From NCBI RefSeq assembly GCF_014252395.1, contig NZ_CP059219.1, positions 512,936 through 576,935 on the forward strand: a stretch of 64,000 nucleotides of DNA. Reading direction: 5' to 3'. The translations under genes and the position numbers were made by a program. This DNA comes from Blattabacterium cuenoti (GTDB lineage: Bacteria; Bacteroidota; Bacteroidia; Flavobacteriales; Blattabacteriaceae). This document shows positions 1 through 64,000 of this stretch, one piece after another. The notes under the pieces are model-generated. The model worked only from the letters and a program-made list of their open reading frames with translations, was not told where the DNA came from and ran no database searches. The stretch's first letter is position 1; the number at the start of each line of letters is the position of its first letter.

Positions 1-27
1 TACTAAAATAGTAAAAAAAAGGGTATA

Positions 28-1041
28 ATGTTTTTTTTAAATAAAAATATAAAAATAATTAAATTATTTGTAAAAAAAAATCAAAAAGAAACTCGTATTG
101 ATAAATATTTAAAAAAAAATATACATAATTTTAGTAGAAATAAAATTCAAAAATATATTAGATCAGGTAAAATACTTGTAAATAAACATATTATAAAAAA
201 AAATTATAAAATAAAACCTCTAGATTTAATAGAGTTAGAAATTTATATGTCTTCTATTTTAGATCCATTAGAATATAATAATGTTGTAGCAGAAAAAATG
301 GATATTAATATTATTTATGAAGATGAAGATATTATTGTAGTTAATAAACCTGCAGGTATGGTAGTACATCCTGGATTTGGTAATGAAAATGGAACGTTAA
401 TTAACGGAATTAAATATCATTTTTTAAATTCAAAATTTACTAAATTATATAGATTAGGATTAATACATAGATTGGATAAAGATACATCTGGTTTATTAGT
501 TTTAGCTAAAAATGAATATTCTCAAAAATATTTATTAAAACAATTTTATTCTAAAACTATTATAAGAAAATATATAGCTTTAGTATGGGGTAATTTACCT
601 AAAAAAAAAGGCATTATAACTGGTTTTATTGGAAGAGATCCTAATAATAGAAAAAGAATGACTATTTTTAATGAAGTAAAAAACAAAGCAAAATATTCAA
701 TTACTCATTATAAAGTATTAGAAAGATTTAAATATTTAACTTATGTGTCCTGTAATTTAAAAACAGGAAAAACACATCAAATAAGAGCTCATTTTAAATA
801 TTTAGGACATCCACTATTTTGTGATTTTACTTATGGAGGAGATAAAATTTTTTATAGAAAAAAATGTTCAAGAAAAAATATAGAATTCTTTAATATTTGT
901 TTTAAAATATTACAAAGACAAGCTTTACACGCTATTTCTCTTTCTTTTATTCATCCAAAAGAAAGAAAATGTAATTTTTTATCTCCAATTCCTGTAGATT
1001 TTGAAAAAGTACTTGAAAAATGTAGAACATTGCTACAATAA
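28..1041 (+). CDS. rluD: Ribosomal large subunit pseudouridine synthase, RluA/RluD family
   Basis: Isomerises uridine to pseudouridine in 23S rRNA. The 337-aa protein has an N-terminal S4-like RNA-binding domain (about residues 20-70), then the RluA catalytic core. The motif HRLDKDTSGLLVLAK near residues 147-161 contains the catalytic aspartate (about D150). The motif GKTHQIRAH near residue 250 is also typical of the family. The S4 domain plus length favour RluD over RluA or RluC, but substrate sites cannot be read from sequence. It converges with mgtE and their 3' ends overlap by 9 bases. A gene start upstream of the window cannot be excluded. Confidence 0.88.
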   Translation: MFFLNKNIKIIKLFVKKNQKETRIDKYLKKNIHNFSRNKIQKYIRSGKILVNKHIIKKNYKIKPLDLIELEIYMSSILDPLEYNNVVAEKMDINIIYEDEDIIVVNKPAGMVVHPGFGNENGTLINGIKYHFLNSKFTKLYRLGLIHRLDKDTSGLLVLAKNEYSQKYLLKQFYSKTIIRKYIALVWGNLPKKKGIITGFIGRDPNNRKRMTIFNEVKNKAKYSITHYKVLERFKYLTYVSCNLKTGKTHQIRAHFKYLGHPLFCDFTYGGDKIFYRKKCSRKNIEFFNICFKILQRQALHAISLSFIHPKERKCNFLSPIPVDFEKVLEKCRTLLQ

Positions 1042-2382
1042 AGTTCCATGTAAAAGGATATAAGACATAGAAAAATATATAACTAATCCAATAACATCTA
1101 CCATAGTAGCAACGAAAGGAGCAGAAGAACTAGCAGGATCACCTCTAAATTTTTTAATTATAAAAGGTAACATAGAACCACTAAATGTTCCCCATAAAAC
1201 TACTCCAATTAAAGATAAAAAAACAGTTAATCCTACTAATATCCAATGAGGTCCATAATTATATAAATTTATATTATGCCAAGCTATGACACGTATGAAT
1301 CCTGTTAAACCTAAAATACTTCCTAAAAAAAAACCACAAATAATTTCTCTACGCATTACTGTCCACCAATCTTTTATTTTAACTTCTCCTAAAGCCATAG
1401 CTTGAATAATTAAACTAGCAGCTTGTGATCCACTATTTCCACCACTTGAAACAACTAAAGGTATAAACAAGGCAAGAACTACTGCTTTTTCTATAACACT
1501 AGAAAATTGTTGCATAACAGTTGTTGTTAACATTTCTCCTATAAACAACAAAATTAACCATCCTGCTCTTTTTTTAATAAGTCTAAATAAAGGAATCTTA
1601 AGATAAGATTGATTTAATTCCTCTAATTCTCCTATTTTTTCTTCTTTACATTTATTTAAAATCCATAAAATATCGTCTACAGTTACTATTCCTAGTAATA
1701 AATTTTTATCATCTATTACTGGAAGTGAAATTCTATTTTTATTAGAAAATAATTTAGTAGCTTCTTTTTCTGTATCAGTAACATTTAAAGCTGCTGAATA
1801 TTTTTTATTCATGAGATCTGATACTTTCATATTAGGATCTACTAATAAAAATTCTATTATTTTTATATCAGATATTAATTTTCCTTTTTGATCTATTATA
1901 TAAACAATTTCTATAAAATCTCTATTTTTTTTTACTTCTTTTCTAATGTAATTTAAAACTTCTTGAACATTCCAAGTTTCTTGTACAGCTAAATAATATG
2001 GAATCATTAAACAACCTATACTATTTTTAGGATAACCCAAATAAACTAAAGCTTTACGTTTTTCTTCTGTATTTAAATATTTAATTAAATTTTTTAAAAA
2101 ATCTTTTGGAATATTCTTTAAAAAAGAAATACGATCATCTACAGATAAATTATTTATAAATTCCATTTTTTTTATTAATGGTAGTTCTTCTATAATTTTT
2201 TTTTTTATAGAAAATTTTAAAACTTTAAAAACAGAAATAGATTTACATAGTTTTAATAAACTAAATATTTTTATAACATCGTTTGGATAACGATGAATTA
2301 TTTTTTGTAAATTACTAATAGTTTGATCGTTAAAAAACTTATCATTAAAATTATTTAAATAATCTTGATGGTCTTTAAACAT
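1033..2382 (-). CDS. mgtE: Magnesium transporter MgtE
   Basis: Inner-membrane Mg2+ channel/transporter. The order of parts is canonical: a cytosolic helical N domain (about 1-125), a CBS-domain pair (about 130-255) that senses Mg2+, and a C-terminal membrane domain of about five helices from residue 275. The pore-region pattern SSGGNSGSQAASLIIQAMALGE lies near residues 315-335. The 449-aa length matches the family. The ATG is directly preceded on its own strand by a run of about 13 A, which gives no Shine-Dalgarno. It is divergent from leuS across 109 bases. Confidence 0.93.
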   Translation of the reverse strand: MFKDHQDYLNNFNDKFFNDQTISNLQKIIHRYPNDVIKIFSLLKLCKSISVFKVLKFSIKKKIIEELPLIKKMEFINNLSVDDRISFLKNIPKDFLKNLIKYLNTEEKRKALVYLGYPKNSIGCLMIPYYLAVQETWNVQEVLNYIRKEVKKNRDFIEIVYIIDQKGKLISDIKIIEFLLVDPNMKVSDLMNKKYSAALNVTDTEKEATKLFSNKNRISLPVIDDKNLLLGIVTVDDILWILNKCKEEKIGELEELNQSYLKIPLFRLIKKRAGWLILLFIGEMLTTTVMQQFSSVIEKAVVLALFIPLVVSSGGNSGSQAASLIIQAMALGEVKIKDWWTVMRREIICGFFLGSILGLTGFIRVIAWHNINLYNYGPHWILVGLTVFLSLIGVVLWGTFSGSMLPFIIKKFRGDPASSSAPFVATMVDVIGLVIYFSMSYILLHGTLL

Positions 2383-2491
2383 TTTTTTTTTTTTTGAAAA
2401 AACTTTATTATTTTCTTTACTAACTAACTAATACTAAAATTACGCATAAAATCATTTCATATAAAGTTCATTTAAAAGTTCAAAAATAAAC

Positions 2492-5269
2492 ATGGAATAT
2501 AATTTTAGAAAAATAGAAAAACGTTGGCAAATATATTGGAAAAAACATAATACTTTCCGTACTAAAGAAAATAAAAAAAGAAAATATTATATTTTAAATA
2601 TGTTTCCTTATCCTTCTGGAGCAGGACTTCATGTAGGTCATTGTTTAGGTTATGTTGCATCAGATATTTATGCAAGATACAAACGTTTAGAAGGATATAA
2701 TGTACTAAATCCTATAGGTTTTGATTCTTTTGGTCTTCCTGCAGAACAATATGCTATACAAACTGGAAAACATCCTTCTATAAGTACTAATGAAAATGCA
2801 AAAAAATATAGAAATCAAATAGATAAAATAGGAATTTCATTTGATTGGAGTAGAAAATTTTGTACCAGTAATCCTATTTATTATCGATGGACTCAATGGA
2901 TGTTTATACAAATTTTTAATTCTTGGTACGATAAAAATAGTGAACAAGCAAAACCTATAACTATTTTAGTTAATGAATTTAATAAAAATGGTAATTTATT
3001 AATAAATGCAAACACTTCATACAAATATAAATTTGATTCAAAAAAATGGAAAAAACTGAATTTTTATGAAAAAGAATCTATTCTTTTAGAATATAGATTA
3101 GCTTTTTTATGCAAAAATATGGTTAATTGGTGTCCAGATTTAGGAACAGTTTTATCTAATGATGAAATAAAAAATGGTAGAAGTATAAGAGGAGGATATT
3201 TTGTTTATAAAAAAAAAATGTTACAATGGCATATAAGAATTAGTGCTTATGCTGAAAGACTTATAAAAGGATTAAATTTGATTGATTGTTCTAAATCTTT
3301 AAAAAGATTACAATTAAATTGGATAGGTAAATCGACAATTATTTCTGTTTTATTTAAGATAATAAATACAACTTATGATGATATAAAAGAAATTGAATTA
3401 TTTATTTATCGTCCAGAAATGATATTCGGAATCACTTTCATTGTATTATCTACAGATCATCCATTTGCAGATAAAATAAGCATTGATTCTTATCAAGAAG
3501 ATGTTTTAAAATATATTAAAGAAAAATCATACATAAAAAATACTAATATTTCTGGTGTTTTTACAGGAAATTATATTTTGCATCCATTTTTTAATAAAAA
3601 AATACCTATTTATATTAGTAATTTTTTTACAGAAAATAAAGTCATAATAGGAATACCTGGACATGAAGAAAAAAGTAAAAAATTTGCTAAAAAGTTTAAA
3701 TTAGAAACTATTCAAGTTTTTATAGAAAAAAATGTTCAAGAAAAAATATGTATCAATTCTTATTTTCTAAATGGATTGAATAGTAAACAAGCAAGAAAAA
3801 AAGTAACAAATCTATTAATAGAAAAAAAAATAGGAAAGGAAAAAATAGTTTATAAAATACACGATGCTATTTTTTCTAGACAAAGATATTGGGGAGAACC
3901 AATACCTATTTATTTTAATAATAAAATACCAAAAACTATTCCTATAGAAAAACTTCCTATTCTACTTCCAAAAATAGATAAATTTCATCCAAAACAAGAA
4001 AAATATTCATTAATTAGAGAAAAAAATTGGGCTTGGGATGAAAAAAATATGAAAATAGTTTCAAATAAACTTATTAATCATAAATCTATTTTCCCAATAG
4101 AAACTAGTACAATGCCAAGTTGGGCTGGATCTAGTTGGTATTTTCTTCGTTATATGGATGTTAATAATCAACAATTCTTTTTGGATGAAAAAAAGGAAAA
4201 TTATTGGAAAAATGTTGATTTATATATTGGAGGGTCTGAACATAGTACAGGTCATTTAATTTATGCAAGATTTTGGAATAAATTTTTAAAAGATAGAAAA
4301 TGGATTAAAGCAGAAGAACCCTTTAAAAAAATACTAAATCAAGGAATGATATTAAGTTATTCTGCTATTATATTGAAAATTATAGGAAAAAATACTTTTG
4401 TTTCTTATGGATTAAAAAATAAAAAATACAAATATTTTTCATATCAGGAAATATACGTAGACATTTTTTTCATTAAAAAAAATAATGAATTGGATATAAA
4501 TCTATTTAAAAAATATAACCCAGAATTTTATAATGCTAATTTTTTTTTAGAAAATGGAATTTTTTTTTGTAAAAGAAAATTAGAAAAAATGTCTAAATCG
4601 AAGTTTAATGTAATAAATCCTGATGATATTTTAGAAAAATATGGATCAGATATCTTTCGTATGTACGAAATGTTTTTAGGACCTATTACTCAATCTAAGC
4701 CTTGGGATGACAAAAAAATAAATGGAATAAAAAATTTTATGAATAAATTTTGGAGATTATTTCATAATAACAAAATTTTTAAAGTAAGCGAAAATAGGCC
4801 AACATTTAAGGAATTAGAAATTTTACATTATACTATAAAAAAAATACGGGATAAAATACAATCTTTTTCTTTTAACACAGCTATTAGTTGTTTTATGATT
4901 TTTATAAATCAATTAACTATTTTAAAATGTAATAAAAGAAAAATTCTAGAACCTTTAGTTAAATTGATAGCCCCATTTTCTCCTCATATAGCTGAAGAAT
5001 TATGGAATAAATTAGGAAAAAAAAAATCTATTATATATTCTTCTATTCCTACTTTCAATCCTAAATATATTATAAAAAAAGAAATTATATATCCAATTAT
5101 GTTTAATGGAAAATTAAAATTTATAGAAAAAATGAATTCCAATCTTTCTATAGAAAAAATAAAAAATAAAATATTAAATCATCCTAAAACAAAATTTTTT
5201 TTAAAAGGTGTAAAAATAAAAAAATTAATAATAATACCAAAAAAAATAATAAATATTTTATTTCAATAA
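2492..5269 (+). CDS. leuS: Leucyl-tRNA synthetase with degenerate editing site
   Basis: Charges tRNA-Leu with leucine. The class I signature appears as HVGH (residues 47-50) and KMSKS (about residue 700), with the Bacteroidetes-style GGSEHSTGH segment between them. The 925-aa length is normal and the synthetic site looks intact. The CP1 editing domain does not. The conserved threonine-rich motif TTRPDT appears here as IYRPEM (residues 305-310). The conserved GHDxRD-type motif carrying the editing aspartate appears as GHEEKS (390-395), and the GTGAVM stretch before it is missing. I infer weak or absent post-transfer editing with retained aminoacylation. The gene stands alone between mgtE and gdhA. 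Confidence 0.95.
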   Translation: MEYNFRKIEKRWQIYWKKHNTFRTKENKKRKYYILNMFPYPSGAGLHVGHCLGYVASDIYARYKRLEGYNVLNPIGFDSFGLPAEQYAIQTGKHPSISTNENAKKYRNQIDKIGISFDWSRKFCTSNPIYYRWTQWMFIQIFNSWYDKNSEQAKPITILVNEFNKNGNLLINANTSYKYKFDSKKWKKLNFYEKESILLEYRLAFLCKNMVNWCPDLGTVLSNDEIKNGRSIRGGYFVYKKKMLQWHIRISAYAERLIKGLNLIDCSKSLKRLQLNWIGKSTIISVLFKIINTTYDDIKEIELFIYRPEMIFGITFIVLSTDHPFADKISIDSYQEDVLKYIKEKSYIKNTNISGVFTGNYILHPFFNKKIPIYISNFFTENKVIIGIPGHEEKSKKFAKKFKLETIQVFIEKNVQEKICINSYFLNGLNSKQARKKVTNLLIEKKIGKEKIVYKIHDAIFSRQRYWGEPIPIYFNNKIPKTIPIEKLPILLPKIDKFHPKQEKYSLIREKNWAWDEKNMKIVSNKLINHKSIFPIETSTMPSWAGSSWYFLRYMDVNNQQFFLDEKKENYWKNVDLYIGGSEHSTGHLIYARFWNKFLKDRKWIKAEEPFKKILNQGMILSYSAIILKIIGKNTFVSYGLKNKKYKYFSYQEIYVDIFFIKKNNELDINLFKKYNPEFYNANFFLENGIFFCKRKLEKMSKSKFNVINPDDILEKYGSDIFRMYEMFLGPITQSKPWDDKKINGIKNFMNKFWRLFHNNKIFKVSENRPTFKELEILHYTIKKIRDKIQSFSFNTAISCFMIFINQLTILKCNKRKILEPLVKLIAPFSPHIAEELWNKLGKKKSIIYSSIPTFNPKYIIKKEIIYPIMFNGKLKFIEKMNSNLSIEKIKNKILNHPKTKFFLKGVKIKKLIIIPKKIINILFQ

Positions 5270-5340
5270 AAATGTAATAATATTTTTTTATTAGAATAGA
5301 TCTTTTCATTAGTAATTAGTAACTTAAAATTAATAAAATG

Positions 5341-5348
5341 TAGATTTG
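5341..5348 (+). promoter_or_regulatory. Candidate Bacteroidetes -7 element upstream of gdhA
   Basis: The octamer TAGATTTG matches the Bacteroidetes primary-sigma -7 consensus TAnnTTTG. It lies 86 bases before the gdhA ATG, in the largest intergenic gap of the window. No clear TTG -33 element is visible at the expected spacing. If used, it would give a leader of about 80 bases that contains the hairpin at 5356-5375. Confidence 0.3.
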
Positions 5349-5355
5349 TATTCAA

Positions 5356-5375
5356 TATATAGCATTCGCTATATA
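5356..5375. other. Perfect hairpin between leuS and gdhA
   Basis: TATATAGC, a four-base loop ATTC, then GCTATATA form a perfect 8-bp inverted repeat. It is one of the best stems in the intergenic DNA. It has no run of T directly after it, so a classic terminator is doubtful. A transcription factor operator or a leader structure of gdhA is equally possible. Confidence 0.4.
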
Positions 5376-5434
5376 ATATTCGTTTTTGTATTTTTTTCAT
5401 TTTATGATTTGAAAATGTGTAAAAACTTTTTTTT

Positions 5435-6865
5435 ATGTCAAAAAAAAACCAAAGTATAACTGGTGCATATAGTTTTTTTAATTGTATAGAAAAAAATTTT
5501 GATAAAGCTGCACGATTTCTTTCTATTGAAAAAGGTCTATTAGAACAGATTAAAGCATGTAATGCTGTATATCGTATGCATTTTCCTGTAAAAATAGGAG
5601 GAAAAATAAAAGTTATTGAAGCTTATAGAGTACAACACTCTCATCATAAATTACCTTGTAAAGGAGGTATTAGATATAGTATCAAAGTAAATCAAGATGA
5701 AGTGATGACATTAGCTGCTTTAATGACCTATAAATGTGCTATAGTAGATGTTCCTTTTGGAGGAGCAAAAGGCGGAATTAAAATTGATCCGCAAACTATG
5801 TCAACAGAAAATATAGAAAAAATAACTCGTCGTTATACTTCTGAATTAATTAAAAAAAATTTTATTGGTCCAGGAATAGATGTTCCAGCACCTGATTATG
5901 GAACTGGAGAAAGAGAAATGAGTTGGATTTTTGATACATTTTTATCTATACGTCCTGGAGAGGTAGATGCTTTAGCTTGTGTTACAGGTAAACCTATTTC
6001 TCAAGGTGGAGTTAGAGGAAGAAAAGAAGCAACAGGATTAGGAGTTTTCTATGGAATTAGAGAATTATGTTATATGAAAGAAGAAATGTTATCTGTAGGT
6101 CTTGATGTAGGATTAGTTGGAAAAAAAATCATAATACAAGGATTAGGAAATGTTGGTTATCATGCTGCTAATTTTTTTCATGAATCTGGAGCAATTATTG
6201 TAGCTTTAGCAGAAAGAGAAGGAGCTATTTATAACAAAAAAGGCTTAGATGTATCTAAAGTTATTCTACATTTAAAAGATACTGGATCTATATTAAATTT
6301 TCCAGAAGCTAAAAATATAGAAAATACAGAAAATGCTTTAGAATTAGAATGTGATATTTTAATTCCAGCTGCTTTGGAAAATGTAATACATAAAAATAAT
6401 GCAAATCGTATCAAAGCTAAAATTATAGGAGAAGCAGCAAATGGACCAATAACTCCTGATGCTGATGATATATTAGAAAAAAAAGGAATAATTATAGTAC
6501 CAGATATTTATCTAAATGCTGGAGGTGTAACTGTTTCTTATTTTGAGTGGTTAAAAAATTTAAGTCATGTACGTTATGGACGTATGGAAAAAAGATTTAG
6601 TGAAAATATGAATGCAGAATTACTACAAGTCATTGAAAATGTTTGCAAAACAAAAATTTCAACAGAAGAAAAAAAAATTATTTTGAGAGGAGCAAGAGAA
6701 ATAGATTTAGTACGTAGCGGTTTAGAAGATACTATGATTAGTGGATTTCATAAAATTAGGGATTTAAAAAAATCGTATAGAATAGAAAATATACGTACAG
6801 CAGCATTCGTTCTTGCTATAAATAAAATAGTAGACTCTTATGAGAGATTAGGTATTTTTCCATAA
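5435..6865 (+). CDS. gdhA: Glutamate dehydrogenase
   Basis: Interconverts 2-oxoglutarate plus ammonium and glutamate. The substrate-side motif CKGGIRY (K76), K100 and PFGGAKGG (catalytic lysine K112) are intact. The Rossmann nucleotide-binding loop GLGNVG is at 235-240. At 476 aa it is longer than the 420-450 aa of many hexameric enzymes, but all landmarks align. In cockroach symbionts this enzyme, together with urease, is known to return waste ammonia to glutamate; urease is not in this window. It has its own upstream gap and is probably separately transcribed. A weak hairpin follows the stop. Confidence 0.95.
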   Translation: MSKKNQSITGAYSFFNCIEKNFDKAARFLSIEKGLLEQIKACNAVYRMHFPVKIGGKIKVIEAYRVQHSHHKLPCKGGIRYSIKVNQDEVMTLAALMTYKCAIVDVPFGGAKGGIKIDPQTMSTENIEKITRRYTSELIKKNFIGPGIDVPAPDYGTGEREMSWIFDTFLSIRPGEVDALACVTGKPISQGGVRGRKEATGLGVFYGIRELCYMKEEMLSVGLDVGLVGKKIIIQGLGNVGYHAANFFHESGAIIVALAEREGAIYNKKGLDVSKVILHLKDTGSILNFPEAKNIENTENALELECDILIPAALENVIHKNNANRIKAKIIGEAANGPITPDADDILEKKGIIIVPDIYLNAGGVTVSYFEWLKNLSHVRYGRMEKRFSENMNAELLQVIENVCKTKISTEEKKIILRGAREIDLVRSGLEDTMISGFHKIRDLKKSYRIENIRTAAFVLAINKIVDSYERLGIFP

Positions 6866-6870
6866 AAAGT

Positions 6871-6888
6871 ATTCTTTCACAAAAGAAT
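6871..6888 (+). terminator. Weak hairpin after gdhA
   Basis: ATTCTTT, loop CACA, AAAGAAT form a perfect 7-bp stem starting 5 bases after the gdhA stop. The downstream sequence is A-rich rather than T-rich, so as a plus-strand Rho-independent terminator it is weak. It is listed only because it is placed where a terminator would be expected. Confidence 0.22.
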
Positions 6889-6924
6889 GTTAAAAAAAAT
6901 ATATTTTGAACAAATATTTTTTTC

Positions 6925-7641
6925 ATGAAGTACAAAAGATCATTATTGAAATTAAGCGGAGAAGCTCTTATGGGAAACAACGAATTTGGACTTCATTCTA
7001 CTCGTCTTCAACAATATGCAGAAGAAGTTAAAAAAGTAGTAGATATGGGAGCTCAAGTAGCTATAGTTATTGGAGGAGGAAATATATTCAGAGGTTTTTC
7101 TAGTAGAATAAAAAAAAATACAATAGATCGTATAGAAGGAGATTATATGGGGATGTTAGCTACTGTTATTAATGGTATAGCTTTTCAATCTTATTTAGAA
7201 AATATAGGAATATGTACTTATATTCAAACAGCTATTAGAATGGATCAAATTGCAGAACCTTTTGTAAAAGATAGAGCGATTCATCATTTAGAAAAAGGAA
7301 GAGTAGTGATATTTGTAGCTGGACTAGGTAATCCCTATTTTACTACAGATACAGCAGCTGTTTTACGTGCTATAGAAATAAAAGCCGATGTTCTATTAAA
7401 AGGAACTAGAGTAGATGGTATTTATACAAAAGATCCAGAAAAAGATAAATATGCAAAAAAACTTAAAAATATATCTTTTGATATGGTGTATAAAATGGGA
7501 ATTAAAGTGATGGATCAAACAGCTTTTATTTTGGGAAATGAAAATGATTTACCCATTATTATTTTTGATATTAATAGAAAAGGAAATTTTAAAAAAGTGA
7601 TATCTGGAGAAGATATTGGAACTTTAGTCTCTAAAAATTAA
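6925..7641 (+). CDS. pyrH: UMP kinase
   Basis: Phosphorylates UMP to UDP with ATP in pyrimidine nucleotide synthesis. The 238-aa protein has the amino-acid-kinase fold landmarks: KLSGEALMG at the N terminus, the glycine-rich loop VIGGGNIFRG near residue 50, and GNPYFTTDTAAVLRA near residue 135. It starts a tight run pyrH-frr-asnS-rpoN with gaps of 0-7 bases, so these are probably one transcript. The pyrH-frr pair is a conserved bacterial arrangement. Confidence 0.96.
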   Translation: MKYKRSLLKLSGEALMGNNEFGLHSTRLQQYAEEVKKVVDMGAQVAIVIGGGNIFRGFSSRIKKNTIDRIEGDYMGMLATVINGIAFQSYLENIGICTYIQTAIRMDQIAEPFVKDRAIHHLEKGRVVIFVAGLGNPYFTTDTAAVLRAIEIKADVLLKGTRVDGIYTKDPEKDKYAKKLKNISFDMVYKMGIKVMDQTAFILGNENDLPIIIFDINRKGNFKKVISGEDIGTLVSKN

Positions 7642-7648
7642 TCAAATT

Positions 7649-8203
7649 ATGGATCAAATAAACGATATTTTTTCTTCTTGTAATAGAGATATGGAAAAAA
7701 TTTTTAGAAATTTAAAAGAAGAAATACATCGTGTTAGGTTAGGAAGTAAATCTATAGTTTCTTTTTTAGAAAAAATAAAAATAAAATGTTATGAAAGTTA
7801 TTTTCCATTAATAGAAATAGCAAATATTACAATTATAGATGATATGAATATTCTTATTCAACCTTGGGATAAATCTATTGTATCAAATATAGATAAGGCT
7901 ATAATAGATGCTAACTTAGGTTTTATGCCAACTAACAAAGGAGATCATATTAATATACGTATTCCTATTATTACAGAAGAAGGAAGAAAAAATTTAATGA
8001 AAAAGATTAAAATACAAACAGATAAAGCTAAAATACTTATTAGGAATGTACGAAAAAAAAATAATCAGAATATAAAAAAAATTAAAGTTTCTGAGGATGA
8101 TGCTAAGATAATAGAAACTCGTATACAAATAATAACTGAAAAATATATACAAAAAATAGAAGATTTTTTTCTTTATAAAGAAAGAGAAATATTGAAAATA
8201 TAA
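7649..8203 (+). CDS. frr: Ribosome recycling factor
   Basis: Together with EF-G it splits post-termination ribosomes. The 184-aa length and the all-helical, lysine-rich C-terminal half with KIQTDKAKILIRNVRKK are typical, as is the domain I/II pattern IQPWDKSIVSNIDKAI. It lies 7 bases after pyrH, and its stop codon overlaps the asnS start by one base, so translational coupling is likely. Confidence 0.96.
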   Translation: MDQINDIFSSCNRDMEKIFRNLKEEIHRVRLGSKSIVSFLEKIKIKCYESYFPLIEIANITIIDDMNILIQPWDKSIVSNIDKAIIDANLGFMPTNKGDHINIRIPIITEEGRKNLMKKIKIQTDKAKILIRNVRKKNNQNIKKIKVSEDDAKIIETRIQIITEKYIQKIEDFFLYKEREILKI

Positions 8204-9609
8204 TGATTAAAAAATATTCAATTAAGGAATTACTAGATCAAGGTTGTTCTTTTTTAAATAAAGAAGTATTAGTTGAAGGATGGATTCGTTCTTTTCGTTA
8301 TTCTATTTTTATTATTTTAAATGATGGTTCTACTATTAAAAATTTACAAATAGTATTATCCAAAAAATTGGAAAAAAAAATTATAAAAAAAATAACCATT
8401 GGAACTTCAATTAAAGTAATAGGAATTATAAAAAAAAGTATAGGAGTAAAACAATATATAGAATTAAAATCTTCAAATATAATTATATATGGATCAATAA
8501 ATTCAGATATTCTTCAAAAATCCATTTTACAACCTAAAAAACATAGTTTAGAAAAACTTCGTGAACAAGCTCATTTACGTTTTAAAACTAGTATTTTTAG
8601 TAGTATAATGCGAATTCGTCATTATATAGCTTTTTCTATACATAAATATTTTCATGAACATGGATTTTTTTATTTACATACTCCAATTATAACTACTTCA
8701 AATTGTGAAGGAACTGGAAAAATGTTTCAAATAACAACTATGGATTTGAAAAATGATTATCCAATAGATTATAAAAAAGATTTTTTTAAATGTAAAACAT
8801 ATTTAAGTGTTTCTGGACAATTAGAAGCAGAAACAGCTTCTATAGGATTAGGAAAAGTATATACTTTTGGTCCTGTATTTCGTGCAGAAAATTCAAATAC
8901 TTCTCGTCATTTATCAGAATTTTGGATGATAGAACCAGAAATCGCTTTTTATCATTTAGATGAAAATATGAATTTAGCTGAAAATTTTTTAAAATTTATT
9001 ATAAAATATATACTAGATAATTGCATGGAAGATTTATTATTTTTAAATGAAAACATAAAAAAATGCAAAAAAAATACTTTATTAGAAAAATTAGAACTTA
9101 TATTAAAATTTCCTTTTCAAAAAATAAGTTATACAAAAGCTGTAGAAATACTCAATAAAGAAGAAAAAAAAAATAAAATAAAATTTCATCATTCAGTTCT
9201 TTGGGGTGAAGATTTACAATCAGAACATGAACTATATTTAGTTAATAATTATTTTAATAGAGTTCCTGTAATTGTATTTGATTATCCTTCTTGTATTAAA
9301 GCTTTTTATATGCGTGTAAACAAAGATAAAAAAACTGTAAGAGCTATGGATATTTTATTTCCAGAAATAGGAGAAATAATTGGAGGATCTCAAAGAGAAG
9401 AACGTTATGATATGTTATTGAAACGTATCAAAGATAGTAATATAGATAAAAATAAATTATGGTGGTATTTAGATACACGTATTTTTGGATCTGTACCTCA
9501 TAGTGGATTTGGATTAGGTTTTGATCGTTTAGTTCAATTTATAACAGGTATGAATAACATTCGTGATGTCATTCCATTTCCTAGGACTCCTAGTAATGCA
9601 GAATTTTAA
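8203..9609 (+). CDS. asnS: Asparaginyl-tRNA synthetase
   Basis: Class IIb synthetase that charges tRNA-Asn. The order is an OB-fold anticodon-binding domain (about 1-110) and then the catalytic core. Motif 2 appears as FRAENSNTSRHLSEFWMIEPE (around 225-245) and motif 3 as GFGLGFDRLVQF near the C terminus (about 445-456). The length of 468 aa is normal. It overlaps frr by one base and precedes rpoN by 7 bases. Confidence 0.96.
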   Translation: MIKKYSIKELLDQGCSFLNKEVLVEGWIRSFRYSIFIILNDGSTIKNLQIVLSKKLEKKIIKKITIGTSIKVIGIIKKSIGVKQYIELKSSNIIIYGSINSDILQKSILQPKKHSLEKLREQAHLRFKTSIFSSIMRIRHYIAFSIHKYFHEHGFFYLHTPIITTSNCEGTGKMFQITTMDLKNDYPIDYKKDFFKCKTYLSVSGQLEAETASIGLGKVYTFGPVFRAENSNTSRHLSEFWMIEPEIAFYHLDENMNLAENFLKFIIKYILDNCMEDLLFLNENIKKCKKNTLLEKLELILKFPFQKISYTKAVEILNKEEKKNKIKFHHSVLWGEDLQSEHELYLVNNYFNRVPVIVFDYPSCIKAFYMRVNKDKKTVRAMDILFPEIGEIIGGSQREERYDMLLKRIKDSNIDKNKLWWYLDTRIFGSVPHSGFGLGFDRLVQFITGMNNIRDVIPFPRTPSNAEF

Positions 9610-9616
9610 AATTTTT

Positions 9617-11038
9617 ATGTTAGAACAGCAATTATTACAAAAAGTACAACACAAACTATCTCCAAAACAAATTAAACTAATTAAATTAGTTCAATTATCT
9701 ACTTTAGATTTTGAGCAAAGAGTAAAAAAAGAATTAGAAGATAATCCAGCTTTAGAAGAAGATAGTTTATCGGATATATCTTCTGAAGAAGATACAAATA
9801 TGTTAGAAAATAATTTAGATTTAGATGAATATTTTTTAAGTGTAGACGAAATTGAAGATTTCAAAAATGATAATATAAATAATTGTAATAATAAAAAAAA
9901 CCTTCCTATTATTCATAAAGTATCTTTTCAAGAATATTTAAAAAATCAATTACATACTTTTCGTTTAAATAATAGAGATTTGTTAATTGCAGATTTTATA
10001 TTAGGAAATATAGATGATAATGGTTACATAAGAATAAAAATATCATCTTTGGTGGATGATATTTTTTTAATACTTGGAATATCAGTAACTGAAGATAAAG
10101 TAGAAAATTTACTTTTAAATTATATTCAAAAATTAGAGCCTACAGGTATAGGATCTAGAAATTTACAAGAATGTTTATTTCTTCAATTAGAAAAAAAAAA
10201 AATAAATAAAAATATTTTATTAGCAAAAAACATTATAAAAAATAATTTTGAATCTTTTGTAAAAAAACATTACAAAAAATTGCAAAAAAAATTAGAAATA
10301 ACAGAAAAATATTTAAAAAAAGCTATTTACGAAATAAAAAAATTAAATCCAAAACCAGGAAAAATTTATTCTGAAAATATTAAAGATTTAAATTATATTA
10401 TTCCAGATTTTACTATTTCTATTTCAGATGAAAAATTAGAACTATCTTTAAATCAAAAAAATGCACCAGAATTGAAAATTTCTTCATTATATTTAAATAT
10501 GTTAAAATCTTATAAATCTTCAAAATATTTTAAAAATAATGAAAAAACTGTTGTTTTTATAAAACAAAAAATAAATTCAGCTAAATGGTTTGTAGATGCA
10601 ATAAAACAACGTCAAAATACATTAATGTTAACTATGAATGCTATTATGAATTATCAAAAAGAATATTTTTTAACTGGTGATCCTGTTAGAATCAAACCTA
10701 TGATATTAAAAAATATATCTAAAAAAATAGGATTAGGCATATCTACAGTTTCTCGTGTAGCTAATAGTAAGTATGTTAATACCCCTTATGGTACTTTTTT
10801 AATTAAAAGTTTTTTTTCTGAAAAGATGATAAATAAAAAAGGAGATGAAATATCTTCTATTGAAATTAAAAAAATTTTATTAGAATCAATTAATAAAGAA
10901 AATAAAAAAAAACCTCTTACTGATATAAAATTATCAGAAATTTTAAAAAAAAGAGGATATTTAATTGCTAGAAGAACAGTAGCTAAATATAGAGATCAAA
11001 TGCAAATTCCTGTTGCAAGAATGCGAAAAACTTTATGA
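9617..11038 (+). CDS. rpoN: RNA polymerase sigma-54 factor RpoN
   Basis: Alternative sigma factor that recognises -24/-12 promoters and needs an AAA+ activator. Region I at the N terminus reads LEQQLLQKVQHKLSPKQIK, followed by an acidic linker, the core-binding domain, a helix-turn-helix near KKIGLGISTVSRVAN, and the near-universal RpoN box ARRTVAKYRDQ close to the C terminus. I chose the ATG at 9617, 7 bases after asnS, because MLEQQLL aligns with region I starts; the frame is open further upstream inside asnS. Length is about 473 aa. Its retention in a reduced genome implies at least one activator elsewhere. Confidence 0.93.
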   Translation: MLEQQLLQKVQHKLSPKQIKLIKLVQLSTLDFEQRVKKELEDNPALEEDSLSDISSEEDTNMLENNLDLDEYFLSVDEIEDFKNDNINNCNNKKNLPIIHKVSFQEYLKNQLHTFRLNNRDLLIADFILGNIDDNGYIRIKISSLVDDIFLILGISVTEDKVENLLLNYIQKLEPTGIGSRNLQECLFLQLEKKKINKNILLAKNIIKNNFESFVKKHYKKLQKKLEITEKYLKKAIYEIKKLNPKPGKIYSENIKDLNYIIPDFTISISDEKLELSLNQKNAPELKISSLYLNMLKSYKSSKYFKNNEKTVVFIKQKINSAKWFVDAIKQRQNTLMLTMNAIMNYQKEYFLTGDPVRIKPMILKNISKKIGLGISTVSRVANSKYVNTPYGTFLIKSFFSEKMINKKGDEISSIEIKKILLESINKENKKKPLTDIKLSEILKKRGYLIARRTVAKYRDQMQIPVARMRKTL

Positions 11039-12412
11039 TTATTTGATAATAATAGTTTTCCAATTGGAAAATTCTTTAATAGATAAAATAGATAATTCTC
11101 TACCATATCCAGATTTTTTTACTCCTCCAAAAGGAAAACAAGGATCTGATTTTACTATTTCATTTATAAATACCATTCCTGTGTCTATTTCTTTAGATAT
11201 AATTTCAGCTTTTTCTATATCTTCAGTCCAAATAGAAGCACCTAATCCATAAAATGTATTATTAATAATATAAGGTATTTCTTTTTCTTCATAAAAAGTT
11301 GAAACAATTCCTATTGGACCAAAAATTTCTTCTTGATTTATTATAAAATTATTATTTTCTATTTTTAATAAGGATGGATGAAAAAAATTTCCATCTCTTT
11401 TAGTTGCTAAACATATTTTAGCTTTTGATACAATATTATTATATTGTTTATATAATTTTTCAGATAAATCAAAACGGGCAATATATCCTATTTTAGTAGA
11501 TTTATCATATAAATTTCCTCTATTATATTTTTTCATTTCTGATATAACTATATCTATAAAATCATCAACAATAGATTTATCAACAATAAATCTTTTTGCA
11601 GATATACATGTTTGACCAGTATTATTTAATCTAGATTTTGTGGCTAATTTAGCTATTTTTTTTATATCATTTATATCTTTCATTACTACAAAAGCATCAT
11701 TTCCTCCTAATTCTAAAATAGACTTTTTAATATATTTACCTGATATAGATGCAATTACACTACCTACTAAAGAACTTCCTGTAAAAGTTACTCCTTGTAT
11801 AACATCATTAGCTATAATATTTTCAATTTGATTAACATCTACTAATAAAATTTGAAAAATTCCTTTTGGAAAATCAGATTTTATAAACATTTTCTCTAAA
11901 AGAATAGAACATCCAGATGTATTAATAGCAGGTTTAATAAGAATAACATTTCCTAATAATAAATTAGGAATAGTAGATCTTATAGTTTGCCAAATAGGAT
12001 AATTCCAAGGCATAATTCCTAATATAGCACCTATAGGTTCAAATCTAACATAAGATTTTTTATATTTAGTAACGTTAGGTAAATCTTGATAAAAAATAGA
12101 TTTATCTAGATTAGAATAATATTTGCATAAATTTATACTTTTTTTTATTTCTGTATAGGATTGATTGATAGGTTTTCCCATCTCTTTTGTAATTAAAAAA
12201 GCTATTTCATCTATAGAATATTGAATTATTAAATACAATCTTTTTAAACATTTAATTTTATAATCAAATGAATAATTTTTCCAATTTTTATATGCATTAT
12301 GAGCTATAGATAATTTAGTATTGATATCTTTTTCAGATAAAAAATAATAAGTTTTTATTATACTATTATCTATAGGATTAATAGTTTTAAATATTTTTTT
12401 AAATTTTTCCAT
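11039..12412 (-). CDS. gabD: Aldehyde dehydrogenase, probably succinate-semialdehyde dehydrogenase
   Basis: NAD(P)-dependent aldehyde oxidation. The 457-aa protein has the family motifs MPWNYPIWQ (about 115), LELGGNDAF with the general-base glutamate (about 230), and GQTCISAKR with the catalytic cysteine (about 265). The C-terminal FGGVKKSGYGRE pattern is also present. The length and GQTCISAKR context resemble the Sad/GabD group, so succinic semialdehyde is the likely substrate, but specificity is inferred. Its start overlaps the end of sufE by 14 bases. It converges end to end with rpoN with no spacer. Confidence 0.82.
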   Translation of the reverse strand: MEKFKKIFKTINPIDNSIIKTYYFLSEKDINTKLSIAHNAYKNWKNYSFDYKIKCLKRLYLIIQYSIDEIAFLITKEMGKPINQSYTEIKKSINLCKYYSNLDKSIFYQDLPNVTKYKKSYVRFEPIGAILGIMPWNYPIWQTIRSTIPNLLLGNVILIKPAINTSGCSILLEKMFIKSDFPKGIFQILLVDVNQIENIIANDVIQGVTFTGSSLVGSVIASISGKYIKKSILELGGNDAFVVMKDINDIKKIAKLATKSRLNNTGQTCISAKRFIVDKSIVDDFIDIVISEMKKYNRGNLYDKSTKIGYIARFDLSEKLYKQYNNIVSKAKICLATKRDGNFFHPSLLKIENNNFIINQEEIFGPIGIVSTFYEEKEIPYIINNTFYGLGASIWTEDIEKAEIISKEIDTGMVFINEIVKSDPCFPFGGVKKSGYGRELSILSIKEFSNWKTIIIK

Positions 12413-12842
12413 TTAATCCAACTGTAACTTTAGTATTAAAAGCTAAGGCATAATATTTTATTTTTTTTAATAATAAAGCTATGCCATTAGCTCTAATTGG
12501 AGATAAAAAAGTTTGAAATCCTATTTCGTAAATAAAATTAGCGTTTGAATAAATAATATCAAAAGGAGAAAGACCTGAATATACACGAATCATAAGAGCA
12601 GCCATTCCTCTTGGTAAGATAGCGTCACTATCTGCATCAAAAAAAATATGTGAATTTTTCAATTTAGCTTCTAACCAAACATTAGATTGACATCCATAAA
12701 TTAATTTATCTTTAGTTCTAAAACTATCAGATTTTTTTATTAGTTCTTTTCCTAAATCTATTAAATATTCATATTTATCTTCCCAACTATTTAAAAGTTG
12801 AAATTCTTTTTTTATTATTTCTTCTTTTTCTTGTAAAGTCAT
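12399..12842 (-). CDS. sufE: SufE-like sulfur acceptor
   Basis: Accepts sulfur from the SufS cysteine desulfurase for Fe-S cluster assembly. The 147-aa protein carries the family motif YGCQSNVWL around residue 50, which contains the acceptor cysteine, and GLSPFDII further on. Length is typical. The other suf genes are not in the window. It overlaps the downstream dehydrogenase gene and lies 37 bases after metE on the same strand. LeuC, an Fe-S enzyme encoded in this window, would be one client of the pathway. Confidence 0.92.
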   Translation of the reverse strand: MTLQEKEEIIKKEFQLLNSWEDKYEYLIDLGKELIKKSDSFRTKDKLIYGCQSNVWLEAKLKNSHIFFDADSDAILPRGMAALMIRVYSGLSPFDIIYSNANFIYEIGFQTFLSPIRANGIALLLKKIKYYALAFNTKVTVGLNGKI

Positions 12843-12879
12843 TTCTATTTTTTACACAAATAATATTTGCAATATAATA

Positions 12880-15174
12880 TTAATTAGATAGTTTAATTCT
12901 AGCCATTTTTGCAGCTTCTGTCATATTTTTTAAAGATTTTAAAACTTCTTCCCATTTTCTAGTTTTTAATCCACAATCTGGATTAACCCAAATATTTTTG
13001 ATAGGTAATTTTTTTGAAGCTTTTTCTATTAAATTAAAAATTTCTTCTACAGTAGGAATTCTTGGAGAATGAATATCATATACTCCTGGACCTATTTCAT
13101 TAGGATAAGAAAATTCTGAAAAAGCTTTTAATAATTCCATTTTAGATCTAGAAGTTTCCATCGTGATAACATCAGCATCTAAATCTGCAATATGTTCAAA
13201 TATATCATTAAATTCACTATAACACATATGCGTATGTATTTGAGTTTCATCTTTTACTCCACTTGAAGAAATACGAAAAGCTTTAATAGACCAATTAAAA
13301 TAAGATTTCCAATTTTTTTTCTTTAAAGGTAATCCTTCTCTTAAAGCAGGTTCATCTATTTGAATAATCTGAATTCCATTTTTTTCCAAAGATGTAACTT
13401 CATCTCTAATAGCCCAAGCTATTTGATAAGCCGTATCGAAAATAGGTTGATCATTTCTTATAAATGACCATTGCAAAATAGTAACAGGACCAGTTAACAT
13501 CCCTTTCATCAATTTATTGGTTTTTTTTTGTGCGAAACATATCCAATCTACAGTCATGTCTCCTGTACGACTAACATCTCCATAAATAATAGGAGGTTTA
13601 ACACATCTACTTCCATAACTTTGAACCCATCCATTTTCAGTAGAAAGTATTCCATTTAGTTTATCTGAAAAATATTCTACCATATCTGTTCTTTCAAATT
13701 CTCCATGAACTAGAACATCCAAATTTATCTTTTCTTGTTTTTTAATAACATTTACAATAAATTTTTTTATTTTTTTATCATATTCTTCTTTACTTAATTC
13801 ATTTTTTCTAAATTTATTTCGTAAACTTCGTATTTCTTTTGTTTGCGGAAAAGAACCTATAGTAGTAGTAGGAAAAATAGGAAGATTAAATTTTTTATGC
13901 TGTTTTTTTTGCCTTACATAAAAAGAATTTTTTCTTTTTAAATCACATTCTTTAACTTGTTTAATTCTTGTTTTAACTTTTTCATCATGGAAAATAGAAG
14001 ATTCCATAGATTTTTTTAATGAAGAAATATTTTTTGATAAAATAGTTTTTTCTCCTTTTATAATTTTTTCTAAATCTACTAATTCATAAATTTTTTGTTT
14101 TGCAAAAGACATTCTATTTTTTATATCTTTATGTATGGAATGTTCATATGTTACATCTATAGGTACATGTAAAAGAGAACAATTAGGAGCTATCATTACC
14201 CTATCTTCTCCTATATATTTTATTGTTTTTTCAATTTTATTAATTGAATCTGTATAATTATTCTTCCATATGTTTCTCCCATCAATAAGTCCTAAAGATA
14301 AAATAGTTTCAGAATCTTTTATAAAAAACAATATTTTTTCTAATTGGTTAGGATCTTCTATTAAATCTATATGTAAAATTTTTATAAAAATATCTTGAAA
14401 TATATTTATATTTTCTGAAATTCCATCAAAATAAGAAGTCAATAGGATATTTATTTCATAATTTAATTTAGATAATTCTTTATAAGCATATTGTAAAGCT
14501 TTTTTTTCCTTTTTAGATAAATCTAAACCTAAAATAGGTTCATCTAATTGTATCCAATTAATTCCTTTTTTTTTTAATTTTTTTATTATTTCTATATATA
14601 TAGGAACTATATTTTCAATTAGATCCATTCTATGGAACGATTTATCTTTTTCTTTTCCTAAAAATAGATAAGATACAGGTCCAATTAATACAGGTTTTAT
14701 TTTTTTTGTTGATTTTAATAGTTTTTTTAGTTCTTCAGATTCATCAAATAGTTTATTTGATAAAATAGAAAATTTTTGATTTTTATCAAATTCTGGTACT
14801 ATATAATGATAATTAGTATTAAACCACTTAGTCATTTCCATAGCTTTAATATCCCATACATCTTTTTGTAATCCTCTAGCCATAGAAAAGTATAAATCTA
14901 TGTTATTGTGTATAATTGGTATGGAAATATAAGATTCTGGTATAACACCCAATAATAAAGACATATCTAATACCTGATCATAAAAACTAAAATCATTGCA
15001 TGGAATTAAATCTAAATTAGCCATATTTTGCATTTTCCAATTATCTTCTCTTATTTTTTTTCCTACTTCAAACAAAGTATTAAAATCAATTTGATTGGAC
15101 CAATAAGATTCACAAGCTTTTTTCAATTCTCTTCGTATTCCTATGCGAGGATATCCCAAATTATGTTTCAGCAT
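12880..15174 (-). CDS. metE: Cobalamin-independent methionine synthase MetE
   Basis: Transfers the methyl group of methyltetrahydrofolate to homocysteine. At 764 aa it has both beta-barrel halves. The N-terminal LGYPRIGIRRELKKA is characteristic. The C-terminal zinc site is complete: HTHMC (about 641-645, His and Cys ligands), the glutamate in VITMETSRS, and the cysteine in NPDCGLKTR (about 732). No methionine-responsive riboswitch is visible in the 47-base gap upstream. Independence from vitamin B12 suits an intracellular symbiont. Confidence 0.96.
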   Translation of the reverse strand: MLKHNLGYPRIGIRRELKKACESYWSNQIDFNTLFEVGKKIREDNWKMQNMANLDLIPCNDFSFYDQVLDMSLLLGVIPESYISIPIIHNNIDLYFSMARGLQKDVWDIKAMEMTKWFNTNYHYIVPEFDKNQKFSILSNKLFDESEELKKLLKSTKKIKPVLIGPVSYLFLGKEKDKSFHRMDLIENIVPIYIEIIKKLKKKGINWIQLDEPILGLDLSKKEKKALQYAYKELSKLNYEINILLTSYFDGISENINIFQDIFIKILHIDLIEDPNQLEKILFFIKDSETILSLGLIDGRNIWKNNYTDSINKIEKTIKYIGEDRVMIAPNCSLLHVPIDVTYEHSIHKDIKNRMSFAKQKIYELVDLEKIIKGEKTILSKNISSLKKSMESSIFHDEKVKTRIKQVKECDLKRKNSFYVRQKKQHKKFNLPIFPTTTIGSFPQTKEIRSLRNKFRKNELSKEEYDKKIKKFIVNVIKKQEKINLDVLVHGEFERTDMVEYFSDKLNGILSTENGWVQSYGSRCVKPPIIYGDVSRTGDMTVDWICFAQKKTNKLMKGMLTGPVTILQWSFIRNDQPIFDTAYQIAWAIRDEVTSLEKNGIQIIQIDEPALREGLPLKKKNWKSYFNWSIKAFRISSSGVKDETQIHTHMCYSEFNDIFEHIADLDADVITMETSRSKMELLKAFSEFSYPNEIGPGVYDIHSPRIPTVEEIFNLIEKASKKLPIKNIWVNPDCGLKTRKWEEVLKSLKNMTEAAKMARIKLSN

Positions 15175-15221
15175 AAAATTTTTATTATGTATACATTTAT
15201 AAATATAAAATCTATTCTTAA

Positions 15222-16424
15222 CTAAATATCTGATAATTCATACAAATATTCTAAAATTTTTCTATCTAAAATAGAAAAATTAATATTTCTTCTATTCATT
15301 GTAATTTCAGCGGTTTCACAAACTTTTTGAAAAAAAATTTTTTTTTTCTTTTGTATATTTCCAAAAGAAAAAGAAGGAATATACTTAGGTGGAAATCCAT
15401 ATCCAAAAATACTAGAACTTACTCCTACTAATGTAGCTGTATTAAATTGAGTATTTATTGCTGATTTTGAATGATCTCCCATTATTGTACCAAAAAATTG
15501 TACGTTAATAGGTATATAATTTTTTTTTTCATAATTCCAAACTTTTACTTTACAATAATCATTTCTTAAATTAGAAATATTAGTTCCAGCTCCTAAATTA
15601 CACCATTCTCCTAAAACAGAATTTCCTATAAAACCATTATGAATTTTATTAGAATAAGAAAATAATATAGAATTCATAATTTCACCACCAACTTTACAAA
15701 AAGGTCCAATAGTAGTTCCTCCATATATTTTTGTTCCCATGTTTAAGATAGTTTTTGTTCCAATAAATACTGGACCTTTTATGACTGTTCCTTCCATTAT
15801 TTCAACGTTTTTTTCAATATATATTGGACCAAATTGAGCATTTAAAACAATGTTATTTGCTATTATATTTTCCTCTAAAAATATTCTTTCTTTATAATAA
15901 AGAATATTATTATAACCTAATAAAGAAAAAGATTTTTTTGCTTTTGTAGCAATAAGGAAATCTTGTTTTAAGATAATTTCATTATTTATGAATATATCCC
16001 AAGGGTATTGAATATAAATGAGTTTATCAAACTTATATATTTTTTTATATTTTTTTTTTAAAAATTTGATTCCATTTTTAGGATATAAAAAACTATTTAT
16101 TTTTACAGCTACAATTTTTTCTTTGAAAAAAATAGCTTCATTTTCTTTTAAAGAAAAAATTGTACTAACAAGTTTTTCATTAGGAATAAATGATGAATTA
16201 ATTAATAATACATTTTTAAAATATTCATTATCATTATTTAATAATGAATATTTTTTTATAAGAAATGGTTGAGTTATGATACAAGAAACTTTTTTTCCAA
16301 AAATTTTTTCCCATCTATCTTTTATCGTAAATAATCCTAAACGTATTTCTGATATTGGTCTAGTAAATGTTATAGGAAATAAATTTTTCCATTCTGTTAT
16401 ATCATCATATAATATAAAATTCAT
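15222..16424 (-). CDS. GlmU-family sugar nucleotidyltransferase (Bacteroidetes type)
   Basis: The 400-aa protein has a short, divergent nucleotidyltransferase-like N half starting MNFILYDDITEWKNLFPITFTRPISE and a C half (about 190-340) of left-handed beta-helix hexapeptide repeats, for example GPVFIGTKTILNMGTKI and GEWCNLGAGTNISN. This arrangement fits the alternative bacterial GlmU-like family of Bacteroidetes, thought to supply UDP-GlcNAc-type precursors. The canonical GlmU pyrophosphorylase signature LAAGxGTRM is absent, so the exact reaction is inferred. It lies just upstream of metE and 30 bases after rpmE2. Confidence 0.8.
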   Translation of the reverse strand: MNFILYDDITEWKNLFPITFTRPISEIRLGLFTIKDRWEKIFGKKVSCIITQPFLIKKYSLLNNDNEYFKNVLLINSSFIPNEKLVSTIFSLKENEAIFFKEKIVAVKINSFLYPKNGIKFLKKKYKKIYKFDKLIYIQYPWDIFINNEIILKQDFLIATKAKKSFSLLGYNNILYYKERIFLEENIIANNIVLNAQFGPIYIEKNVEIMEGTVIKGPVFIGTKTILNMGTKIYGGTTIGPFCKVGGEIMNSILFSYSNKIHNGFIGNSVLGEWCNLGAGTNISNLRNDYCKVKVWNYEKKNYIPINVQFFGTIMGDHSKSAINTQFNTATLVGVSSSIFGYGFPPKYIPSFSFGNIQKKKKIFFQKVCETAEITMNRRNINFSILDRKILEYLYELSDI

Positions 16425-16454
16425 AAATAATAATTTATTAATTTTATTTTTTAT

Positions 16455-16709
16455 TTAAAATTTTTTATAATTTTTATATTTTTTTTTGAATTTTTCTGCT
16501 GGTCCTGTTTTTCCTAAAAATCTTTTTTCACCTGTAAAAAATGGATGTGAATAGCTAGATATTTCCATTTTATATAATGGATATTCCTTTCCATTTTTTA
16601 TAAAAAATTCTTTAGTTTTTACAGTTGATCTACAAATCAAAATTTTTTCATTGTTAATATCTTTAAAAACAACAGGTCTATAATTTTTTGGATGTATTTT
16701 TTTTTTCAT
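16455..16709 (-). CDS. rpmE2: 50S ribosomal protein L31, type B
   Basis: Large-subunit ribosomal protein. The 84-aa sequence starts MKKKIHPKNYRPVVFKD and contains SSYSHPFFTGEKRF, which is diagnostic for L31. The zinc-binding cysteines of type A are absent, so this is the zinc-free type B. Its start overlaps the 3' end of the KAS III-like gene by 32 bases. Confidence 0.95.
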   Translation of the reverse strand: MKKKIHPKNYRPVVFKDINNEKILICRSTVKTKEFFIKNGKEYPLYKMEISSYSHPFFTGEKRFLGKTGPAEKFKKKYKNYKKF

Positions 16710-17808
16710 AATATTTTTTTTTTGGAAAACGATATATCATTCCATTAATATTCATACCAGCTCCTAAAGAAGCCATTAATATAGTATCTCCAGGTTTTAT
16801 TTCATGAGGAGGCATTTTTCCTTTAATAATTAAATCTAATAAAGTAGGAACAGTGGCTACAGAAGAATTACCAAATTTTTGAATAGTCATAGGCATTATT
16901 TTCATAAATAAATCCATATTTAAAGATGTATGATTATATAATTTTAATAATCTTTCTAAAATAATATAATCCATTTTTGCATTAGCTTGATGAATAAGTA
17001 TTTTTTTAATATCTTTAATATGTAATTTAGCGTGATCAAGTATGTTTTTTAACATATTTGGAACTTCTGTTAATGCATATTCATAAATTCTTCTTCCATT
17101 CATTCTAATATTAACTAATGATTTTTTATAATTTGAATTTAAAGATGGACCATTAGTTAAATAATATAATTCTTCATTATTATTACATTGAGTATCATAA
17201 TGTACAATTCCATATTTATCTTCTCTATATTCTATAGCGGATAGCACTGCCGCTCCAGCTCCATCTGAGAAAATCATAGCATTTCTATCATGTGGATCTA
17301 CTACTTTTGATAAAGTTTCAGAACTAGTAATTAATATATTTTTAGCATATTTAGATTGTAAAAGTTGATTTGCTAAAATCATTCCTTCTATCCAACCTGT
17401 ACAACCAAAAATCATATCATATGGTCTGCATTTTATATTTTTAATTTTAAGTTTATTTTTAATTTTAGCCGCTATAGAAGGCATAATATCAGATTGAAGA
17501 GAAGTAGAATGAATATCTCCATAATTATGTGCAGATATGATATAATCTATTTCTTCTTTATAAATTCTAGAATTAATTAAAGCTTTTTTTGCTGCTATTG
17601 TAGCAATATCAGAATTCAATAAATTTTTATTTATATATCTTCTTTCTTTTATTTCTGTTATTTTTTGAAATTTATGAATGATTTCTTCATTAGATTTTTT
17701 TATTTTTAATCCTTTTTTATCATAAAATTTGTATTTTAAAAAATAATCATTTTTTATAATTTTTTTAGGTAAGTAATGACCAGTTCCTGTAATGATTGAT
17801 CGAATCAT
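16678..17808 (-). CDS. 3-oxoacyl-ACP synthase III-like protein (FabH family, long form)
   Basis: Thiolase-fold condensing enzyme. The Cys-His-Asn triad is visible: cysteine in IFGCTGWIEG (about 140), histidine in IHQANAKMDY (about 275), asparagine in FGNSSVATVPT (about 320). At 376 aa it is longer than ordinary FabH (about 320-335), with an insert-rich N-terminal part (KSNEEIIHKFQKITEIKERR) typical of a second KAS III-like family common in Flavobacteria. It may start fatty-acid synthesis or condense a special acyl group; I cannot decide, so no symbol is given. The 3' end overlaps rpmE2 by 32 bases. It is divergent from ubiE. Confidence 0.8.
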   Translation of the reverse strand: MIRSIITGTGHYLPKKIIKNDYFLKYKFYDKKGLKIKKSNEEIIHKFQKITEIKERRYINKNLLNSDIATIAAKKALINSRIYKEEIDYIISAHNYGDIHSTSLQSDIMPSIAAKIKNKLKIKNIKCRPYDMIFGCTGWIEGMILANQLLQSKYAKNILITSSETLSKVVDPHDRNAMIFSDGAGAAVLSAIEYREDKYGIVHYDTQCNNNEELYYLTNGPSLNSNYKKSLVNIRMNGRRIYEYALTEVPNMLKNILDHAKLHIKDIKKILIHQANAKMDYIILERLLKLYNHTSLNMDLFMKIMPMTIQKFGNSSVATVPTLLDLIIKGKMPPHEIKPGDTILMASLGAGMNINGMIYRFPKKKYYEKKNTSKKL

Positions 17809-17922
17809 TTTATTAAAATAAATAAAAACAACATCAGTAATAAAGAATAAAAAATAATTTTTGAATTAAAAAACTATTTTTTATTCTTTAATTAAAGTAT
17901 ATTATATATAAATCTATATTTT

Positions 17923-18645
17923 TTGAAAGAAGAAAAATTAAAAAATATGTTCAATAATATTTCTGATAAATATGATTTTATAAATCATATTTTATCTTTT
18001 GGTATAGATTTTATGTGGAGAAAAAAAATAATATACTCATTAAAACAATTTACCAAAGATAAAAAAATTAAATCTATTTTAGATTTAGCTACTGGTACAG
18101 GAGATTTAGCTATATTATTAGCTAATAAATTTAATAAATCTCATATTATAGGATTAGATCCATCTGATAAAATGTTAGAAATAGCTAGACGTAAAATAAA
18201 AAAAAAATCATTAGAAAAAAGAATAAAAATAATTCAAGGATCTTCTCAAAACATTCCATTTCAAAATGAAACATTTGATTTAGTTACTATAGCTTTTGGC
18301 ATTAGAAATTTTCAATATATACATTTTTCTATTAAAGAAATATATAGAATTCTAAAATCTACAGGAATATTAGGAATATTAGAGTTTTCTACTCCTTCTT
18401 ATTTTTTAATAAAAAAAATTTATCATTTATATTCTTATGTTTATAGTAAAATAGGAGGTTTTTTATCAAAAAATTATTTTGCTTATGATTATTTAAGAAA
18501 ATCTATTGAATCTTTTTCTTATAGTGGAGAAAAAATGAATAATCTTTTAAAATATCATAAATTTAATATTTTTTATTCAAAAAAATTAACTTTTGAAATT
18601 GTTTCTATTTATTTATCAAATAAAAATATTTTTTTGAATAATTAA
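17923..18645 (+). CDS. ubiE: Demethylmenaquinone methyltransferase UbiE/MenG
   Basis: SAM-dependent C-methylation in the last step of menaquinone synthesis. Family motifs: MFNNISDKYDFINHILS near the N terminus, the SAM loop LDLATGTGDLA (about 54-64), and AFGIRNF (about 124). I accept the TTG at 17923 because KEEKLKNMFNNISDKYD aligns with the usual N terminus; the first ATG, at 17947, would remove eight residues of the conserved region. Length is 240 aa. It precedes the GH3-family gene by 13 bases and is probably co-transcribed. Confidence 0.93.
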   Translation: MKEEKLKNMFNNISDKYDFINHILSFGIDFMWRKKIIYSLKQFTKDKKIKSILDLATGTGDLAILLANKFNKSHIIGLDPSDKMLEIARRKIKKKSLEKRIKIIQGSSQNIPFQNETFDLVTIAFGIRNFQYIHFSIKEIYRILKSTGILGILEFSTPSYFLIKKIYHLYSYVYSKIGGFLSKNYFAYDYLRKSIESFSYSGEKMNNLLKYHKFNIFYSKKLTFEIVSIYLSNKNIFLNN

Positions 18646-18658
18646 ATTTATTTGCATA

Positions 18659-20173
18659 ATGATTAAATATTTATCTGGATACTTAACATCTGCTTTTCTT
18701 AAAAAAAGAATTAAAAACATAGAATTATTTATGCGTTATCCAATAGAAATACAAAATAAATTAATTAATAAACTTATTTTTTATGCTAAAGATACTGAAT
18801 TTGGAAAAAAATACAAGTTTAGTGAAATAAAAAAATATAAACAATTCTATGAAAGAATTCCTATATGTAAGTATTCTGATTTAAAATTAGTAATTGAAAG
18901 AGTTAGAAAAGGAGAAAAAAATATATTATGGCCAGGAAAAGTAAAATGGTTTGCTAAATCTTCTGGAACCACTAATGCAAAAAGTAAATATATTCCTATT
19001 ACTAAATTATCTATGCATAAATGTCACTATAAAGCAGGTAAAGATATGTTATCTATTTATATTCATAATCATCCTAAAACAAAAATTTTTTTTGGAAAAG
19101 CTATACGTTTAGGTGGAAGTCACGAGTTATACAAAAATTATAATACGTTTTATGGAGATTTATCTTCTATTTTAATAAAAAATATACCTTTTTGGGCTGA
19201 AAATATTTGTATTCCAAGAAAAAAAATTGCTTTAATGAGTGAATGGGAAGAAAAATTAGAAAATATAGTAAAAGAAACATATCATAAAGATGTTCGTATT
19301 TTATTAGGTGTTTGTTCTTGGTTATTAATTTTTTTAAAAAAATTGATAAAAAAATTTGATAAAAAAAAAATAAATGATATATGGCCAAATATAGAAGTTA
19401 TATTTCATGGAGGAATGAACTTTAACCCTTATATTCATCAATATAATAATTTATTCAATAATTATGTTAATTATTATGATGTATATAGTGCTTCAGAAGG
19501 GTTTTTTGCTATTCAAGATCAAAAAAATATAAAAGATCTTCTTCTTTTATTAAATCATGGAATTTTTTATGAATTTATTCCTATAGAAAAAATAAATGAT
19601 ACGAATCCAAAAATTGTATCAATTGAAGATGTTGAATTAAATAAAAATTATGCATTAGTTATTTCTACAAATGCAGGGTTATGGAGATATATTGTTGGAG
19701 ATACTATAAAATTTACTTGTTTATCTCCATATAGAATTTCTATTTCTGGAAGAACTACTCATTATATTAATTCTTTTGGAGAAGAATTAATTGTTGAAAA
19801 TGCAGAACAAGCTTTATTTAAAGCTTGTTTAAAAACAAATTCTATTATTCAAGAATATACAGCAGGACCAGTTTACATAAATCATGAAAAATCTGGAGCT
19901 CATGAATGGATTATAGAATTTAAAAAACATCCAAAAAATTTATGTGAATTTAGAGATATTTTAGATAATGAATTAAAATTTTTAAATTCAGATTATGAAA
20001 TTAAACGATATAAAAATATCGTATTACGTTCTCCTATAATATATGTAGCTAGAAATGGATTATTTTATGACTGGTTAAAAAAACATAAAAAATTAGGAGG
20101 TCAAAATAAAATACCTCGTTTATCAAATAATAGAAAATATATAGATTCTATTCTTAGAATGGTAAAAGAATAA
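18659..20173 (+). CDS. GH3-family acyl-adenylate-forming enzyme
   Basis: Member of the GH3 family, named after plant auxin-conjugating enzymes, also conserved in Bacteroidetes with no settled bacterial function. The 504-aa protein has the ANL-type phosphate loop AKSSGTTNAKSKYIPIT (about 99-115), YSASEGFFAIQ (about 275) and the nucleotide-binding GLWRYIVGDTIKF (about 340). The expected chemistry is ATP-dependent activation of a carboxylic acid, perhaps with amide formation; the substrate is unknown. It follows ubiE by 13 bases and precedes rpsO by 43. Confidence 0.85.
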   Translation: MIKYLSGYLTSAFLKKRIKNIELFMRYPIEIQNKLINKLIFYAKDTEFGKKYKFSEIKKYKQFYERIPICKYSDLKLVIERVRKGEKNILWPGKVKWFAKSSGTTNAKSKYIPITKLSMHKCHYKAGKDMLSIYIHNHPKTKIFFGKAIRLGGSHELYKNYNTFYGDLSSILIKNIPFWAENICIPRKKIALMSEWEEKLENIVKETYHKDVRILLGVCSWLLIFLKKLIKKFDKKKINDIWPNIEVIFHGGMNFNPYIHQYNNLFNNYVNYYDVYSASEGFFAIQDQKNIKDLLLLLNHGIFYEFIPIEKINDTNPKIVSIEDVELNKNYALVISTNAGLWRYIVGDTIKFTCLSPYRISISGRTTHYINSFGEELIVENAEQALFKACLKTNSIIQEYTAGPVYINHEKSGAHEWIIEFKKHPKNLCEFRDILDNELKFLNSDYEIKRYKNIVLRSPIIYVARNGLFYDWLKKHKKLGGQNKIPRLSNNRKYIDSILRMVKE

Positions 20174-20178
20174 TAGAT

Positions 20179-20208
20179 TTAAGTTTAAATAAAATATTTT
20201 TAACTTAA
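20179..20208 (+). promoter_or_regulatory. Inverted repeat in the rpsO leader
   Basis: TTAAGTT and AACTTAA form a 7-bp stem around a 16-base A/T loop, ending 8 bases before the rpsO ATG. S15 represses its own translation through leader structures in other bacteria, so autoregulation is possible. A stem made almost only of A/T pairs is weak and could be chance. Confidence 0.22.
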
Positions 20209-20216
20209 TAAAAATT

Positions 20217-20480
20217 ATGAAGATTAATAAAAAAAAAGAAATATTTAAAACTTATGGAAAGTCCATTTATGATACAGGTTCTTCAAATGTACAAATAGCT
20301 ATTTTTACTTATAGAATAAATTATTTAAGCCAACATTTAAAAAATAATAAAAAAGACTTTAATACAGAAAGGGCTTTGGTAAAATTAGTTGGAAAAAGAA
20401 AAAAATTATTGAGATATATAGAAAAACGGGATATAAATGGTTATAAAAATATAATAAAAAATCTAGGATTAAGAAAATAA
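20217..20480 (+). CDS. rpsO: 30S ribosomal protein S15
   Basis: Primary 16S rRNA-binding protein of the small subunit. The 87-aa sequence has the S15 signature: GSSNVQIAIFTYRINYLSQHLKNNKKD, then LVGKRKKLLRYIEKRD. It lies 41 bases upstream of pnp; the rpsO-pnp order is widely conserved and usually gives a shared transcript processed between the genes. Confidence 0.96.
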   Translation: MKINKKKEIFKTYGKSIYDTGSSNVQIAIFTYRINYLSQHLKNNKKDFNTERALVKLVGKRKKLLRYIEKRDINGYKNIIKNLGLRK

Positions 20481-20521
20481 GTAATAAATAGTATTCCTTT
20501 ATACCTTTATAACAAAAAAAT

Positions 20522-22657
20522 ATGCCAGATATAGTAAAAGAAATCATATCCATGAAAAATGGTCGTTCTATAGTTATAGAAACAGGAAATTTAGCTAAAC
20601 AAGCAGATGGATCTGCTACAGTACGTGTTCAAGATACAATACTGTTAGCAACAGTTGTTGTATCTAAAAAAATAAAAGATATAACTAATTTTTTACCTTT
20701 AACAGTAGATTATAGAGAAAAATATTATGCAGGTGGTAAAATTCCTGGTGGATTTATAAAAAGAGAAGGAAGACCTTCTGATGAAGAAATATTAACTATG
20801 AGATTAGTAGATAGGGTATTAAGACCTACGTTTCCAAAATCTTTCAAAAGAGAAATACAAATTATGATTTCTTTATTATCATATGATAAAACTATTTTAC
20901 CAGATGGATTAGCAGGTTTAGCAGCATCAACAGCTTTATCTGTTGCAGGTATTCCATTTAATGGTCCTATATCAGAAACACGTATTATTCGTTCTAAAGG
21001 ACAATTTATTATTAATCCAAATATAGATCAATTACAAGAATCAGATATAGATTTAGTAGTAGGAGCTTCTAATAATTCAATTATAATGATTGAAGGAGAA
21101 ATGAAAGAAATAAAAGAAGATGAATTTTTAAAAACTATAATTACAGCACATCAAGCTATAAAACCACAAATAGAAGCTCAATTACGTTTAGTTAAAAAAT
21201 TATCAAAAAATCGTTTATTTTTTTTTGAAGAAAAAGAATTAAAAAATTCAGAAAAAATAGAAAATAAAATTTTAAAAGAAAAATTTATTTCTTTTTCATA
21301 TGAAAAAATAAAAAAAATTTATGAAAATTTTTTAGATAAAAAAAATAGATCTATTCAAGAAAAAATTATATTAAATGATTTTAATAAAACTTTTTTAACA
21401 GAAGAAGAAATAGAAAAAAAAGAAATTATTATTAATCAATTTTATGAAGAAATTAAAAAAAATATAATTAGAGATCTACTTTTAAAAAAAGGTATAAGAT
21501 TAGATGGAAGAAATTATAAACAAATACGTCCAATATATAGTTTTGTAAATTATTTACCTGAAGTACACGGATCTGCTTTATTTTCAAGAGGAGAAACCCA
21601 ATCTTTAACTACAGTAACATTAGGATCATCCGTAGACGCTAATAGAATAGATAATGTTGTTATGGAAAATCAAGAAAAATTTTATTTACATTATAATTTT
21701 CCACCTTTTTCTACAGGAGAAATACGTCCAATAAGAGGAGTTTCTAGACGTGAAATAGGTCATGGAAATTTAGCTCAACGTGCATTAAAAAATGTTATAC
21801 CCGATAATCCATATACAATTCGTGTAGTATCAGATATTTTAGAATCTAATGGATCTTCTTCAATGGCTACAGTATGTGCAGCAAGTCTAGCTTTAATGGA
21901 CGCAGGTATACCTATTGAAAATCCAGTTTCTGGAATATCTATGGGATTGTTTATGGATCATAAAAAAAAAATTATTATTTCTGATATAATGGGAGAAGAA
22001 GATTATTTTGGAGATCTTGATTTTAAAATAACAGGAACTAAATATGGTATTACAGCCTGTCAAATGGATATCAAAACACAAGGTTTATTTACATATGATC
22101 TTTTAAATCAAATTTTAATACAAGCTTTAGAAGGACGTATTTTTATTTTAAAAAAAATGTTAGAAACTTTACCTAAATATAGGAATAAAATGAAACCTAA
22201 CGCTCCAAAAATTTATACTTTTAATATACCAAAAGATTTTATAGGTTTAGTTATAGGTGCAGGAGGAAAAGTAATTCAAGAAATACAATCATATACAAAT
22301 ACAAATATAGTAATTGAAGAAAAAGGAAATTTTGGTTGTATCGAAATTATAGGAAAAGATTACGAAAAAATAGAAAAAGCTATTGATAAAATTAAACAAA
22401 TTACTTTTGTTCCTGAATATGGAAAAGTTTATAAGGCAAAAGTGAAATCCATAAGAGATTTTGGAGCTTTTGTTGAAATTTCTAAAGGAGTAGAAGGGTT
22501 GCTTCATATTTCTGAAATAGGATGGAAAAGATTAAATAATATAGAAGAAGAATTACATATTGGAGATGTGATTGATGTAAAATTTATGGGTATGGATGAA
22601 AAAAATAAAATGAAATTATCTAGGAAAATACTCATTCCTCGTCCAAAAAAAAAATGA
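20522..22657 (+). CDS. pnp: Polynucleotide phosphorylase
   Basis: Phosphorolytic 3'-5' exoribonuclease of mRNA decay. The 711-aa protein has two RNase PH-like halves, with the first core at about 10-140 and the second at about 320-540 containing FSTGEIRP and the ESNGSSSMATVC segment. A KH domain follows (FIGLVIGAGGKVIQEIQ, about 575), then an S1 domain (YKAKVKSIRDFGAFVEI, about 640). All expected domains are present. Its stop overlaps a possible upstream ATG of the sigma factor gene (ATGA). Confidence 0.96.
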   Translation: MPDIVKEIISMKNGRSIVIETGNLAKQADGSATVRVQDTILLATVVVSKKIKDITNFLPLTVDYREKYYAGGKIPGGFIKREGRPSDEEILTMRLVDRVLRPTFPKSFKREIQIMISLLSYDKTILPDGLAGLAASTALSVAGIPFNGPISETRIIRSKGQFIINPNIDQLQESDIDLVVGASNNSIIMIEGEMKEIKEDEFLKTIITAHQAIKPQIEAQLRLVKKLSKNRLFFFEEKELKNSEKIENKILKEKFISFSYEKIKKIYENFLDKKNRSIQEKIILNDFNKTFLTEEEIEKKEIIINQFYEEIKKNIIRDLLLKKGIRLDGRNYKQIRPIYSFVNYLPEVHGSALFSRGETQSLTTVTLGSSVDANRIDNVVMENQEKFYLHYNFPPFSTGEIRPIRGVSRREIGHGNLAQRALKNVIPDNPYTIRVVSDILESNGSSSMATVCAASLALMDAGIPIENPVSGISMGLFMDHKKKIIISDIMGEEDYFGDLDFKITGTKYGITACQMDIKTQGLFTYDLLNQILIQALEGRIFILKKMLETLPKYRNKMKPNAPKIYTFNIPKDFIGLVIGAGGKVIQEIQSYTNTNIVIEEKGNFGCIEIIGKDYEKIEKAIDKIKQITFVPEYGKVYKAKVKSIRDFGAFVEISKGVEGLLHISEIGWKRLNNIEEELHIGDVIDVKFMGMDEKNKMKLSRKILIPRPKKK

Positions 22658-22677
22658 TTAATAAAGAAAAAAAATAT

Positions 22678-23541
22678 ATGAGACAACTTAAAATAACTAA
22701 ACAAGTAACAAATCGTGAATCTGAATCGTTAGATAAATATCTTCATGAAATAGGAAAAATTCCATTATTAACTCCAGAAGAAGAAGTAGAATATGCTCGT
22801 AGAGCTAGAGAAGGAGATCCTTCAGCTATAGATAAACTTGTAAATGCAAACCTAAGATTTGTAGTTTCTGTAGCTAAACAATATCAAAATCAAGGATTAA
22901 GTTTATGTGATTTAATTAATGAAGGAAATTTAGGTTTAATAAAAGGTATATTAAGATTTGATGAAACAAGAGGTTTTAAATGTATTTCTTATGTTGTTTG
23001 GTGGATAAGACAAGCTATTTTACAAGCTATAGCTGAACAATCACGTTCTATTAGACAACCTACAAATAAACTAGCATTATTAAATAAAATATTAAAAACT
23101 TTAGCTCAATTAGAACAAGAATTACAAAGAACTCCTTCTGCAAGAGAAATAGCCGAATATTTAAATATGAATGAGAAAGATGTAGAAGAATCTATAAAAA
23201 ATTCAGGTAGACATGTTTCTATGGATGCACCTTTAATAGAAGGAGAAGATTCTAATTTATATGATTTAGTTAGATCAGATGAATCTCCACGTCCAGATGA
23301 ATATTTAGAAAAAGAATCTCTTAGAAAAGATATAAAAAGAATTTTAGAGACTTTAAGTGAAAGAGAACGTCGTGTTATTATTTTACATTTCGGTTTAAAT
23401 GGATCACCTCCAATGACTTTAGAAGAAGTAGGACAATCTTGTGATTTGACAAGAGAAAGAGTAAGACAAATAGAAAGTATTGCTTTAAAAAGATTAAAAC
23501 ATTCTTCTAGAAGTAAAATTCTTAAACCTTATCTAGGATAA
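22678..23541 (+). CDS. rpoD: Primary RNA polymerase sigma factor (RpoD/SigA)
   Basis: Main vegetative sigma factor. At 287 aa it is the short Bacteroidetes form without region 1.1. It starts MRQLKITKQVTNRESESLDKYL, and region 2 (LRFVVSVAKQYQNQGLSLCDL), region 3 and region 4 (LTRERVRQIESIALKRLK) are all complete. I prefer the ATG at 22678 because MRQLKITKQVTNRE is the conserved N terminus. An ATG at 22654 overlapping the pnp stop would add eight residues. This factor is expected to read TAnnTTTG -7 elements, which occur several times in this window. Confidence 0.95.
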   Translation: MRQLKITKQVTNRESESLDKYLHEIGKIPLLTPEEEVEYARRAREGDPSAIDKLVNANLRFVVSVAKQYQNQGLSLCDLINEGNLGLIKGILRFDETRGFKCISYVVWWIRQAILQAIAEQSRSIRQPTNKLALLNKILKTLAQLEQELQRTPSAREIAEYLNMNEKDVEESIKNSGRHVSMDAPLIEGEDSNLYDLVRSDESPRPDEYLEKESLRKDIKRILETLSERERRVIILHFGLNGSPPMTLEEVGQSCDLTRERVRQIESIALKRLKHSSRSKILKPYLG

Positions 23542-23554
23542 TAAAATTATAAAA

Positions 23555-23628
23555 TGACCTCGAAGGGATTCGAACCCATAACCTTCTGATCCGTAGTCAG
23601 ATGCTCTATCCAGTTGAGCTACGAGGCC
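23555..23628 (-). tRNA. tRNA-Arg (anticodon ACG)
   Basis: Read on the minus strand, the acceptor arms GGCCTCG and CGAGGTC pair (one G-T), with discriminator A. The anticodon stem TCTGA/TCAGA frames loop CTACGGA, giving anticodon ACG for CGN arginine codons (A34 normally edited to inosine). The T arm GGGTTCGAATCCC region is canonical. CCA is not encoded. It starts 8 bases after the tpiA stop on the same strand, so it is probably released from the tpiA transcript. Confidence 0.97.
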
Positions 23629-23636
23629 AATTAAAA

Positions 23637-24395
23637 TTAAGATTGAATAATTTTTAAAAATTTTTCAATTTCTAAAGAATTTTTACCTATAAGACCTCCA
23701 TCTATATCTTTTTGTGAAAAAAAATCCTTTGCATTAGTATCGTTTATACTTCCTCCATATAAAATAGATAATTTATTGGAAACTTGTTTTCCATATTTAT
23801 CTGAAAATAAATTACGTATAAATTTATGCATAATTTGAACTTCTTCTGAAGTTGCTGTAATTCCTGTACCAATAGACCATACAGGTTCATATGCTATACA
23901 AAAAGAATTTATTTCATTTAAAGAACAATGAAAAACAGTTTCAAATAATTGTTGTTTTACTATAGTAAATTGTTCATTTCTATCTCTTTCAATAGCTTTT
24001 TCCCCTACACAAAAAATAATGTAGAAACCATGTTTTAATGCTATTTTTATTTTTTTCATCAAAATATCATTATTTTCTAAAAAAAGTTCTCTACGTTCAC
24101 TATGTCCTAGTATTACTTTTTGTATACCTATAGATTTTAACATAATAGCAGATACTTCTCCAGTATAGGCTCCTTTATCCATTTGATAAATATTTTGAGA
24201 TGCAATACTAAAAGTAGTTCCTTGTAAAATTTGATTTGAAACATGTAAAAAAGGAAAAGAAGGTGCTATAATTATTTTTTTATTATTATTTATTTTTTTC
24301 TCAAAAAAAATTCTTAAAAAATTTCTAAGAAAAGAAGTTGTTTCATAAAAATCATAATTCATTTTCCAATTTGCGATTATAATTTTTTTTCTCAT
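23637..24395 (-). CDS. tpiA: Triosephosphate isomerase
   Basis: Interconverts glyceraldehyde-3-phosphate and dihydroxyacetone phosphate. The 252-aa TIM barrel has the catalytic residues: NWKMN near residue 10, the histidine in LGHSERRELF (about 98), the glutamate in AYEPVWSIGTG (about 169), and the phosphate-binding LYGGSIND (about 215). It lies one base downstream of the DUF1599 gene and leads into tRNA-Arg. Confidence 0.97.
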   Translation of the reverse strand: MRKKIIIANWKMNYDFYETTSFLRNFLRIFFEKKINNNKKIIIAPSFPFLHVSNQILQGTTFSIASQNIYQMDKGAYTGEVSAIMLKSIGIQKVILGHSERRELFLENNDILMKKIKIALKHGFYIIFCVGEKAIERDRNEQFTIVKQQLFETVFHCSLNEINSFCIAYEPVWSIGTGITATSEEVQIMHKFIRNLFSDKYGKQVSNKLSILYGGSINDTNAKDFFSQKDIDGGLIGKNSLEIEKFLKIIQS

Positions 24396-24396
24396 T

Positions 24397-24921
24397 TTAT
24401 TTATAATAATTTTTTTTTAAAAAAAAAAGAATTTCAATTATTATTTGATAATAAAACTCTTCTAATTTTTTAGATAAAATTTTTTTTGAATTTTTTTTTA
24501 AATATAAAAATTTATCCACAAGATCATCATCAAAATGATCAAAACATATTTTATATTTAAAATAATTATTCATATAATTTTTTAAATTATCAAATTTTTT
24601 ATTATAAAAACTAATAATTTGATCATGTGATATTTTATTATTACTATTTTTTAATGATATAAAAAAAGTATCTAATTTTATTAATAATATTATTAGATAA
24701 TTTATAATATCTATGTATGTATCTGTTATTTTTTCTTCTTTGATAGACTGCTCCCCTTTAAAATTTATATTTTTTATTCTTATTGTTTTTATAAAAATTT
24801 GATCTATTATAGAGTATTTTTTTAAATATAACCATGATAAATCATAATCTATTAATTTTTCTAAAAATAAATTCCTACATTTTTCAATAAAAAAATCAAC
24901 AGTATGATTCATTTTATTCAA
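24397..24921 (-). CDS. DUF1599-family protein, second half eroded
   Basis: A conserved Bacteroidetes protein normally encoded beside folP and tpiA, exactly as here. The first half keeps the family pattern CRNLFLEKLIDYDLSWLYLK followed by SIIDQIFIKTIRIKN (about 14-50). In free-living relatives a related Lys-Asp-Tyr...Trp motif recurs in the second half. Here the corresponding stretch (about 115-150) is Lys/Asn/Phe-rich and not recognisable. Function is unknown; a nucleotide-related role has been suggested for the wider domain group. Length 174 aa. Assignment is by motif memory and context, without a search. Confidence 0.68.
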   Translation of the reverse strand: MNKMNHTVDFFIEKCRNLFLEKLIDYDLSWLYLKKYSIIDQIFIKTIRIKNINFKGEQSIKEEKITDTYIDIINYLIILLIKLDTFFISLKNSNNKISHDQIISFYNKKFDNLKNYMNNYFKYKICFDHFDDDLVDKFLYLKKNSKKILSKKLEEFYYQIIIEILFFLKKNYYK

Positions 24922-24949
24922 TTTTTATTAATATATTAAAAATAATTTA

Positions 24950-25780
24950 ATGATAATTAATTTTTCAGGATCTTTATTAGATTTTAAAGAACCAAAAATA
25001 ATGGGAATAGTTAATTTAACTCCTGATTCTTTTTATGATGGTGGAAAATTAAATTCTGAATATAAAATATTGCGACATGTAGAAACTTTGTTGAAGGAAG
25101 GATCTGATTTTATAGATATTGGAGGATGTTCTACTAGACCTGGATCAAAATTTGTAACAAAAGAAGAAGAAATAAGAAGAGTAATAAAACCTATTCGTAT
25201 TATTATAAAAACTTTTCCAAATATTAAACTATCTATAGATACTTTTCGTAGTGAAGTCGCAAACATAGCTATAAAAGAAGGAGTAGTAATGATAAATGAT
25301 ATATCAGGAGGAGAATTAGATAAAAATATGTTTTCTTTATTAGGAAAACTTAAAATTCCTTATATATTAAATCATATGAAAGGAACTCCAAAAAATATGC
25401 AAAATAATCCATATTATCACAATATTATTGTGGAAATAAATAATTTTTTTTCAAAAAAAATCTATTATTTAAAAAAATATGGAATACAAGATATTATTTT
25501 AGATCCTGGATTTGGTTTTGGTAAAACATTAAAACAAAATTTTCAATTACTAAAACATTTATCTTTATTAGGATTTAAAGATCATTTAATTTTAATAGGT
25601 ATTTCTAGAAAATCTATGATAAAAAATATTTTAAAAATTTCTTACAAAGAATCATTAAATGCTACTTCTATTATTCATACTATAGCTCTTTTAAATGGAT
25701 CAAAATTATTACGTGTACATGATGTAAAAGAAGCTATGGAATGTATAAAATTAGTACAATATTATAAAAAAATTTTATAA
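24950..25780 (+). CDS. folP: Dihydropteroate synthase
   Basis: Joins p-aminobenzoate and the pterin diphosphate in folate synthesis. The 276-aa TIM barrel shows GIVNLTPDSFYDGG (about 19-32), DIGGCSTRPGS (about 56), DISGG (about 113), LDPGFGFGK (about 184) and a C-terminal LLRVHDV segment. All substrate loops are present. It is divergent from the DUF1599 gene across 28 bases. Confidence 0.96.
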   Translation: MIINFSGSLLDFKEPKIMGIVNLTPDSFYDGGKLNSEYKILRHVETLLKEGSDFIDIGGCSTRPGSKFVTKEEEIRRVIKPIRIIIKTFPNIKLSIDTFRSEVANIAIKEGVVMINDISGGELDKNMFSLLGKLKIPYILNHMKGTPKNMQNNPYYHNIIVEINNFFSKKIYYLKKYGIQDIILDPGFGFGKTLKQNFQLLKHLSLLGFKDHLILIGISRKSMIKNILKISYKESLNATSIIHTIALLNGSKLLRVHDVKEAMECIKLVQYYKKIL

Positions 25781-25856
25781 TTCATTAATATTTATATTAT
25801 TATTTTTACATGAATTATTTTTTATTCACATATAAAACTAATATTTCATCTATTAG

Positions 25857-26624
25857 GTGAATTTTTTAAAAATTTCTTTCATTGATATTTTAGATATTTT
25901 TTTAGTAACTATTATTTTATTTCAAGTATATAGACTTGTTTATAATACTGCTGCTTTAAATATTTTCTATGGAATTATTGCAACTTTTATTTTCTGGAAA
26001 ATAGTAGAAATTTATAATATGAAACTTCTTAGCATAGTAATAAGTGCTTTTTTTAAAGGAGGTTTTTTAGCTTTAATTATTTTATTTCAACCAGAAATTA
26101 GAAAGTTTTTGCTTATAGTAGGAAGTAGAATTTTTTTAAAAAAGTTTATTTTTTATCTTTTTATAAAATCAAGAATATCAATAAAAACTGAAACTATAGA
26201 AAGTATAGTAAAAGCTTGTGCTATTTTTTCTGGAGATAAAACTGGAGTATTAATAGTAATTCAATTGAATCAAGACTTAAAAGAATTTATTCAAAATGGA
26301 GATGAAATGGATGCTAAAGTTAATATTCCTATTTTAGAAAGTATTTTTTATAAAAATAGTCCATTACATGATGGAGCTGTAGTTATTATAGAAAATAAAA
26401 TAGTTAGAACAAGAGCAATTCTTCCTGTTTCTTATGATACAGAAATTCCATCTCGTTTAGGTCTTCGTCATAGAGCCGCTATTGGTCTATCTGAAAAAAC
26501 AGATGCAATATGCCTTGTTATTTCAGAAGAAACAGGTTATATATCTTATATAAAAGATCAAAAAAGAACTGTTATTACTAATATTAATAATTTAAAAATG
26601 AATTTAGAAAAAGATTTATTATAA
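25857..26624 (+). CDS. cdaA: Diadenylate cyclase CdaA (c-di-AMP synthase)
   Basis: Makes the second messenger cyclic di-AMP from two ATP. The N terminus has about three membrane helices (residues 10-85), then the DAC domain with both catalytic motifs: HDGAVV (DGA at 172-174) and GLRHRAAIG (RHR at 204-206). The GTG at 25857 is chosen because NFLKISFIDILDIFLVTIILFQVYRL matches the usual CdaA start and no ATG precedes it. Length is 255 aa. Its last base overlaps the murF ATG. No c-di-AMP phosphodiesterase is in the window. Confidence 0.92.
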   Translation: MNFLKISFIDILDIFLVTIILFQVYRLVYNTAALNIFYGIIATFIFWKIVEIYNMKLLSIVISAFFKGGFLALIILFQPEIRKFLLIVGSRIFLKKFIFYLFIKSRISIKTETIESIVKACAIFSGDKTGVLIVIQLNQDLKEFIQNGDEMDAKVNIPILESIFYKNSPLHDGAVVIIENKIVRTRAILPVSYDTEIPSRLGLRHRAAIGLSEKTDAICLVISEETGYISYIKDQKRTVITNINNLKMNLEKDLL

Positions 26625-27927
26625 TGAATATAAAATATATTTATAAATTATATTCTATTTCTTCTGGAATAGAAATAAATAGTAAAAAAGTAAAACAAAA
26701 TTCTATATTTATAGCTTTAAAAGGAAAAAATTTTAACGGAAATCAATTTGCTGCTGAAGCAATTGCAAATGGTGCTATGTTAGTTATTTTAGATGATAAA
26801 AAATATGTTTTTTCTACAAAAAAAATTTTTTTTGTAGAAAATAGTTTATTTTTTTTACAAAAATTAGCAATGTATCATAGATATAAATTACATCATATTC
26901 CTATTATTGCTATTACAGGAAGTAATGGAAAAACAACAACTAAAGAACTTTTAAAAAAAATACTATCTAAAAAATATAAAAAAGTTCATTTTACTAATGA
27001 AAATTTTAATAATCATATAGGAATTCCATTAACTATTCTTTCTATGTCCAAAAATACTTCTATTTCTATTATAGAAATTGGAGCAAATCATGAAAATGAA
27101 ATTGAAAAAATGTGTTATATTATTAATCCAGATTATGGATATATAACTAATTTTGGAAAAGCTCATTTAGAAGGATTTCATAATATAAAAGGAGTTATAC
27201 GTAGTAAATTAGAACTATATAATTTTTTAAAAAAAAAAAAAAAACTGTATTTATAAACGGAGATGATCCTATTCAATTATATAATAGTAAAAAAATTAAA
27301 AGATTTATTTTTTCAGAAAAAAAAGATAATAAACCTGATATAATAGTAAAATATTTATGGAAAACAAAAAATATAAAATCAATTTTATATATTAAAAATA
27401 AAAAAATAATTTCTCCTTTAATAGGAAGTTATAATTTATATAATATAGCTTCGTCCATAATTATTGGAATGTATTTTAAAATTCCTTTGAAGGATATTAA
27501 AAAAGCAGTAGAAGAATATGTACCTAATAATTATCGATCTCAAATTTTAATAAAAAATAATAAAAAAATTATTATAGATTGTTATAATGCTAATCCTACT
27601 AGTATGATAAAAGCTCTTATTTTTTTTAATAATATTAAAGGAAATAAAATGGTTATATTAGGAGATATGTTAGAATTAGGTTCTTTTTCTAAAAAAGAAC
27701 ATAAAAAAATAATTTTTTTTTTAGAAAAAAGTTATATTCATATGGTTTTTTTAATTGGATCTATTTTTTTTAATATAGATATGAAAACATCTTGTAAAAT
27801 AAAAAAATTTATAACTAAAAAAAAATTTATTGAATGGATTAAAAAAAATCCAATTAAAAAAATTGATTTAATTCTTATTAAAGGATCTAGAAAAAATGCA
27901 TTAGAAAATTTGATTTACTTTTTGTAG
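26624..27927 (+). CDS. murF: MurF, UDP-MurNAc-tripeptide:D-Ala-D-Ala ligase, split by a poly(A) frameshift
   Basis: Adds D-Ala-D-Ala to the peptidoglycan precursor. The first frame (26624-27256) holds the N domain, the P-loop AITGSNGKTTTKE (about 97-109), NFNNHIGIPLT, EIGANHENE and TNFGKAHLEGF. It then hits a stop just after a 16-A tract (27229-27244). The rest of the protein continues in the +2 frame straight from that tract, as KTVFINGDDP, then LIGSYNLYNIASS and the C-terminal domain with NPTSMIKAL and LGDMLELG, to 27927. Adding one A or removing two restores one ORF of about 435 aa. Everything else looks intact, so I read it as a functional gene rescued by slippage, or a homopolymer-length sequencing error. 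Confidence 0.85.
27229..27244. repeat. 16-base poly(A) tract inside murF
   Basis: Six T followed by sixteen A lie exactly where the murF reading frame shifts. This is the longest uninterrupted A run I noticed in a coding sequence here. Homopolymers of this length are known to cause RNA polymerase slippage in other A+T-rich insect endosymbionts. Confidence 0.95.
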
Positions 27928-27978
27928 ATTTATATTTAAAGGTTAAATTTGTATTTGATAATTCCATTAAATTTTTTC

Positions 27979-29001
27979 ATGAAAAAAATTACCACAGAAA
28001 CCTATATAAAGTGGTTTAAAGATATGTCTTTTTGGAGAAAATTTGAAGATAAATGTCGTTCCTTATATTTAAAACAAAAAATTAGAGGATTTTTACATTT
28101 ATATAATGGACAAGAAGCAGTTCCTGCTGGATTGACTCATGCTATGGATATGTCTAAAGATAAAATGATAACCGCTTATAGATGTCATATTTTACCCATT
28201 TCTATGGGAGTATCTCCAAAAAAGATAATGGCAGAACTTTTAGGAAAAAAAACAGGAACATCTCATGGATTAGGAGGATCTATGCATATTTTTAGTAAAA
28301 AACATCGTTTTTATGGAGGTCATGGAATTGTAGGAGGACAAATACCATTAGGAGCTGGAATAGCTTTTGCTGATAAATATTTTGGTAAAAAAGCTGTAAC
28401 TATTGCTATTATGGGAGATGGGGCCGTTAGACAAGGATCTATGCATGAAACATTTAATATGGCTATGATATGGAAATTACCAGTGGTATTTGTATGTGAA
28501 AATAATAAATATGCTATGGGAACTTCTGTAGAAAGAAGTACTAATATGGAAGATATTTATAAAATAGGAATTTCATATGGAATGCCTTCTTATCCTGTAG
28601 ATGGAATGGATCCAGAAAAAATAGCAAAAATAGCTTATATTGCTATAGATAGAGCTAGAAAAGGATATGGAGCTACTTTTTTAGATATTAAAACGTATAG
28701 ATATAGAGGACATTCTATGTCTGATTCTGAATTATATAGAAGTAAAGAAGAAATACATTTATATAAAAAAAAAGATCCTATTTTAAAATTGAAAAATTTT
28801 ATTTTACAAAAAAAATGGGATACTATAGAAAATTTAATAGAAATAGAAAATGAAGTAAAAAAACAAGTGGAATTATGTGTTGAATTTGCAGAAAAATCAG
28901 ACACTCCATCTTTAGATGATATGTATAATGTTGTTTATAGTGAACCTGATTATCCTTTTTTAGATAGAAAAATTTTTCATAATAAAAAAGAAAAATATTA
29001 A
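27979..29001 (+). CDS. pdhA: Pyruvate dehydrogenase E1 component, alpha subunit
   Basis: Thiamine-diphosphate-dependent decarboxylation of pyruvate, together with a separate beta subunit not in this window. About 340 aa. The TPP motif appears as MGDGAVRQGSMHETFNMA...VCENNKYAMGT (about 145-178) and the phosphorylation-loop region as YRYRGHSMSD (about 235). I chose ATG 27979 (MKKITTETYIKWFKDM); the frame is open from a TTG at 27949. It is 2 bases upstream of pdhC, so the two are co-transcribed. Confidence 0.95.
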   Translation: MKKITTETYIKWFKDMSFWRKFEDKCRSLYLKQKIRGFLHLYNGQEAVPAGLTHAMDMSKDKMITAYRCHILPISMGVSPKKIMAELLGKKTGTSHGLGGSMHIFSKKHRFYGGHGIVGGQIPLGAGIAFADKYFGKKAVTIAIMGDGAVRQGSMHETFNMAMIWKLPVVFVCENNKYAMGTSVERSTNMEDIYKIGISYGMPSYPVDGMDPEKIAKIAYIAIDRARKGYGATFLDIKTYRYRGHSMSDSELYRSKEEIHLYKKKDPILKLKNFILQKKWDTIENLIEIENEVKKQVELCVEFAEKSDTPSLDDMYNVVYSEPDYPFLDRKIFHNKKEKY

Positions 29002-29003
29002 TA

Positions 29004-30143
29004 ATGGCAGAAATAATAACTATGCCCCAATTAAGTGATACTATGGAAGAGGGGACTGTAATAAAATGGAATAAAAAAATAGGAGATAAAATTTCAGAAG
29101 GAGATATTTTAGCTGAAATAGAAACAGATAAAGCTACCCAAGATTTTGAAATAGATGTTAGTGGAATTTTACTTTTTATTGGAGTTAAAGAAGGAGAAAA
29201 AACTAAAGTAAATGATATTTTAGCAATTATAGGTGAAGAAGGAGAAGATATTAGTCATCTCATTTTAGAATCAACATCAAAAAAAGTAAAAGAAAATATT
29301 AAAAATTTAGATGAAAAATTATTAATTTCTCCATTAGCTAAAAAAATGGCTAAAAAAGAAAATATATCTATAAATGAAATAAAAGGAAGTGGAGAATATG
29401 GTAGAATTATTAAAAGAGATATTGAATTTTATAAAACAAAAACATTAAATAAAGATTTAGAAAATAAAAGCATTGCTCATTCCTCTATGAGAAAAAAAAT
29501 AGCAAAACATTTAACTTTTTCTAAAATAACAGCTCCTCATTATTATTTATTTAGTGAAATTCAAGTAGATGAATTAATTAAATTAAGAAAAAAATTAAAT
29601 AATAAACTTTCTATAGAAGAAAAAATATCCTTTAATGATTTTATTATTAAAGCAGTTTCTAAAACTATAAAAAATAATATGGATATAAACGTTTCTTGGG
29701 AAGAAGATAAAATTATTATTTATCCTAATATTAATATTGGAATAGCTGTAGCTATTAAAGATGGATTAATAGTGCCAGTTATTAAAAACGCTGATCAAAA
29801 ATCTTTATTACAAATTTCTAAAGAAATTAAAGATAAAGTTAATCGTTCTAAATCAAAAAAAATACAACCAGAAGAGATAGATAATAGTACTTTTACAGTA
29901 TCAAATTTAGGAATGTATGGTATAGAATCTTTTACTTCTATTATTAATATTCCTAATTCATCTATTTTATCTGTAGGAAAAATTATGGAACGTCCAATTG
30001 TTAAAAATTCTAAAATAGAAATAGGGAATATAATGAAGATAACATTATCTTGTGATCATAGAATTATAGATGGAGCTATAGCTAGTAATTATATTTATTC
30101 TCTTAAAAATTTTTTAGAAGATCCTATTACTATATTATTTTAA
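29004..30143 (+). CDS. pdhC: Pyruvate dehydrogenase E2, dihydrolipoamide acetyltransferase
   Basis: Carries the acetyl group to CoA. Order of domains: one lipoyl domain (1-80, lipoyl lysine K43 in IETDKATQDF), a flexible linker, a peripheral-subunit-binding domain (SPLAKKMAKKENI, about 107-140), and the catalytic CAT domain (about 160-379) with the active-site histidine in SCDHRIIDGA. Length of 379 aa is short because only one lipoyl domain is present. The end overlaps terC by 4 bases (convergent). Confidence 0.94.
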   Translation: MAEIITMPQLSDTMEEGTVIKWNKKIGDKISEGDILAEIETDKATQDFEIDVSGILLFIGVKEGEKTKVNDILAIIGEEGEDISHLILESTSKKVKENIKNLDEKLLISPLAKKMAKKENISINEIKGSGEYGRIIKRDIEFYKTKTLNKDLENKSIAHSSMRKKIAKHLTFSKITAPHYYLFSEIQVDELIKLRKKLNNKLSIEEKISFNDFIIKAVSKTIKNNMDINVSWEEDKIIIYPNINIGIAVAIKDGLIVPVIKNADQKSLLQISKEIKDKVNRSKSKKIQPEEIDNSTFTVSNLGMYGIESFTSIINIPNSSILSVGKIMERPIVKNSKIEIGNIMKITLSCDHRIIDGAIASNYIYSLKNFLEDPITILF

Positions 30144-30871
30144 TTTTTATTTTTTTTTAAAGATAACCATGAATAAAAAATAGGAAATATAAATAATGAT
30201 AAAATAAATAAGGAAAATAAATTATTAAAAAATAATTTATTATAATAATTTTGTAAATTATATTTTTTTTCAAAAAAAGAAAAAATTAATTTAATTCCAA
30301 GAAAAATTATTGCAATAAAAGCCGTATTTTCTAATGTTGGATATTTTTCTATTAATTTGATAAGAAATTGAGAAATTAATCTCATTGAAAGAATACCTAT
30401 AAAAACACCTAAAAATATTAATAAAAAATTATTTGATAAAGCAACAGAAGCAAAAATATTATCAATAGAAAATGTTAAATCCATTATTTCTATTAAAAAA
30501 ATAATTTTCCAAAAATAATTTTTTTTGTTAAAATTTTTTTCATCTTTAAAAAAAGAATCATTTTTTTTTGTAAAAAAAAAATTAAATCCAACAAATATTA
30601 AATATATTCCTCCTAAAAATTTTAACCACCATATTTTAACTAATATAGAAGCAAAAATTAAACATATTCCTCTAAAAAAATAAGCTCCAATAATACCATA
30701 TTTTATAGCTTTTTTTCTTTCTTCTTTTTTTAATCTTGTAATCATAGAAGCTAACATAGCTGCATTATCCATAGATAAAATACTTTCTATTAAAAATAGA
30801 TTTCCTATGATAGAAATAGATGAAATAGGATTATGAATTATTTCTACAATAGATTTGATAAAAATATTCAT
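30140..30871 (-). CDS. TerC-family integral membrane protein
   Basis: The 243-aa protein is mostly hydrophobic with about seven membrane segments. It has the TerC-family pattern LIESILSMDNAAMLA (about 27-41) and a second conserved acidic pair in IMDLTFSIDNIFASVAL (about 130-146). Relatives (Alx, YkoY, MeeY/MeeF) are involved in manganese export or metal loading of secreted proteins. The exact role here is inferred. It lies 12 bases downstream of the MsbA-like gene and is convergent with pdhC. Confidence 0.83.
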   Translation of the reverse strand: MNIFIKSIVEIIHNPISSISIIGNLFLIESILSMDNAAMLASMITRLKKEERKKAIKYGIIGAYFFRGICLIFASILVKIWWLKFLGGIYLIFVGFNFFFTKKNDSFFKDEKNFNKKNYFWKIIFLIEIMDLTFSIDNIFASVALSNNFLLIFLGVFIGILSMRLISQFLIKLIEKYPTLENTAFIAIIFLGIKLIFSFFEKKYNLQNYYNKLFFNNLFSLFILSLFIFPIFYSWLSLKKNKN

Positions 30872-30883
30872 TTTTCAAAAATT

Positions 30884-32713
30884 TTATAACTCTATTAAAT
30901 TATTATAAATTCCTTTTTTTAAAATTAAATTTTTATGATTACCTTGTTCTATAATTTTTCCTTTTTCTAATACAATAATATGATCTGCATTTTGTATAAT
31001 ATTGGAAGATAATCTATGTGATATAACTAAAGATGTTTTATTTTTCATTATTTTATTTAATTCTTTTTGAACTAATGTTTCTGATTCTGTATCTAAAGAA
31101 GATGTAGCTTCATCTAAAATTAAAATAGGAGGATTTTTTAATATAACTCTAGCTATACTTATTCTTTGTTTTTGTCCTAAAGATAATTTATTTCCATTAT
31201 GTCCAATAATAGTATCATATCCTTTTGGTAATTTTTCTATAAAATCATGTGCATTTGCAATTTTAGCTGCTTTTATTACAGATTTAATAGATATTTTTTT
31301 TTCTATTCCTAATGTTATGTTATTAAAAATAGAATTATTAAAAAGAATTGGTTCTTGGGTTACTATACCCAATAATTTTCTGTAATCTTTAATTTTTAAA
31401 TATTTAAGATTATTTCCATCAATTGTTATTTTTCCAGATGTAACATTATAAAAATTAGCTAATAAATTAACAATAGTTGATTTACCACTTCCAGATCTTC
31501 CTATCAAAACTATAGTTTTTCCTTTTTTTATAGAAAAATTTAAATTTTTAATTAAAAATAATTTATTATAAGTAAATGATACATTACGAAATAAAATTTC
31601 ATCTTTAAAATGAAAAATAGATTTTGATTTTATTTTTTTATTTGAAACATATTTAGTATCTAATAATATTTCTACAATACGTTCTGCAGCTGCTTTTCCT
31701 TTTTGTATATTAGACATAGAATTAACTAATATTTTTATTGGATTAATTATTTGAAAAAATAATCCAACAAAAGGAAAAAGAATTTCTTTAGTCATTTTAT
31801 TTTTTTCTAAAAAAAGTTTTCCTCCATACCAAATAATTAAAATCATAATAATAGAACCTAATAATTCGCTAATAGGAGATACTAATTCTTTTTTTCTATT
31901 AACGCGAGAAGAAAGTATTTTTTGAAATTTTGAAACATTTTCAAAACGTTTTTGCATTTGATTTTCAGCATTAAAAATATTTATAATTTTACTATAATTT
32001 AAAGTTTCTTCTATAAAAGAAAATAATATTCCTAATTGATTTTGAGCTCCTTTTGCATCTTTTTTTAAACTTATACCTATAATAGATAAAAAAATACTCA
32101 TTATAGGAATTAATAAAAAAGCAAATAATGTTAATTGATTACTCATAAAAAATAAAGTAACTAGATGAAAAAATACCATAATAGATGAATTCATTAAACT
32201 AGCTAAAGAATTAATAATAAATAATTCTATTTCGTTTACATCATTAGATAATCTAGACATTAAATCTCCATTTTTTTTATTTGAAAAAAAAATTATAGGT
32301 AAAGACAATACTTTTTTATGAAAATCATTTCTAATATTTTGAATAATAGAAGTTTTAATTCCTATTAAAAAATATTCTGATAAGTATTTAAAAATATTTC
32401 TAATTAAAAAAATAATAATAATAAAAATACAAAAAATAGCTAAAGCATTTATTTTACCATATTTATATGATAATTTTTTTATAAAAAAATGAAAATATTT
32501 TATAATAAAATCAAAAAATCCATTAAAAGAATAATTTAAAAATTTTTTTTTACTTTTTTCTTCAGTATTTTCAAGTAAAATACTTAATACAGGAGAAATA
32601 GATATTATAGAGATAATAGAAAAAAAAGAATGTAAAAAATTACATATTATATTAATGATGTAATAAGATTTGTAGGGTTTTGAATAATCTAAAATTTTTT
32701 CAAGTGCATTCAT
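30884..32713 (-). CDS. ABC exporter, MsbA-like (transmembrane plus ATPase)
   Basis: Half-size ABC exporter of 609 aa: six membrane helices (about 1-330) fused to an ATPase domain. Walker A is IGRSGSGKSTIVNLL (about 403), Walker B is ILILDEATSSLD (about 525), and the H-loop is in LVISHRLSS. The ABC signature reads LSLGQKQR rather than LSGGQ. Flipping of lipid A core, as by MsbA, is the best guess given the LPS and outer-membrane genes nearby. It is divergent from secDF. Confidence 0.85.
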   Translation of the reverse strand: MNALEKILDYSKPYKSYYIINIICNFLHSFFSIISIISISPVLSILLENTEEKSKKKFLNYSFNGFFDFIIKYFHFFIKKLSYKYGKINALAIFCIFIIIIFLIRNIFKYLSEYFLIGIKTSIIQNIRNDFHKKVLSLPIIFFSNKKNGDLMSRLSNDVNEIELFIINSLASLMNSSIMVFFHLVTLFFMSNQLTLFAFLLIPIMSIFLSIIGISLKKDAKGAQNQLGILFSFIEETLNYSKIINIFNAENQMQKRFENVSKFQKILSSRVNRKKELVSPISELLGSIIMILIIWYGGKLFLEKNKMTKEILFPFVGLFFQIINPIKILVNSMSNIQKGKAAAERIVEILLDTKYVSNKKIKSKSIFHFKDEILFRNVSFTYNKLFLIKNLNFSIKKGKTIVLIGRSGSGKSTIVNLLANFYNVTSGKITIDGNNLKYLKIKDYRKLLGIVTQEPILFNNSIFNNITLGIEKKISIKSVIKAAKIANAHDFIEKLPKGYDTIIGHNGNKLSLGQKQRISIARVILKNPPILILDEATSSLDTESETLVQKELNKIMKNKTSLVISHRLSSNIIQNADHIIVLEKGKIIEQGNHKNLILKKGIYNNLIEL

Positions 32714-32730
32714 TAAATTCTCTTAATCAA

Positions 32731-32738
32731 CAAAGGTA
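32731..32738 (-). promoter_or_regulatory. Candidate -7 element for the MsbA-like gene
   Basis: On the minus strand the octamer reads TACCTTTG, matching TAnnTTTG, 18 bases before the start codon of the exporter gene. No convincing -33 TTG is seen. The placement gives a leader of roughly 10-12 bases. Confidence 0.35.
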
Positions 32739-32774
32739 ATTATAAAATTTTTATTTTTACTAAAAGTATACATA

Positions 32775-35519
32775 ATGCGTATAAGAAACTTTTTTACTAT
32801 TTTTATAACTTCGATATTGACTATAATTTGTTTATATTATATTTTTTCTAGTATTTATACTAATGAAAATAATATAAAAAATAATAACCTAAATTTAGGT
32901 TTAGATTTAAAAGGAGGTATTAGTCTAATTTTAGATATATCTGAAAAAGATTTATTAATAAATCTTTCTGAAAAATCTAAAAATTTTCTTTTTTTAAAAG
33001 CATTAGAAAATGCAGAAAATAAAAAAAAAGAAAATTCTAATATAGATTATTTATCGTATTTTACTAATTTTTTTTATAAAGAAAAAAAAAATAAAAAATT
33101 AAATATTAATTTATCATCCCCAGAAATATTTGGAAATATTTCTAATATAGAAGAAATTGATTCTAATATTACATCAGATATAGATGTAGAAAAATTTTTA
33201 AGAAAAAAAATAGAATCTTCTATTTATACTGTTCAAAATATTTTAAGATCTAGAATAGATCAATTTGGAATAACACAACCAAATATACAACGTATAAAAA
33301 ATTCTAATAAAATTTTAATAGAATTATCTGGAATAAAAAATATACAAAGAATAAAAAATATTTTAGAAAAAAAAGCAGAACTTCATTTTTTTGAAACTTA
33401 CAGTATACAAGATATTTTTCCATTTTTTACTAAAATTAATAAATATTTTACATTAAATCAAAAAAAATCATTTATAAAATTATTAAATATTACTAAAATT
33501 AAATCTTCTAATATAGTAGGATTAGTGCATAAAAAAGATATAAATGTTGTTTCAAAATTTTTAAATTCAATATATGTAATAAATTCTTTACCATATAGTT
33601 TATATAATATAAAATTTATATGGGGATATAAAAGTGTTTCAAAAAATAATTTATTTCAATTATTTGCTATTAAAACAAATGAAGATGAAGAATTTATTCA
33701 TTCTTTAAAAGGAAATATTGTTGTTAAAGCGTATAAATCCTTTGGAACATTTAATGAAACATATATTAATATAAAAATGAATCAAGAAGGATCTAAAAAA
33801 TGGAAAATATTTACTGAAAAAAATATAGGTAAAAATATAGCAATAGTACTTGACAATTTTGTTTATGCTTGTCCTATTGTTAATTCTGTAATACCTAATG
33901 GTATGTCTCAAATATCAGGTCATTTTTCCGTACAAGAATCTAATGATTTAATAAATATATTAAATACTGGAGAACTACCTACTTCAGTAAAAATTATTCA
34001 AACAGAAATAGTAGGTCCTTCTTTAGGAAAAGAATCTATTAAAAAAGGAATTCTATCTTTTTTAATAGCTTTATTATTTGTATTTATTTGGATGTATATA
34101 TATTATTCTATTCCAGGAATATACGCTAATATAATATTAATTTTTAATTTAATATTTATTTTTGGTATTCTCATTTCTATAAATGCTGTATTAACTTTTT
34201 CTGGTATAGCAGGGATTATATTAACATTAGCAATGTCTATGGATTCAAATATACTTATTTATGAAAAAATTAAAGAAAATATAATAAATAAAATTCCTTT
34301 ATCAATATCTATTAATAATAGTTATACTTTTGAAGGAGCGTTATCATCAATTATAGATGGACAAATAACTACTTTATTATGTGGAATTATTTTATTTTAT
34401 TTTGGAGGTACAGGACCAATAAAAAGTTTTTCAATAACTTTAATTATTGGAATTATAATATCTTTATTTACTTCTATTTGTTTAGGAAAACTTTTTTTAG
34501 AATGGCATTTAAAAAAATATAATAATATTTTTTTTAAAAAAATTTCAATTTTTAATAAAAAACAAGATATACAATATAATTTTTTATCTAAAAAAAGAAT
34601 TTCTTATATTTTTTCTTCTTTTATTTTATTTATTAGTATATTTTCTATTTTCAATGAAGGATTAAATTTAGGATTAGATTTTGTTGGAGGACGTTCTTAT
34701 ATAATTCGTTTTGATAGAAAAATGATTCCTGAAAAAGTTTCTGAAATTTTATCAAAAACATTTATAGAAAATGGAAAAAAAATATATCCAAGTGTCAAAA
34801 TGTTTGGAAACAAAAATCAATTAAAAATAACAACTAAATATAAAATATGGAGAGAAGATAATGATATAGAAGAAGAAATTATGAATAAAATATTTAAATC
34901 TTTGAAAAACTTTTTACCTATGAGTTTTATGAATTTTAAAAGTGTGGAAAAAAATAAACATTTAGGTATTCTTTCTATAGAAAAAATAGGACCTACAATA
35001 GCTAAAGATATGTTAAATAAAGCTATTATTTCAATTATAATTTCTTTAGTAGTTATGTTTATTTATATTTTTATAAGATTTAAAAAGTGGCAATTTGGAT
35101 TAGGAGCAATAATTGCATTAATACATGATTTAATTATTATATTTGGAATATTTTCTTTTTTTCAAAAAAAATTTCCTATTTTAGAAATAGATCATGCTTT
35201 TATAGCAGCTTTATTAACAATAATAGGTTATTCTATTAATGATACAGTAATTGTTTATGATAAAATAAGAAAAATTTCAAAAAAAACACTTATAATGGAA
35301 AAAGATATTATAAATGAAGGAATTTTCAGTTCTTTAAATAGGACTATAAATACTTCATTTGTTACTTTATTAGTAGTATCTATTATTTTTATATTTGGAG
35401 GAATAGCTATTAGAAGTTTTATGTTTGCTTTATTTATTGGAATAATTGTAGGAACTTATTCTTCTATATTTTTAGCACCATCTATAATGTATGATTTTTG
35501 TAAAAAAAATAAAAAATGA
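32775..35519 (+). CDS. secDF: Protein translocase subunit SecDF (fused SecD and SecF)
   Basis: Proton-driven accessory subunits of the Sec translocon. The 914-aa protein is the natural Bacteroidetes fusion. The SecD half starts with one helix and GLDLKGGISLILDI (about 42-55), with a large periplasmic P1 region and helices from about 420. The SecF half has a second GLDFVGGRSYIIRF (about 636) and further helices, including SINDTVIVYDKIR (about 820). The periplasmic region is rich in Lys/Asn from base composition but unbroken. It overlaps tatA by 4 bases. Confidence 0.95.
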   Translation: MRIRNFFTIFITSILTIICLYYIFSSIYTNENNIKNNNLNLGLDLKGGISLILDISEKDLLINLSEKSKNFLFLKALENAENKKKENSNIDYLSYFTNFFYKEKKNKKLNINLSSPEIFGNISNIEEIDSNITSDIDVEKFLRKKIESSIYTVQNILRSRIDQFGITQPNIQRIKNSNKILIELSGIKNIQRIKNILEKKAELHFFETYSIQDIFPFFTKINKYFTLNQKKSFIKLLNITKIKSSNIVGLVHKKDINVVSKFLNSIYVINSLPYSLYNIKFIWGYKSVSKNNLFQLFAIKTNEDEEFIHSLKGNIVVKAYKSFGTFNETYINIKMNQEGSKKWKIFTEKNIGKNIAIVLDNFVYACPIVNSVIPNGMSQISGHFSVQESNDLINILNTGELPTSVKIIQTEIVGPSLGKESIKKGILSFLIALLFVFIWMYIYYSIPGIYANIILIFNLIFIFGILISINAVLTFSGIAGIILTLAMSMDSNILIYEKIKENIINKIPLSISINNSYTFEGALSSIIDGQITTLLCGIILFYFGGTGPIKSFSITLIIGIIISLFTSICLGKLFLEWHLKKYNNIFFKKISIFNKKQDIQYNFLSKKRISYIFSSFILFISIFSIFNEGLNLGLDFVGGRSYIIRFDRKMIPEKVSEILSKTFIENGKKIYPSVKMFGNKNQLKITTKYKIWREDNDIEEEIMNKIFKSLKNFLPMSFMNFKSVEKNKHLGILSIEKIGPTIAKDMLNKAIISIIISLVVMFIYIFIRFKKWQFGLGAIIALIHDLIIIFGIFSFFQKKFPILEIDHAFIAALLTIIGYSINDTVIVYDKIRKISKKTLIMEKDIINEGIFSSLNRTINTSFVTLLVVSIIFIFGGIAIRSFMFALFIGIIVGTYSSIFLAPSIMYDFCKKNKK

Positions 35520-35758
35520 AAAATATTTTATTTATTAGTATTGAAGAAAGTTTTTTTATTATTTTTATAGCTATACTTATTTTTGGTCCAAAAAAAATAC
35601 CAGATATAGCTCGTGGATTAGGAGAAGGTATACGTTATTTTAAAAAAGCTAAAGAAAAAATAAAAAATGAAATTATGAAAAATGATAAAATAGATATTGA
35701 AAAATCTGATAAAAATAAAAAAAATGTTCCTCCTTATTCTGTAAAACGTAATGATTAA
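35516..35758 (+). CDS. tatA: Sec-independent translocase TatA-like protein
   Basis: Small pore-forming component of twin-arginine export. The 80-aa protein has one N-terminal membrane helix (about 8-24), the FGPKKIPDIARGLGEGIRYFKKAKEK hinge and amphipathic helix, and a short charged tail. The FGPKK motif is diagnostic for TatA/B. TatC is not in this window. It is translationally coupled to secDF (ATGA overlap) and convergent with the PpiD-like gene, overlapping it by 4 bases. Confidence 0.9.
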   Translation: MKNILFISIEESFFIIFIAILIFGPKKIPDIARGLGEGIRYFKKAKEKIKNEIMKNDKIDIEKSDKNKKNVPPYSVKRND

Positions 35759-37875
35759 ATATTTTTTCTGTAATCCTTAATTACAGATTTTTCTATTAAT
35801 ACATCTCCTAATTTTTCTAACGTATTTTTTCTTAATAAAGTATTTAATGATTCTATTTCAGAAGAAATAGAATCAGGTTTTTTATATATAGAAAAACGTT
35901 TTAATGGTTTTATAAAAAAGATTCCTTTTTTACCTAAAATAGGTTTAGAAGTTTTATATAGATTTGAAGAAAAAGCAGATCCTACTACTTTTGGTTCTTT
36001 TTTATCATCAATCATTAAATTATAAAAATTAATTTTACAATATTTATTTATTTTTTTAGAAAAATAAAAAGCTATTTCTTCTAAACTTTTTTTAAAAAAA
36101 GAATTAGATAATATTTTATTGATTTTATTATCAACTATTAAAGGTATTATTTCATTTTTTATTTTTTCAATAGGAATACCATTTTTTTGAATTTTAGATA
36201 AATATACCATAATATAATCTTTATTTGAAGTATGAAAAATATTGGTATCTCCTATTTTTCTATTTTTTTCAAAAGACCAATTAATTATTTTTTTATCTAA
36301 TTCAGTATTTAATCCATTAATAATAGATTGATTATTTTTTACCTCTTCTAAAAAAATAGTTTCATATTTATTTTTTCTTGCATTATTAATTAATGTATTT
36401 AAATTAGAGTTCTTATTATTTTTGAAGAAAGACATTACTTTTTCATGAAAAATATTTTTTGTTTTTTTTGAAGGAATAAGTGTTTTTATTATCATGGCAA
36501 ATTGATAAGCTATTTTTGGATTTTTCTTTTCATCTATTCTAATAATATGATATCCAAATTTAGTTTCTGTTAAACCTATTTTTCCTTTTTTATTTTCTGA
36601 AGAAAATATATCAAATGAACCTATAAGATTTTTTCCTTCATATTTAATCCACCCTAAACTACCATTATTTTTTTTTGCATTTATAAAATCATCTGATTTT
36701 TTCTTTACTAGATAATTAAATTGATCAGGATTTTTTTTAACAAAATTATATAGATTTTTAGCTATTTTTTCTGCTTCTTTTTTAGTTCTTTTGTTAAAAG
36801 AATGAATAGCTTCTTTATGAGAAATTAAAATATGACTAGATAAAACAGAATCAAATAACTTTTTTTTTCTAGTTAATTTTCCTATAACATAAATATTATT
36901 ATCTTTTATAGGACCAAACATACTTCCAATTTTATTATTTTTTTCTACAAAAAATTGTAATATAGGAGGTAATTGTTTTTTTAAATAAAAATTATAATCA
37001 AAAGGTTTTTCTGATTGATTAGAAACAATAATGGAATCATGATCATTAGAATTTTTAAATTCTTTAAATAATTTTTTTATTTTATTATTCATTTTTTTTT
37101 CATCATCTAATGATGGTGAAGAATTAAAAATAATAAAACTAAGATTTCTTAAATTTATTTTTTTATAAAGAAATTTATTTTTATTTATCCAATTAAAAAT
37201 ATCAATATTTTTAATTGGATAAATATTATATTTTTTTTCTATTTCTGAGTAAGGAATAAAAACATAATCAATAATAGAAAATAAATTTTTATTTATTTGA
37301 TTTAATTTTGCTTCTATTAATGATGTATTTAATCCATACATTAACATTTCTATATATTTTTTTGCAATAATTCTTTTTTTTATATTATTTTTTTCATATA
37401 ACCACATATTTTTTTCTTCTTTTATTTCAGGAGTTTTATTTACATATTTCTTATTTAATTTTTTTAAATATAATTTAAATTTTTCAATATCCATATCACC
37501 TTTAATATCTTGAAAATCAGTTATATGACTGTATATAGATTGTTTTTTTATAGCTTTCCAAAAATCTTTTTTTGTACTTTTAATTCCTAATTTTATAGCT
37601 TGTTGATTTAATACTTTTTCATGAACTAATAATTTCCAAACATCATTTTTTAATAAATAATCTGGTTCAGATTCACGAAATTTTTTTAAAAATTGAAAAG
37701 ATTCAATATATTCTTTTAAAGAAATATGATCATTATTTACTTTTCCAATAATATTGGAATTTTTAGAAAAACATTTTAATAAAATACTAGGATCTAGTAT
37801 AAAAAATATTAAAAAAATACTTATAAATAAAAAAATTAACCATGTATTTTTTCTTATTTTTTCTAAAAAACTCAT
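35755..37875 (-). CDS. ppiD: Peptidyl-prolyl isomerase, SurA/PpiD type
   Basis: Membrane-anchored periplasmic chaperone with parvulin domain. One N-terminal membrane helix (about 12-33), a SurA-like N domain (GKVNDDHISLKEYIESF, about 42-60), then a parvulin domain (about 345-455: SHILISHKEA, GSLGWIKYEG, FGYHIIRIDEKK). Length is 706 aa, as for PpiD of Bacteroidetes. It overlaps the CNNM/CorC gene by 4 bases and shares its operon with lptC. Probable role: folding of outer-membrane proteins on the way to BamA. Confidence 0.86.
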   Translation of the reverse strand: MSFLEKIRKNTWLIFLFISIFLIFFILDPSILLKCFSKNSNIIGKVNNDHISLKEYIESFQFLKKFRESEPDYLLKNDVWKLLVHEKVLNQQAIKLGIKSTKKDFWKAIKKQSIYSHITDFQDIKGDMDIEKFKLYLKKLNKKYVNKTPEIKEEKNMWLYEKNNIKKRIIAKKYIEMLMYGLNTSLIEAKLNQINKNLFSIIDYVFIPYSEIEKKYNIYPIKNIDIFNWINKNKFLYKKINLRNLSFIIFNSSPSLDDEKKMNNKIKKLFKEFKNSNDHDSIIVSNQSEKPFDYNFYLKKQLPPILQFFVEKNNKIGSMFGPIKDNNIYVIGKLTRKKKLFDSVLSSHILISHKEAIHSFNKRTKKEAEKIAKNLYNFVKKNPDQFNYLVKKKSDDFINAKKNNGSLGWIKYEGKNLIGSFDIFSSENKKGKIGLTETKFGYHIIRIDEKKNPKIAYQFAMIIKTLIPSKKTKNIFHEKVMSFFKNNKNSNLNTLINNARKNKYETIFLEEVKNNQSIINGLNTELDKKIINWSFEKNRKIGDTNIFHTSNKDYIMVYLSKIQKNGIPIEKIKNEIIPLIVDNKINKILSNSFFKKSLEEIAFYFSKKINKYCKINFYNLMIDDKKEPKVVGSAFSSNLYKTSKPILGKKGIFFIKPLKRFSIYKKPDSISSEIESLNTLLRKNTLEKLGDVLIEKSVIKDYRKNI

Positions 37876-39140
37876 TTTTTAAAATTTTTTTGAAGAAAAA
37901 CCTCTTCTATTTTATTTTTAGATACTTTTTTTATTTCAATAAAAAAATTATTATTAATAATAATTTTTTCTCCATATTTTGGAATGTTACCTGTATAAGT
38001 AACAATTAATCCTCCTAAAGTTTCATATTTTTCTGATTCAGGAAGATCCAAATTATATTTAGCATTAATAAAATCAATTTCTAAACGTGCAGAAAATAAA
38101 AATTTTTGATTATTCAATTTTTTATCTAATAAAAAAATTTCATCATGTTCATCTTTTATATCTCCAATAAATTCTTCTAAAATATCTTCTATAGTTATCA
38201 TTCCTGCTGTACCTCCATATTCATCTAAAACTATAGCTATACTTATTTTTTTTTTTATTAAAAGATCCATTATTTCTCTTACAGGAGTAGTAACATAAAC
38301 TAATTCTACAGATCTAATAATAGATTCAATATTTTTAGGTTTTTTTAAAAGTTCTAAATAATGAATATATCCTACAATATTATCTATATTATTTTTATAA
38401 ATAACAATTTTAGATAATCCACTTTCTGTAAAAAGATTACAAATATGATCCATAGAAGTAATATTAGAAGATATTATTTCTTTTCTAGGTACCATACATT
38501 CTCTAGCTTTTTTTTCAGAAAAATCTAAAGCTTTATGAAAAATTTCAATTTTAGACTCTACAAAACCTTTTTCTTGAATTCCATTTTCAATATTTTCTGA
38601 TAAAAAATAAATTAAATCTTCTTTATCAAAATTTTTTTTTTGATCATTATCTTTTTCTCCTAAAATTTTTAAAAAAAAATTAGAAATCCAAATAATAAAA
38701 TTTGTTATTGGATAAAAAACTTTATATATAATATATATAGGAATAATAAACAAATTTAATAATTCGTTTGAATATACACTAAATATCATTTTAGGAATAA
38801 ATTCTCCTATAATTAAAATAATAGCAGTAGAAAATATTGTTTCTAAAAAAAAAATCCATAAAGAATTATTTTCTAATAACTCTTTTGGAATAATATAAAA
38901 AAATAATTTTTCCATATAAATACCATATATAACTAAAGATATAGTATTACCTATCAACATTGTTGTTATAAATTTTTTAGGTTGACTAATACTTTTAGAA
39001 AGAAGTTTAGATCGAAATGATCCTTTTTTTTTCTCTAATTCTATTTGAAATAAACTAGAAGATATTAAAGCCATCTCTATACCAGAGAAAAAAGCGGATA
39101 TAAGTATAGTAATAAAAATTATACTAATATAAAAAATCAT
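37872..39140 (-). CDS. CNNM/CorC-family membrane protein (DUF21 plus CBS pair)
   Basis: The 422-aa protein has a DUF21/CNNM membrane domain (about 1-180, with FSGIEMALISSSLFQIELE near residue 19), a CBS-domain pair (about 205-330, with VVLDEYGGTAGMITIEDILEEFIGDI) and a CorC/HlyC C-terminal domain. Related proteins export Mg2+ or Na+; in Flavobacteria one paralogue is GldE, but the lptC neighbour suggests this is the other, non-gliding one. It lies 2 bases downstream of lptC. Confidence 0.85.
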   Translation of the reverse strand: MIFYISIIFITILISAFFSGIEMALISSSLFQIELEKKKGSFRSKLLSKSISQPKKFITTMLIGNTISLVIYGIYMEKLFFYIIPKELLENNSLWIFFLETIFSTAIILIIGEFIPKMIFSVYSNELLNLFIIPIYIIYKVFYPITNFIIWISNFFLKILGEKDNDQKKNFDKEDLIYFLSENIENGIQEKGFVESKIEIFHKALDFSEKKARECMVPRKEIISSNITSMDHICNLFTESGLSKIVIYKNNIDNIVGYIHYLELLKKPKNIESIIRSVELVYVTTPVREIMDLLIKKKISIAIVLDEYGGTAGMITIEDILEEFIGDIKDEHDEIFLLDKKLNNQKFLFSARLEIDFINAKYNLDLPESEKYETLGGLIVTYTGNIPKYGEKIIINNNFFIEIKKVSKNKIEEVFLQKNFKK

Positions 39141-39142
39141 AT

Positions 39143-39649
39143 TTACATAGATAAAGTTCCACTAATATTTTTTAATATAATTTTTTTTAAATCATCCGAT
39201 GCTTCTATTCCATTTACTGCATGTAATATAGTACCATCAGAATTAGATATCATTGTATATTTTCCATTAAATATTTTTTTTTTTTTTCTATCCCAAAATA
39301 TTTCATCAGTTTTTAAAAAAAATCCTTTTGAATTTTTTATTTTAATATTTCCTTTAATATGATAAAAATTTTTTTCAATTGATTTAACCCAATTAGCACT
39401 AAGAAAAGTAATAGTTTTATTATAAATAAATAAATCTAATCCATATGGGAATATGGTATAAACAGTATATTCTTTAATAAGAGGTGAATAAATAAAAAAT
39501 TTTAATAATCCTTTTTCTTTATACAAAATACTTGTTTTGAAAAAAATTTTTTTTGGAATTTCTTTTTTATTTTTATCAATTTTTTTTTCTTCTTCACAAG
39601 AAAAAAAAATTAATAAAAAAAATAAAAAAATTAATTTTTTATTACTTAT
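39143..39649 (-). CDS. lptC: LptC-like LPS export lipoprotein, non-ATG start
   Basis: Periplasmic bridge component of LPS transport. The reading frame is open from about 39652 and encodes a lipoprotein signal peptide: two lysines, the hydrophobic stretch LIFLFFLLIFFS, then the lipobox cysteine (codon at 39596-39598) and acidic residues. The mature part has IFPYGL, LSANWVKSIEKNFYHIKGNI and TDEIFWDRKKKKIF, which match LptC of Flavobacteria. No ATG, GTG or TTG precedes the lipobox before the in-frame stop, so start is probably an ATA or ATT near 39649. A TTG at 39526 would delete the signal. Predicted length about 168 aa, normal for the family. Confidence 0.75.
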   Translation of the reverse strand: MSNKKLIFLFFLLIFFSCEEEKKIDKNKKEIPKKIFFKTSILYKEKGLLKFFIYSPLIKEYTVYTIFPYGLDLFIYNKTITFLSANWVKSIEKNFYHIKGNIKIKNSKGFFLKTDEIFWDRKKKKIFNGKYTMISNSDGTILHAVNGIEASDDLKKIILKNISGTLSM

Positions 39650-39654
39650 TATTG

Positions 39655-39662
39655 TATTTTTG
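39655..39662 (+). promoter_or_regulatory. Candidate -7 element for tRNA-Phe
   Basis: TATTTTTG matches TAnnTTTG and ends 14 bases before the 5' end of tRNA-Phe, a fitting distance for a tRNA promoter. The gene to its left (lptC) is divergent, so a promoter must lie here or inside lptC. Confidence 0.45.
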
Positions 39663-39676
39663 TTTTATTTTTTTTT

Positions 39677-39749
39677 GGTATCTTAGCTCAGTTGGTAGAG
39701 CAAAGGACTGAAAATCCTTGTGTCCCCGGTTCGATTCCGGGAGATACCA
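39677..39749 (+). tRNA. tRNA-Phe (anticodon GAA)
   Basis: Acceptor arms GGTATCT and AGATACC pair perfectly, followed by discriminator A. The D arm AGCTCAGTTGGTAGAGC is canonical. Anticodon stem AGGA/TCCT encloses the loop around GAA, for UUU/UUC. The T arm CCCCGGTTCGATTCCGGG is canonical. CCA is not encoded. It is convergent with ompH, whose stop codon begins one base after the tRNA. Confidence 0.98.
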
Positions 39750-39750
39750 T

Positions 39751-40248
39751 TTAATGTAAGCCTAATTCTTTTTTTACTTTTTCAGTAATATCTTCTCCTT
39801 TATTAACTAAAACTCCTTTTCCAAGACTGCAATCATCAACTCTCATAATTTTTTTATCTTTATCTAAAACTTTATTGATAGCATTTTCTATTTTTTTATA
39901 TATTGGATTTAACAATTTATTTTGTTTTTTAATTAAATCATCTGATGCTGTTTTTTGATATGCATGAGCTTTTATTTGCAAAAGTTCTAATTCTTTTTTA
40001 AGCATTGTATTTTTATTTTTTTGATATTTTTCTGCTTTTTTATGAAATTCTTTTGCTAATTTTTCTAAATTATTTTCATGAATTTTACTCATTCTATTTA
40101 ATTCCTTTTGAACAATAGAGAATTCTGGCATTTTTTCTATAAGAGCCATACTATTTAAACAAACTATTTTTTGAAAACATTCTTTAGAATATGAAGAAAT
40201 GCTAAATAGTAAAAATAATAAAAAGTATAGTATTGTATTTTTTTTCAT
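39751..40248 (-). CDS. skp: OmpH/Skp-family periplasmic chaperone
   Basis: The 165-aa protein has a clear signal peptide (MKKNTILYFLLFLLFSISSYS) and then a long lysine/glutamate-rich coiled coil (about 50-120) framed by IVCLNSMALIEKMPEF and a compact C-terminal segment. This fits Skp/OmpH, which carries unfolded outer-membrane proteins to BamA. It lies directly downstream of bamA, as in many bacteria. A run of 14 T (40263-40276) sits in the gap between them. Confidence 0.88.
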   Translation of the reverse strand: MKKNTILYFLLFLLFSISSYSKECFQKIVCLNSMALIEKMPEFSIVQKELNRMSKIHENNLEKLAKEFHKKAEKYQKNKNTMLKKELELLQIKAHAYQKTASDDLIKKQNKLLNPIYKKIENAINKVLDKDKKIMRVDDCSLGKGVLVNKGEDITEKVKKELGLH

Positions 40249-40286
40249 AATAATTTTTTATATTTTTTTTTTTTTTGTACAATAGA

Positions 40287-42914
40287 TTATAAATCTTTTC
40301 CTATAAGAAAATGTATTTTCCATTTTGATTTTAATGTATTTAATGAACTTATATCAATATTTATAGGATACCCAAAATCTATTCCTACAAATCCTATTGG
40401 AGTCCAAAAAAAACGAAATCCAAATCCACAAGATTTATTAATTATAAAAGGATTAAATTCTTTATAAGAATTACTTATATTTCCTCCTTCCATAAAAAGA
40501 GTTGTCCACATTTTTAAATGTGAAAAATTCTTAATTAAATAACGCATTTCTAAAATCAATTTATCATAAATAACTCCTATATTATTTTTATTAAAATAAT
40601 ATCCTCTCAAAGGTATATGGTTTTTATTTCCCAATTTTAAACCAAATAGATTATTTTGTACACCTCCCATATAAAATTTTTGAAATGAAAATAATTCTTT
40701 TGAATCATCATATTGTCCTAAATATCCAAATTCCCCTCCTATTTTTAGGACTATATTATTTATAATTTTTTTATACCAAGAAGATACTATTTGAAATTTA
40801 AAAAATTCTATCCATTCCATATTCTTCTTTTTATTAAAAATGAAATACGGAAAAGTAAATTTACTACTAAATTCTATTTTAGATCCTTGAAATGGAAAAA
40901 TAACATCTGGTTTAGTATCAATTCTTTGTAATAAAAATAAAAAACTTAATTCTTTGAATTTAAAATTATGATAAAAATTAGAAAAAATTTCTTTCTTATA
41001 AAGAAATTTTTCATAATCCATAGATACTCTAATTTTAGAATAAGGATCTATAAAAGTTAAAAAACTTTCCAAATCAATAGAAGTTAATACTTTTTCTAAA
41101 TATTGTTTTTTATTTTTATCATATAAAATTTTATATTTATTTTGTAAAGGAAATATTTCTTCATTTTTCATTATATTTATGGAATAATCACTTTTTAAAG
41201 TAATAGAAATAGGATTGATTATATTTACATAAGGTTCTGTAAATGAAAATCCATAAGATTTAAAATCTTTTCCTAATTGATGAAAAATTATTAATTTTTG
41301 TCCTTCTCCTTGTGGAATAGGATTCCATAAATTCCACTTAAAAAAATTTCCAACAGAAAAATTATTAAAATTTAATTTAAAACTTCCAATAATTTTTTTT
41401 ATATCCTTACTACCTAAACCTCCATGAAATTGAAATATATTGGAATTTTTTTCTACAACATTCCATACTATATCAATAGTGTTATTTTTTTTAGACCTTA
41501 TTTTAAAAAAAATTTTTTCAAATAAATTTAAATTTTCTAAACGAGTATAACTATATTTTATTTTTTTAGGAGAAAAAAGATCTCCTGTATAAGTATCTAA
41601 TTCTCTTTTAATTATATAATCTTTAGTTATTTTATTTCCTGATATTTCTACCTTATTTATATATATAGGATTATTTTCTTCTATTTTAATTTCTAAATGA
41701 ATTTTATTATCCTCTACTTTTTTTTCCAAAAAAATTATATTAACAAATAAATGACCTATATCTAAATAAGCATAAATCATACTAGAAGAAAAAGAAGCAT
41801 CTAAAATATTTTTTTTAATTTCATTTTTATTATATATATCTCCTTCTTTATAGAAAAGAATTTTTTTTAAAAAATCTGTTTTTAATTTTTTATTTCCTAC
41901 AATAGAAATATTTCCTATATAATATTTTTTACCTTCAACTAATTTTACTTTTATTTCATAATTTCCTGAATTATTTATAGATACAGAATCTAAAAATACT
42001 TCTATATCTCTATATCCTAAGGATTTATATTTATTTTTAATATTTTTTAAGTTATTTTCTATATTTTCTTGAATAAATAGATGAATAGGTTTTTCTATTA
42101 TTGGAATATAATAATTTCTTTTAAATTCAGTCATTATTTTAAATAAATCTTTGTCACTAATTATTTTATTTCCATAAAATAAAATCTTTTCTATCTGTAT
42201 TTTTTTTCCTTTATTAACATATATATATAATATATTTTTATTATTATTACTCTTTATTTCACTTTCTATACATATCTCATTATATCCTCTTTTTTTGTAA
42301 TATGTTTTAATATCATTTTTTATAGTTTGAATCAAATTTTCTGAGATTTTATCTCCATATTTAATATTTTTTATACTTGTAAATTTATTCTTTTCAATTC
42401 CTTTTATTTCTACTCCATGTAATTCTATTAAATCTTCTAATTCAAAAAATAAATTAATTTCATTTTTAGATAAATGTTTTTTATACACAGATATATTATG
42501 AAAAAGATTACTTTTCCATAATTTTTTAACAATTCTACCTATTTTTATCCCATAAATATCAATAATATCTCCAACATAAATACCAGATAAATTAGAGATA
42601 AAAATATTGTCATATTTTGTTTTTCCAATGATATTAATATTTTTTACAATTAAATTTGAATTATTATTTTCATTTTTTTGTATGATATTAAATGAATTAT
42701 TATCTGTATTATTAAATGGATTATTATCTGTATTAAATGGATTATTATCTGTATTAAATGGATTATTATCTGTATTAAATGGATTACTATCGGTAATAAA
42801 TAAATTATTATCGGTAGTAAATAAATTATTATCGGTAGTAAATGGATTATTTGTAAATGAATAAACTAATTGTAATATTATTAAATAAATAATATTTTTT
42901 AAAAAAATTTTCAT
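40287..42914 (-). CDS. bamA: Outer-membrane assembly factor BamA (Omp85) with N-terminal repeat insert
   Basis: Inserts beta-barrel proteins into the outer membrane. I chose the ATG at 42914 because MKIFLKNIIYLIILQLVYS is a signal peptide, 7 bases after uppS; the frame is open further upstream inside uppS. After the signal come about seven Asn/Asp-rich heptads of the type TDNNPFN (about 20-75), then POTRA domains (about 85-450) and the C-terminal barrel with the conserved FRFFWTPIGFVGIDFGYP region. Length is 875 aa. The heptad insert is not a usual part of BamA. Confidence 0.93.
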   Translation of the reverse strand: MKIFLKNIIYLIILQLVYSFTNNPFTTDNNLFTTDNNLFITDSNPFNTDNNPFNTDNNPFNTDNNPFNNTDNNSFNIIQKNENNNSNLIVKNINIIGKTKYDNIFISNLSGIYVGDIIDIYGIKIGRIVKKLWKSNLFHNISVYKKHLSKNEINLFFELEDLIELHGVEIKGIEKNKFTSIKNIKYGDKISENLIQTIKNDIKTYYKKRGYNEICIESEIKSNNNKNILYIYVNKGKKIQIEKILFYGNKIISDKDLFKIMTEFKRNYYIPIIEKPIHLFIQENIENNLKNIKNKYKSLGYRDIEVFLDSVSINNSGNYEIKVKLVEGKKYYIGNISIVGNKKLKTDFLKKILFYKEGDIYNKNEIKKNILDASFSSSMIYAYLDIGHLFVNIIFLEKKVEDNKIHLEIKIEENNPIYINKVEISGNKITKDYIIKRELDTYTGDLFSPKKIKYSYTRLENLNLFEKIFFKIRSKKNNTIDIVWNVVEKNSNIFQFHGGLGSKDIKKIIGSFKLNFNNFSVGNFFKWNLWNPIPQGEGQKLIIFHQLGKDFKSYGFSFTEPYVNIINPISITLKSDYSINIMKNEEIFPLQNKYKILYDKNKKQYLEKVLTSIDLESFLTFIDPYSKIRVSMDYEKFLYKKEIFSNFYHNFKFKELSFLFLLQRIDTKPDVIFPFQGSKIEFSSKFTFPYFIFNKKKNMEWIEFFKFQIVSSWYKKIINNIVLKIGGEFGYLGQYDDSKELFSFQKFYMGGVQNNLFGLKLGNKNHIPLRGYYFNKNNIGVIYDKLILEMRYLIKNFSHLKMWTTLFMEGGNISNSYKEFNPFIINKSCGFGFRFFWTPIGFVGIDFGYPINIDISSLNTLKSKWKIHFLIGKDL
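42690..42854. repeat. 21-bp tandem repeat within bamA
   Basis: About 7.5 head-to-tail copies of a 21-bp unit, plus-strand form AAATGGATTATTATCTGTAT+T. Copies at 42714-42734, 42735-42755 and 42756-42776 are identical. Those at 42777, 42798 and 42819 differ at a few positions, and the copy at 42690-42713 has three extra bases. The unit length is a multiple of three, so copy-number change keeps the bamA frame. Confidence 0.95.
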
Positions 42915-42921
42915 GTATACA

Positions 42922-43653
42922 TTATTCAATATTTCCAAAACGCCGTTTTCTTTTTTGATAATTAATAATAGCTTCGAAAAAATCTTTTTTTCTAAAATCT
43001 GGCCATAAAATATTTGTAAAATATAATTCTGCATAAGCAGATTGCCAAAGTAAAAAATTACTTATTCTATATTCTCCACTAGTTCTTATAATTAAATCAA
43101 CATCTGGTAAATCTTTAGTATATAAATGATTTTTAAAAAAAGAAAAATTTATATCTTTTAATGAAAAAGTCCCATTACATACTTTTTCAGCAATATTTTT
43201 TGTAGCTCTTAAAATTTCTTCTCTACCACTATAACTTAATGCTAAAATAAGAGTTCCAGATGTATTATTTTTTGTTTTTTTAACAAAAAATAATAATTCT
43301 TTTTGAATCATTTTAGAAAATCTTTCTATTTCTCCTATAGTTATAATTTTTATATTTTTTTCATGAATTTCTTCTAAATAATTTTTTGAATTTGTATAAA
43401 ATAAATACATTAAATTATCTATTTCTTTTTTTGGTCTATTCCAATTTTCAGAAGAAAATACATATAAAGTTATATAAGGTATTCCTAATTCTTTACATCC
43501 ATTTAAAGTCTCTTTAATAGATTTTATTGCTTTTTTATGACCAAATGTTCTTATTTTACCTCTTTTTTCAGCCCATCTTCCATTTCCATCCATAATAATA
43601 GCAACATGATGTGGAATATTTTTATAATCTATTTTTTCTAAAAAATTTTTCAT
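42922..43653 (-). CDS. uppS: Undecaprenyl diphosphate synthase
   Basis: Cis-prenyltransferase that makes the lipid carrier for peptidoglycan and surface sugars. The 243-aa protein shows VAIIMDGNGRWAEKRG (about 17-32, catalytic aspartate), TLYVFSSENWNRP (about 61) and the C-terminal DLIIRTSGEYRISNFLLWQ and LWPDF motifs. It sits between nadK and bamA, a common Bacteroidetes order. Confidence 0.96.
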   Translation of the reverse strand: MKNFLEKIDYKNIPHHVAIIMDGNGRWAEKRGKIRTFGHKKAIKSIKETLNGCKELGIPYITLYVFSSENWNRPKKEIDNLMYLFYTNSKNYLEEIHEKNIKIITIGEIERFSKMIQKELLFFVKKTKNNTSGTLILALSYSGREEILRATKNIAEKVCNGTFSLKDINFSFFKNHLYTKDLPDVDLIIRTSGEYRISNFLLWQSAYAELYFTNILWPDFRKKDFFEAIINYQKRKRRFGNIE

Positions 43654-43699
43654 AAAAAAACCATAAATATCTTTATAAAGATATAAATTAAATATTTTA

Positions 43700-44581
43700 C
43701 TAATTTCTTTGATCCATACCCCATAAAAGTTTTTCTCGTAAAGTCTTAAAATAAGTATTTTTTTTTTCTTGTAAAAGATATATATGAAAAGGAGCTTTTT
43801 TAATATATAATTCTTTTTCTTTATTAAAAGAGATAAGTCTGGTATCCATTGATAATAAATAAGATTTTACACGACTATGTATTTTTAAATGAACTTTTTT
43901 ATTATCTGATATGATTAATGGACGAGAAAATAAATTATGTGGCGATATTGGAGTTAGAACAAAATTTTTATTATCAGGACTAATAATAGGTCCTCCACAA
44001 CTTAAAGAATATCCCGTAGATCCAGTAGGAGTAGAAATAATTAATCCATCTGCCCAATAAGAAGTTAAAAATTCATTATCAATATAAGCATCTATAATAA
44101 TCATAGATACTGTTTCTTTTCTAAGAACTACAATTTCATTTAATGCAAAATTGAAAAATTGTTTATATTCTGAATTCGATTCTAGCCATAACAAACTTCT
44201 AGGCATTAAATGAAGTTTTTCATTAAATATTTGATCTATTTTTTGAATAAAAACATCTTTATTAAAAGATGCTAAAAATCCTAAATTACCTGTATTAACT
44301 CCTACTATAGGTATTCCAGAATCTCTAATTAAAGTAATAGCTGATAAAATAGTTCCATCTCCTCCAAAAGTAAACATTAAATTAAAATCTTTTGTTAATT
44401 CTTTATAATGAGAGAATATAGGAAAATTTAAATTTTTAAATTCTTCAAAAGAAGATAATACATTTAAAAATGATTTTTCAACATAAACTTCTATTGAATG
44501 ACTAAAAATATAGCCTATAAATTGACTTAAGTATGGAATATTTTTTTCAACAAGCTTTTGTCCATATAGCGCTATTTTCAT
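43700..44581 (-). CDS. nadK: NAD kinase
   Basis: Phosphorylates NAD to NADP. The 293-aa protein has the GGDGT motif in FTFGGDGTILSA (about 72), the NTGNLGFLA segment (about 98) and the glycine-rich TPTGSTGYSLSCGGP (about 182-196). It is probably the first gene of a minus-strand operon nadK-uppS-bamA-skp. Confidence 0.95.
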   Translation of the reverse strand: MKIALYGQKLVEKNIPYLSQFIGYIFSHSIEVYVEKSFLNVLSSFEEFKNLNFPIFSHYKELTKDFNLMFTFGGDGTILSAITLIRDSGIPIVGVNTGNLGFLASFNKDVFIQKIDQIFNEKLHLMPRSLLWLESNSEYKQFFNFALNEIVVLRKETVSMIIIDAYIDNEFLTSYWADGLIISTPTGSTGYSLSCGGPIISPDNKNFVLTPISPHNLFSRPLIISDNKKVHLKIHSRVKSYLLSMDTRLISFNKEKELYIKKAPFHIYLLQEKKNTYFKTLREKLLWGMDQRN

Positions 44582-44613
44582 TATTATTTTATTTTAATGA
44601 AAATATACGAATT

Positions 44614-44626
44614 ACATTAATAATGT
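44614..44626. promoter_or_regulatory. Short palindrome between nadK and the mevalonate kinase gene
   Basis: ACATTA-A-TAATGT is a perfect 13-base palindrome in the 78-base divergent intergenic region. It could be an operator. In DNA this A/T rich, short palindromes also arise by chance. Confidence 0.2.
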
Positions 44627-44640
44627 GTATAAATTTTTAT

Positions 44641-44648
44641 TAAATTTG
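44641..44648 (+). promoter_or_regulatory. Candidate -7 element for the mevalonate kinase gene
   Basis: TAAATTTG is an exact match to TAnnTTTG, ending 11 bases before the start codon. The resulting mRNA would have a very short leader. Confidence 0.4.
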
Positions 44649-44659
44649 TTATAAATAAA

Positions 44660-45583
44660 ATGGTAAAATCTATTTTTTCTGCAAAAATATTATTATTTGG
44701 AGAATATGGAATTATAAAAAATTCTAGTGGACTTTCTATCCCACATAATTTTTATAAAGGATGTTTAAAATTTTATAAAAAAAAAGAAATAATATATCAC
44801 AATTCTAATTATATCATAAAAAAATATTGTGATTTTTTATATATTCTAGAAAAAAAAAATATTTTAAAAGAATTAGATCTTAATAAATTATATAAAGATA
44901 TACAAAAAGGACTATTTTTTCATTCTAATATTCCTCAAGGATATGGTATAGGAAGTTCTGGAGCTTTAGTTGCAGCTATTTATAATAAATATGCAAAAAA
45001 TAAAATAAAATATTTTCATAATAATATAATAGTTTTAAAAAAAATTTTTAGTAAAATGGAATATTTTTTTCATGAAAAAAGTTCAGGTATAGATCCTTTA
45101 ATTTGTTATTTAAATTTTCCTTTATTTATTCGTTCAGAAAAAGAAATTTATAAAATTAAAATTCCTAATAATAAAAAAAATGGAATAGGTGCTATTTTTT
45201 TATTAAATTCTGGAATTACAAAAAAAACTAATTATATGATAAATTTTTTTTTAAAAAAATTTAAACATCAAACATTTAAAAAAATATTAAAAGAAGAATT
45301 TATGGAATATAATAAAAAATGTATAGAAGCTTTTCTTAAAGAAGATTTCAAAATTTTATTAAAAAATGTAAAAAAACTATCTATTTGGGTTTTTAAACAT
45401 TTACGTCCTATGATTCCAAAAAATATTTGTAAAATATGGGAAGAAGGATTATTTAATAATATTTATTATTTAAAATTATGTGGTTCTGGAGGAGGAGGTT
45501 TTATTTTAGGATTTACTCCAAATTATGATATATCTATAAAAAAATTGAAAAAATATACAACGGAAATTATTTTTCGTTTTTAA
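44660..45583 (+). CDS. mvk: GHMP kinase, probably mevalonate kinase
   Basis: ATP-dependent phosphorylation of mevalonate for isoprenoid synthesis is the likely role. The 307-aa protein has SAKILLFGEYGIIKNSSGLS at the N terminus, the GHMP phosphate loop IPQGYGIGSSGALVAAI (about 94), HEKSSGIDPLICYLN (about 137) and the C-terminal CGSGGGGFILGF. The SSGIDPL pattern fits mevalonate kinase of Flavobacteria, and the aroQ and pseudouridine synthase neighbours match that setting. Later steps (phosphomevalonate kinase, decarboxylase) are not in the window. Confidence 0.8.
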   Translation: MVKSIFSAKILLFGEYGIIKNSSGLSIPHNFYKGCLKFYKKKEIIYHNSNYIIKKYCDFLYILEKKNILKELDLNKLYKDIQKGLFFHSNIPQGYGIGSSGALVAAIYNKYAKNKIKYFHNNIIVLKKIFSKMEYFFHEKSSGIDPLICYLNFPLFIRSEKEIYKIKIPNNKKNGIGAIFLLNSGITKKTNYMINFFLKKFKHQTFKKILKEEFMEYNKKCIEAFLKEDFKILLKNVKKLSIWVFKHLRPMIPKNICKIWEEGLFNNIYYLKLCGSGGGGFILGFTPNYDISIKKLKKYTTEIIFRF

Positions 45584-45588
45584 TACTT

Positions 45589-46338
45589 ATGATAAAAGAT
45601 AATAATAAAATTAGATTAAATCATTACTTATCTGATGCTGGTATTTCTTCTAGAAGAAATGCAGATAAACTTATTAAATCTGGAGTTATTGAAGTTAATG
45701 GTAAAATAGTTAATAAATTAGGTACTGTTGTACAAAAAGATGATGTTATAAAATTTCACGGAGAAAAAATTAAAATTAAAAATAAAATTTATATACTTCT
45801 TAATAAACCTAAAGGTTTTATTACAACAACAAAAGATCAATTTAATAGAAAAACAGTAATTGATTTAATTCCTAATAATTTATATAACAGAATTTATCCT
45901 GTTGGAAGATTAGATTCTTCTACTACAGGTGTGTTGCTTTTAACAAATGATGGATCTATAACTGAAAAATTAACTCATCCAAAATACCATATAAAAAAAA
46001 TATATCATGTGTCATTACATAAAAAAATTAATGATAAAGATTTAGATAAAATTAGAAAAGGAGAAATATCCTTAAAAGAAGGTAAAGTAAAAGTAATATT
46101 TGTTAAAAAAGATAAAAAAAATAAAGTAAAAATAGGATTGTATATGGGATGGAATAGAATTATAAAAAGACTTTTTAAAAAACTTAATTATTTAGTTGTA
46201 CAATTAGATAGAATTAATTTTGCTGGATTTACTAAAAAAAATATTAAAATAGGAAAATGGTGTTTTTTAAATGAAAACAAAGTAAAAAATATTATAGAAA
46301 AAAATTTTTTATATGAAAAAAAAAATAACCATTATTAA
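45589..46338 (+). CDS. Pseudouridine synthase, RsuA/RluB family
   Basis: The 249-aa protein has an N-terminal S4 domain (IRLNHYLSDAGISSRRNADKLI, about 8-29) and a catalytic core with GRLDSSTTGVLLLTNDG (about 105, catalytic aspartate). This places it in the RsuA/RluB/RluE/RluF branch, distinct from RluD at the left end of the window. The target uridine is not known; RluB-type modification of 23S rRNA is most likely. It overlaps aroQ by 26 bases. Confidence 0.88.
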   Translation: MIKDNNKIRLNHYLSDAGISSRRNADKLIKSGVIEVNGKIVNKLGTVVQKDDVIKFHGEKIKIKNKIYILLNKPKGFITTTKDQFNRKTVIDLIPNNLYNRIYPVGRLDSSTTGVLLLTNDGSITEKLTHPKYHIKKIYHVSLHKKINDKDLDKIRKGEISLKEGKVKVIFVKKDKKNKVKIGLYMGWNRIIKRLFKKLNYLVVQLDRINFAGFTKKNIKIGKWCFLNENKVKNIIEKNFLYEKKNNHY

Positions 46339-46741
46339 TGGTCCAAATTTAAATTTATTAGGAAAAAGAGAACCAAAAATATATGGAACTAAAAATTTTA
46401 TAGATTTTCTTGAACAAATAAAAAAAAAAGAAATTTTTTTAAATATAGAAATAAATTATTTTCAAAGTAATAGTGAGGGTAAAATTATAGATTTTTTACA
46501 ATTTATAGGATTTCAATCTGATGGTATTATTATAAATGCAGGAGCTTACACACATACTTCTATAGGAATTGCTGATGCTATCAAATCTATACCGGCTATA
46601 GTTATAGAAGTTCATATATCAAATATTTATTCTAGAGAATCTTTTAGAAAAAAATCATTTCTTTCTACAGTTTGTAATGGTACAATTTTTGGTTTTGGAT
46701 TAAAATCCTATGAATTAGGAATAATTAGTTTTTGTTTATAA
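46313..46741 (+). CDS. aroQ: 3-dehydroquinate dehydratase, type II
   Basis: Third step of the shikimate pathway. The 142-aa protein has the N-terminal INGPNLNLLGKREPKIYG with the catalytic Arg (about 19) and Tyr (about 24), NSEGKIIDFLQ, NAGAYTHTSIGIADAI, and VEVHISN-type segment IEVHISNIYSRESFR with the catalytic histidine. The start overlaps the preceding gene by 26 bases and the end overlaps the convergent engB gene by 34. Confidence 0.96.
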   Translation: MKKKITIINGPNLNLLGKREPKIYGTKNFIDFLEQIKKKEIFLNIEINYFQSNSEGKIIDFLQFIGFQSDGIIINAGAYTHTSIGIADAIKSIPAIVIEVHISNIYSRESFRKKSFLSTVCNGTIFGFGLKSYELGIISFCL

Positions 46742-47334
46742 AAAAATTTATCCTCATTATTTAATTTTTTTATGTATTGTATAATATCATTTTTTCCATA
46801 TTTTTTTTTTATGGAAACTTTAAACCATATAAATGGTTTATATGTTTTAATTTTTTTTATAGATAAAAAAATATTTTTATCAAGAGTTTTACAATTTAAT
46901 TTATCTATTTTTGTAAAAACAATACAAAAATGAATTTTTTTATTATTCAATTTTTGTATGAAATCTAAATCTATTTTTTGAATAATAAATCTACAATCTA
47001 TTAATAAAAATAAACAATTAATATTTTTTCTATGAAAAATATAATTTTCAATTAATTCTTGTATTTTTTTTTTATTTTTTTTTTCAGAAAAATATCCATA
47101 TCCTGGTAAATCAATTAAATACCATTTATTATTTATTAAATAATGATTAATCAATTTTGTACTTCCTGGATGAGAAGAAACTTTAGCTATTTTTTTTCTA
47201 TTAATTATACAGTTTATTAAACTAGATTTACCTACGTTAGAACGTCCAGCAAATGCATATTCAGGGTTTTTTTTAATAAATAATTGATTAAAATTATATG
47301 TACTTCTTTTAAATTTTACAGAAAAAATTTTCAT
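46708..47334 (-). CDS. engB: Ribosome biogenesis GTPase EngB/YsxC
   Basis: GTPase for assembly of the large ribosomal subunit. G motifs in order: G1 AGRSNVGKSSLI (about 30), G3 IDLPGYGYFSE (about 73), G4 VFTKIDKL (about 140). The ATG at 47334 is preferred over a TTG two codons upstream. About 208 aa, normal. The start overlaps the hydrolase gene end by 26 bases, and the 3' end overlaps aroQ. Confidence 0.94.
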   Translation of the reverse strand: MKIFSVKFKRSTYNFNQLFIKKNPEYAFAGRSNVGKSSLINCIINRKKIAKVSSHPGSTKLINHYLINNKWYLIDLPGYGYFSEKKNKKKIQELIENYIFHRKNINCLFLLIDCRFIIQKIDLDFIQKLNNKKIHFCIVFTKIDKLNCKTLDKNIFLSIKKIKTYKPFIWFKVSIKKKYGKNDIIQYIKKLNNEDKFFYKQKLIIPNS

Positions 47335-48103
47335 GATCAAAATGAAATTTAGAAAGCCATTTTTCTAAAATTTTTATAAATCTATTAGGACATTCCATCA
47401 TAGGAACATGTCCACATTTATCTATCCAATATAATTCAGAATGAGGCAATAATCTATGAAATTCTTTTGCTATTTCTGGTGGAGTTACGTTATCTTGTTT
47501 TCCCCAAATTAAACAAATAGGTTGTTGTATGACAGATAAATCTTTAGACATATTGTATTTCATAGCGCTTTTTGCAATATATAAAGTTTTAATTCCTTTT
47601 TTCTTATCGTTTACAATATGAAAAACTTCATCTACTAATTCTTTGGTTGCTATTTTAGGATCATAAAATACTTCTTGTGATTTTTTTCTTATATATTCAT
47701 AATTTTCTCTTTTAGGAAAAGCATCCCCAAAAGATTTTTCAAACAAACCAGAACTCCCTGTAAGAACAACGGAATGAACTAAATCAATTCTTTTTTTAGC
47801 TATAATTAAGGCAATATGTCCTCCTAAAGAATTTCCTATTAAAGTAGCTTTTTTAACTCCTATTTCCATTAGGAATTGAATTATATATTTAGATAAACTA
47901 AAAATATTTGTAAAAAGTAATGGCATCTTATAAATAGGTAATGAAGGGATAATGACTTTATAACCTTTTTTTGGAAAAAAATCTAAAAGAGCTTTAAAAT
48001 TGCTTAATCCACCCATTAATCCATGAAGTAAAATTAAAGGATGTCCTTTTCCTTTTTTTATATGAGGATATTTTTTTTCTTTATTTTTTTTAAAATAAAA
48101 CAT
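47309..48103 (-). CDS. Alpha/beta-fold hydrolase
   Basis: The 264-aa protein has an oxyanion loop LLHGLMGGLSNF (about 24-35), the nucleophile elbow LIGNSLGGHIAL with Ser (about 93), the acid in IWGKQDNVTPPE (about 208), and the catalytic histidine in CGHVPMMECP (about 235). The triad is complete, so it should be an active esterase or C-C hydrolase, but the substrate cannot be inferred. Its place next to engB is common in Flavobacteria. Confidence 0.82.
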   Translation of the reverse strand: MFYFKKNKEKKYPHIKKGKGHPLILLHGLMGGLSNFKALLDFFPKKGYKVIIPSLPIYKMPLLFTNIFSLSKYIIQFLMEIGVKKATLIGNSLGGHIALIIAKKRIDLVHSVVLTGSSGLFEKSFGDAFPKRENYEYIRKKSQEVFYDPKIATKELVDEVFHIVNDKKKGIKTLYIAKSAMKYNMSKDLSVIQQPICLIWGKQDNVTPPEIAKEFHRLLPHSELYWIDKCGHVPMMECPNRFIKILEKWLSKFHFDHENFFCKI

Positions 48104-48117
48104 AACATCATATTTCT

Positions 48118-48837
48118 TTATTTTTTTATCTTCTTTTGAAGAATAAAATAAGCCGCTTTTGCTGCTATTTCTTCTGATTCTTTTTTTGAAAATCCTCTTC
48201 CTTTAGTTTTAATATTATATTCTAATATTGTAAATTCAGATAAATAAATAATTGTATTTTTATTTTTTTTTTCTTTAAAAGTCTTAAAATTTATAATAAA
48301 CTTATTTTTTTGAGACCATTCTATAATCCATACTTTATAACTATAAATTTCATTTTCTAATTTTTTTATGTTTACATGATCATGTAATATTTTTTTATGT
48401 ACAAAATTATTACAAGCTTTATATCCTATTTCTAAATAAATGAATCCTATCAAAGCTTCAAGTGTATTTCCTAATATATTATCAGATATAACGGTTTTTT
48501 TAAAAAAAATATCTGTAAAAGTTAATTTTTTAGATATTTCATTTAAATTTTTTCTGCATACTATTTTAGATCGTATTTTAGTTAATTCTCCTTCTTTTTT
48601 ATAAGGAAACTTTTCACATAAAAAATGTGATATTATAGTATTTAATACCGCATCTCCTAAAAATTCTAATCTTTGAAAATTAATAGAATAATTTTTATTT
48701 AAATTTCTTTTTTTTGCGGAAAAACTATATATAAAAACTTCTTTTAAAAATTTTTTATTTTTAGGACAAAAACCTAATATTTTTTTTAATCTTTCAATTA
48801 AAAAAGATAATTCTTTGGTATTATTTTCTAATATCAT
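48118..48837 (-). CDS. rnc: Ribonuclease III
   Basis: Cuts double-stranded RNA, including rRNA precursors. The 239-aa protein has an RNase III domain with FQRLEFLGDAVLNTI (about 48-62, catalytic Glu/Asp) and NTLEALIGFIYLE (about 120). The usual Asp of the second motif is Asn, as I recall in other Bacteroidetes. The C-terminal dsRNA-binding domain (about 165-239) ends in KKESEEIAAKAAYFIL. It overlaps fabF by 17 bases in the conserved acpP-fabF-rnc order. Confidence 0.93.
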   Translation of the reverse strand: MILENNTKELSFLIERLKKILGFCPKNKKFLKEVFIYSFSAKKRNLNKNYSINFQRLEFLGDAVLNTIISHFLCEKFPYKKEGELTKIRSKIVCRKNLNEISKKLTFTDIFFKKTVISDNILGNTLEALIGFIYLEIGYKACNNFVHKKILHDHVNIKKLENEIYSYKVWIIEWSQKNKFIINFKTFKEKKNKNTIIYLSEFTILEYNIKTKGRGFSKKESEEIAAKAAYFILQKKIKK

Positions 48838-50086
48838 CTATTTTTTTAAATAAAATACATACATTATGTCCTCCAAAACCAAAAGTGTTACACATACTAA
48901 TTTTTATTTTTCTTTTTATAGCATTATTTGGAGTAAAATTAATTTTGGAATCTATATTTTTATCTATATGAAATAAATTTATAGTTGGAGGTATTATATT
49001 TTTTGTTAATGGTAGTATAGAAGCAATTGTTTCTATTGCTCCTGCTGCTCCAAGTAAATGACCTGTCATAGATTTTGTGGAATTAATACTGATATTATAT
49101 ATATTTTCACGAAATACTTTTTGTATTGCTTTTATTTCTGATAAATCTCCTAATTTAGTAGAAGTACCATGAGAATTAATATGATCTACTTCTTCGTATT
49201 TAACTCCTGCATCTTTTATAGCTGTTTTCATTGCTAAAACAATTCCCTTTCCTGTTGGATGAGGAGCTGTTATATGATAAGCATCTCCAGACATTCCAAC
49301 TCCTCCTATTTCCGCATATATTTTAGCGTTTCTATTTTTAGCATGTTTATATTCTTCAAGAATAAGACACCCACCTCCTTCTCCTAAAACAAATCCATCC
49401 CTATCCTTTTCAAAAGGACGAGATGCTGTTTTATAATCTTCATTTCTAGTAGATAAAGCATGCAAAGCATTAAAACCTCCTACTCCACTTTGTGTTATAG
49501 CGGCTTCAGAACCTCCAGTTACCATCATATCAGTTTTTCCTAGACATATTAAATGATATGCATCTACAATAGCATTTGAAGAAGAAGCACAAGAAGATAC
49601 AGTTGCGTAATTTGGACCATGTAGTCCATGTCTCATGGAAATAAATCCAGCAGTTATATCTATGAGCATTTTAGGAATAAAAAAAGGATTAAATCTAGGA
49701 ATTTTTCCTCCATTTACATAATCTGAAATAGATTCTTCTAAATTTAAAAGACCTCCTATTCCAGAAGACCAAATAACTCCAATTCTTTCTTTTTTTTCTT
49801 TAGAAAAATTAACTCCACTATCTTTTATAGCCTCTTCTGAGGCTACAATACCATATTGTGCACAAGGATCTAATTTCCGTATTTCTTTCTTATTAAAAAA
49901 AAGATTTGGATCATAATTTTTTAATTCACAAGCAAATTTAGTTTTATATTTTTTAGTATCGAAATAAGTAATAGGGGCAGATCCACTCTTTCCTTTAATA
50001 AGAGAAATCCAATAATCTTTTACGTTATTACCTATTGGAGTAATAGTACCTATACCAGTAATTACTACTTTTTTCAATTTCTCCAT
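48821..50086 (-). CDS. fabF: 3-oxoacyl-ACP synthase II (KAS II)
   Basis: Elongating condensing enzyme of fatty-acid synthesis. The 421-aa protein starts KKVVITGIGTITPIGN and has the Cys-His-His triad: cysteine in TVSSCASSSNAI (about 165), histidine in NSHGTSTKLGD (about 305) and histidine in MTGHLLGAAGAIE (about 341). It lies 35 bases downstream of acpP. Confidence 0.97.
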   Translation of the reverse strand: MEKLKKVVITGIGTITPIGNNVKDYWISLIKGKSGSAPITYFDTKKYKTKFACELKNYDPNLFFNKKEIRKLDPCAQYGIVASEEAIKDSGVNFSKEKKERIGVIWSSGIGGLLNLEESISDYVNGGKIPRFNPFFIPKMLIDITAGFISMRHGLHGPNYATVSSCASSSNAIVDAYHLICLGKTDMMVTGGSEAAITQSGVGGFNALHALSTRNEDYKTASRPFEKDRDGFVLGEGGGCLILEEYKHAKNRNAKIYAEIGGVGMSGDAYHITAPHPTGKGIVLAMKTAIKDAGVKYEEVDHINSHGTSTKLGDLSEIKAIQKVFRENIYNISINSTKSMTGHLLGAAGAIETIASILPLTKNIIPPTINLFHIDKNIDSKINFTPNNAIKRKIKISMCNTFGFGGHNVCILFKKIDDIRK

Positions 50087-50121
50087 ACTTATGACGCATA
50101 AAAATATATTTTATACTTTTA

Positions 50122-50373
50122 TTATAAATTTTTTTTATCAATTAGAAGATCTTCTATAGCCTTAATAGCTTCACCTACTGTTGTTATTTTTTCTGCTTTT
50201 TCATCAGAAATACTAATATTAAATTCTTTTTCAAATTCCATAATAAGTTCCACTATATCTAAGGAATCTGCCCCTAAATCATTTGTAAAACTAGCAGTAG
50301 GAACAATTTCACTTTTATCTACACTTAATTTTTCTACAATAAGAGTATTTACTCTAGATGCAATATCAGACAT
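50122..50373 (-). CDS. acpP: Acyl carrier protein
   Basis: Carries acyl chains on 4'-phosphopantetheine. The 83-aa acidic protein has the attachment motif [15 protein letters not shown], with the modified serine at about residue 36. First gene of acpP-fabF-rnc. Its upstream region has an exact Bacteroidetes -7 match. Confidence 0.97.
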
Positions 50374-50397
50374 AAGATCACAATTTTTTTTCTAATA

Positions 50398-50405
50398 CAA
50401 AATTA
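50398..50405 (-). promoter_or_regulatory. Candidate -7 element for acpP-fabF-rnc
   Basis: On the minus strand the octamer is TAATTTTG, an exact TAnnTTTG match, ending 24 bases before the acpP ATG. It pairs with a second match for pckA on the other strand within the same 76-base gap. Confidence 0.45.
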
Positions 50406-50427
50406 GTAAACTTTTGTAAATCATATA

Positions 50428-50435
50428 TAAATTTG
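50428..50435 (+). promoter_or_regulatory. Candidate -7 element for pckA
   Basis: TAAATTTG, an exact TAnnTTTG match, lies 26 bases before the likely pckA ATG (14 before the alternative TTG). It is divergent from the acpP element 22 bases away. Confidence 0.45.
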
Positions 50436-50461
50436 CTTTTTATAGTTATTTGAAACAGATT

Positions 50462-52060
50462 ATGAATATGATGATCCCTTCTTCCTTAGAAGATTATGGA
50501 ATAGTAAACTCTTCTAATAATTGGCAATTAACTCCTCATGAATTACAAAACATAATTATTAAAAATAAAATGGGTATGGAGACAAAATCAGGAGTATTAT
50601 CGGTTAATACCGGATTATTTACCGGTAGATCGCCTAAAGATAGATTTATAGTAAAGGATAGTATTACAGAAAAAAAAGTATGGTGGGATAAAAAATTTAA
50701 TCAATCTTTTGATCCAAAAAAATTTGATAGATTATATAAAAAAGTAGTTAAATATTTATCTAAAAAAACATTATACATTAGAGATGGATATTTATGTTCT
50801 GATAAACGTTATCAGTTAAAAGTTCGTTCTATTAGTGAATATCCATGGTCTGATCTATTTATTTATAATCTATTTTTAAGATTTAAAACAATTCAAAAAA
50901 GTTTACCTGATTGGTTATTATTTTGTGCTCCTGGATTTCAAGCAGATCCTATAAATGATGGGACTCATAATAAAAATTTCTCTATATTAAATTTTTATAA
51001 AAGAATTATTTTAATAGGAGGATCTGGATATACAGGAGAAATAAAAAAATCTATTTTTTCTGTTCTAAATTTTATACTTCCTACAAAAAATAATGTATTT
51101 CCAATGCATTGTGCTGCAAATGTAGGAAAATATAAAAAAGATACGGCTCTTTTTTTTGGTTTGTCTGGAACAGGAAAAACTACTATTTCTAATGATAACA
51201 ATAGAAATTTGGTGGGAGATGATGAACATGGATGGACTTGTGATAATATTATTTTTAATTTTGAAGGAGGATGTTATGCAAAAATATTAGGAATTTCTAA
51301 AGAAAAAGAACCTATGATTTATCATGCTATAAAAAAAGGAGCTATGTTAGAAAACGTAATAGTAAAAAAAGAAACTAATGAAGTAGACTTTTTTAATGAT
51401 TCTATTACTCAAAATATAAGAGTAAGTTATCCTATTTTTTTTATAAAAAATATTGAAAAAAAATTATTATCATCTAATATAAAAAATGTTTTTTTTCTAA
51501 CATACGATGCTTTTGGGGTTTTACCTCCTATAGCTAAATTAAATAAAGCACAATCATCTTATTATTTTTTATTAGGATATACATCTAAAGTAGCTGGAAC
51601 TGAATTAAATATTAAAGAACCACAAGCTACTTTTTCTTTTTGTTTTGGAGCTCCATTTATGCCTTTACATCCTGTTCAATATACAAAAATGCTTATGAAA
51701 AAATTGGATAATAATGAAAATAAAATAAATGTATGGTTAGTTAATACAGGATTAATATCAGGTGGATCTTCATCTGGATTTCGTATTAAATTAAACGATA
51801 CTAGACAAATTGTTAAAAGTGTTTTAAGTGGAGTTTTATCAAAAGTTCCTTATGAAAAAGATCCAATTTTTAATTTTCAAATACCAAAATATTGTCCTGG
51901 TATATTTTCTAATATTTTAAATCCAAAAAACGCATGGAAAAATAAAAATATGTATCAAAATCAAGTAAAAAAACTTGCAAAAAAATTTATAAATCATTTT
52001 AATTTATATAGAAAATATATAGACAAAAATATTTTATCTGGAGAACCTATTTTAAAATAA
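50462..52060 (+). CDS. pckA: Phosphoenolpyruvate carboxykinase (ATP)
   Basis: Converts oxaloacetate to PEP, the entry to gluconeogenesis. Visible motifs: NTGLFTGRSPKDRFIV (about 45), metal- and substrate-binding residues around FPMHCAANVG, the P-loop GLSGTGKTT (about 240) and LVGDDEHGW. The preferred ATG at 50462 gives about 532 aa; a TTG at 50450 would add four residues. It fits a symbiont that builds sugars from amino-acid-derived carbon. Confidence 0.94.
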   Translation: MNMMIPSSLEDYGIVNSSNNWQLTPHELQNIIIKNKMGMETKSGVLSVNTGLFTGRSPKDRFIVKDSITEKKVWWDKKFNQSFDPKKFDRLYKKVVKYLSKKTLYIRDGYLCSDKRYQLKVRSISEYPWSDLFIYNLFLRFKTIQKSLPDWLLFCAPGFQADPINDGTHNKNFSILNFYKRIILIGGSGYTGEIKKSIFSVLNFILPTKNNVFPMHCAANVGKYKKDTALFFGLSGTGKTTISNDNNRNLVGDDEHGWTCDNIIFNFEGGCYAKILGISKEKEPMIYHAIKKGAMLENVIVKKETNEVDFFNDSITQNIRVSYPIFFIKNIEKKLLSSNIKNVFFLTYDAFGVLPPIAKLNKAQSSYYFLLGYTSKVAGTELNIKEPQATFSFCFGAPFMPLHPVQYTKMLMKKLDNNENKINVWLVNTGLISGGSSSGFRIKLNDTRQIVKSVLSGVLSKVPYEKDPIFNFQIPKYCPGIFSNILNPKNAWKNKNMYQNQVKKLAKKFINHFNLYRKYIDKNILSGEPILK

Positions 52061-52654
52061 TTATATCTTATAATTTTTTATAAAATTCTTAATGTATTTA
52101 CCAAATATATCAAATTCTATATTAACTATATCTCCTATCTTCATAAGATGTAGATTTGTATTTTTGTAAGTATAAGGAATAATAGATACACTAAATACAT
52201 ATTTAGTGTATGTTATTATAGTAAGACTAATTCCATTTATAGTAATAGATCCTTTTTTAACTATTGAATGATATAATTTTTCTTTAGATTTAAAAAAAAA
52301 TAACCAACTACCATTTTTATTTTCTATTTTAATAATTTTAGCAGTTGTATCTACATGTCCTTGTACTATATGTCCATTTAATCTTTCATATATAATTAAT
52401 GCTCTTTCTAAATTTACTTTATCTTTAATTTTTAAAAAATTTAAATTAGTACATTGTAAAGTTTCTTCAGAAGCAATAACAGAATAAGTTTTTTTATCTA
52501 TATCTATAACAGTCAAACATATTCCATTATGACATATACTTTGATTAATTTTTATTTTGTTTAAAAAAGGATTTTTTAAAGTAATAAAAAGATTATTTTT
52601 TTTACGGTTTAATTTATATATTTTTGTTGTACATTCCACAATTCCAGTAAACAT
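52061..52654 (-). CDS. ribE: Riboflavin synthase, alpha chain
   Basis: Dismutates two lumazines to riboflavin. The 197-aa protein has the two lumazine-binding repeats: the first begins MFTGIVECTTKI and the second NGHIVQGHVDTTAKI (about 92). SICHNGICLTV and KGSITINGISLTII are the paired substrate loops. The stop immediately abuts pckA (convergent). It is divergent from pdxA. Confidence 0.95.
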   Translation of the reverse strand: MFTGIVECTTKIYKLNRKKNNLFITLKNPFLNKIKINQSICHNGICLTVIDIDKKTYSVIASEETLQCTNLNFLKIKDKVNLERALIIYERLNGHIVQGHVDTTAKIIKIENKNGSWLFFFKSKEKLYHSIVKKGSITINGISLTIITYTKYVFSVSIIPYTYKNTNLHLMKIGDIVNIEFDIFGKYIKNFIKNYKI

Positions 52655-52687
52655 ATTTATTTTTATTAATTTTAATTTTTATTATTC

Positions 52688-53719
52688 ATGAATTATAGAA
52701 AAAAAATTATAGTTGGATTTACTACAGGGGATATTAATGGAATAGGAATAGAAGTTTTTTTAAAAGTATGTTGTAAAAAAAAAATATTAGATTTTTTTAC
52801 GCCAATATTATTTGGATCTACTAAATTATGTTATTATTATAAAAAAATTTTAAATATAGAAATAAATAACATACGAGAAATAAAAAATTTTAAAGAAATT
52901 TTAGATTATAAAATAAATGTATTAAATATATGGAAAGAAGATATAAAATTTGAATTAATTAAAATAAATCATCCTGATTCAGGTAAATACTCTATTTCAT
53001 CTTTGAAAAGATCTGTAAAATATCTTAAAGAAGGTAAAATAGATGTATTAGTAACAGCTCCAGTTAATAAAAAATGTATGAATTTAAAAAAATTTTCATT
53101 TTTTGGTCATACTGAATATTTACAAAATGTTTTAGAAGGAGATTCATTAATGTTAATGATTCACAATACTTTAAAAATAGCTTTAGTTACTAATCACTTA
53201 CCTTTAAAAAAAGTAAGTTCAGAATTAAATATTAAAAAAATAATAAAATCAATTAAAATTTTACGTCAATCCCTTATAATGGATTTTTTTATAGAAAAAC
53301 CTAAAATAGCAGTTTTAGGATGCAATCCTCATTCAAGTGATAATGGATTAATAGGTGATGAAGAAAAAACAAAAATTAAACCTGCTATAGAAAATTTATT
53401 TCAAAAAAAAGGATGGTTAATTTTTGGACCTTATTCCTCAGATAGTTTTTTTGGAAATAAAAAATATAAAAATTTTGATGCTATTTTAGCAATGTATCAC
53501 GACCAAGGATTAATTCCTTTTAAAACATTAACATTTAATAATGGAGTCAATTTTACGGCTGGTCTTTCTCATATACGAACTTCTCCAGATCATGGAGTAG
53601 CTTATGATATAGCAAAAAAAGGTATTGCCAATGAAAAATCTTTTGAAGAAGCTATTTTTACTGCTATAAAAATATTTAAAAATAGAAAAGAATATAAAAA
53701 ATTAATTAAAAAATTATAA
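52688..53719 (+). CDS. pdxA: 4-hydroxythreonine-4-phosphate dehydrogenase PdxA
   Basis: NAD-dependent step of pyridoxal phosphate synthesis. The 343-aa protein has the metal-binding histidines in FFGHTEYLQ (about 140), AMYHDQGLIPFK (about 272) and RTSPDHGVAYDIA (about 298), plus VTAPVNKKCM (about 122). Its 3' end overlaps atpC by 6 bases. Confidence 0.95.
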   Translation: MNYRKKIIVGFTTGDINGIGIEVFLKVCCKKKILDFFTPILFGSTKLCYYYKKILNIEINNIREIKNFKEILDYKINVLNIWKEDIKFELIKINHPDSGKYSISSLKRSVKYLKEGKIDVLVTAPVNKKCMNLKKFSFFGHTEYLQNVLEGDSLMLMIHNTLKIALVTNHLPLKKVSSELNIKKIIKSIKILRQSLIMDFFIEKPKIAVLGCNPHSSDNGLIGDEEKTKIKPAIENLFQKKGWLIFGPYSSDSFFGNKKYKNFDAILAMYHDQGLIPFKTLTFNNGVNFTAGLSHIRTSPDHGVAYDIAKKGIANEKSFEEAIFTAIKIFKNRKEYKKLIKKL

Positions 53720-53950
53720 AATAATAATAACTAAATTTTTTTTTATTTTAAAAATACCTTTTTTTATTTCAATCTTTTTTTCTATATTATTATTATCTAA
53801 TAATTTTAAATATCCATTTCCTAATATGGAAATAAACGGTGCATGATTTTTTAATATTTGAAAATAACCATTTAATCCAGGAGCAATAATAGAAATAATT
53901 ATATTTGACTGATATAAAATTTTATAATAATTAATAATTGTTATTTTCAC
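53714..53950 (-). CDS. atpC: F1-ATPase epsilon subunit, beta-sandwich only
   Basis: Central-stalk subunit of ATP synthase. Only 78 aa: the N-terminal beta-sandwich with IIAPGLNGYFQILKNHAPFISIL (about 22-44) is present, but the C-terminal two-helix inhibitory domain is absent. A short epsilon is known in Bacteroidetes. It follows atpD by 5 bases; the other ATP synthase genes are not in the window, also typical for the phylum. Confidence 0.85.
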   Translation of the reverse strand: MKITIINYYKILYQSNIIISIIAPGLNGYFQILKNHAPFISILGNGYLKLLDNNNIEKKIEIKKGIFKIKKNLVIIIL

Positions 53951-53955
53951 TATTT

Positions 53956-55488
<1,533 letters not shown>

Positions 55489-55508
55489 TTATATGTCATT
55501 TATATTTT

Positions 55509-55516
55509 TACGTTTG
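55509..55516 (+). promoter_or_regulatory. Candidate -7 element for ribF
   Basis: TACGTTTG matches TAnnTTTG and ends 24 bases before the TTG start of ribF, in a 67-base divergent gap. Confidence 0.42.
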
Positions 55517-55540
55517 TAAATGTAAAATAAATAAAAAATT

Positions 55541-56476
55541 TTGAAAATTTATTCATTTATAGATGAATTTTATTCTTTTTATCCATGTGTATTTACACTT
55601 GGAGTTTTTGATGGAGTTCATACAGGTCATAAAAAAGTAATTCAAAATTTAATTTTTAAAGCAAAAAAAAAATATTGTATTGTTTTACTCACTTTTTATC
55701 CACATCCAAAAGAAATATTAAATCCTGATAAAAAATTATTTTATTTAAATACTCTTTCTGAAAGAATATGTAATTTGAAAAAAATGGGTATAGAACACTT
55801 GATTATTCATCCTTTTACTGTAAAATTTTCAAAATTAAGTACAAAAGATTTTTTTAAAAGAATTTTATATCCTAAGTTTAAAATTAAAAAGATAATTATT
55901 GGACATGATTCACATATTGGAAAAAATAGAAATGGAAATTTTAAAAATTTAAAAATTCTATCTAAAATTCATGGATTTGATATTTATAAAGTTTATCCTC
56001 ATAAATTAAAAAAAAAAATAGTTAGTTCTACTGAAATACGTAAATCTCTATTATTAGGAGATATCAAATGGGCTAATCAAGCTTTAGGTTATTTTTATAC
56101 ATTATCCGGAAATATTATAAAAGGAAAAGGGTTAGGAAGGAAAATAAATTTTCCAACCGCTAATATACAAATTGATTCAAAAAAATTAATACCGAAAAAA
56201 GGAGTTTATGCTGTTAAAATTAATTATTTAGATCAAATATATAAAGGAATGTTGAATATTGGAGTTAATCCTACTATTGAAAGTAGTAATAAAAAAATTA
56301 AAATAGAAGTACATATTTTTAATTTTTTAAAAAATATTTATGGTAAAAAAATTGACGTTTTAATTTTTCAATTAATTCGTGAAGAAAAAAAATTTAATAC
56401 TCTTCAAGAATTAAAAAATCAAATTTTTGAAGATCAAAAAAATATTAAAACATTTTTTAAAAAAAAAATGTTTTAA
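55541..56476 (+). CDS. ribF: Bifunctional riboflavin kinase / FAD synthetase
   Basis: Makes FMN and then FAD. The N-terminal nucleotidyltransferase domain has TLGVFDGVHTGHKKVI (about 19-34) and VSSTEIRKSL (about 164). The C-terminal kinase domain has GKGLGRKINFPTANI (about 196) and a GMLNIGVNPT segment. Start is a TTG, supported by KIYSFIDEF aligning with family N termini. Length 311 aa. Confidence 0.94.
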   Translation: MKIYSFIDEFYSFYPCVFTLGVFDGVHTGHKKVIQNLIFKAKKKYCIVLLTFYPHPKEILNPDKKLFYLNTLSERICNLKKMGIEHLIIHPFTVKFSKLSTKDFFKRILYPKFKIKKIIIGHDSHIGKNRNGNFKNLKILSKIHGFDIYKVYPHKLKKKIVSSTEIRKSLLLGDIKWANQALGYFYTLSGNIIKGKGLGRKINFPTANIQIDSKKLIPKKGVYAVKINYLDQIYKGMLNIGVNPTIESSNKKIKIEVHIFNFLKNIYGKKIDVLIFQLIREEKKFNTLQELKNQIFEDQKNIKTFFKKKMF

Positions 56477-56489
56477 ATTATTCTATTTT

Positions 56490-59165
56490 ATGAAAAAAAA
56501 AATTGATCAAATAATTAAAAATTTATTATTATATCAAAAAAAAAATTTAAATAATAAATATATATTAATTTCAAAAAATTATTCTATAATAGAATATATT
56601 AATAAAAAATATCTTCATAAATTTAATAAAATTGAATTTTTTACAATAAAAAAATTTTTAGAAAAAATTTCTGGATTTAAAATTTTGGATGATTTTTACA
56701 TTATTCTTTATTTAATTTCTACTTTTAAAAAAGATGATTTATTAAATGTATTTCATAATTTTCTAAATTGTTTACCTAAAATATTAAATGATTTTAAAGA
56801 TTTAGATTTAAATTTTATTGATGTTGAACCTTTTTTTTATTCCGTTATTTCTGCAGAAAGAATACAAAATTGGAATATAAATATAAAAGATATTTTTTGG
56901 GAAAAAATTCATGAATACTATTATATTTTACGATCTAAACTTTTAAAAGAAGGTAAGTTATATAAAGGGATGTTATTCGAAGAAATAATTACTTATCATT
57001 TGAATTTTTTTTTTAAAAAAAATTTGAATACAAAAATTATTTTTTTTTTTATAAAAACTTTTATTAATAAATATGAAAAAGAATTTATAAAAAAACTTAC
57101 TCTATACAACAAACAAGTATTTATATATGATTTATCAGAATTAGAAAATAACTCTAAAAAAAATGATCAATTTTTAATTTTAGAAAAAGAAAATATAGTA
57201 AAAACAAAAAAAATTAAAAGTAATTTAAAAGTCATTAGTGTTTCTAAAGAAATAGAACAAGTTAAAATTGTAGAAACTTTAGTATCTAAATTTTTACTAA
57301 AAAATAAAAGAAAAAAATATAAAATATTAATTATACCAGGAGATAATTCCTTATTTATTCCATTAATATCTTCTATAAAAAAAAATATAAAAATTAATAA
57401 AACATCTATAAACATAGATATAAATTATCCCTTAAAAAATATTCCTATTAATTATGTTTTTCATTCAATATTTAAATTATTAATTAAAAAAAATAATTTT
57501 AAAAAATTTATTAAAAAAGATGTAATAAGAGTATTATTAAATGGATATATTCAAAATTTTTTTTTAAAAAAAAATTCTTTTTTAAAAAAATTAAATGTTG
57601 AAGATGGATATTTTGTTTCCAATAGTATGATAAAGAAATATTTATCAAAAAATGATTTATGGATTATTTTTCAAATTCCAACTGAAAATACAAAAAAAAT
57701 TTTAATAAGTTTTATCAGTTTTATTAGAAAAATAAAAAAATTTCTTTTAAAAAATATTAATAAACATTTATTGGAATTAAAATTCATTTTTAAATTAGAA
57801 GTTTATATACAAAAATTAAGAATAATAGTTAGAAAAAATAAACATTTATTATTTGGAATAGATGATATTTTTCATTTGTATGAAATATTTATTAATACTG
57901 AAAATATACGGTATATTAATAAAAATAAAGGTAAAGAAAAATTATATATAACAGGTTTTACAGATATTTTTTTTGAAAATTTTGATGTATCCATAATTAC
58001 TTCTTTTAATGAAGGTATTATCCCTCCATATAATAAAAAAAATTCTTTTATACCTATAGATATTCGTAAAAAATTTAAAATAGATGACAAAAATAATAAT
58101 TATTATTTAAATCATTTTACAAGAATTTTAAAATCTTCAAAAAAAATGTTTTTAATATATAAAAATCATCCAGATGAAATAAATTCTGGAGAAAAAAGTC
58201 GTTTTATTCATCAAATAGAAATGAATCATAAAATGACAATAGAAGAAAAAATTCTACCATTTTTAACTAAAAACTTAATAAGAAATCCTATTATAATTAA
58301 AAAAACAAAATATATAATTCATCGTTTACATGAATTAATAAAAAAAGGAATATCTCCTTCTTCTATCAATTTATATAATTACAATCCTCTTTTATTCTAC
58401 TATAAAAAAATTCTTAAATTAAAAAATATAGAACAACCCTCTTTAAAAAAAGAAATGGGTAAAATAATTCATAAAATATTAAAGATTTTATATACTCCTA
58501 TGAAAGGAAATTATATAACAATTGATTCTATTAATAAAATTAAAAATAATTATGAATCTATTATTAAACAAATTTTTTCTAAGGATCAAGAAAAAATAAA
58601 TGATAGAAATATGTTATTTTTTTTTATTACAAAAAATTATATAAAAAATTTTATTTTATGGGATGAAAAATTTGTTAAAAATGGTAAAAAAATTTTTATT
58701 AAAGAAATAGAATATAAAATTTCTACAAAATTAAATATAAAATCTAAAATAGTAAATATACACGGTATTATAGATCGTATAGATGAGTGTGATGGTATTA
58801 CTCGTATTATAGATTATAAAATAGGATATTCTAAAACTAATGAAATAAATGTTTCTTTTAAAAATATTGAAAATATTTTTAAAGAACCTAATTATGCTAA
58901 AACAATGCAACTACTTATTTATCTTTATTTATGGTTTAAATCATCTTTTTTTGTAGAAAGTAAAAAAAATACAATAATAGAACTTATTTCTCCTAAAAAT
59001 ATTGACGGAAAAAGTTTAGTATTACAAATTCCTATAAATTTTTTTCAACACAAAAAAAGAAATATAACATATGAAGATTATATAAAAAAAATACTTCCAT
59101 TTCTTATAGGAAGAATATCAGAAATTATAAATCCAAAAATTCCAATTATAGAAAAAATTTATTGA
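56490..59165 (+). CDS. AddB-like PD-(D/E)XK nuclease family protein
   Basis: Probable subunit of an AddAB/RecBCD-type double-strand break repair nuclease. About 891 aa from the ATG at 56490. The C-terminal RecB-like nuclease has GKIIHKIL (about 656), the catalytic segment GIIDRIDECDG...RIIDYKIG (about 760-780), and the QxxxY-type TMQLLIYLYLW. The long N part is lysine/isoleucine-rich and shows no Walker A motif; the AddB Fe-S cysteines are also absent (NPLLFYYKK). The helicase partner (AddA/UvrD type) is not in the window. It overlaps leuB convergently by 7 bases. Confidence 0.8.
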   Translation: MKKKIDQIIKNLLLYQKKNLNNKYILISKNYSIIEYINKKYLHKFNKIEFFTIKKFLEKISGFKILDDFYIILYLISTFKKDDLLNVFHNFLNCLPKILNDFKDLDLNFIDVEPFFYSVISAERIQNWNINIKDIFWEKIHEYYYILRSKLLKEGKLYKGMLFEEIITYHLNFFFKKNLNTKIIFFFIKTFINKYEKEFIKKLTLYNKQVFIYDLSELENNSKKNDQFLILEKENIVKTKKIKSNLKVISVSKEIEQVKIVETLVSKFLLKNKRKKYKILIIPGDNSLFIPLISSIKKNIKINKTSINIDINYPLKNIPINYVFHSIFKLLIKKNNFKKFIKKDVIRVLLNGYIQNFFLKKNSFLKKLNVEDGYFVSNSMIKKYLSKNDLWIIFQIPTENTKKILISFISFIRKIKKFLLKNINKHLLELKFIFKLEVYIQKLRIIVRKNKHLLFGIDDIFHLYEIFINTENIRYINKNKGKEKLYITGFTDIFFENFDVSIITSFNEGIIPPYNKKNSFIPIDIRKKFKIDDKNNNYYLNHFTRILKSSKKMFLIYKNHPDEINSGEKSRFIHQIEMNHKMTIEEKILPFLTKNLIRNPIIIKKTKYIIHRLHELIKKGISPSSINLYNYNPLLFYYKKILKLKNIEQPSLKKEMGKIIHKILKILYTPMKGNYITIDSINKIKNNYESIIKQIFSKDQEKINDRNMLFFFITKNYIKNFILWDEKFVKNGKKIFIKEIEYKISTKLNIKSKIVNIHGIIDRIDECDGITRIIDYKIGYSKTNEINVSFKNIENIFKEPNYAKTMQLLIYLYLWFKSSFFVESKKNTIIELISPKNIDGKSLVLQIPINFFQHKKRNITYEDYIKKILPFLIGRISEIINPKIPIIEKIY

Positions 59166-60217
59166 TTTATAATATATTTAACAATATAATCTCCTACTTC
59201 TTCAGTAGTTGATGAAAAATCAGAATCAATAATATCTGTAGTACAAATTTTTGATTCAATAGAATTTTTAACAGCTTCTTCTAAAAGATTTTTTTCTTTA
59301 TGCATGCCAAAATGATCTAACATCATAGATCCTGAAAGAATAGAACCTAATGGATTCGCTATATTTTTATTTTTTGCTTTAGGATAAGATCCATGTATAG
59401 GTTCAAACATAGATTTATTTTCACCTATAGAAGCAGATGGTAATAATCCTAAAGAACCTGTAATTACACTAGATTCATCGGATAGAATATCTCCGAACAT
59501 GTTATCAGTTAAAATTATATCAAAGTTTTTTGGATTAAGAATGATTTGCATAGCAGCATTATCTATGTACATAAAATCTAAATATACATTTGGATAATCT
59601 AATCCAATTTCTTTAACTGTTTCACGCCATAATCTAGAAGTTTCTAATACATTAGCTTTATCCACTAATGTTACTTTATTTTTCCTTTTAATAGCAGCTT
59701 TAAAAGCCATTTCTCCTATTTTTTGAATTTCTTTTTTGGAATAAACACAATAATCAAAAGCTTCATTTCCATTATTGGAACGTCCTTTTTCACCAAAATA
59801 AATACCTCCTGTTAATTCCCGATAAATTACAAAGTTTACTCCATCCAGTAATTCTTTTTTTATAGGAGATTTATTTATTTTTGAATAAACTATTACAGGA
59901 CGAATATTACAAAATAAATTCATTTTTTTTCTAAGTTTTAATAACCCATCCTCAGGTCTTTTTCCTCTTGGATAAGAATCATATTTTGAATCTCCTACAC
60001 AACCAAATAAAATAGCATCAGATTTTAAACAAGCATCTATAGTTTTTTCTGGAATTGGATTTCCAAATTTTTCTATAGCTACTCCTCCAACAAAATATTT
60101 TTTATAAAAAAAATTATGATTATATTTTTTAGCTATAGAATTTAAAACTTTTATTGTTTGTTTTATCACCTCTGGACCTATTCCATCTCCTTCTATCACA
60201 GAAATATTTTTATTCAT
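59159..60217 (-). CDS. leuB: 3-isopropylmalate dehydrogenase
   Basis: Oxidative decarboxylation of 3-isopropylmalate in leucine synthesis. The 352-aa protein has VIEGDGIGPEV (about 6), the arginine-rich substrate region LRKKMNLFCNIRPV (about 95), and the Mg2+-binding TDNMFGDILSDE (about 238). NAD-binding residues follow at FEPIHGSYP. It is the last gene of the leuACDB cluster. Confidence 0.97.
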   Translation of the reverse strand: MNKNISVIEGDGIGPEVIKQTIKVLNSIAKKYNHNFFYKKYFVGGVAIEKFGNPIPEKTIDACLKSDAILFGCVGDSKYDSYPRGKRPEDGLLKLRKKMNLFCNIRPVIVYSKINKSPIKKELLDGVNFVIYRELTGGIYFGEKGRSNNGNEAFDYCVYSKKEIQKIGEMAFKAAIKRKNKVTLVDKANVLETSRLWRETVKEIGLDYPNVYLDFMYIDNAAMQIILNPKNFDIILTDNMFGDILSDESSVITGSLGLLPSASIGENKSMFEPIHGSYPKAKNKNIANPLGSILSGSMMLDHFGMHKEKNLLEEAVKNSIESKICTTDIIDSDFSSTTEEVGDYIVKYIINQ

Positions 60218-60226
60218 ATTTTTTTT

Positions 60227-60805
60227 TTAAAAAATTCCCCTATTTTTTTCAAAAATTTCTACCTCTTTTTTAAGAGAAACTAAAAAATCTATATCATCAT
60301 AACCATTTAAAAAACAATTTTTTTTATATGGATGAATATTAAATTTTTCAAATTCTTTTGTTTTTATTATTAAAACTTTTTGATTAATTAAATCTACTTT
60401 AATTTTTGTTTTTGGATTTTTTTCAACTATATTAAATAATTTTTGTAAAAAAAAATTGGAAACTTCTACAACAAGTAATCCATTATTCATCGCATTTTCT
60501 TTAAAAATATCAGCAAAAAAACTAGATATTACAACCCTAAATCCATAATCATAAATAGACCAAGCTGCATGTTCTCTACTAGATCCACAACCAAAATTTC
60601 TTCCTGTTAAAAGAATTTTTCCATAAAAATTAGGATTATTTAATATAAAATCTTTGTTAATTTTACGCCAATCTATAAAAAGATTTTTACCATATTCTTC
60701 ACGTTTAGTTTTTTTTAAAAAACGAGCTGGTATAATTTGATCAGTATCTATATCTTCTATAGATATAGGAACAACTTGACTAATTAATATTGTAAATTTT
60801 TTCAT
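60227..60805 (-). CDS. leuD: 3-isopropylmalate dehydratase small subunit
   Basis: Small swivelling subunit of isopropylmalate isomerase. The 192-aa protein shows [20 protein letters not shown] (about 19-38) and [17 protein letters not shown] (about 68). It overlaps the end of leuC by 26 bases and precedes leuB by 9. Confidence 0.97.
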
Positions 60806-62192
60806 GAATATATTTATTTACATCTATAATTTTACCTTTAATAGCAGTAATAGCAGCAGTTAAAGGACTTGCAAGTAATGTTCTAGCTCCTGGACCTTGT
60901 CTTCCTTCAAAATTTCTGTTAGATGTAGAAATACAATATTCACCATATGGTATTTTATCATCGTTCATTCCTAAACAAGCAGAGCATCCTGGCTGACGAA
61001 ATTCTAATCCAGATTCTTTAAATATTTTATCTAATCCTTCTTTTTTTACTTGTTTAACTACTTGATTTGATCCAGGTACTATTAATACTTTTGTATTGAT
61101 AGCTTTTTTTTTACCCTTTACTATAGAAGCTACCAATCTTAAATCTTCTATTCTAGAATTAGTACAACTTCCTATAAAAATATAGTTAATTTTTTTTCCT
61201 ATTAAAGATTCTCCTGGATGAAAATTCATATAAGTCAATGACTTAAAAAATGACTTTAAATTTGTATTATTATTTTTTGGTATACATTCAGATATTTTTA
61301 TAGACATACCAGGATTTGTCCCATAAGTAATCATTGGTTCAATTTCTTCAACATTGAAATAATATTCTTTATCAAACGTAGTATTTTTATCTGTTTCTAA
61401 AGACTTCCAATATTTCATTATTTTTTTATTATTATTTAATTCTAAAAAATTATTTTTATTTTTTAGATAATCAAAAGTAACCTCATCTGGAGCTATTAAT
61501 CCCCCTTTTGCTCCCATCTCAATACTCATATTACAAATAGTCATTCTTCCTTCCATACTCATTTCTTTAATGACTAATCCTGTATATTCTATAAAATAAC
61601 CAATGCCTGCATCTACTCCCAATTTAGAAATAATATATAAAATAATATCCTTTGGAGTAACTCCTTTTTTTATTTTACCATTCAATTGAATTTTCATTTT
61701 TTTTGGTTTTGATAATAATAAACATTGACTAGCCATAACCATAGTTACTTGACTAGTTCCAATACCAAAAGCTATACATCCAAAAGCTCCGTGAGTAGAA
61801 GTATGACTATCTCCACAAACTATTGTCATACCAGGTATAGTATACCCTAATTCAGGTCCTATAACATGAACAATTCCATTATTTTCATGACCCAATCCAT
61901 ATAACGTTATTCCAAATTTTTTACAATTATATGTTAACATGTTTATTTGTTTTCTTGATAAATGGTCTAAAACAGGTAAATTTTGATTAATTGTAGGAAC
62001 ATTATGATCCGCCGTAGCTATAATTTTTTTAGGTCTAAAAATAGAAAAATTTCTATTTTTTAATTCTATAAAAGCTTGTGGACTAGTTACTTCATGTATA
62101 TAATGTCTATCTATATAAATAATATCTATATTATTTTCTAGTTTTTTTACTACATGATAATCCCAAATTTTTTCAAATAATGATTTTTGCAT
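60780..62192 (-). CDS. leuC: 3-isopropylmalate dehydratase large subunit
   Basis: Fe-S isomerase subunit. The 470-aa protein has [14 protein letters not shown] (about 131), [12 protein letters not shown] with the first cluster cysteine (about 345) and [11 protein letters not shown] with the CxxC pair (about 407). All three [4Fe-4S] ligands are present, so the suf pathway is needed for its function. It lies 2 bases after leuA. Confidence 0.97.
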
Positions 62193-62194
62193 AT

Positions 62195-63409
62195 TTATAC
62201 AACATTTATTCTTCTACCACTATTATTAGTAGTATGCAAAACTTTATTTTTATCTTTATTATTTAATTTTTGTAAAATTATTTTTAATTCTTTATTAGTA
62301 ATCTCCTTTTTTTTATCTGCATGTTTTAAAAATATAGAATAAATTAAATCTAAAGAATTTTTATTTAATAAATATCCTAATTTTTTATAACGGTAAGCTA
62401 ATGCAGCTCTACCACTTCTAGCTGTTAAAATAATTGAAGATTGATCTATTCCAACATCTTTTGGATTAATACTTTCATAAGTTTCTCTTTTTTTTATTAC
62501 ACCATCTTGGTGTATTCCTGATGAATGAGAAAAAGCATTAATTCCTACTATAGCTTTATTAGCTTGTACTTTCATTCCTGTAGATTCAGATACTAAATGG
62601 CTTATATCAGAAATAAGTTTTGTATTTATATTAGTAAATAAATTTAAACTATTATTTTGTTTAATAATCATCACTATCTCTTCTAAAGATGTATTTCCTG
62701 CTCTTTCTCCAATACCATTAATAGTACATTCAATTTGTTCTGCTCCATTTATTATTCCATATAGAGAATTAGCCGTAGCTAATCCTAAATCATTATGACA
62801 ATGAGTAGATAATACTATTTTATGAATACCTTTAACATTTTCTTTTAAAAAACGTATTTTATTACCATATTCTTCAGGTAAACAATATCCAGTAGTATCA
62901 GGAATATTTATTACTGTAGCTCCATATTTTATAACATTTTCACAAACTTTTGCTAAAAATTCATTTTCTGTTCTACCTGCATCTTCTGCATAAAATTCTA
63001 CATCCTCTACAAATTTTTTAGCATACTTTACAGCATATATAGCTTTTTCTATAATTTTTTCTGGAGTACTTTTAAATTTATAACGTATATGACAATCTGA
63101 TGTTCCTATACCAGTATGAATTCTTGCTCTATTAGCATATTTTAAAGAATTAGCTGCTATTTCTATATCTTTTTCTACTGCTCTAGATAATGCACATACT
63201 ATTGCTTTTTTTACAGATTTAGAAATTTCTTGAACAGATTGATAATCTCCTGGACTTGAAGTAGGAAATCCTGCTTCAATTACATCAACTCCTAATGTTT
63301 CTAATTTTTTAGCTATTTTTACTTTTTCTTTAGTATTTAATTTACATCCTGGAACTTGTTCCCCATCTCGCAAAGTTGTGTCAAAAATTTTAATTCTTTT
63401 TTTTACCAT
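62195..63409 (-). CDS. leuA: 2-isopropylmalate synthase, short form without regulatory domain
   Basis: Condenses acetyl-CoA and 2-oxoisovalerate, the first leucine-specific step. The 404-aa protein has [13 protein letters not shown] (about 9), [15 protein letters not shown] with the metal histidines (about 200) and [11 protein letters not shown] (about 228), and then ends soon after [13 protein letters not shown] and a short helical tail. The roughly 110-aa C-terminal leucine-binding regulatory domain of long LeuA is missing. Short forms occur in Flavobacteria, so this is probably lineage-typical. First gene of the operon. Confidence 0.94.
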
Positions 63410-63421
63410 ACCATTGTATTA

Positions 63422-63438
63422 TTTTGATAATATCAAAA
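63422..63438. promoter_or_regulatory. Perfect 17-base palindrome upstream of leuA
   Basis: TTTTGATA, central A, TATCAAAA. It lies 12 bases upstream of the leuA start and overlaps a TAnnTTTG match on the leuA strand, the position of a repressor operator. No leucine-rich leader peptide or attenuator was seen. Confidence 0.4.
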
Positions 63439-63441
63439 CTA
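63434..63441 (-). promoter_or_regulatory. Candidate -7 element for leuACDB
   Basis: On the minus strand the octamer reads TAGTTTTG, an exact TAnnTTTG match, ending 24 bases before the leuA ATG. A second match, TATTTTTG, lies at 63449-63456 (minus). The nearer one has the same spacing to the start codon as the acpP element. Confidence 0.4.
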
Positions 63442-63553
63442 TTTTTTACAAAAATAAAATAGAAATAAATTTTCTTGAAACTTACAATATCTAGTATTGA
63501 AAATTATTACATATTTTTCTATTTATCAAATAAAATATAATTATAGGATTACA

Positions 63554-64000
63554 ATGTCTAATAATAAATCAAATCACCTTTTTTTATTAATACAAACTTT
63601 ATCAAAATCTGAAAAGAGAAATTTTAAGCTTTATGCAAATCGTATAAGAATAAATAAACATGCTAAGTTTATGAAACTATTTCAAGTAATAAGTAAAATG
63701 GATTTTTATGACGAAAAAAAAATATTAGAAGATACTTCTATAAGAAAAGTACAATTATCTAATATGAAATCTCATTTATATAAACAAATATTAATTAGTC
63801 TAAAATTACAACATACTGATAATAATTATGATATAAAAATACGTGAATATTTAGATATTGCTAAAATATTGTATAATAAAGGATTATATATTCAAAGTTT
63901 AAAATTTTTAGGAAAAGCAAAAATTATTGCTAAAATCTATGAATATAATTCCATTCTTTTGGAATTAGTGGAATTTGAAAAAATGATTGAATCTCAACAT
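63554..64000 (+). CDS. Conserved Bacteroidetes protein, partial (runs off the window)
   Basis: The frame is open from ATG 63554 to the end of the window, 149 codons so far. It begins MSNNKSNHLFLLIQTLSKSE and continues with KRNFKLYANRIRINKHAKFM, then a helical, TPR-like region (EYLDIAKILYNKGLYIQSLKFLGKAKIIA in two parts). I recall a widespread Bacteroidetes family starting with a similar SKxEKRxFKLYA motif, of unknown function. It is divergent from leuA across 144 bases. Confidence 0.75.
   Translation, partial: MSNNKSNHLFLLIQTLSKSEKRNFKLYANRIRINKHAKFMKLFQVISKMDFYDEKKILEDTSIRKVQLSNMKSHLYKQILISLKLQHTDNNYDIKIREYLDIAKILYNKGLYIQSLKFLGKAKIIAKIYEYNSILLELVEFEKMIESQH

Follow-up and report, generated by a model that had tools for sequence, protein, structure and literature searches.

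Frameshifts at poly(A) runs in peptidoglycan genes of Blattabacterium: a one-base deficit in murF and a possible role for slippage

The source genome of Blattabacterium cuenoti, from the genus of cockroach fat-body symbionts, is a single contig of 626,430 bp, and the window analyzed here is the 64,000-nucleotide stretch from 512936 to 576935 of it. Within the window, murF lies between a gene putatively labeled disA and pdhA, and is divided into two parts in different frames that meet at a long poly(A) run (Table 1). The comparison set consisted of this genome and 48 further Blattabacterium genomes (49 in all), one per species; the putative disA gene lies beside murF in 44 of the 49.

Table 1. 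Features at the murF locus, with murD of the same genome (window positions unless a locus is named)
Feature	Coordinates	Strand	Remarks
disA (putative label, from sequence and place)	25857..26624	+	Upstream neighbor; overlaps the murF start codon
murF 5' part, frame 0	26624..27256	+	210 codons, ending K-L-Y-L-stop; Mur_ligase and first half of Mur_ligase_M
T6A16 tract, site of the -1 frameshift	27223..27244	+	In-frame length A17 or A14; compared with 45 intact relatives
Premature TAA in frame 0 of murF	27254..27256	+	Sequence reading
murF 3' part, -1 (= +2) frame	27245..27927	+	Remaining part of the middle domain plus Mur_ligase_C; no more stops or shifts
pdhA (label from sequence; pyruvate dehydrogenase E1 alpha)	27949..29001	+	Downstream neighbor, intact
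murD of this genome	L137:5343-6728		In frame

The tract comprises six T (27223-27228) followed by sixteen A (27229-27244). Counting the runs and reading the frames confirmed the first-pass annotation, which had described murF as split at a 16-A run, with halves that join at T6A16 and a second half in the +2 frame. The stop was likewise found where it had been placed, four codons past the tract, and the statement that one A more or two fewer would yield a single reading frame held: substituting A17 or A14 computationally gave one open frame from 26624 to 27927, of 434 or 433 codons, and A15 or A18 did not restore the frame. The A16 run is the longest run of the window; the whole genome has 17 A or T runs of at least 14, and only three reach length 16.

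The protein read through the tract scored 347 bits against the TIGR01143 murF model (cut-off 288.6) and covered the whole model; both halves match MurF well, in line with the claim that they are well conserved. The 210-residue truncated protein scored 206.6 bits, below the cut-off. The frame is interrupted within the middle domain, the ATPase (Pfam Mur_ligase_M, 97-281), at a point where the tract encodes a Lys-rich segment flanked by ‘SKLELYNFL’ and ‘VFINGDD’. Truncation would leave the first domain whole and roughly half of the middle domain, so that the proposed loss of the central and C-terminal domains applies in full only to the latter. No second lesion was found in murF; the tract is the sole disruption of a gene that is otherwise intact. 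The dN/dS of the C-terminal part relative to relatives was about 0.25-0.32, i.e., not raised, a value of little power given that no other genome shares the break, which may have arisen very recently. The earlier view that the gene is not dead agrees with the lack of decay seen here.

The first-pass annotation had proposed a check of tract length and disruption in related strains. murF is intact in 45 of the 49 genomes, and in each of the four broken copies a poly(A) run (A16, A13, A11, and A11) lacks one base. One of the other three (G025, A11) is broken at the same site as in this genome, and two (G035, A13; G038, A11) at another shared position, around codon 232. A ten-gene tree makes the four breaks separate events; the A16 state is private to this genome among the 49, and its frameshift is not common to any other lineage. 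Because all four breaks coincide with A-runs of at least 11, the coincidence of break and tract is not a matter of chance. In relatives, the murF site mostly reads TTTTTT, about nine A, one T or C, and then five to nine A, coding for LKKNKK; in this genome the interrupting base is A and the stretch codes for KKKKK. An AAT or AAC to AAA change (Asn to Lys) would have fused the two neighboring A-runs into about A17, and the fused, hypermutable run would then have lost one A to become A16. A17 is also the tract length of the relatives, which makes A16 a loss of one base; that fusion preceded the loss is the order we infer.

A scan of 25 genes in the 49 genomes gave a parallel in murD that is more interesting than the murF case itself. 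In 24 of the 49 genomes, murD lacks one base at the same A-run (A9-A14), near codon 150; broken copies lie in L148, L192, and further dcw loci. In a clade of 15 genomes that includes the symbionts of Nauphoeta, Blaberus, and Panesthia, A9 is nearly fixed, and 13 carry an out-of-frame murD whose run is exactly A9. In the same clade, G044 has A10 and is in frame, and in G046 the A9 run is closely followed by a 2-base deletion that brings the gene back into frame. The latter was considered as a compensatory mutation and dropped, as four other panel breaks occur in the same assembly and the deletion may be an error. Outside the clade, -1 copies have runs of A9 to A14, and mapping the murD state on the tree requires at least seven changes. 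In the out-of-frame pairs tested, dN/dS 3' of the break was 0.14-0.35, and most values for the out-of-frame half lay within 0.12-0.35, resembling both the upstream part and in-frame pairs; the out-of-frame part is thus under purifying selection. Since murD has been out of frame from the root of the A9 clade and is still constrained, we infer that it is expressed beyond its break in these genomes. An interruption test at murD (a run of at least 9 in every out-of-frame copy but absent from many in-frame ones; Fisher p 0.022) lost significance when restricted to phylogenetically independent pairs and was set aside. The scan also returned stop counts in murC and pnp, with full coverage and unchanged frame, which are probably alignment-end effects and were left out of the argument.

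Across the gene panel, genome-level breaks at sense-A runs were -1 in 38 of 40 cases and +1 in two, one of the latter being terC of G008 (L249, A15). At sense-T runs, three breaks were +1 and one was -1. When shared breaks were counted once, roughly 20 were -1 and one or two +1, this count being approximate. A-run breaks in additional regions of three genomes were -1 as well. Between them, G003 and G034 have -1 breaks at A10-A13: the genes affected in G003 (L147, L153, L157) match ruvX, miaA, mevalonate kinase, and aroQ, and those in G034 (L256, L263) match nadE and dephospho-CoA kinase. The present genome has further -1 breaks in murE (A10), murG (A10), and ftsK (A12), at L137 (genome positions 261641 and 265956) and L139 (genome position 326786). 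Breaks per A-run numbered 36 of 609 in peptidoglycan genes versus 2 of 477 in other panel genes, and 13 of 466 versus 2 of 477 when murD was removed (Fisher p 0.004, a guide only because the genomes are non-independent). A possible reason for the excess is low demand for peptidoglycan enzymes in slow-growing symbionts. The pathway itself is not being dropped, because the Mur ligases persist throughout (MurC, MurD, MurE, MurF, and MurG, like MraY and FtsW, were found in 49 of 49 genomes) and the present genome has intact copies of murA, murB, and ddl. ftsI was unrecognized in the dcw loci L168 (G010), L172 (G014), and L187 (G029), and ftsL or ftsQ in some reduced genomes, while ftsZ, ftsW, and all mur ligases remain.

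These observations suggest that murF here is probably a still-selected gene short of one A, from which some full-length MurF is made by slippage; frame-restoring slippage of some kind is very likely. Full-length enzyme would come from a minority of expression events. RNA polymerase would most likely add one A while copying the run, giving A17 transcripts, possibly assisted by a -1 ribosomal slip on AAA-AAA codons. The linker before the ‘VFINGDD’ strand is Lys-rich, so that MurF with one Lys more or fewer should be tolerated. The best backing, which is indirect, comes from murD, because half the genus is -1 there and the out-of-frame part is still selected. If transcription adds one base or the ribosome slips back one, -1 breaks would be repaired and +1 breaks would not; since insertion by RNA polymerase restores exactly the -1 class, the -1 bias fits transcriptional slippage, although it could partly come from deletion-biased replication slippage or from under-called runs. 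For the genus as a whole, we lean toward the view that -1 A-run frameshifts in peptidoglycan genes are tolerated and last for a long time, and that restoration at the level of expression, biased to one added base or a slip back of one, decides which indels survive. The initial proposal that full-length MurF needs slippage is thus partly supported, by an undecayed gene, a break confined to the tract, and similar breaks genus-wide in selected genes; RNA polymerase is the probable agent, and A16 itself may be a miscall or a recent mutation.

Poly(A)-tract frameshifts corrected by transcriptional slippage are described for Buchnera and Blochmannia (Tamas 2008; Wernegreen 2010; as relayed in PMC3017870 and PMC5009743). 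Like those cases, murF has a single indel in a coding A-run of an AT-rich insect endosymbiont and is otherwise intact and probably still selected; as in endosymbiont slippage genes generally, the indel sits in a homopolymer of at least about 9 within the coding sequence, with no other lesion. In those systems, cell-wall genes are also affected in the aphid symbiont, frameshifts conserved between species are reported for some known cases but not all—here the murF break is private and the murD break clade-wide—and tracts of up to 12, exceeded by A16 of murF, are quoted for Blochmannia. The present case differs in belonging to a Bacteroidota symbiont lineage and is known from genome sequence. In Buchnera, 151 of 157 transcription insertions fell in homopolymers, almost all of them A/T runs, versus only about 16 deletions, and no transcript was found with an error restoring a frame (PMC5574713); a review quotes 12-50% corrected transcripts for frameshifted cell-wall genes of the aphid symbiont (PMC5009743). 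Outside endosymbionts, tssM1 of Citrobacter rodentium (A11) similarly has an A-run just before a premature stop, has its frame restored by an extra A, and lacks ribosomal frameshift signals. In that case measurements covered both the RNA, heterogeneous at 10-15 A, and the two proteins, each of which is required (PMC4256274), whereas the evidence for murF is genomic.

The main rival to RNA-polymerase slippage is a ribosomal -1 slip, or ‘sliding’ on A-AAA-AAA, which within slippage we regard as the lesser, though still appreciable, share. As in dnaX-type -1 frameshifting on A-AAA-AAG, the murF run is slippery, in the correct phase (frame 0 reads AAA AAA AAA AAA AAA CTG, a slippery heptamer in phase) and in the -1 direction; most murD breaks, A9 sites included, read ATA AAA AAA AAG, with the dnaX-type heptamer in phase, and ribosomes in E. 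coli systems slide over iterated AAA codons (PMC4363877). Unlike the dnaX type, however, murF has neither a Shine-Dalgarno-like element close upstream of the tract nor a stimulatory hairpin downstream (fold z +1.3 and +1.7), and the A11 run of tssM1, without such signals, works by transcription. Assembly of two half-proteins by downstream restart is very improbable. In the murD A9 clade an ATG lies a few bases past a stop (TAGAAATG), at ‘MSSFQL’, but this ATG is missing in several murD-broken lineages (e.g., G004, G006, and G023), and for murF restart was rejected, as the first in-frame ATG after the break, at 27469, lies past the rest of the middle domain.

It is also conceivable, although unlikely, that the run was miscalled, the true length being A17 and murF intact. 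A run of 16 A is about as long as can be called reliably, and assemblies err at such runs; the Asn-to-Lys fusion predicts A17, and under-calling yields exactly -1; the -1 calls at murE, murG, and ftsK in this genome point the same way, as do 3 of 17 sense-A runs of at least 14 in the panel that are out of frame. However, 8 of 9 intragenic runs of at least 14 in this genome keep the frame, two further A16 runs among them; this argues against wholesale miscalling but does not clear one site. Moreover, the 64-kb window has dozens of runs of at least 9 and the murF break alone when compared with one relative, and murD A9 breaks in many separate assemblies cannot be long-run miscalls. Still less probable is a true null allele, newly dead and at the first step of decay. 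The break is private to this genome, and Aphidini Buchnera without murC, murE, and/or murF still give cell-wall labeling (PMC9116674), so that such loss is survivable elsewhere; against this, the mur ligases are all retained in 49 of 49 genomes, the usual signs of a pseudogene—a second lesion, a raised dN/dS in the C-terminal part—were not seen in murF, and murD tract breaks have lasted across a clade with the gene undecayed.

Systems of this kind are already known; what is added here is a new host lineage, a murD break that spans a clade, and the bias toward -1, and a search of the open-access literature found no paper on murF or murD breaks in Blattabacterium. Automatic annotation would label murF as a pseudogene, and murD likewise in half of the genus, and the symbiont would be judged unable to make a cell wall. 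If expression restores the frame, gene loss in endosymbionts is being overcounted. The -1 bias predicts that in RNA, A residues are inserted at these runs rather than deleted, and the lineages that have the murD break in common form a natural series for measuring how long a gene survives on slippage.
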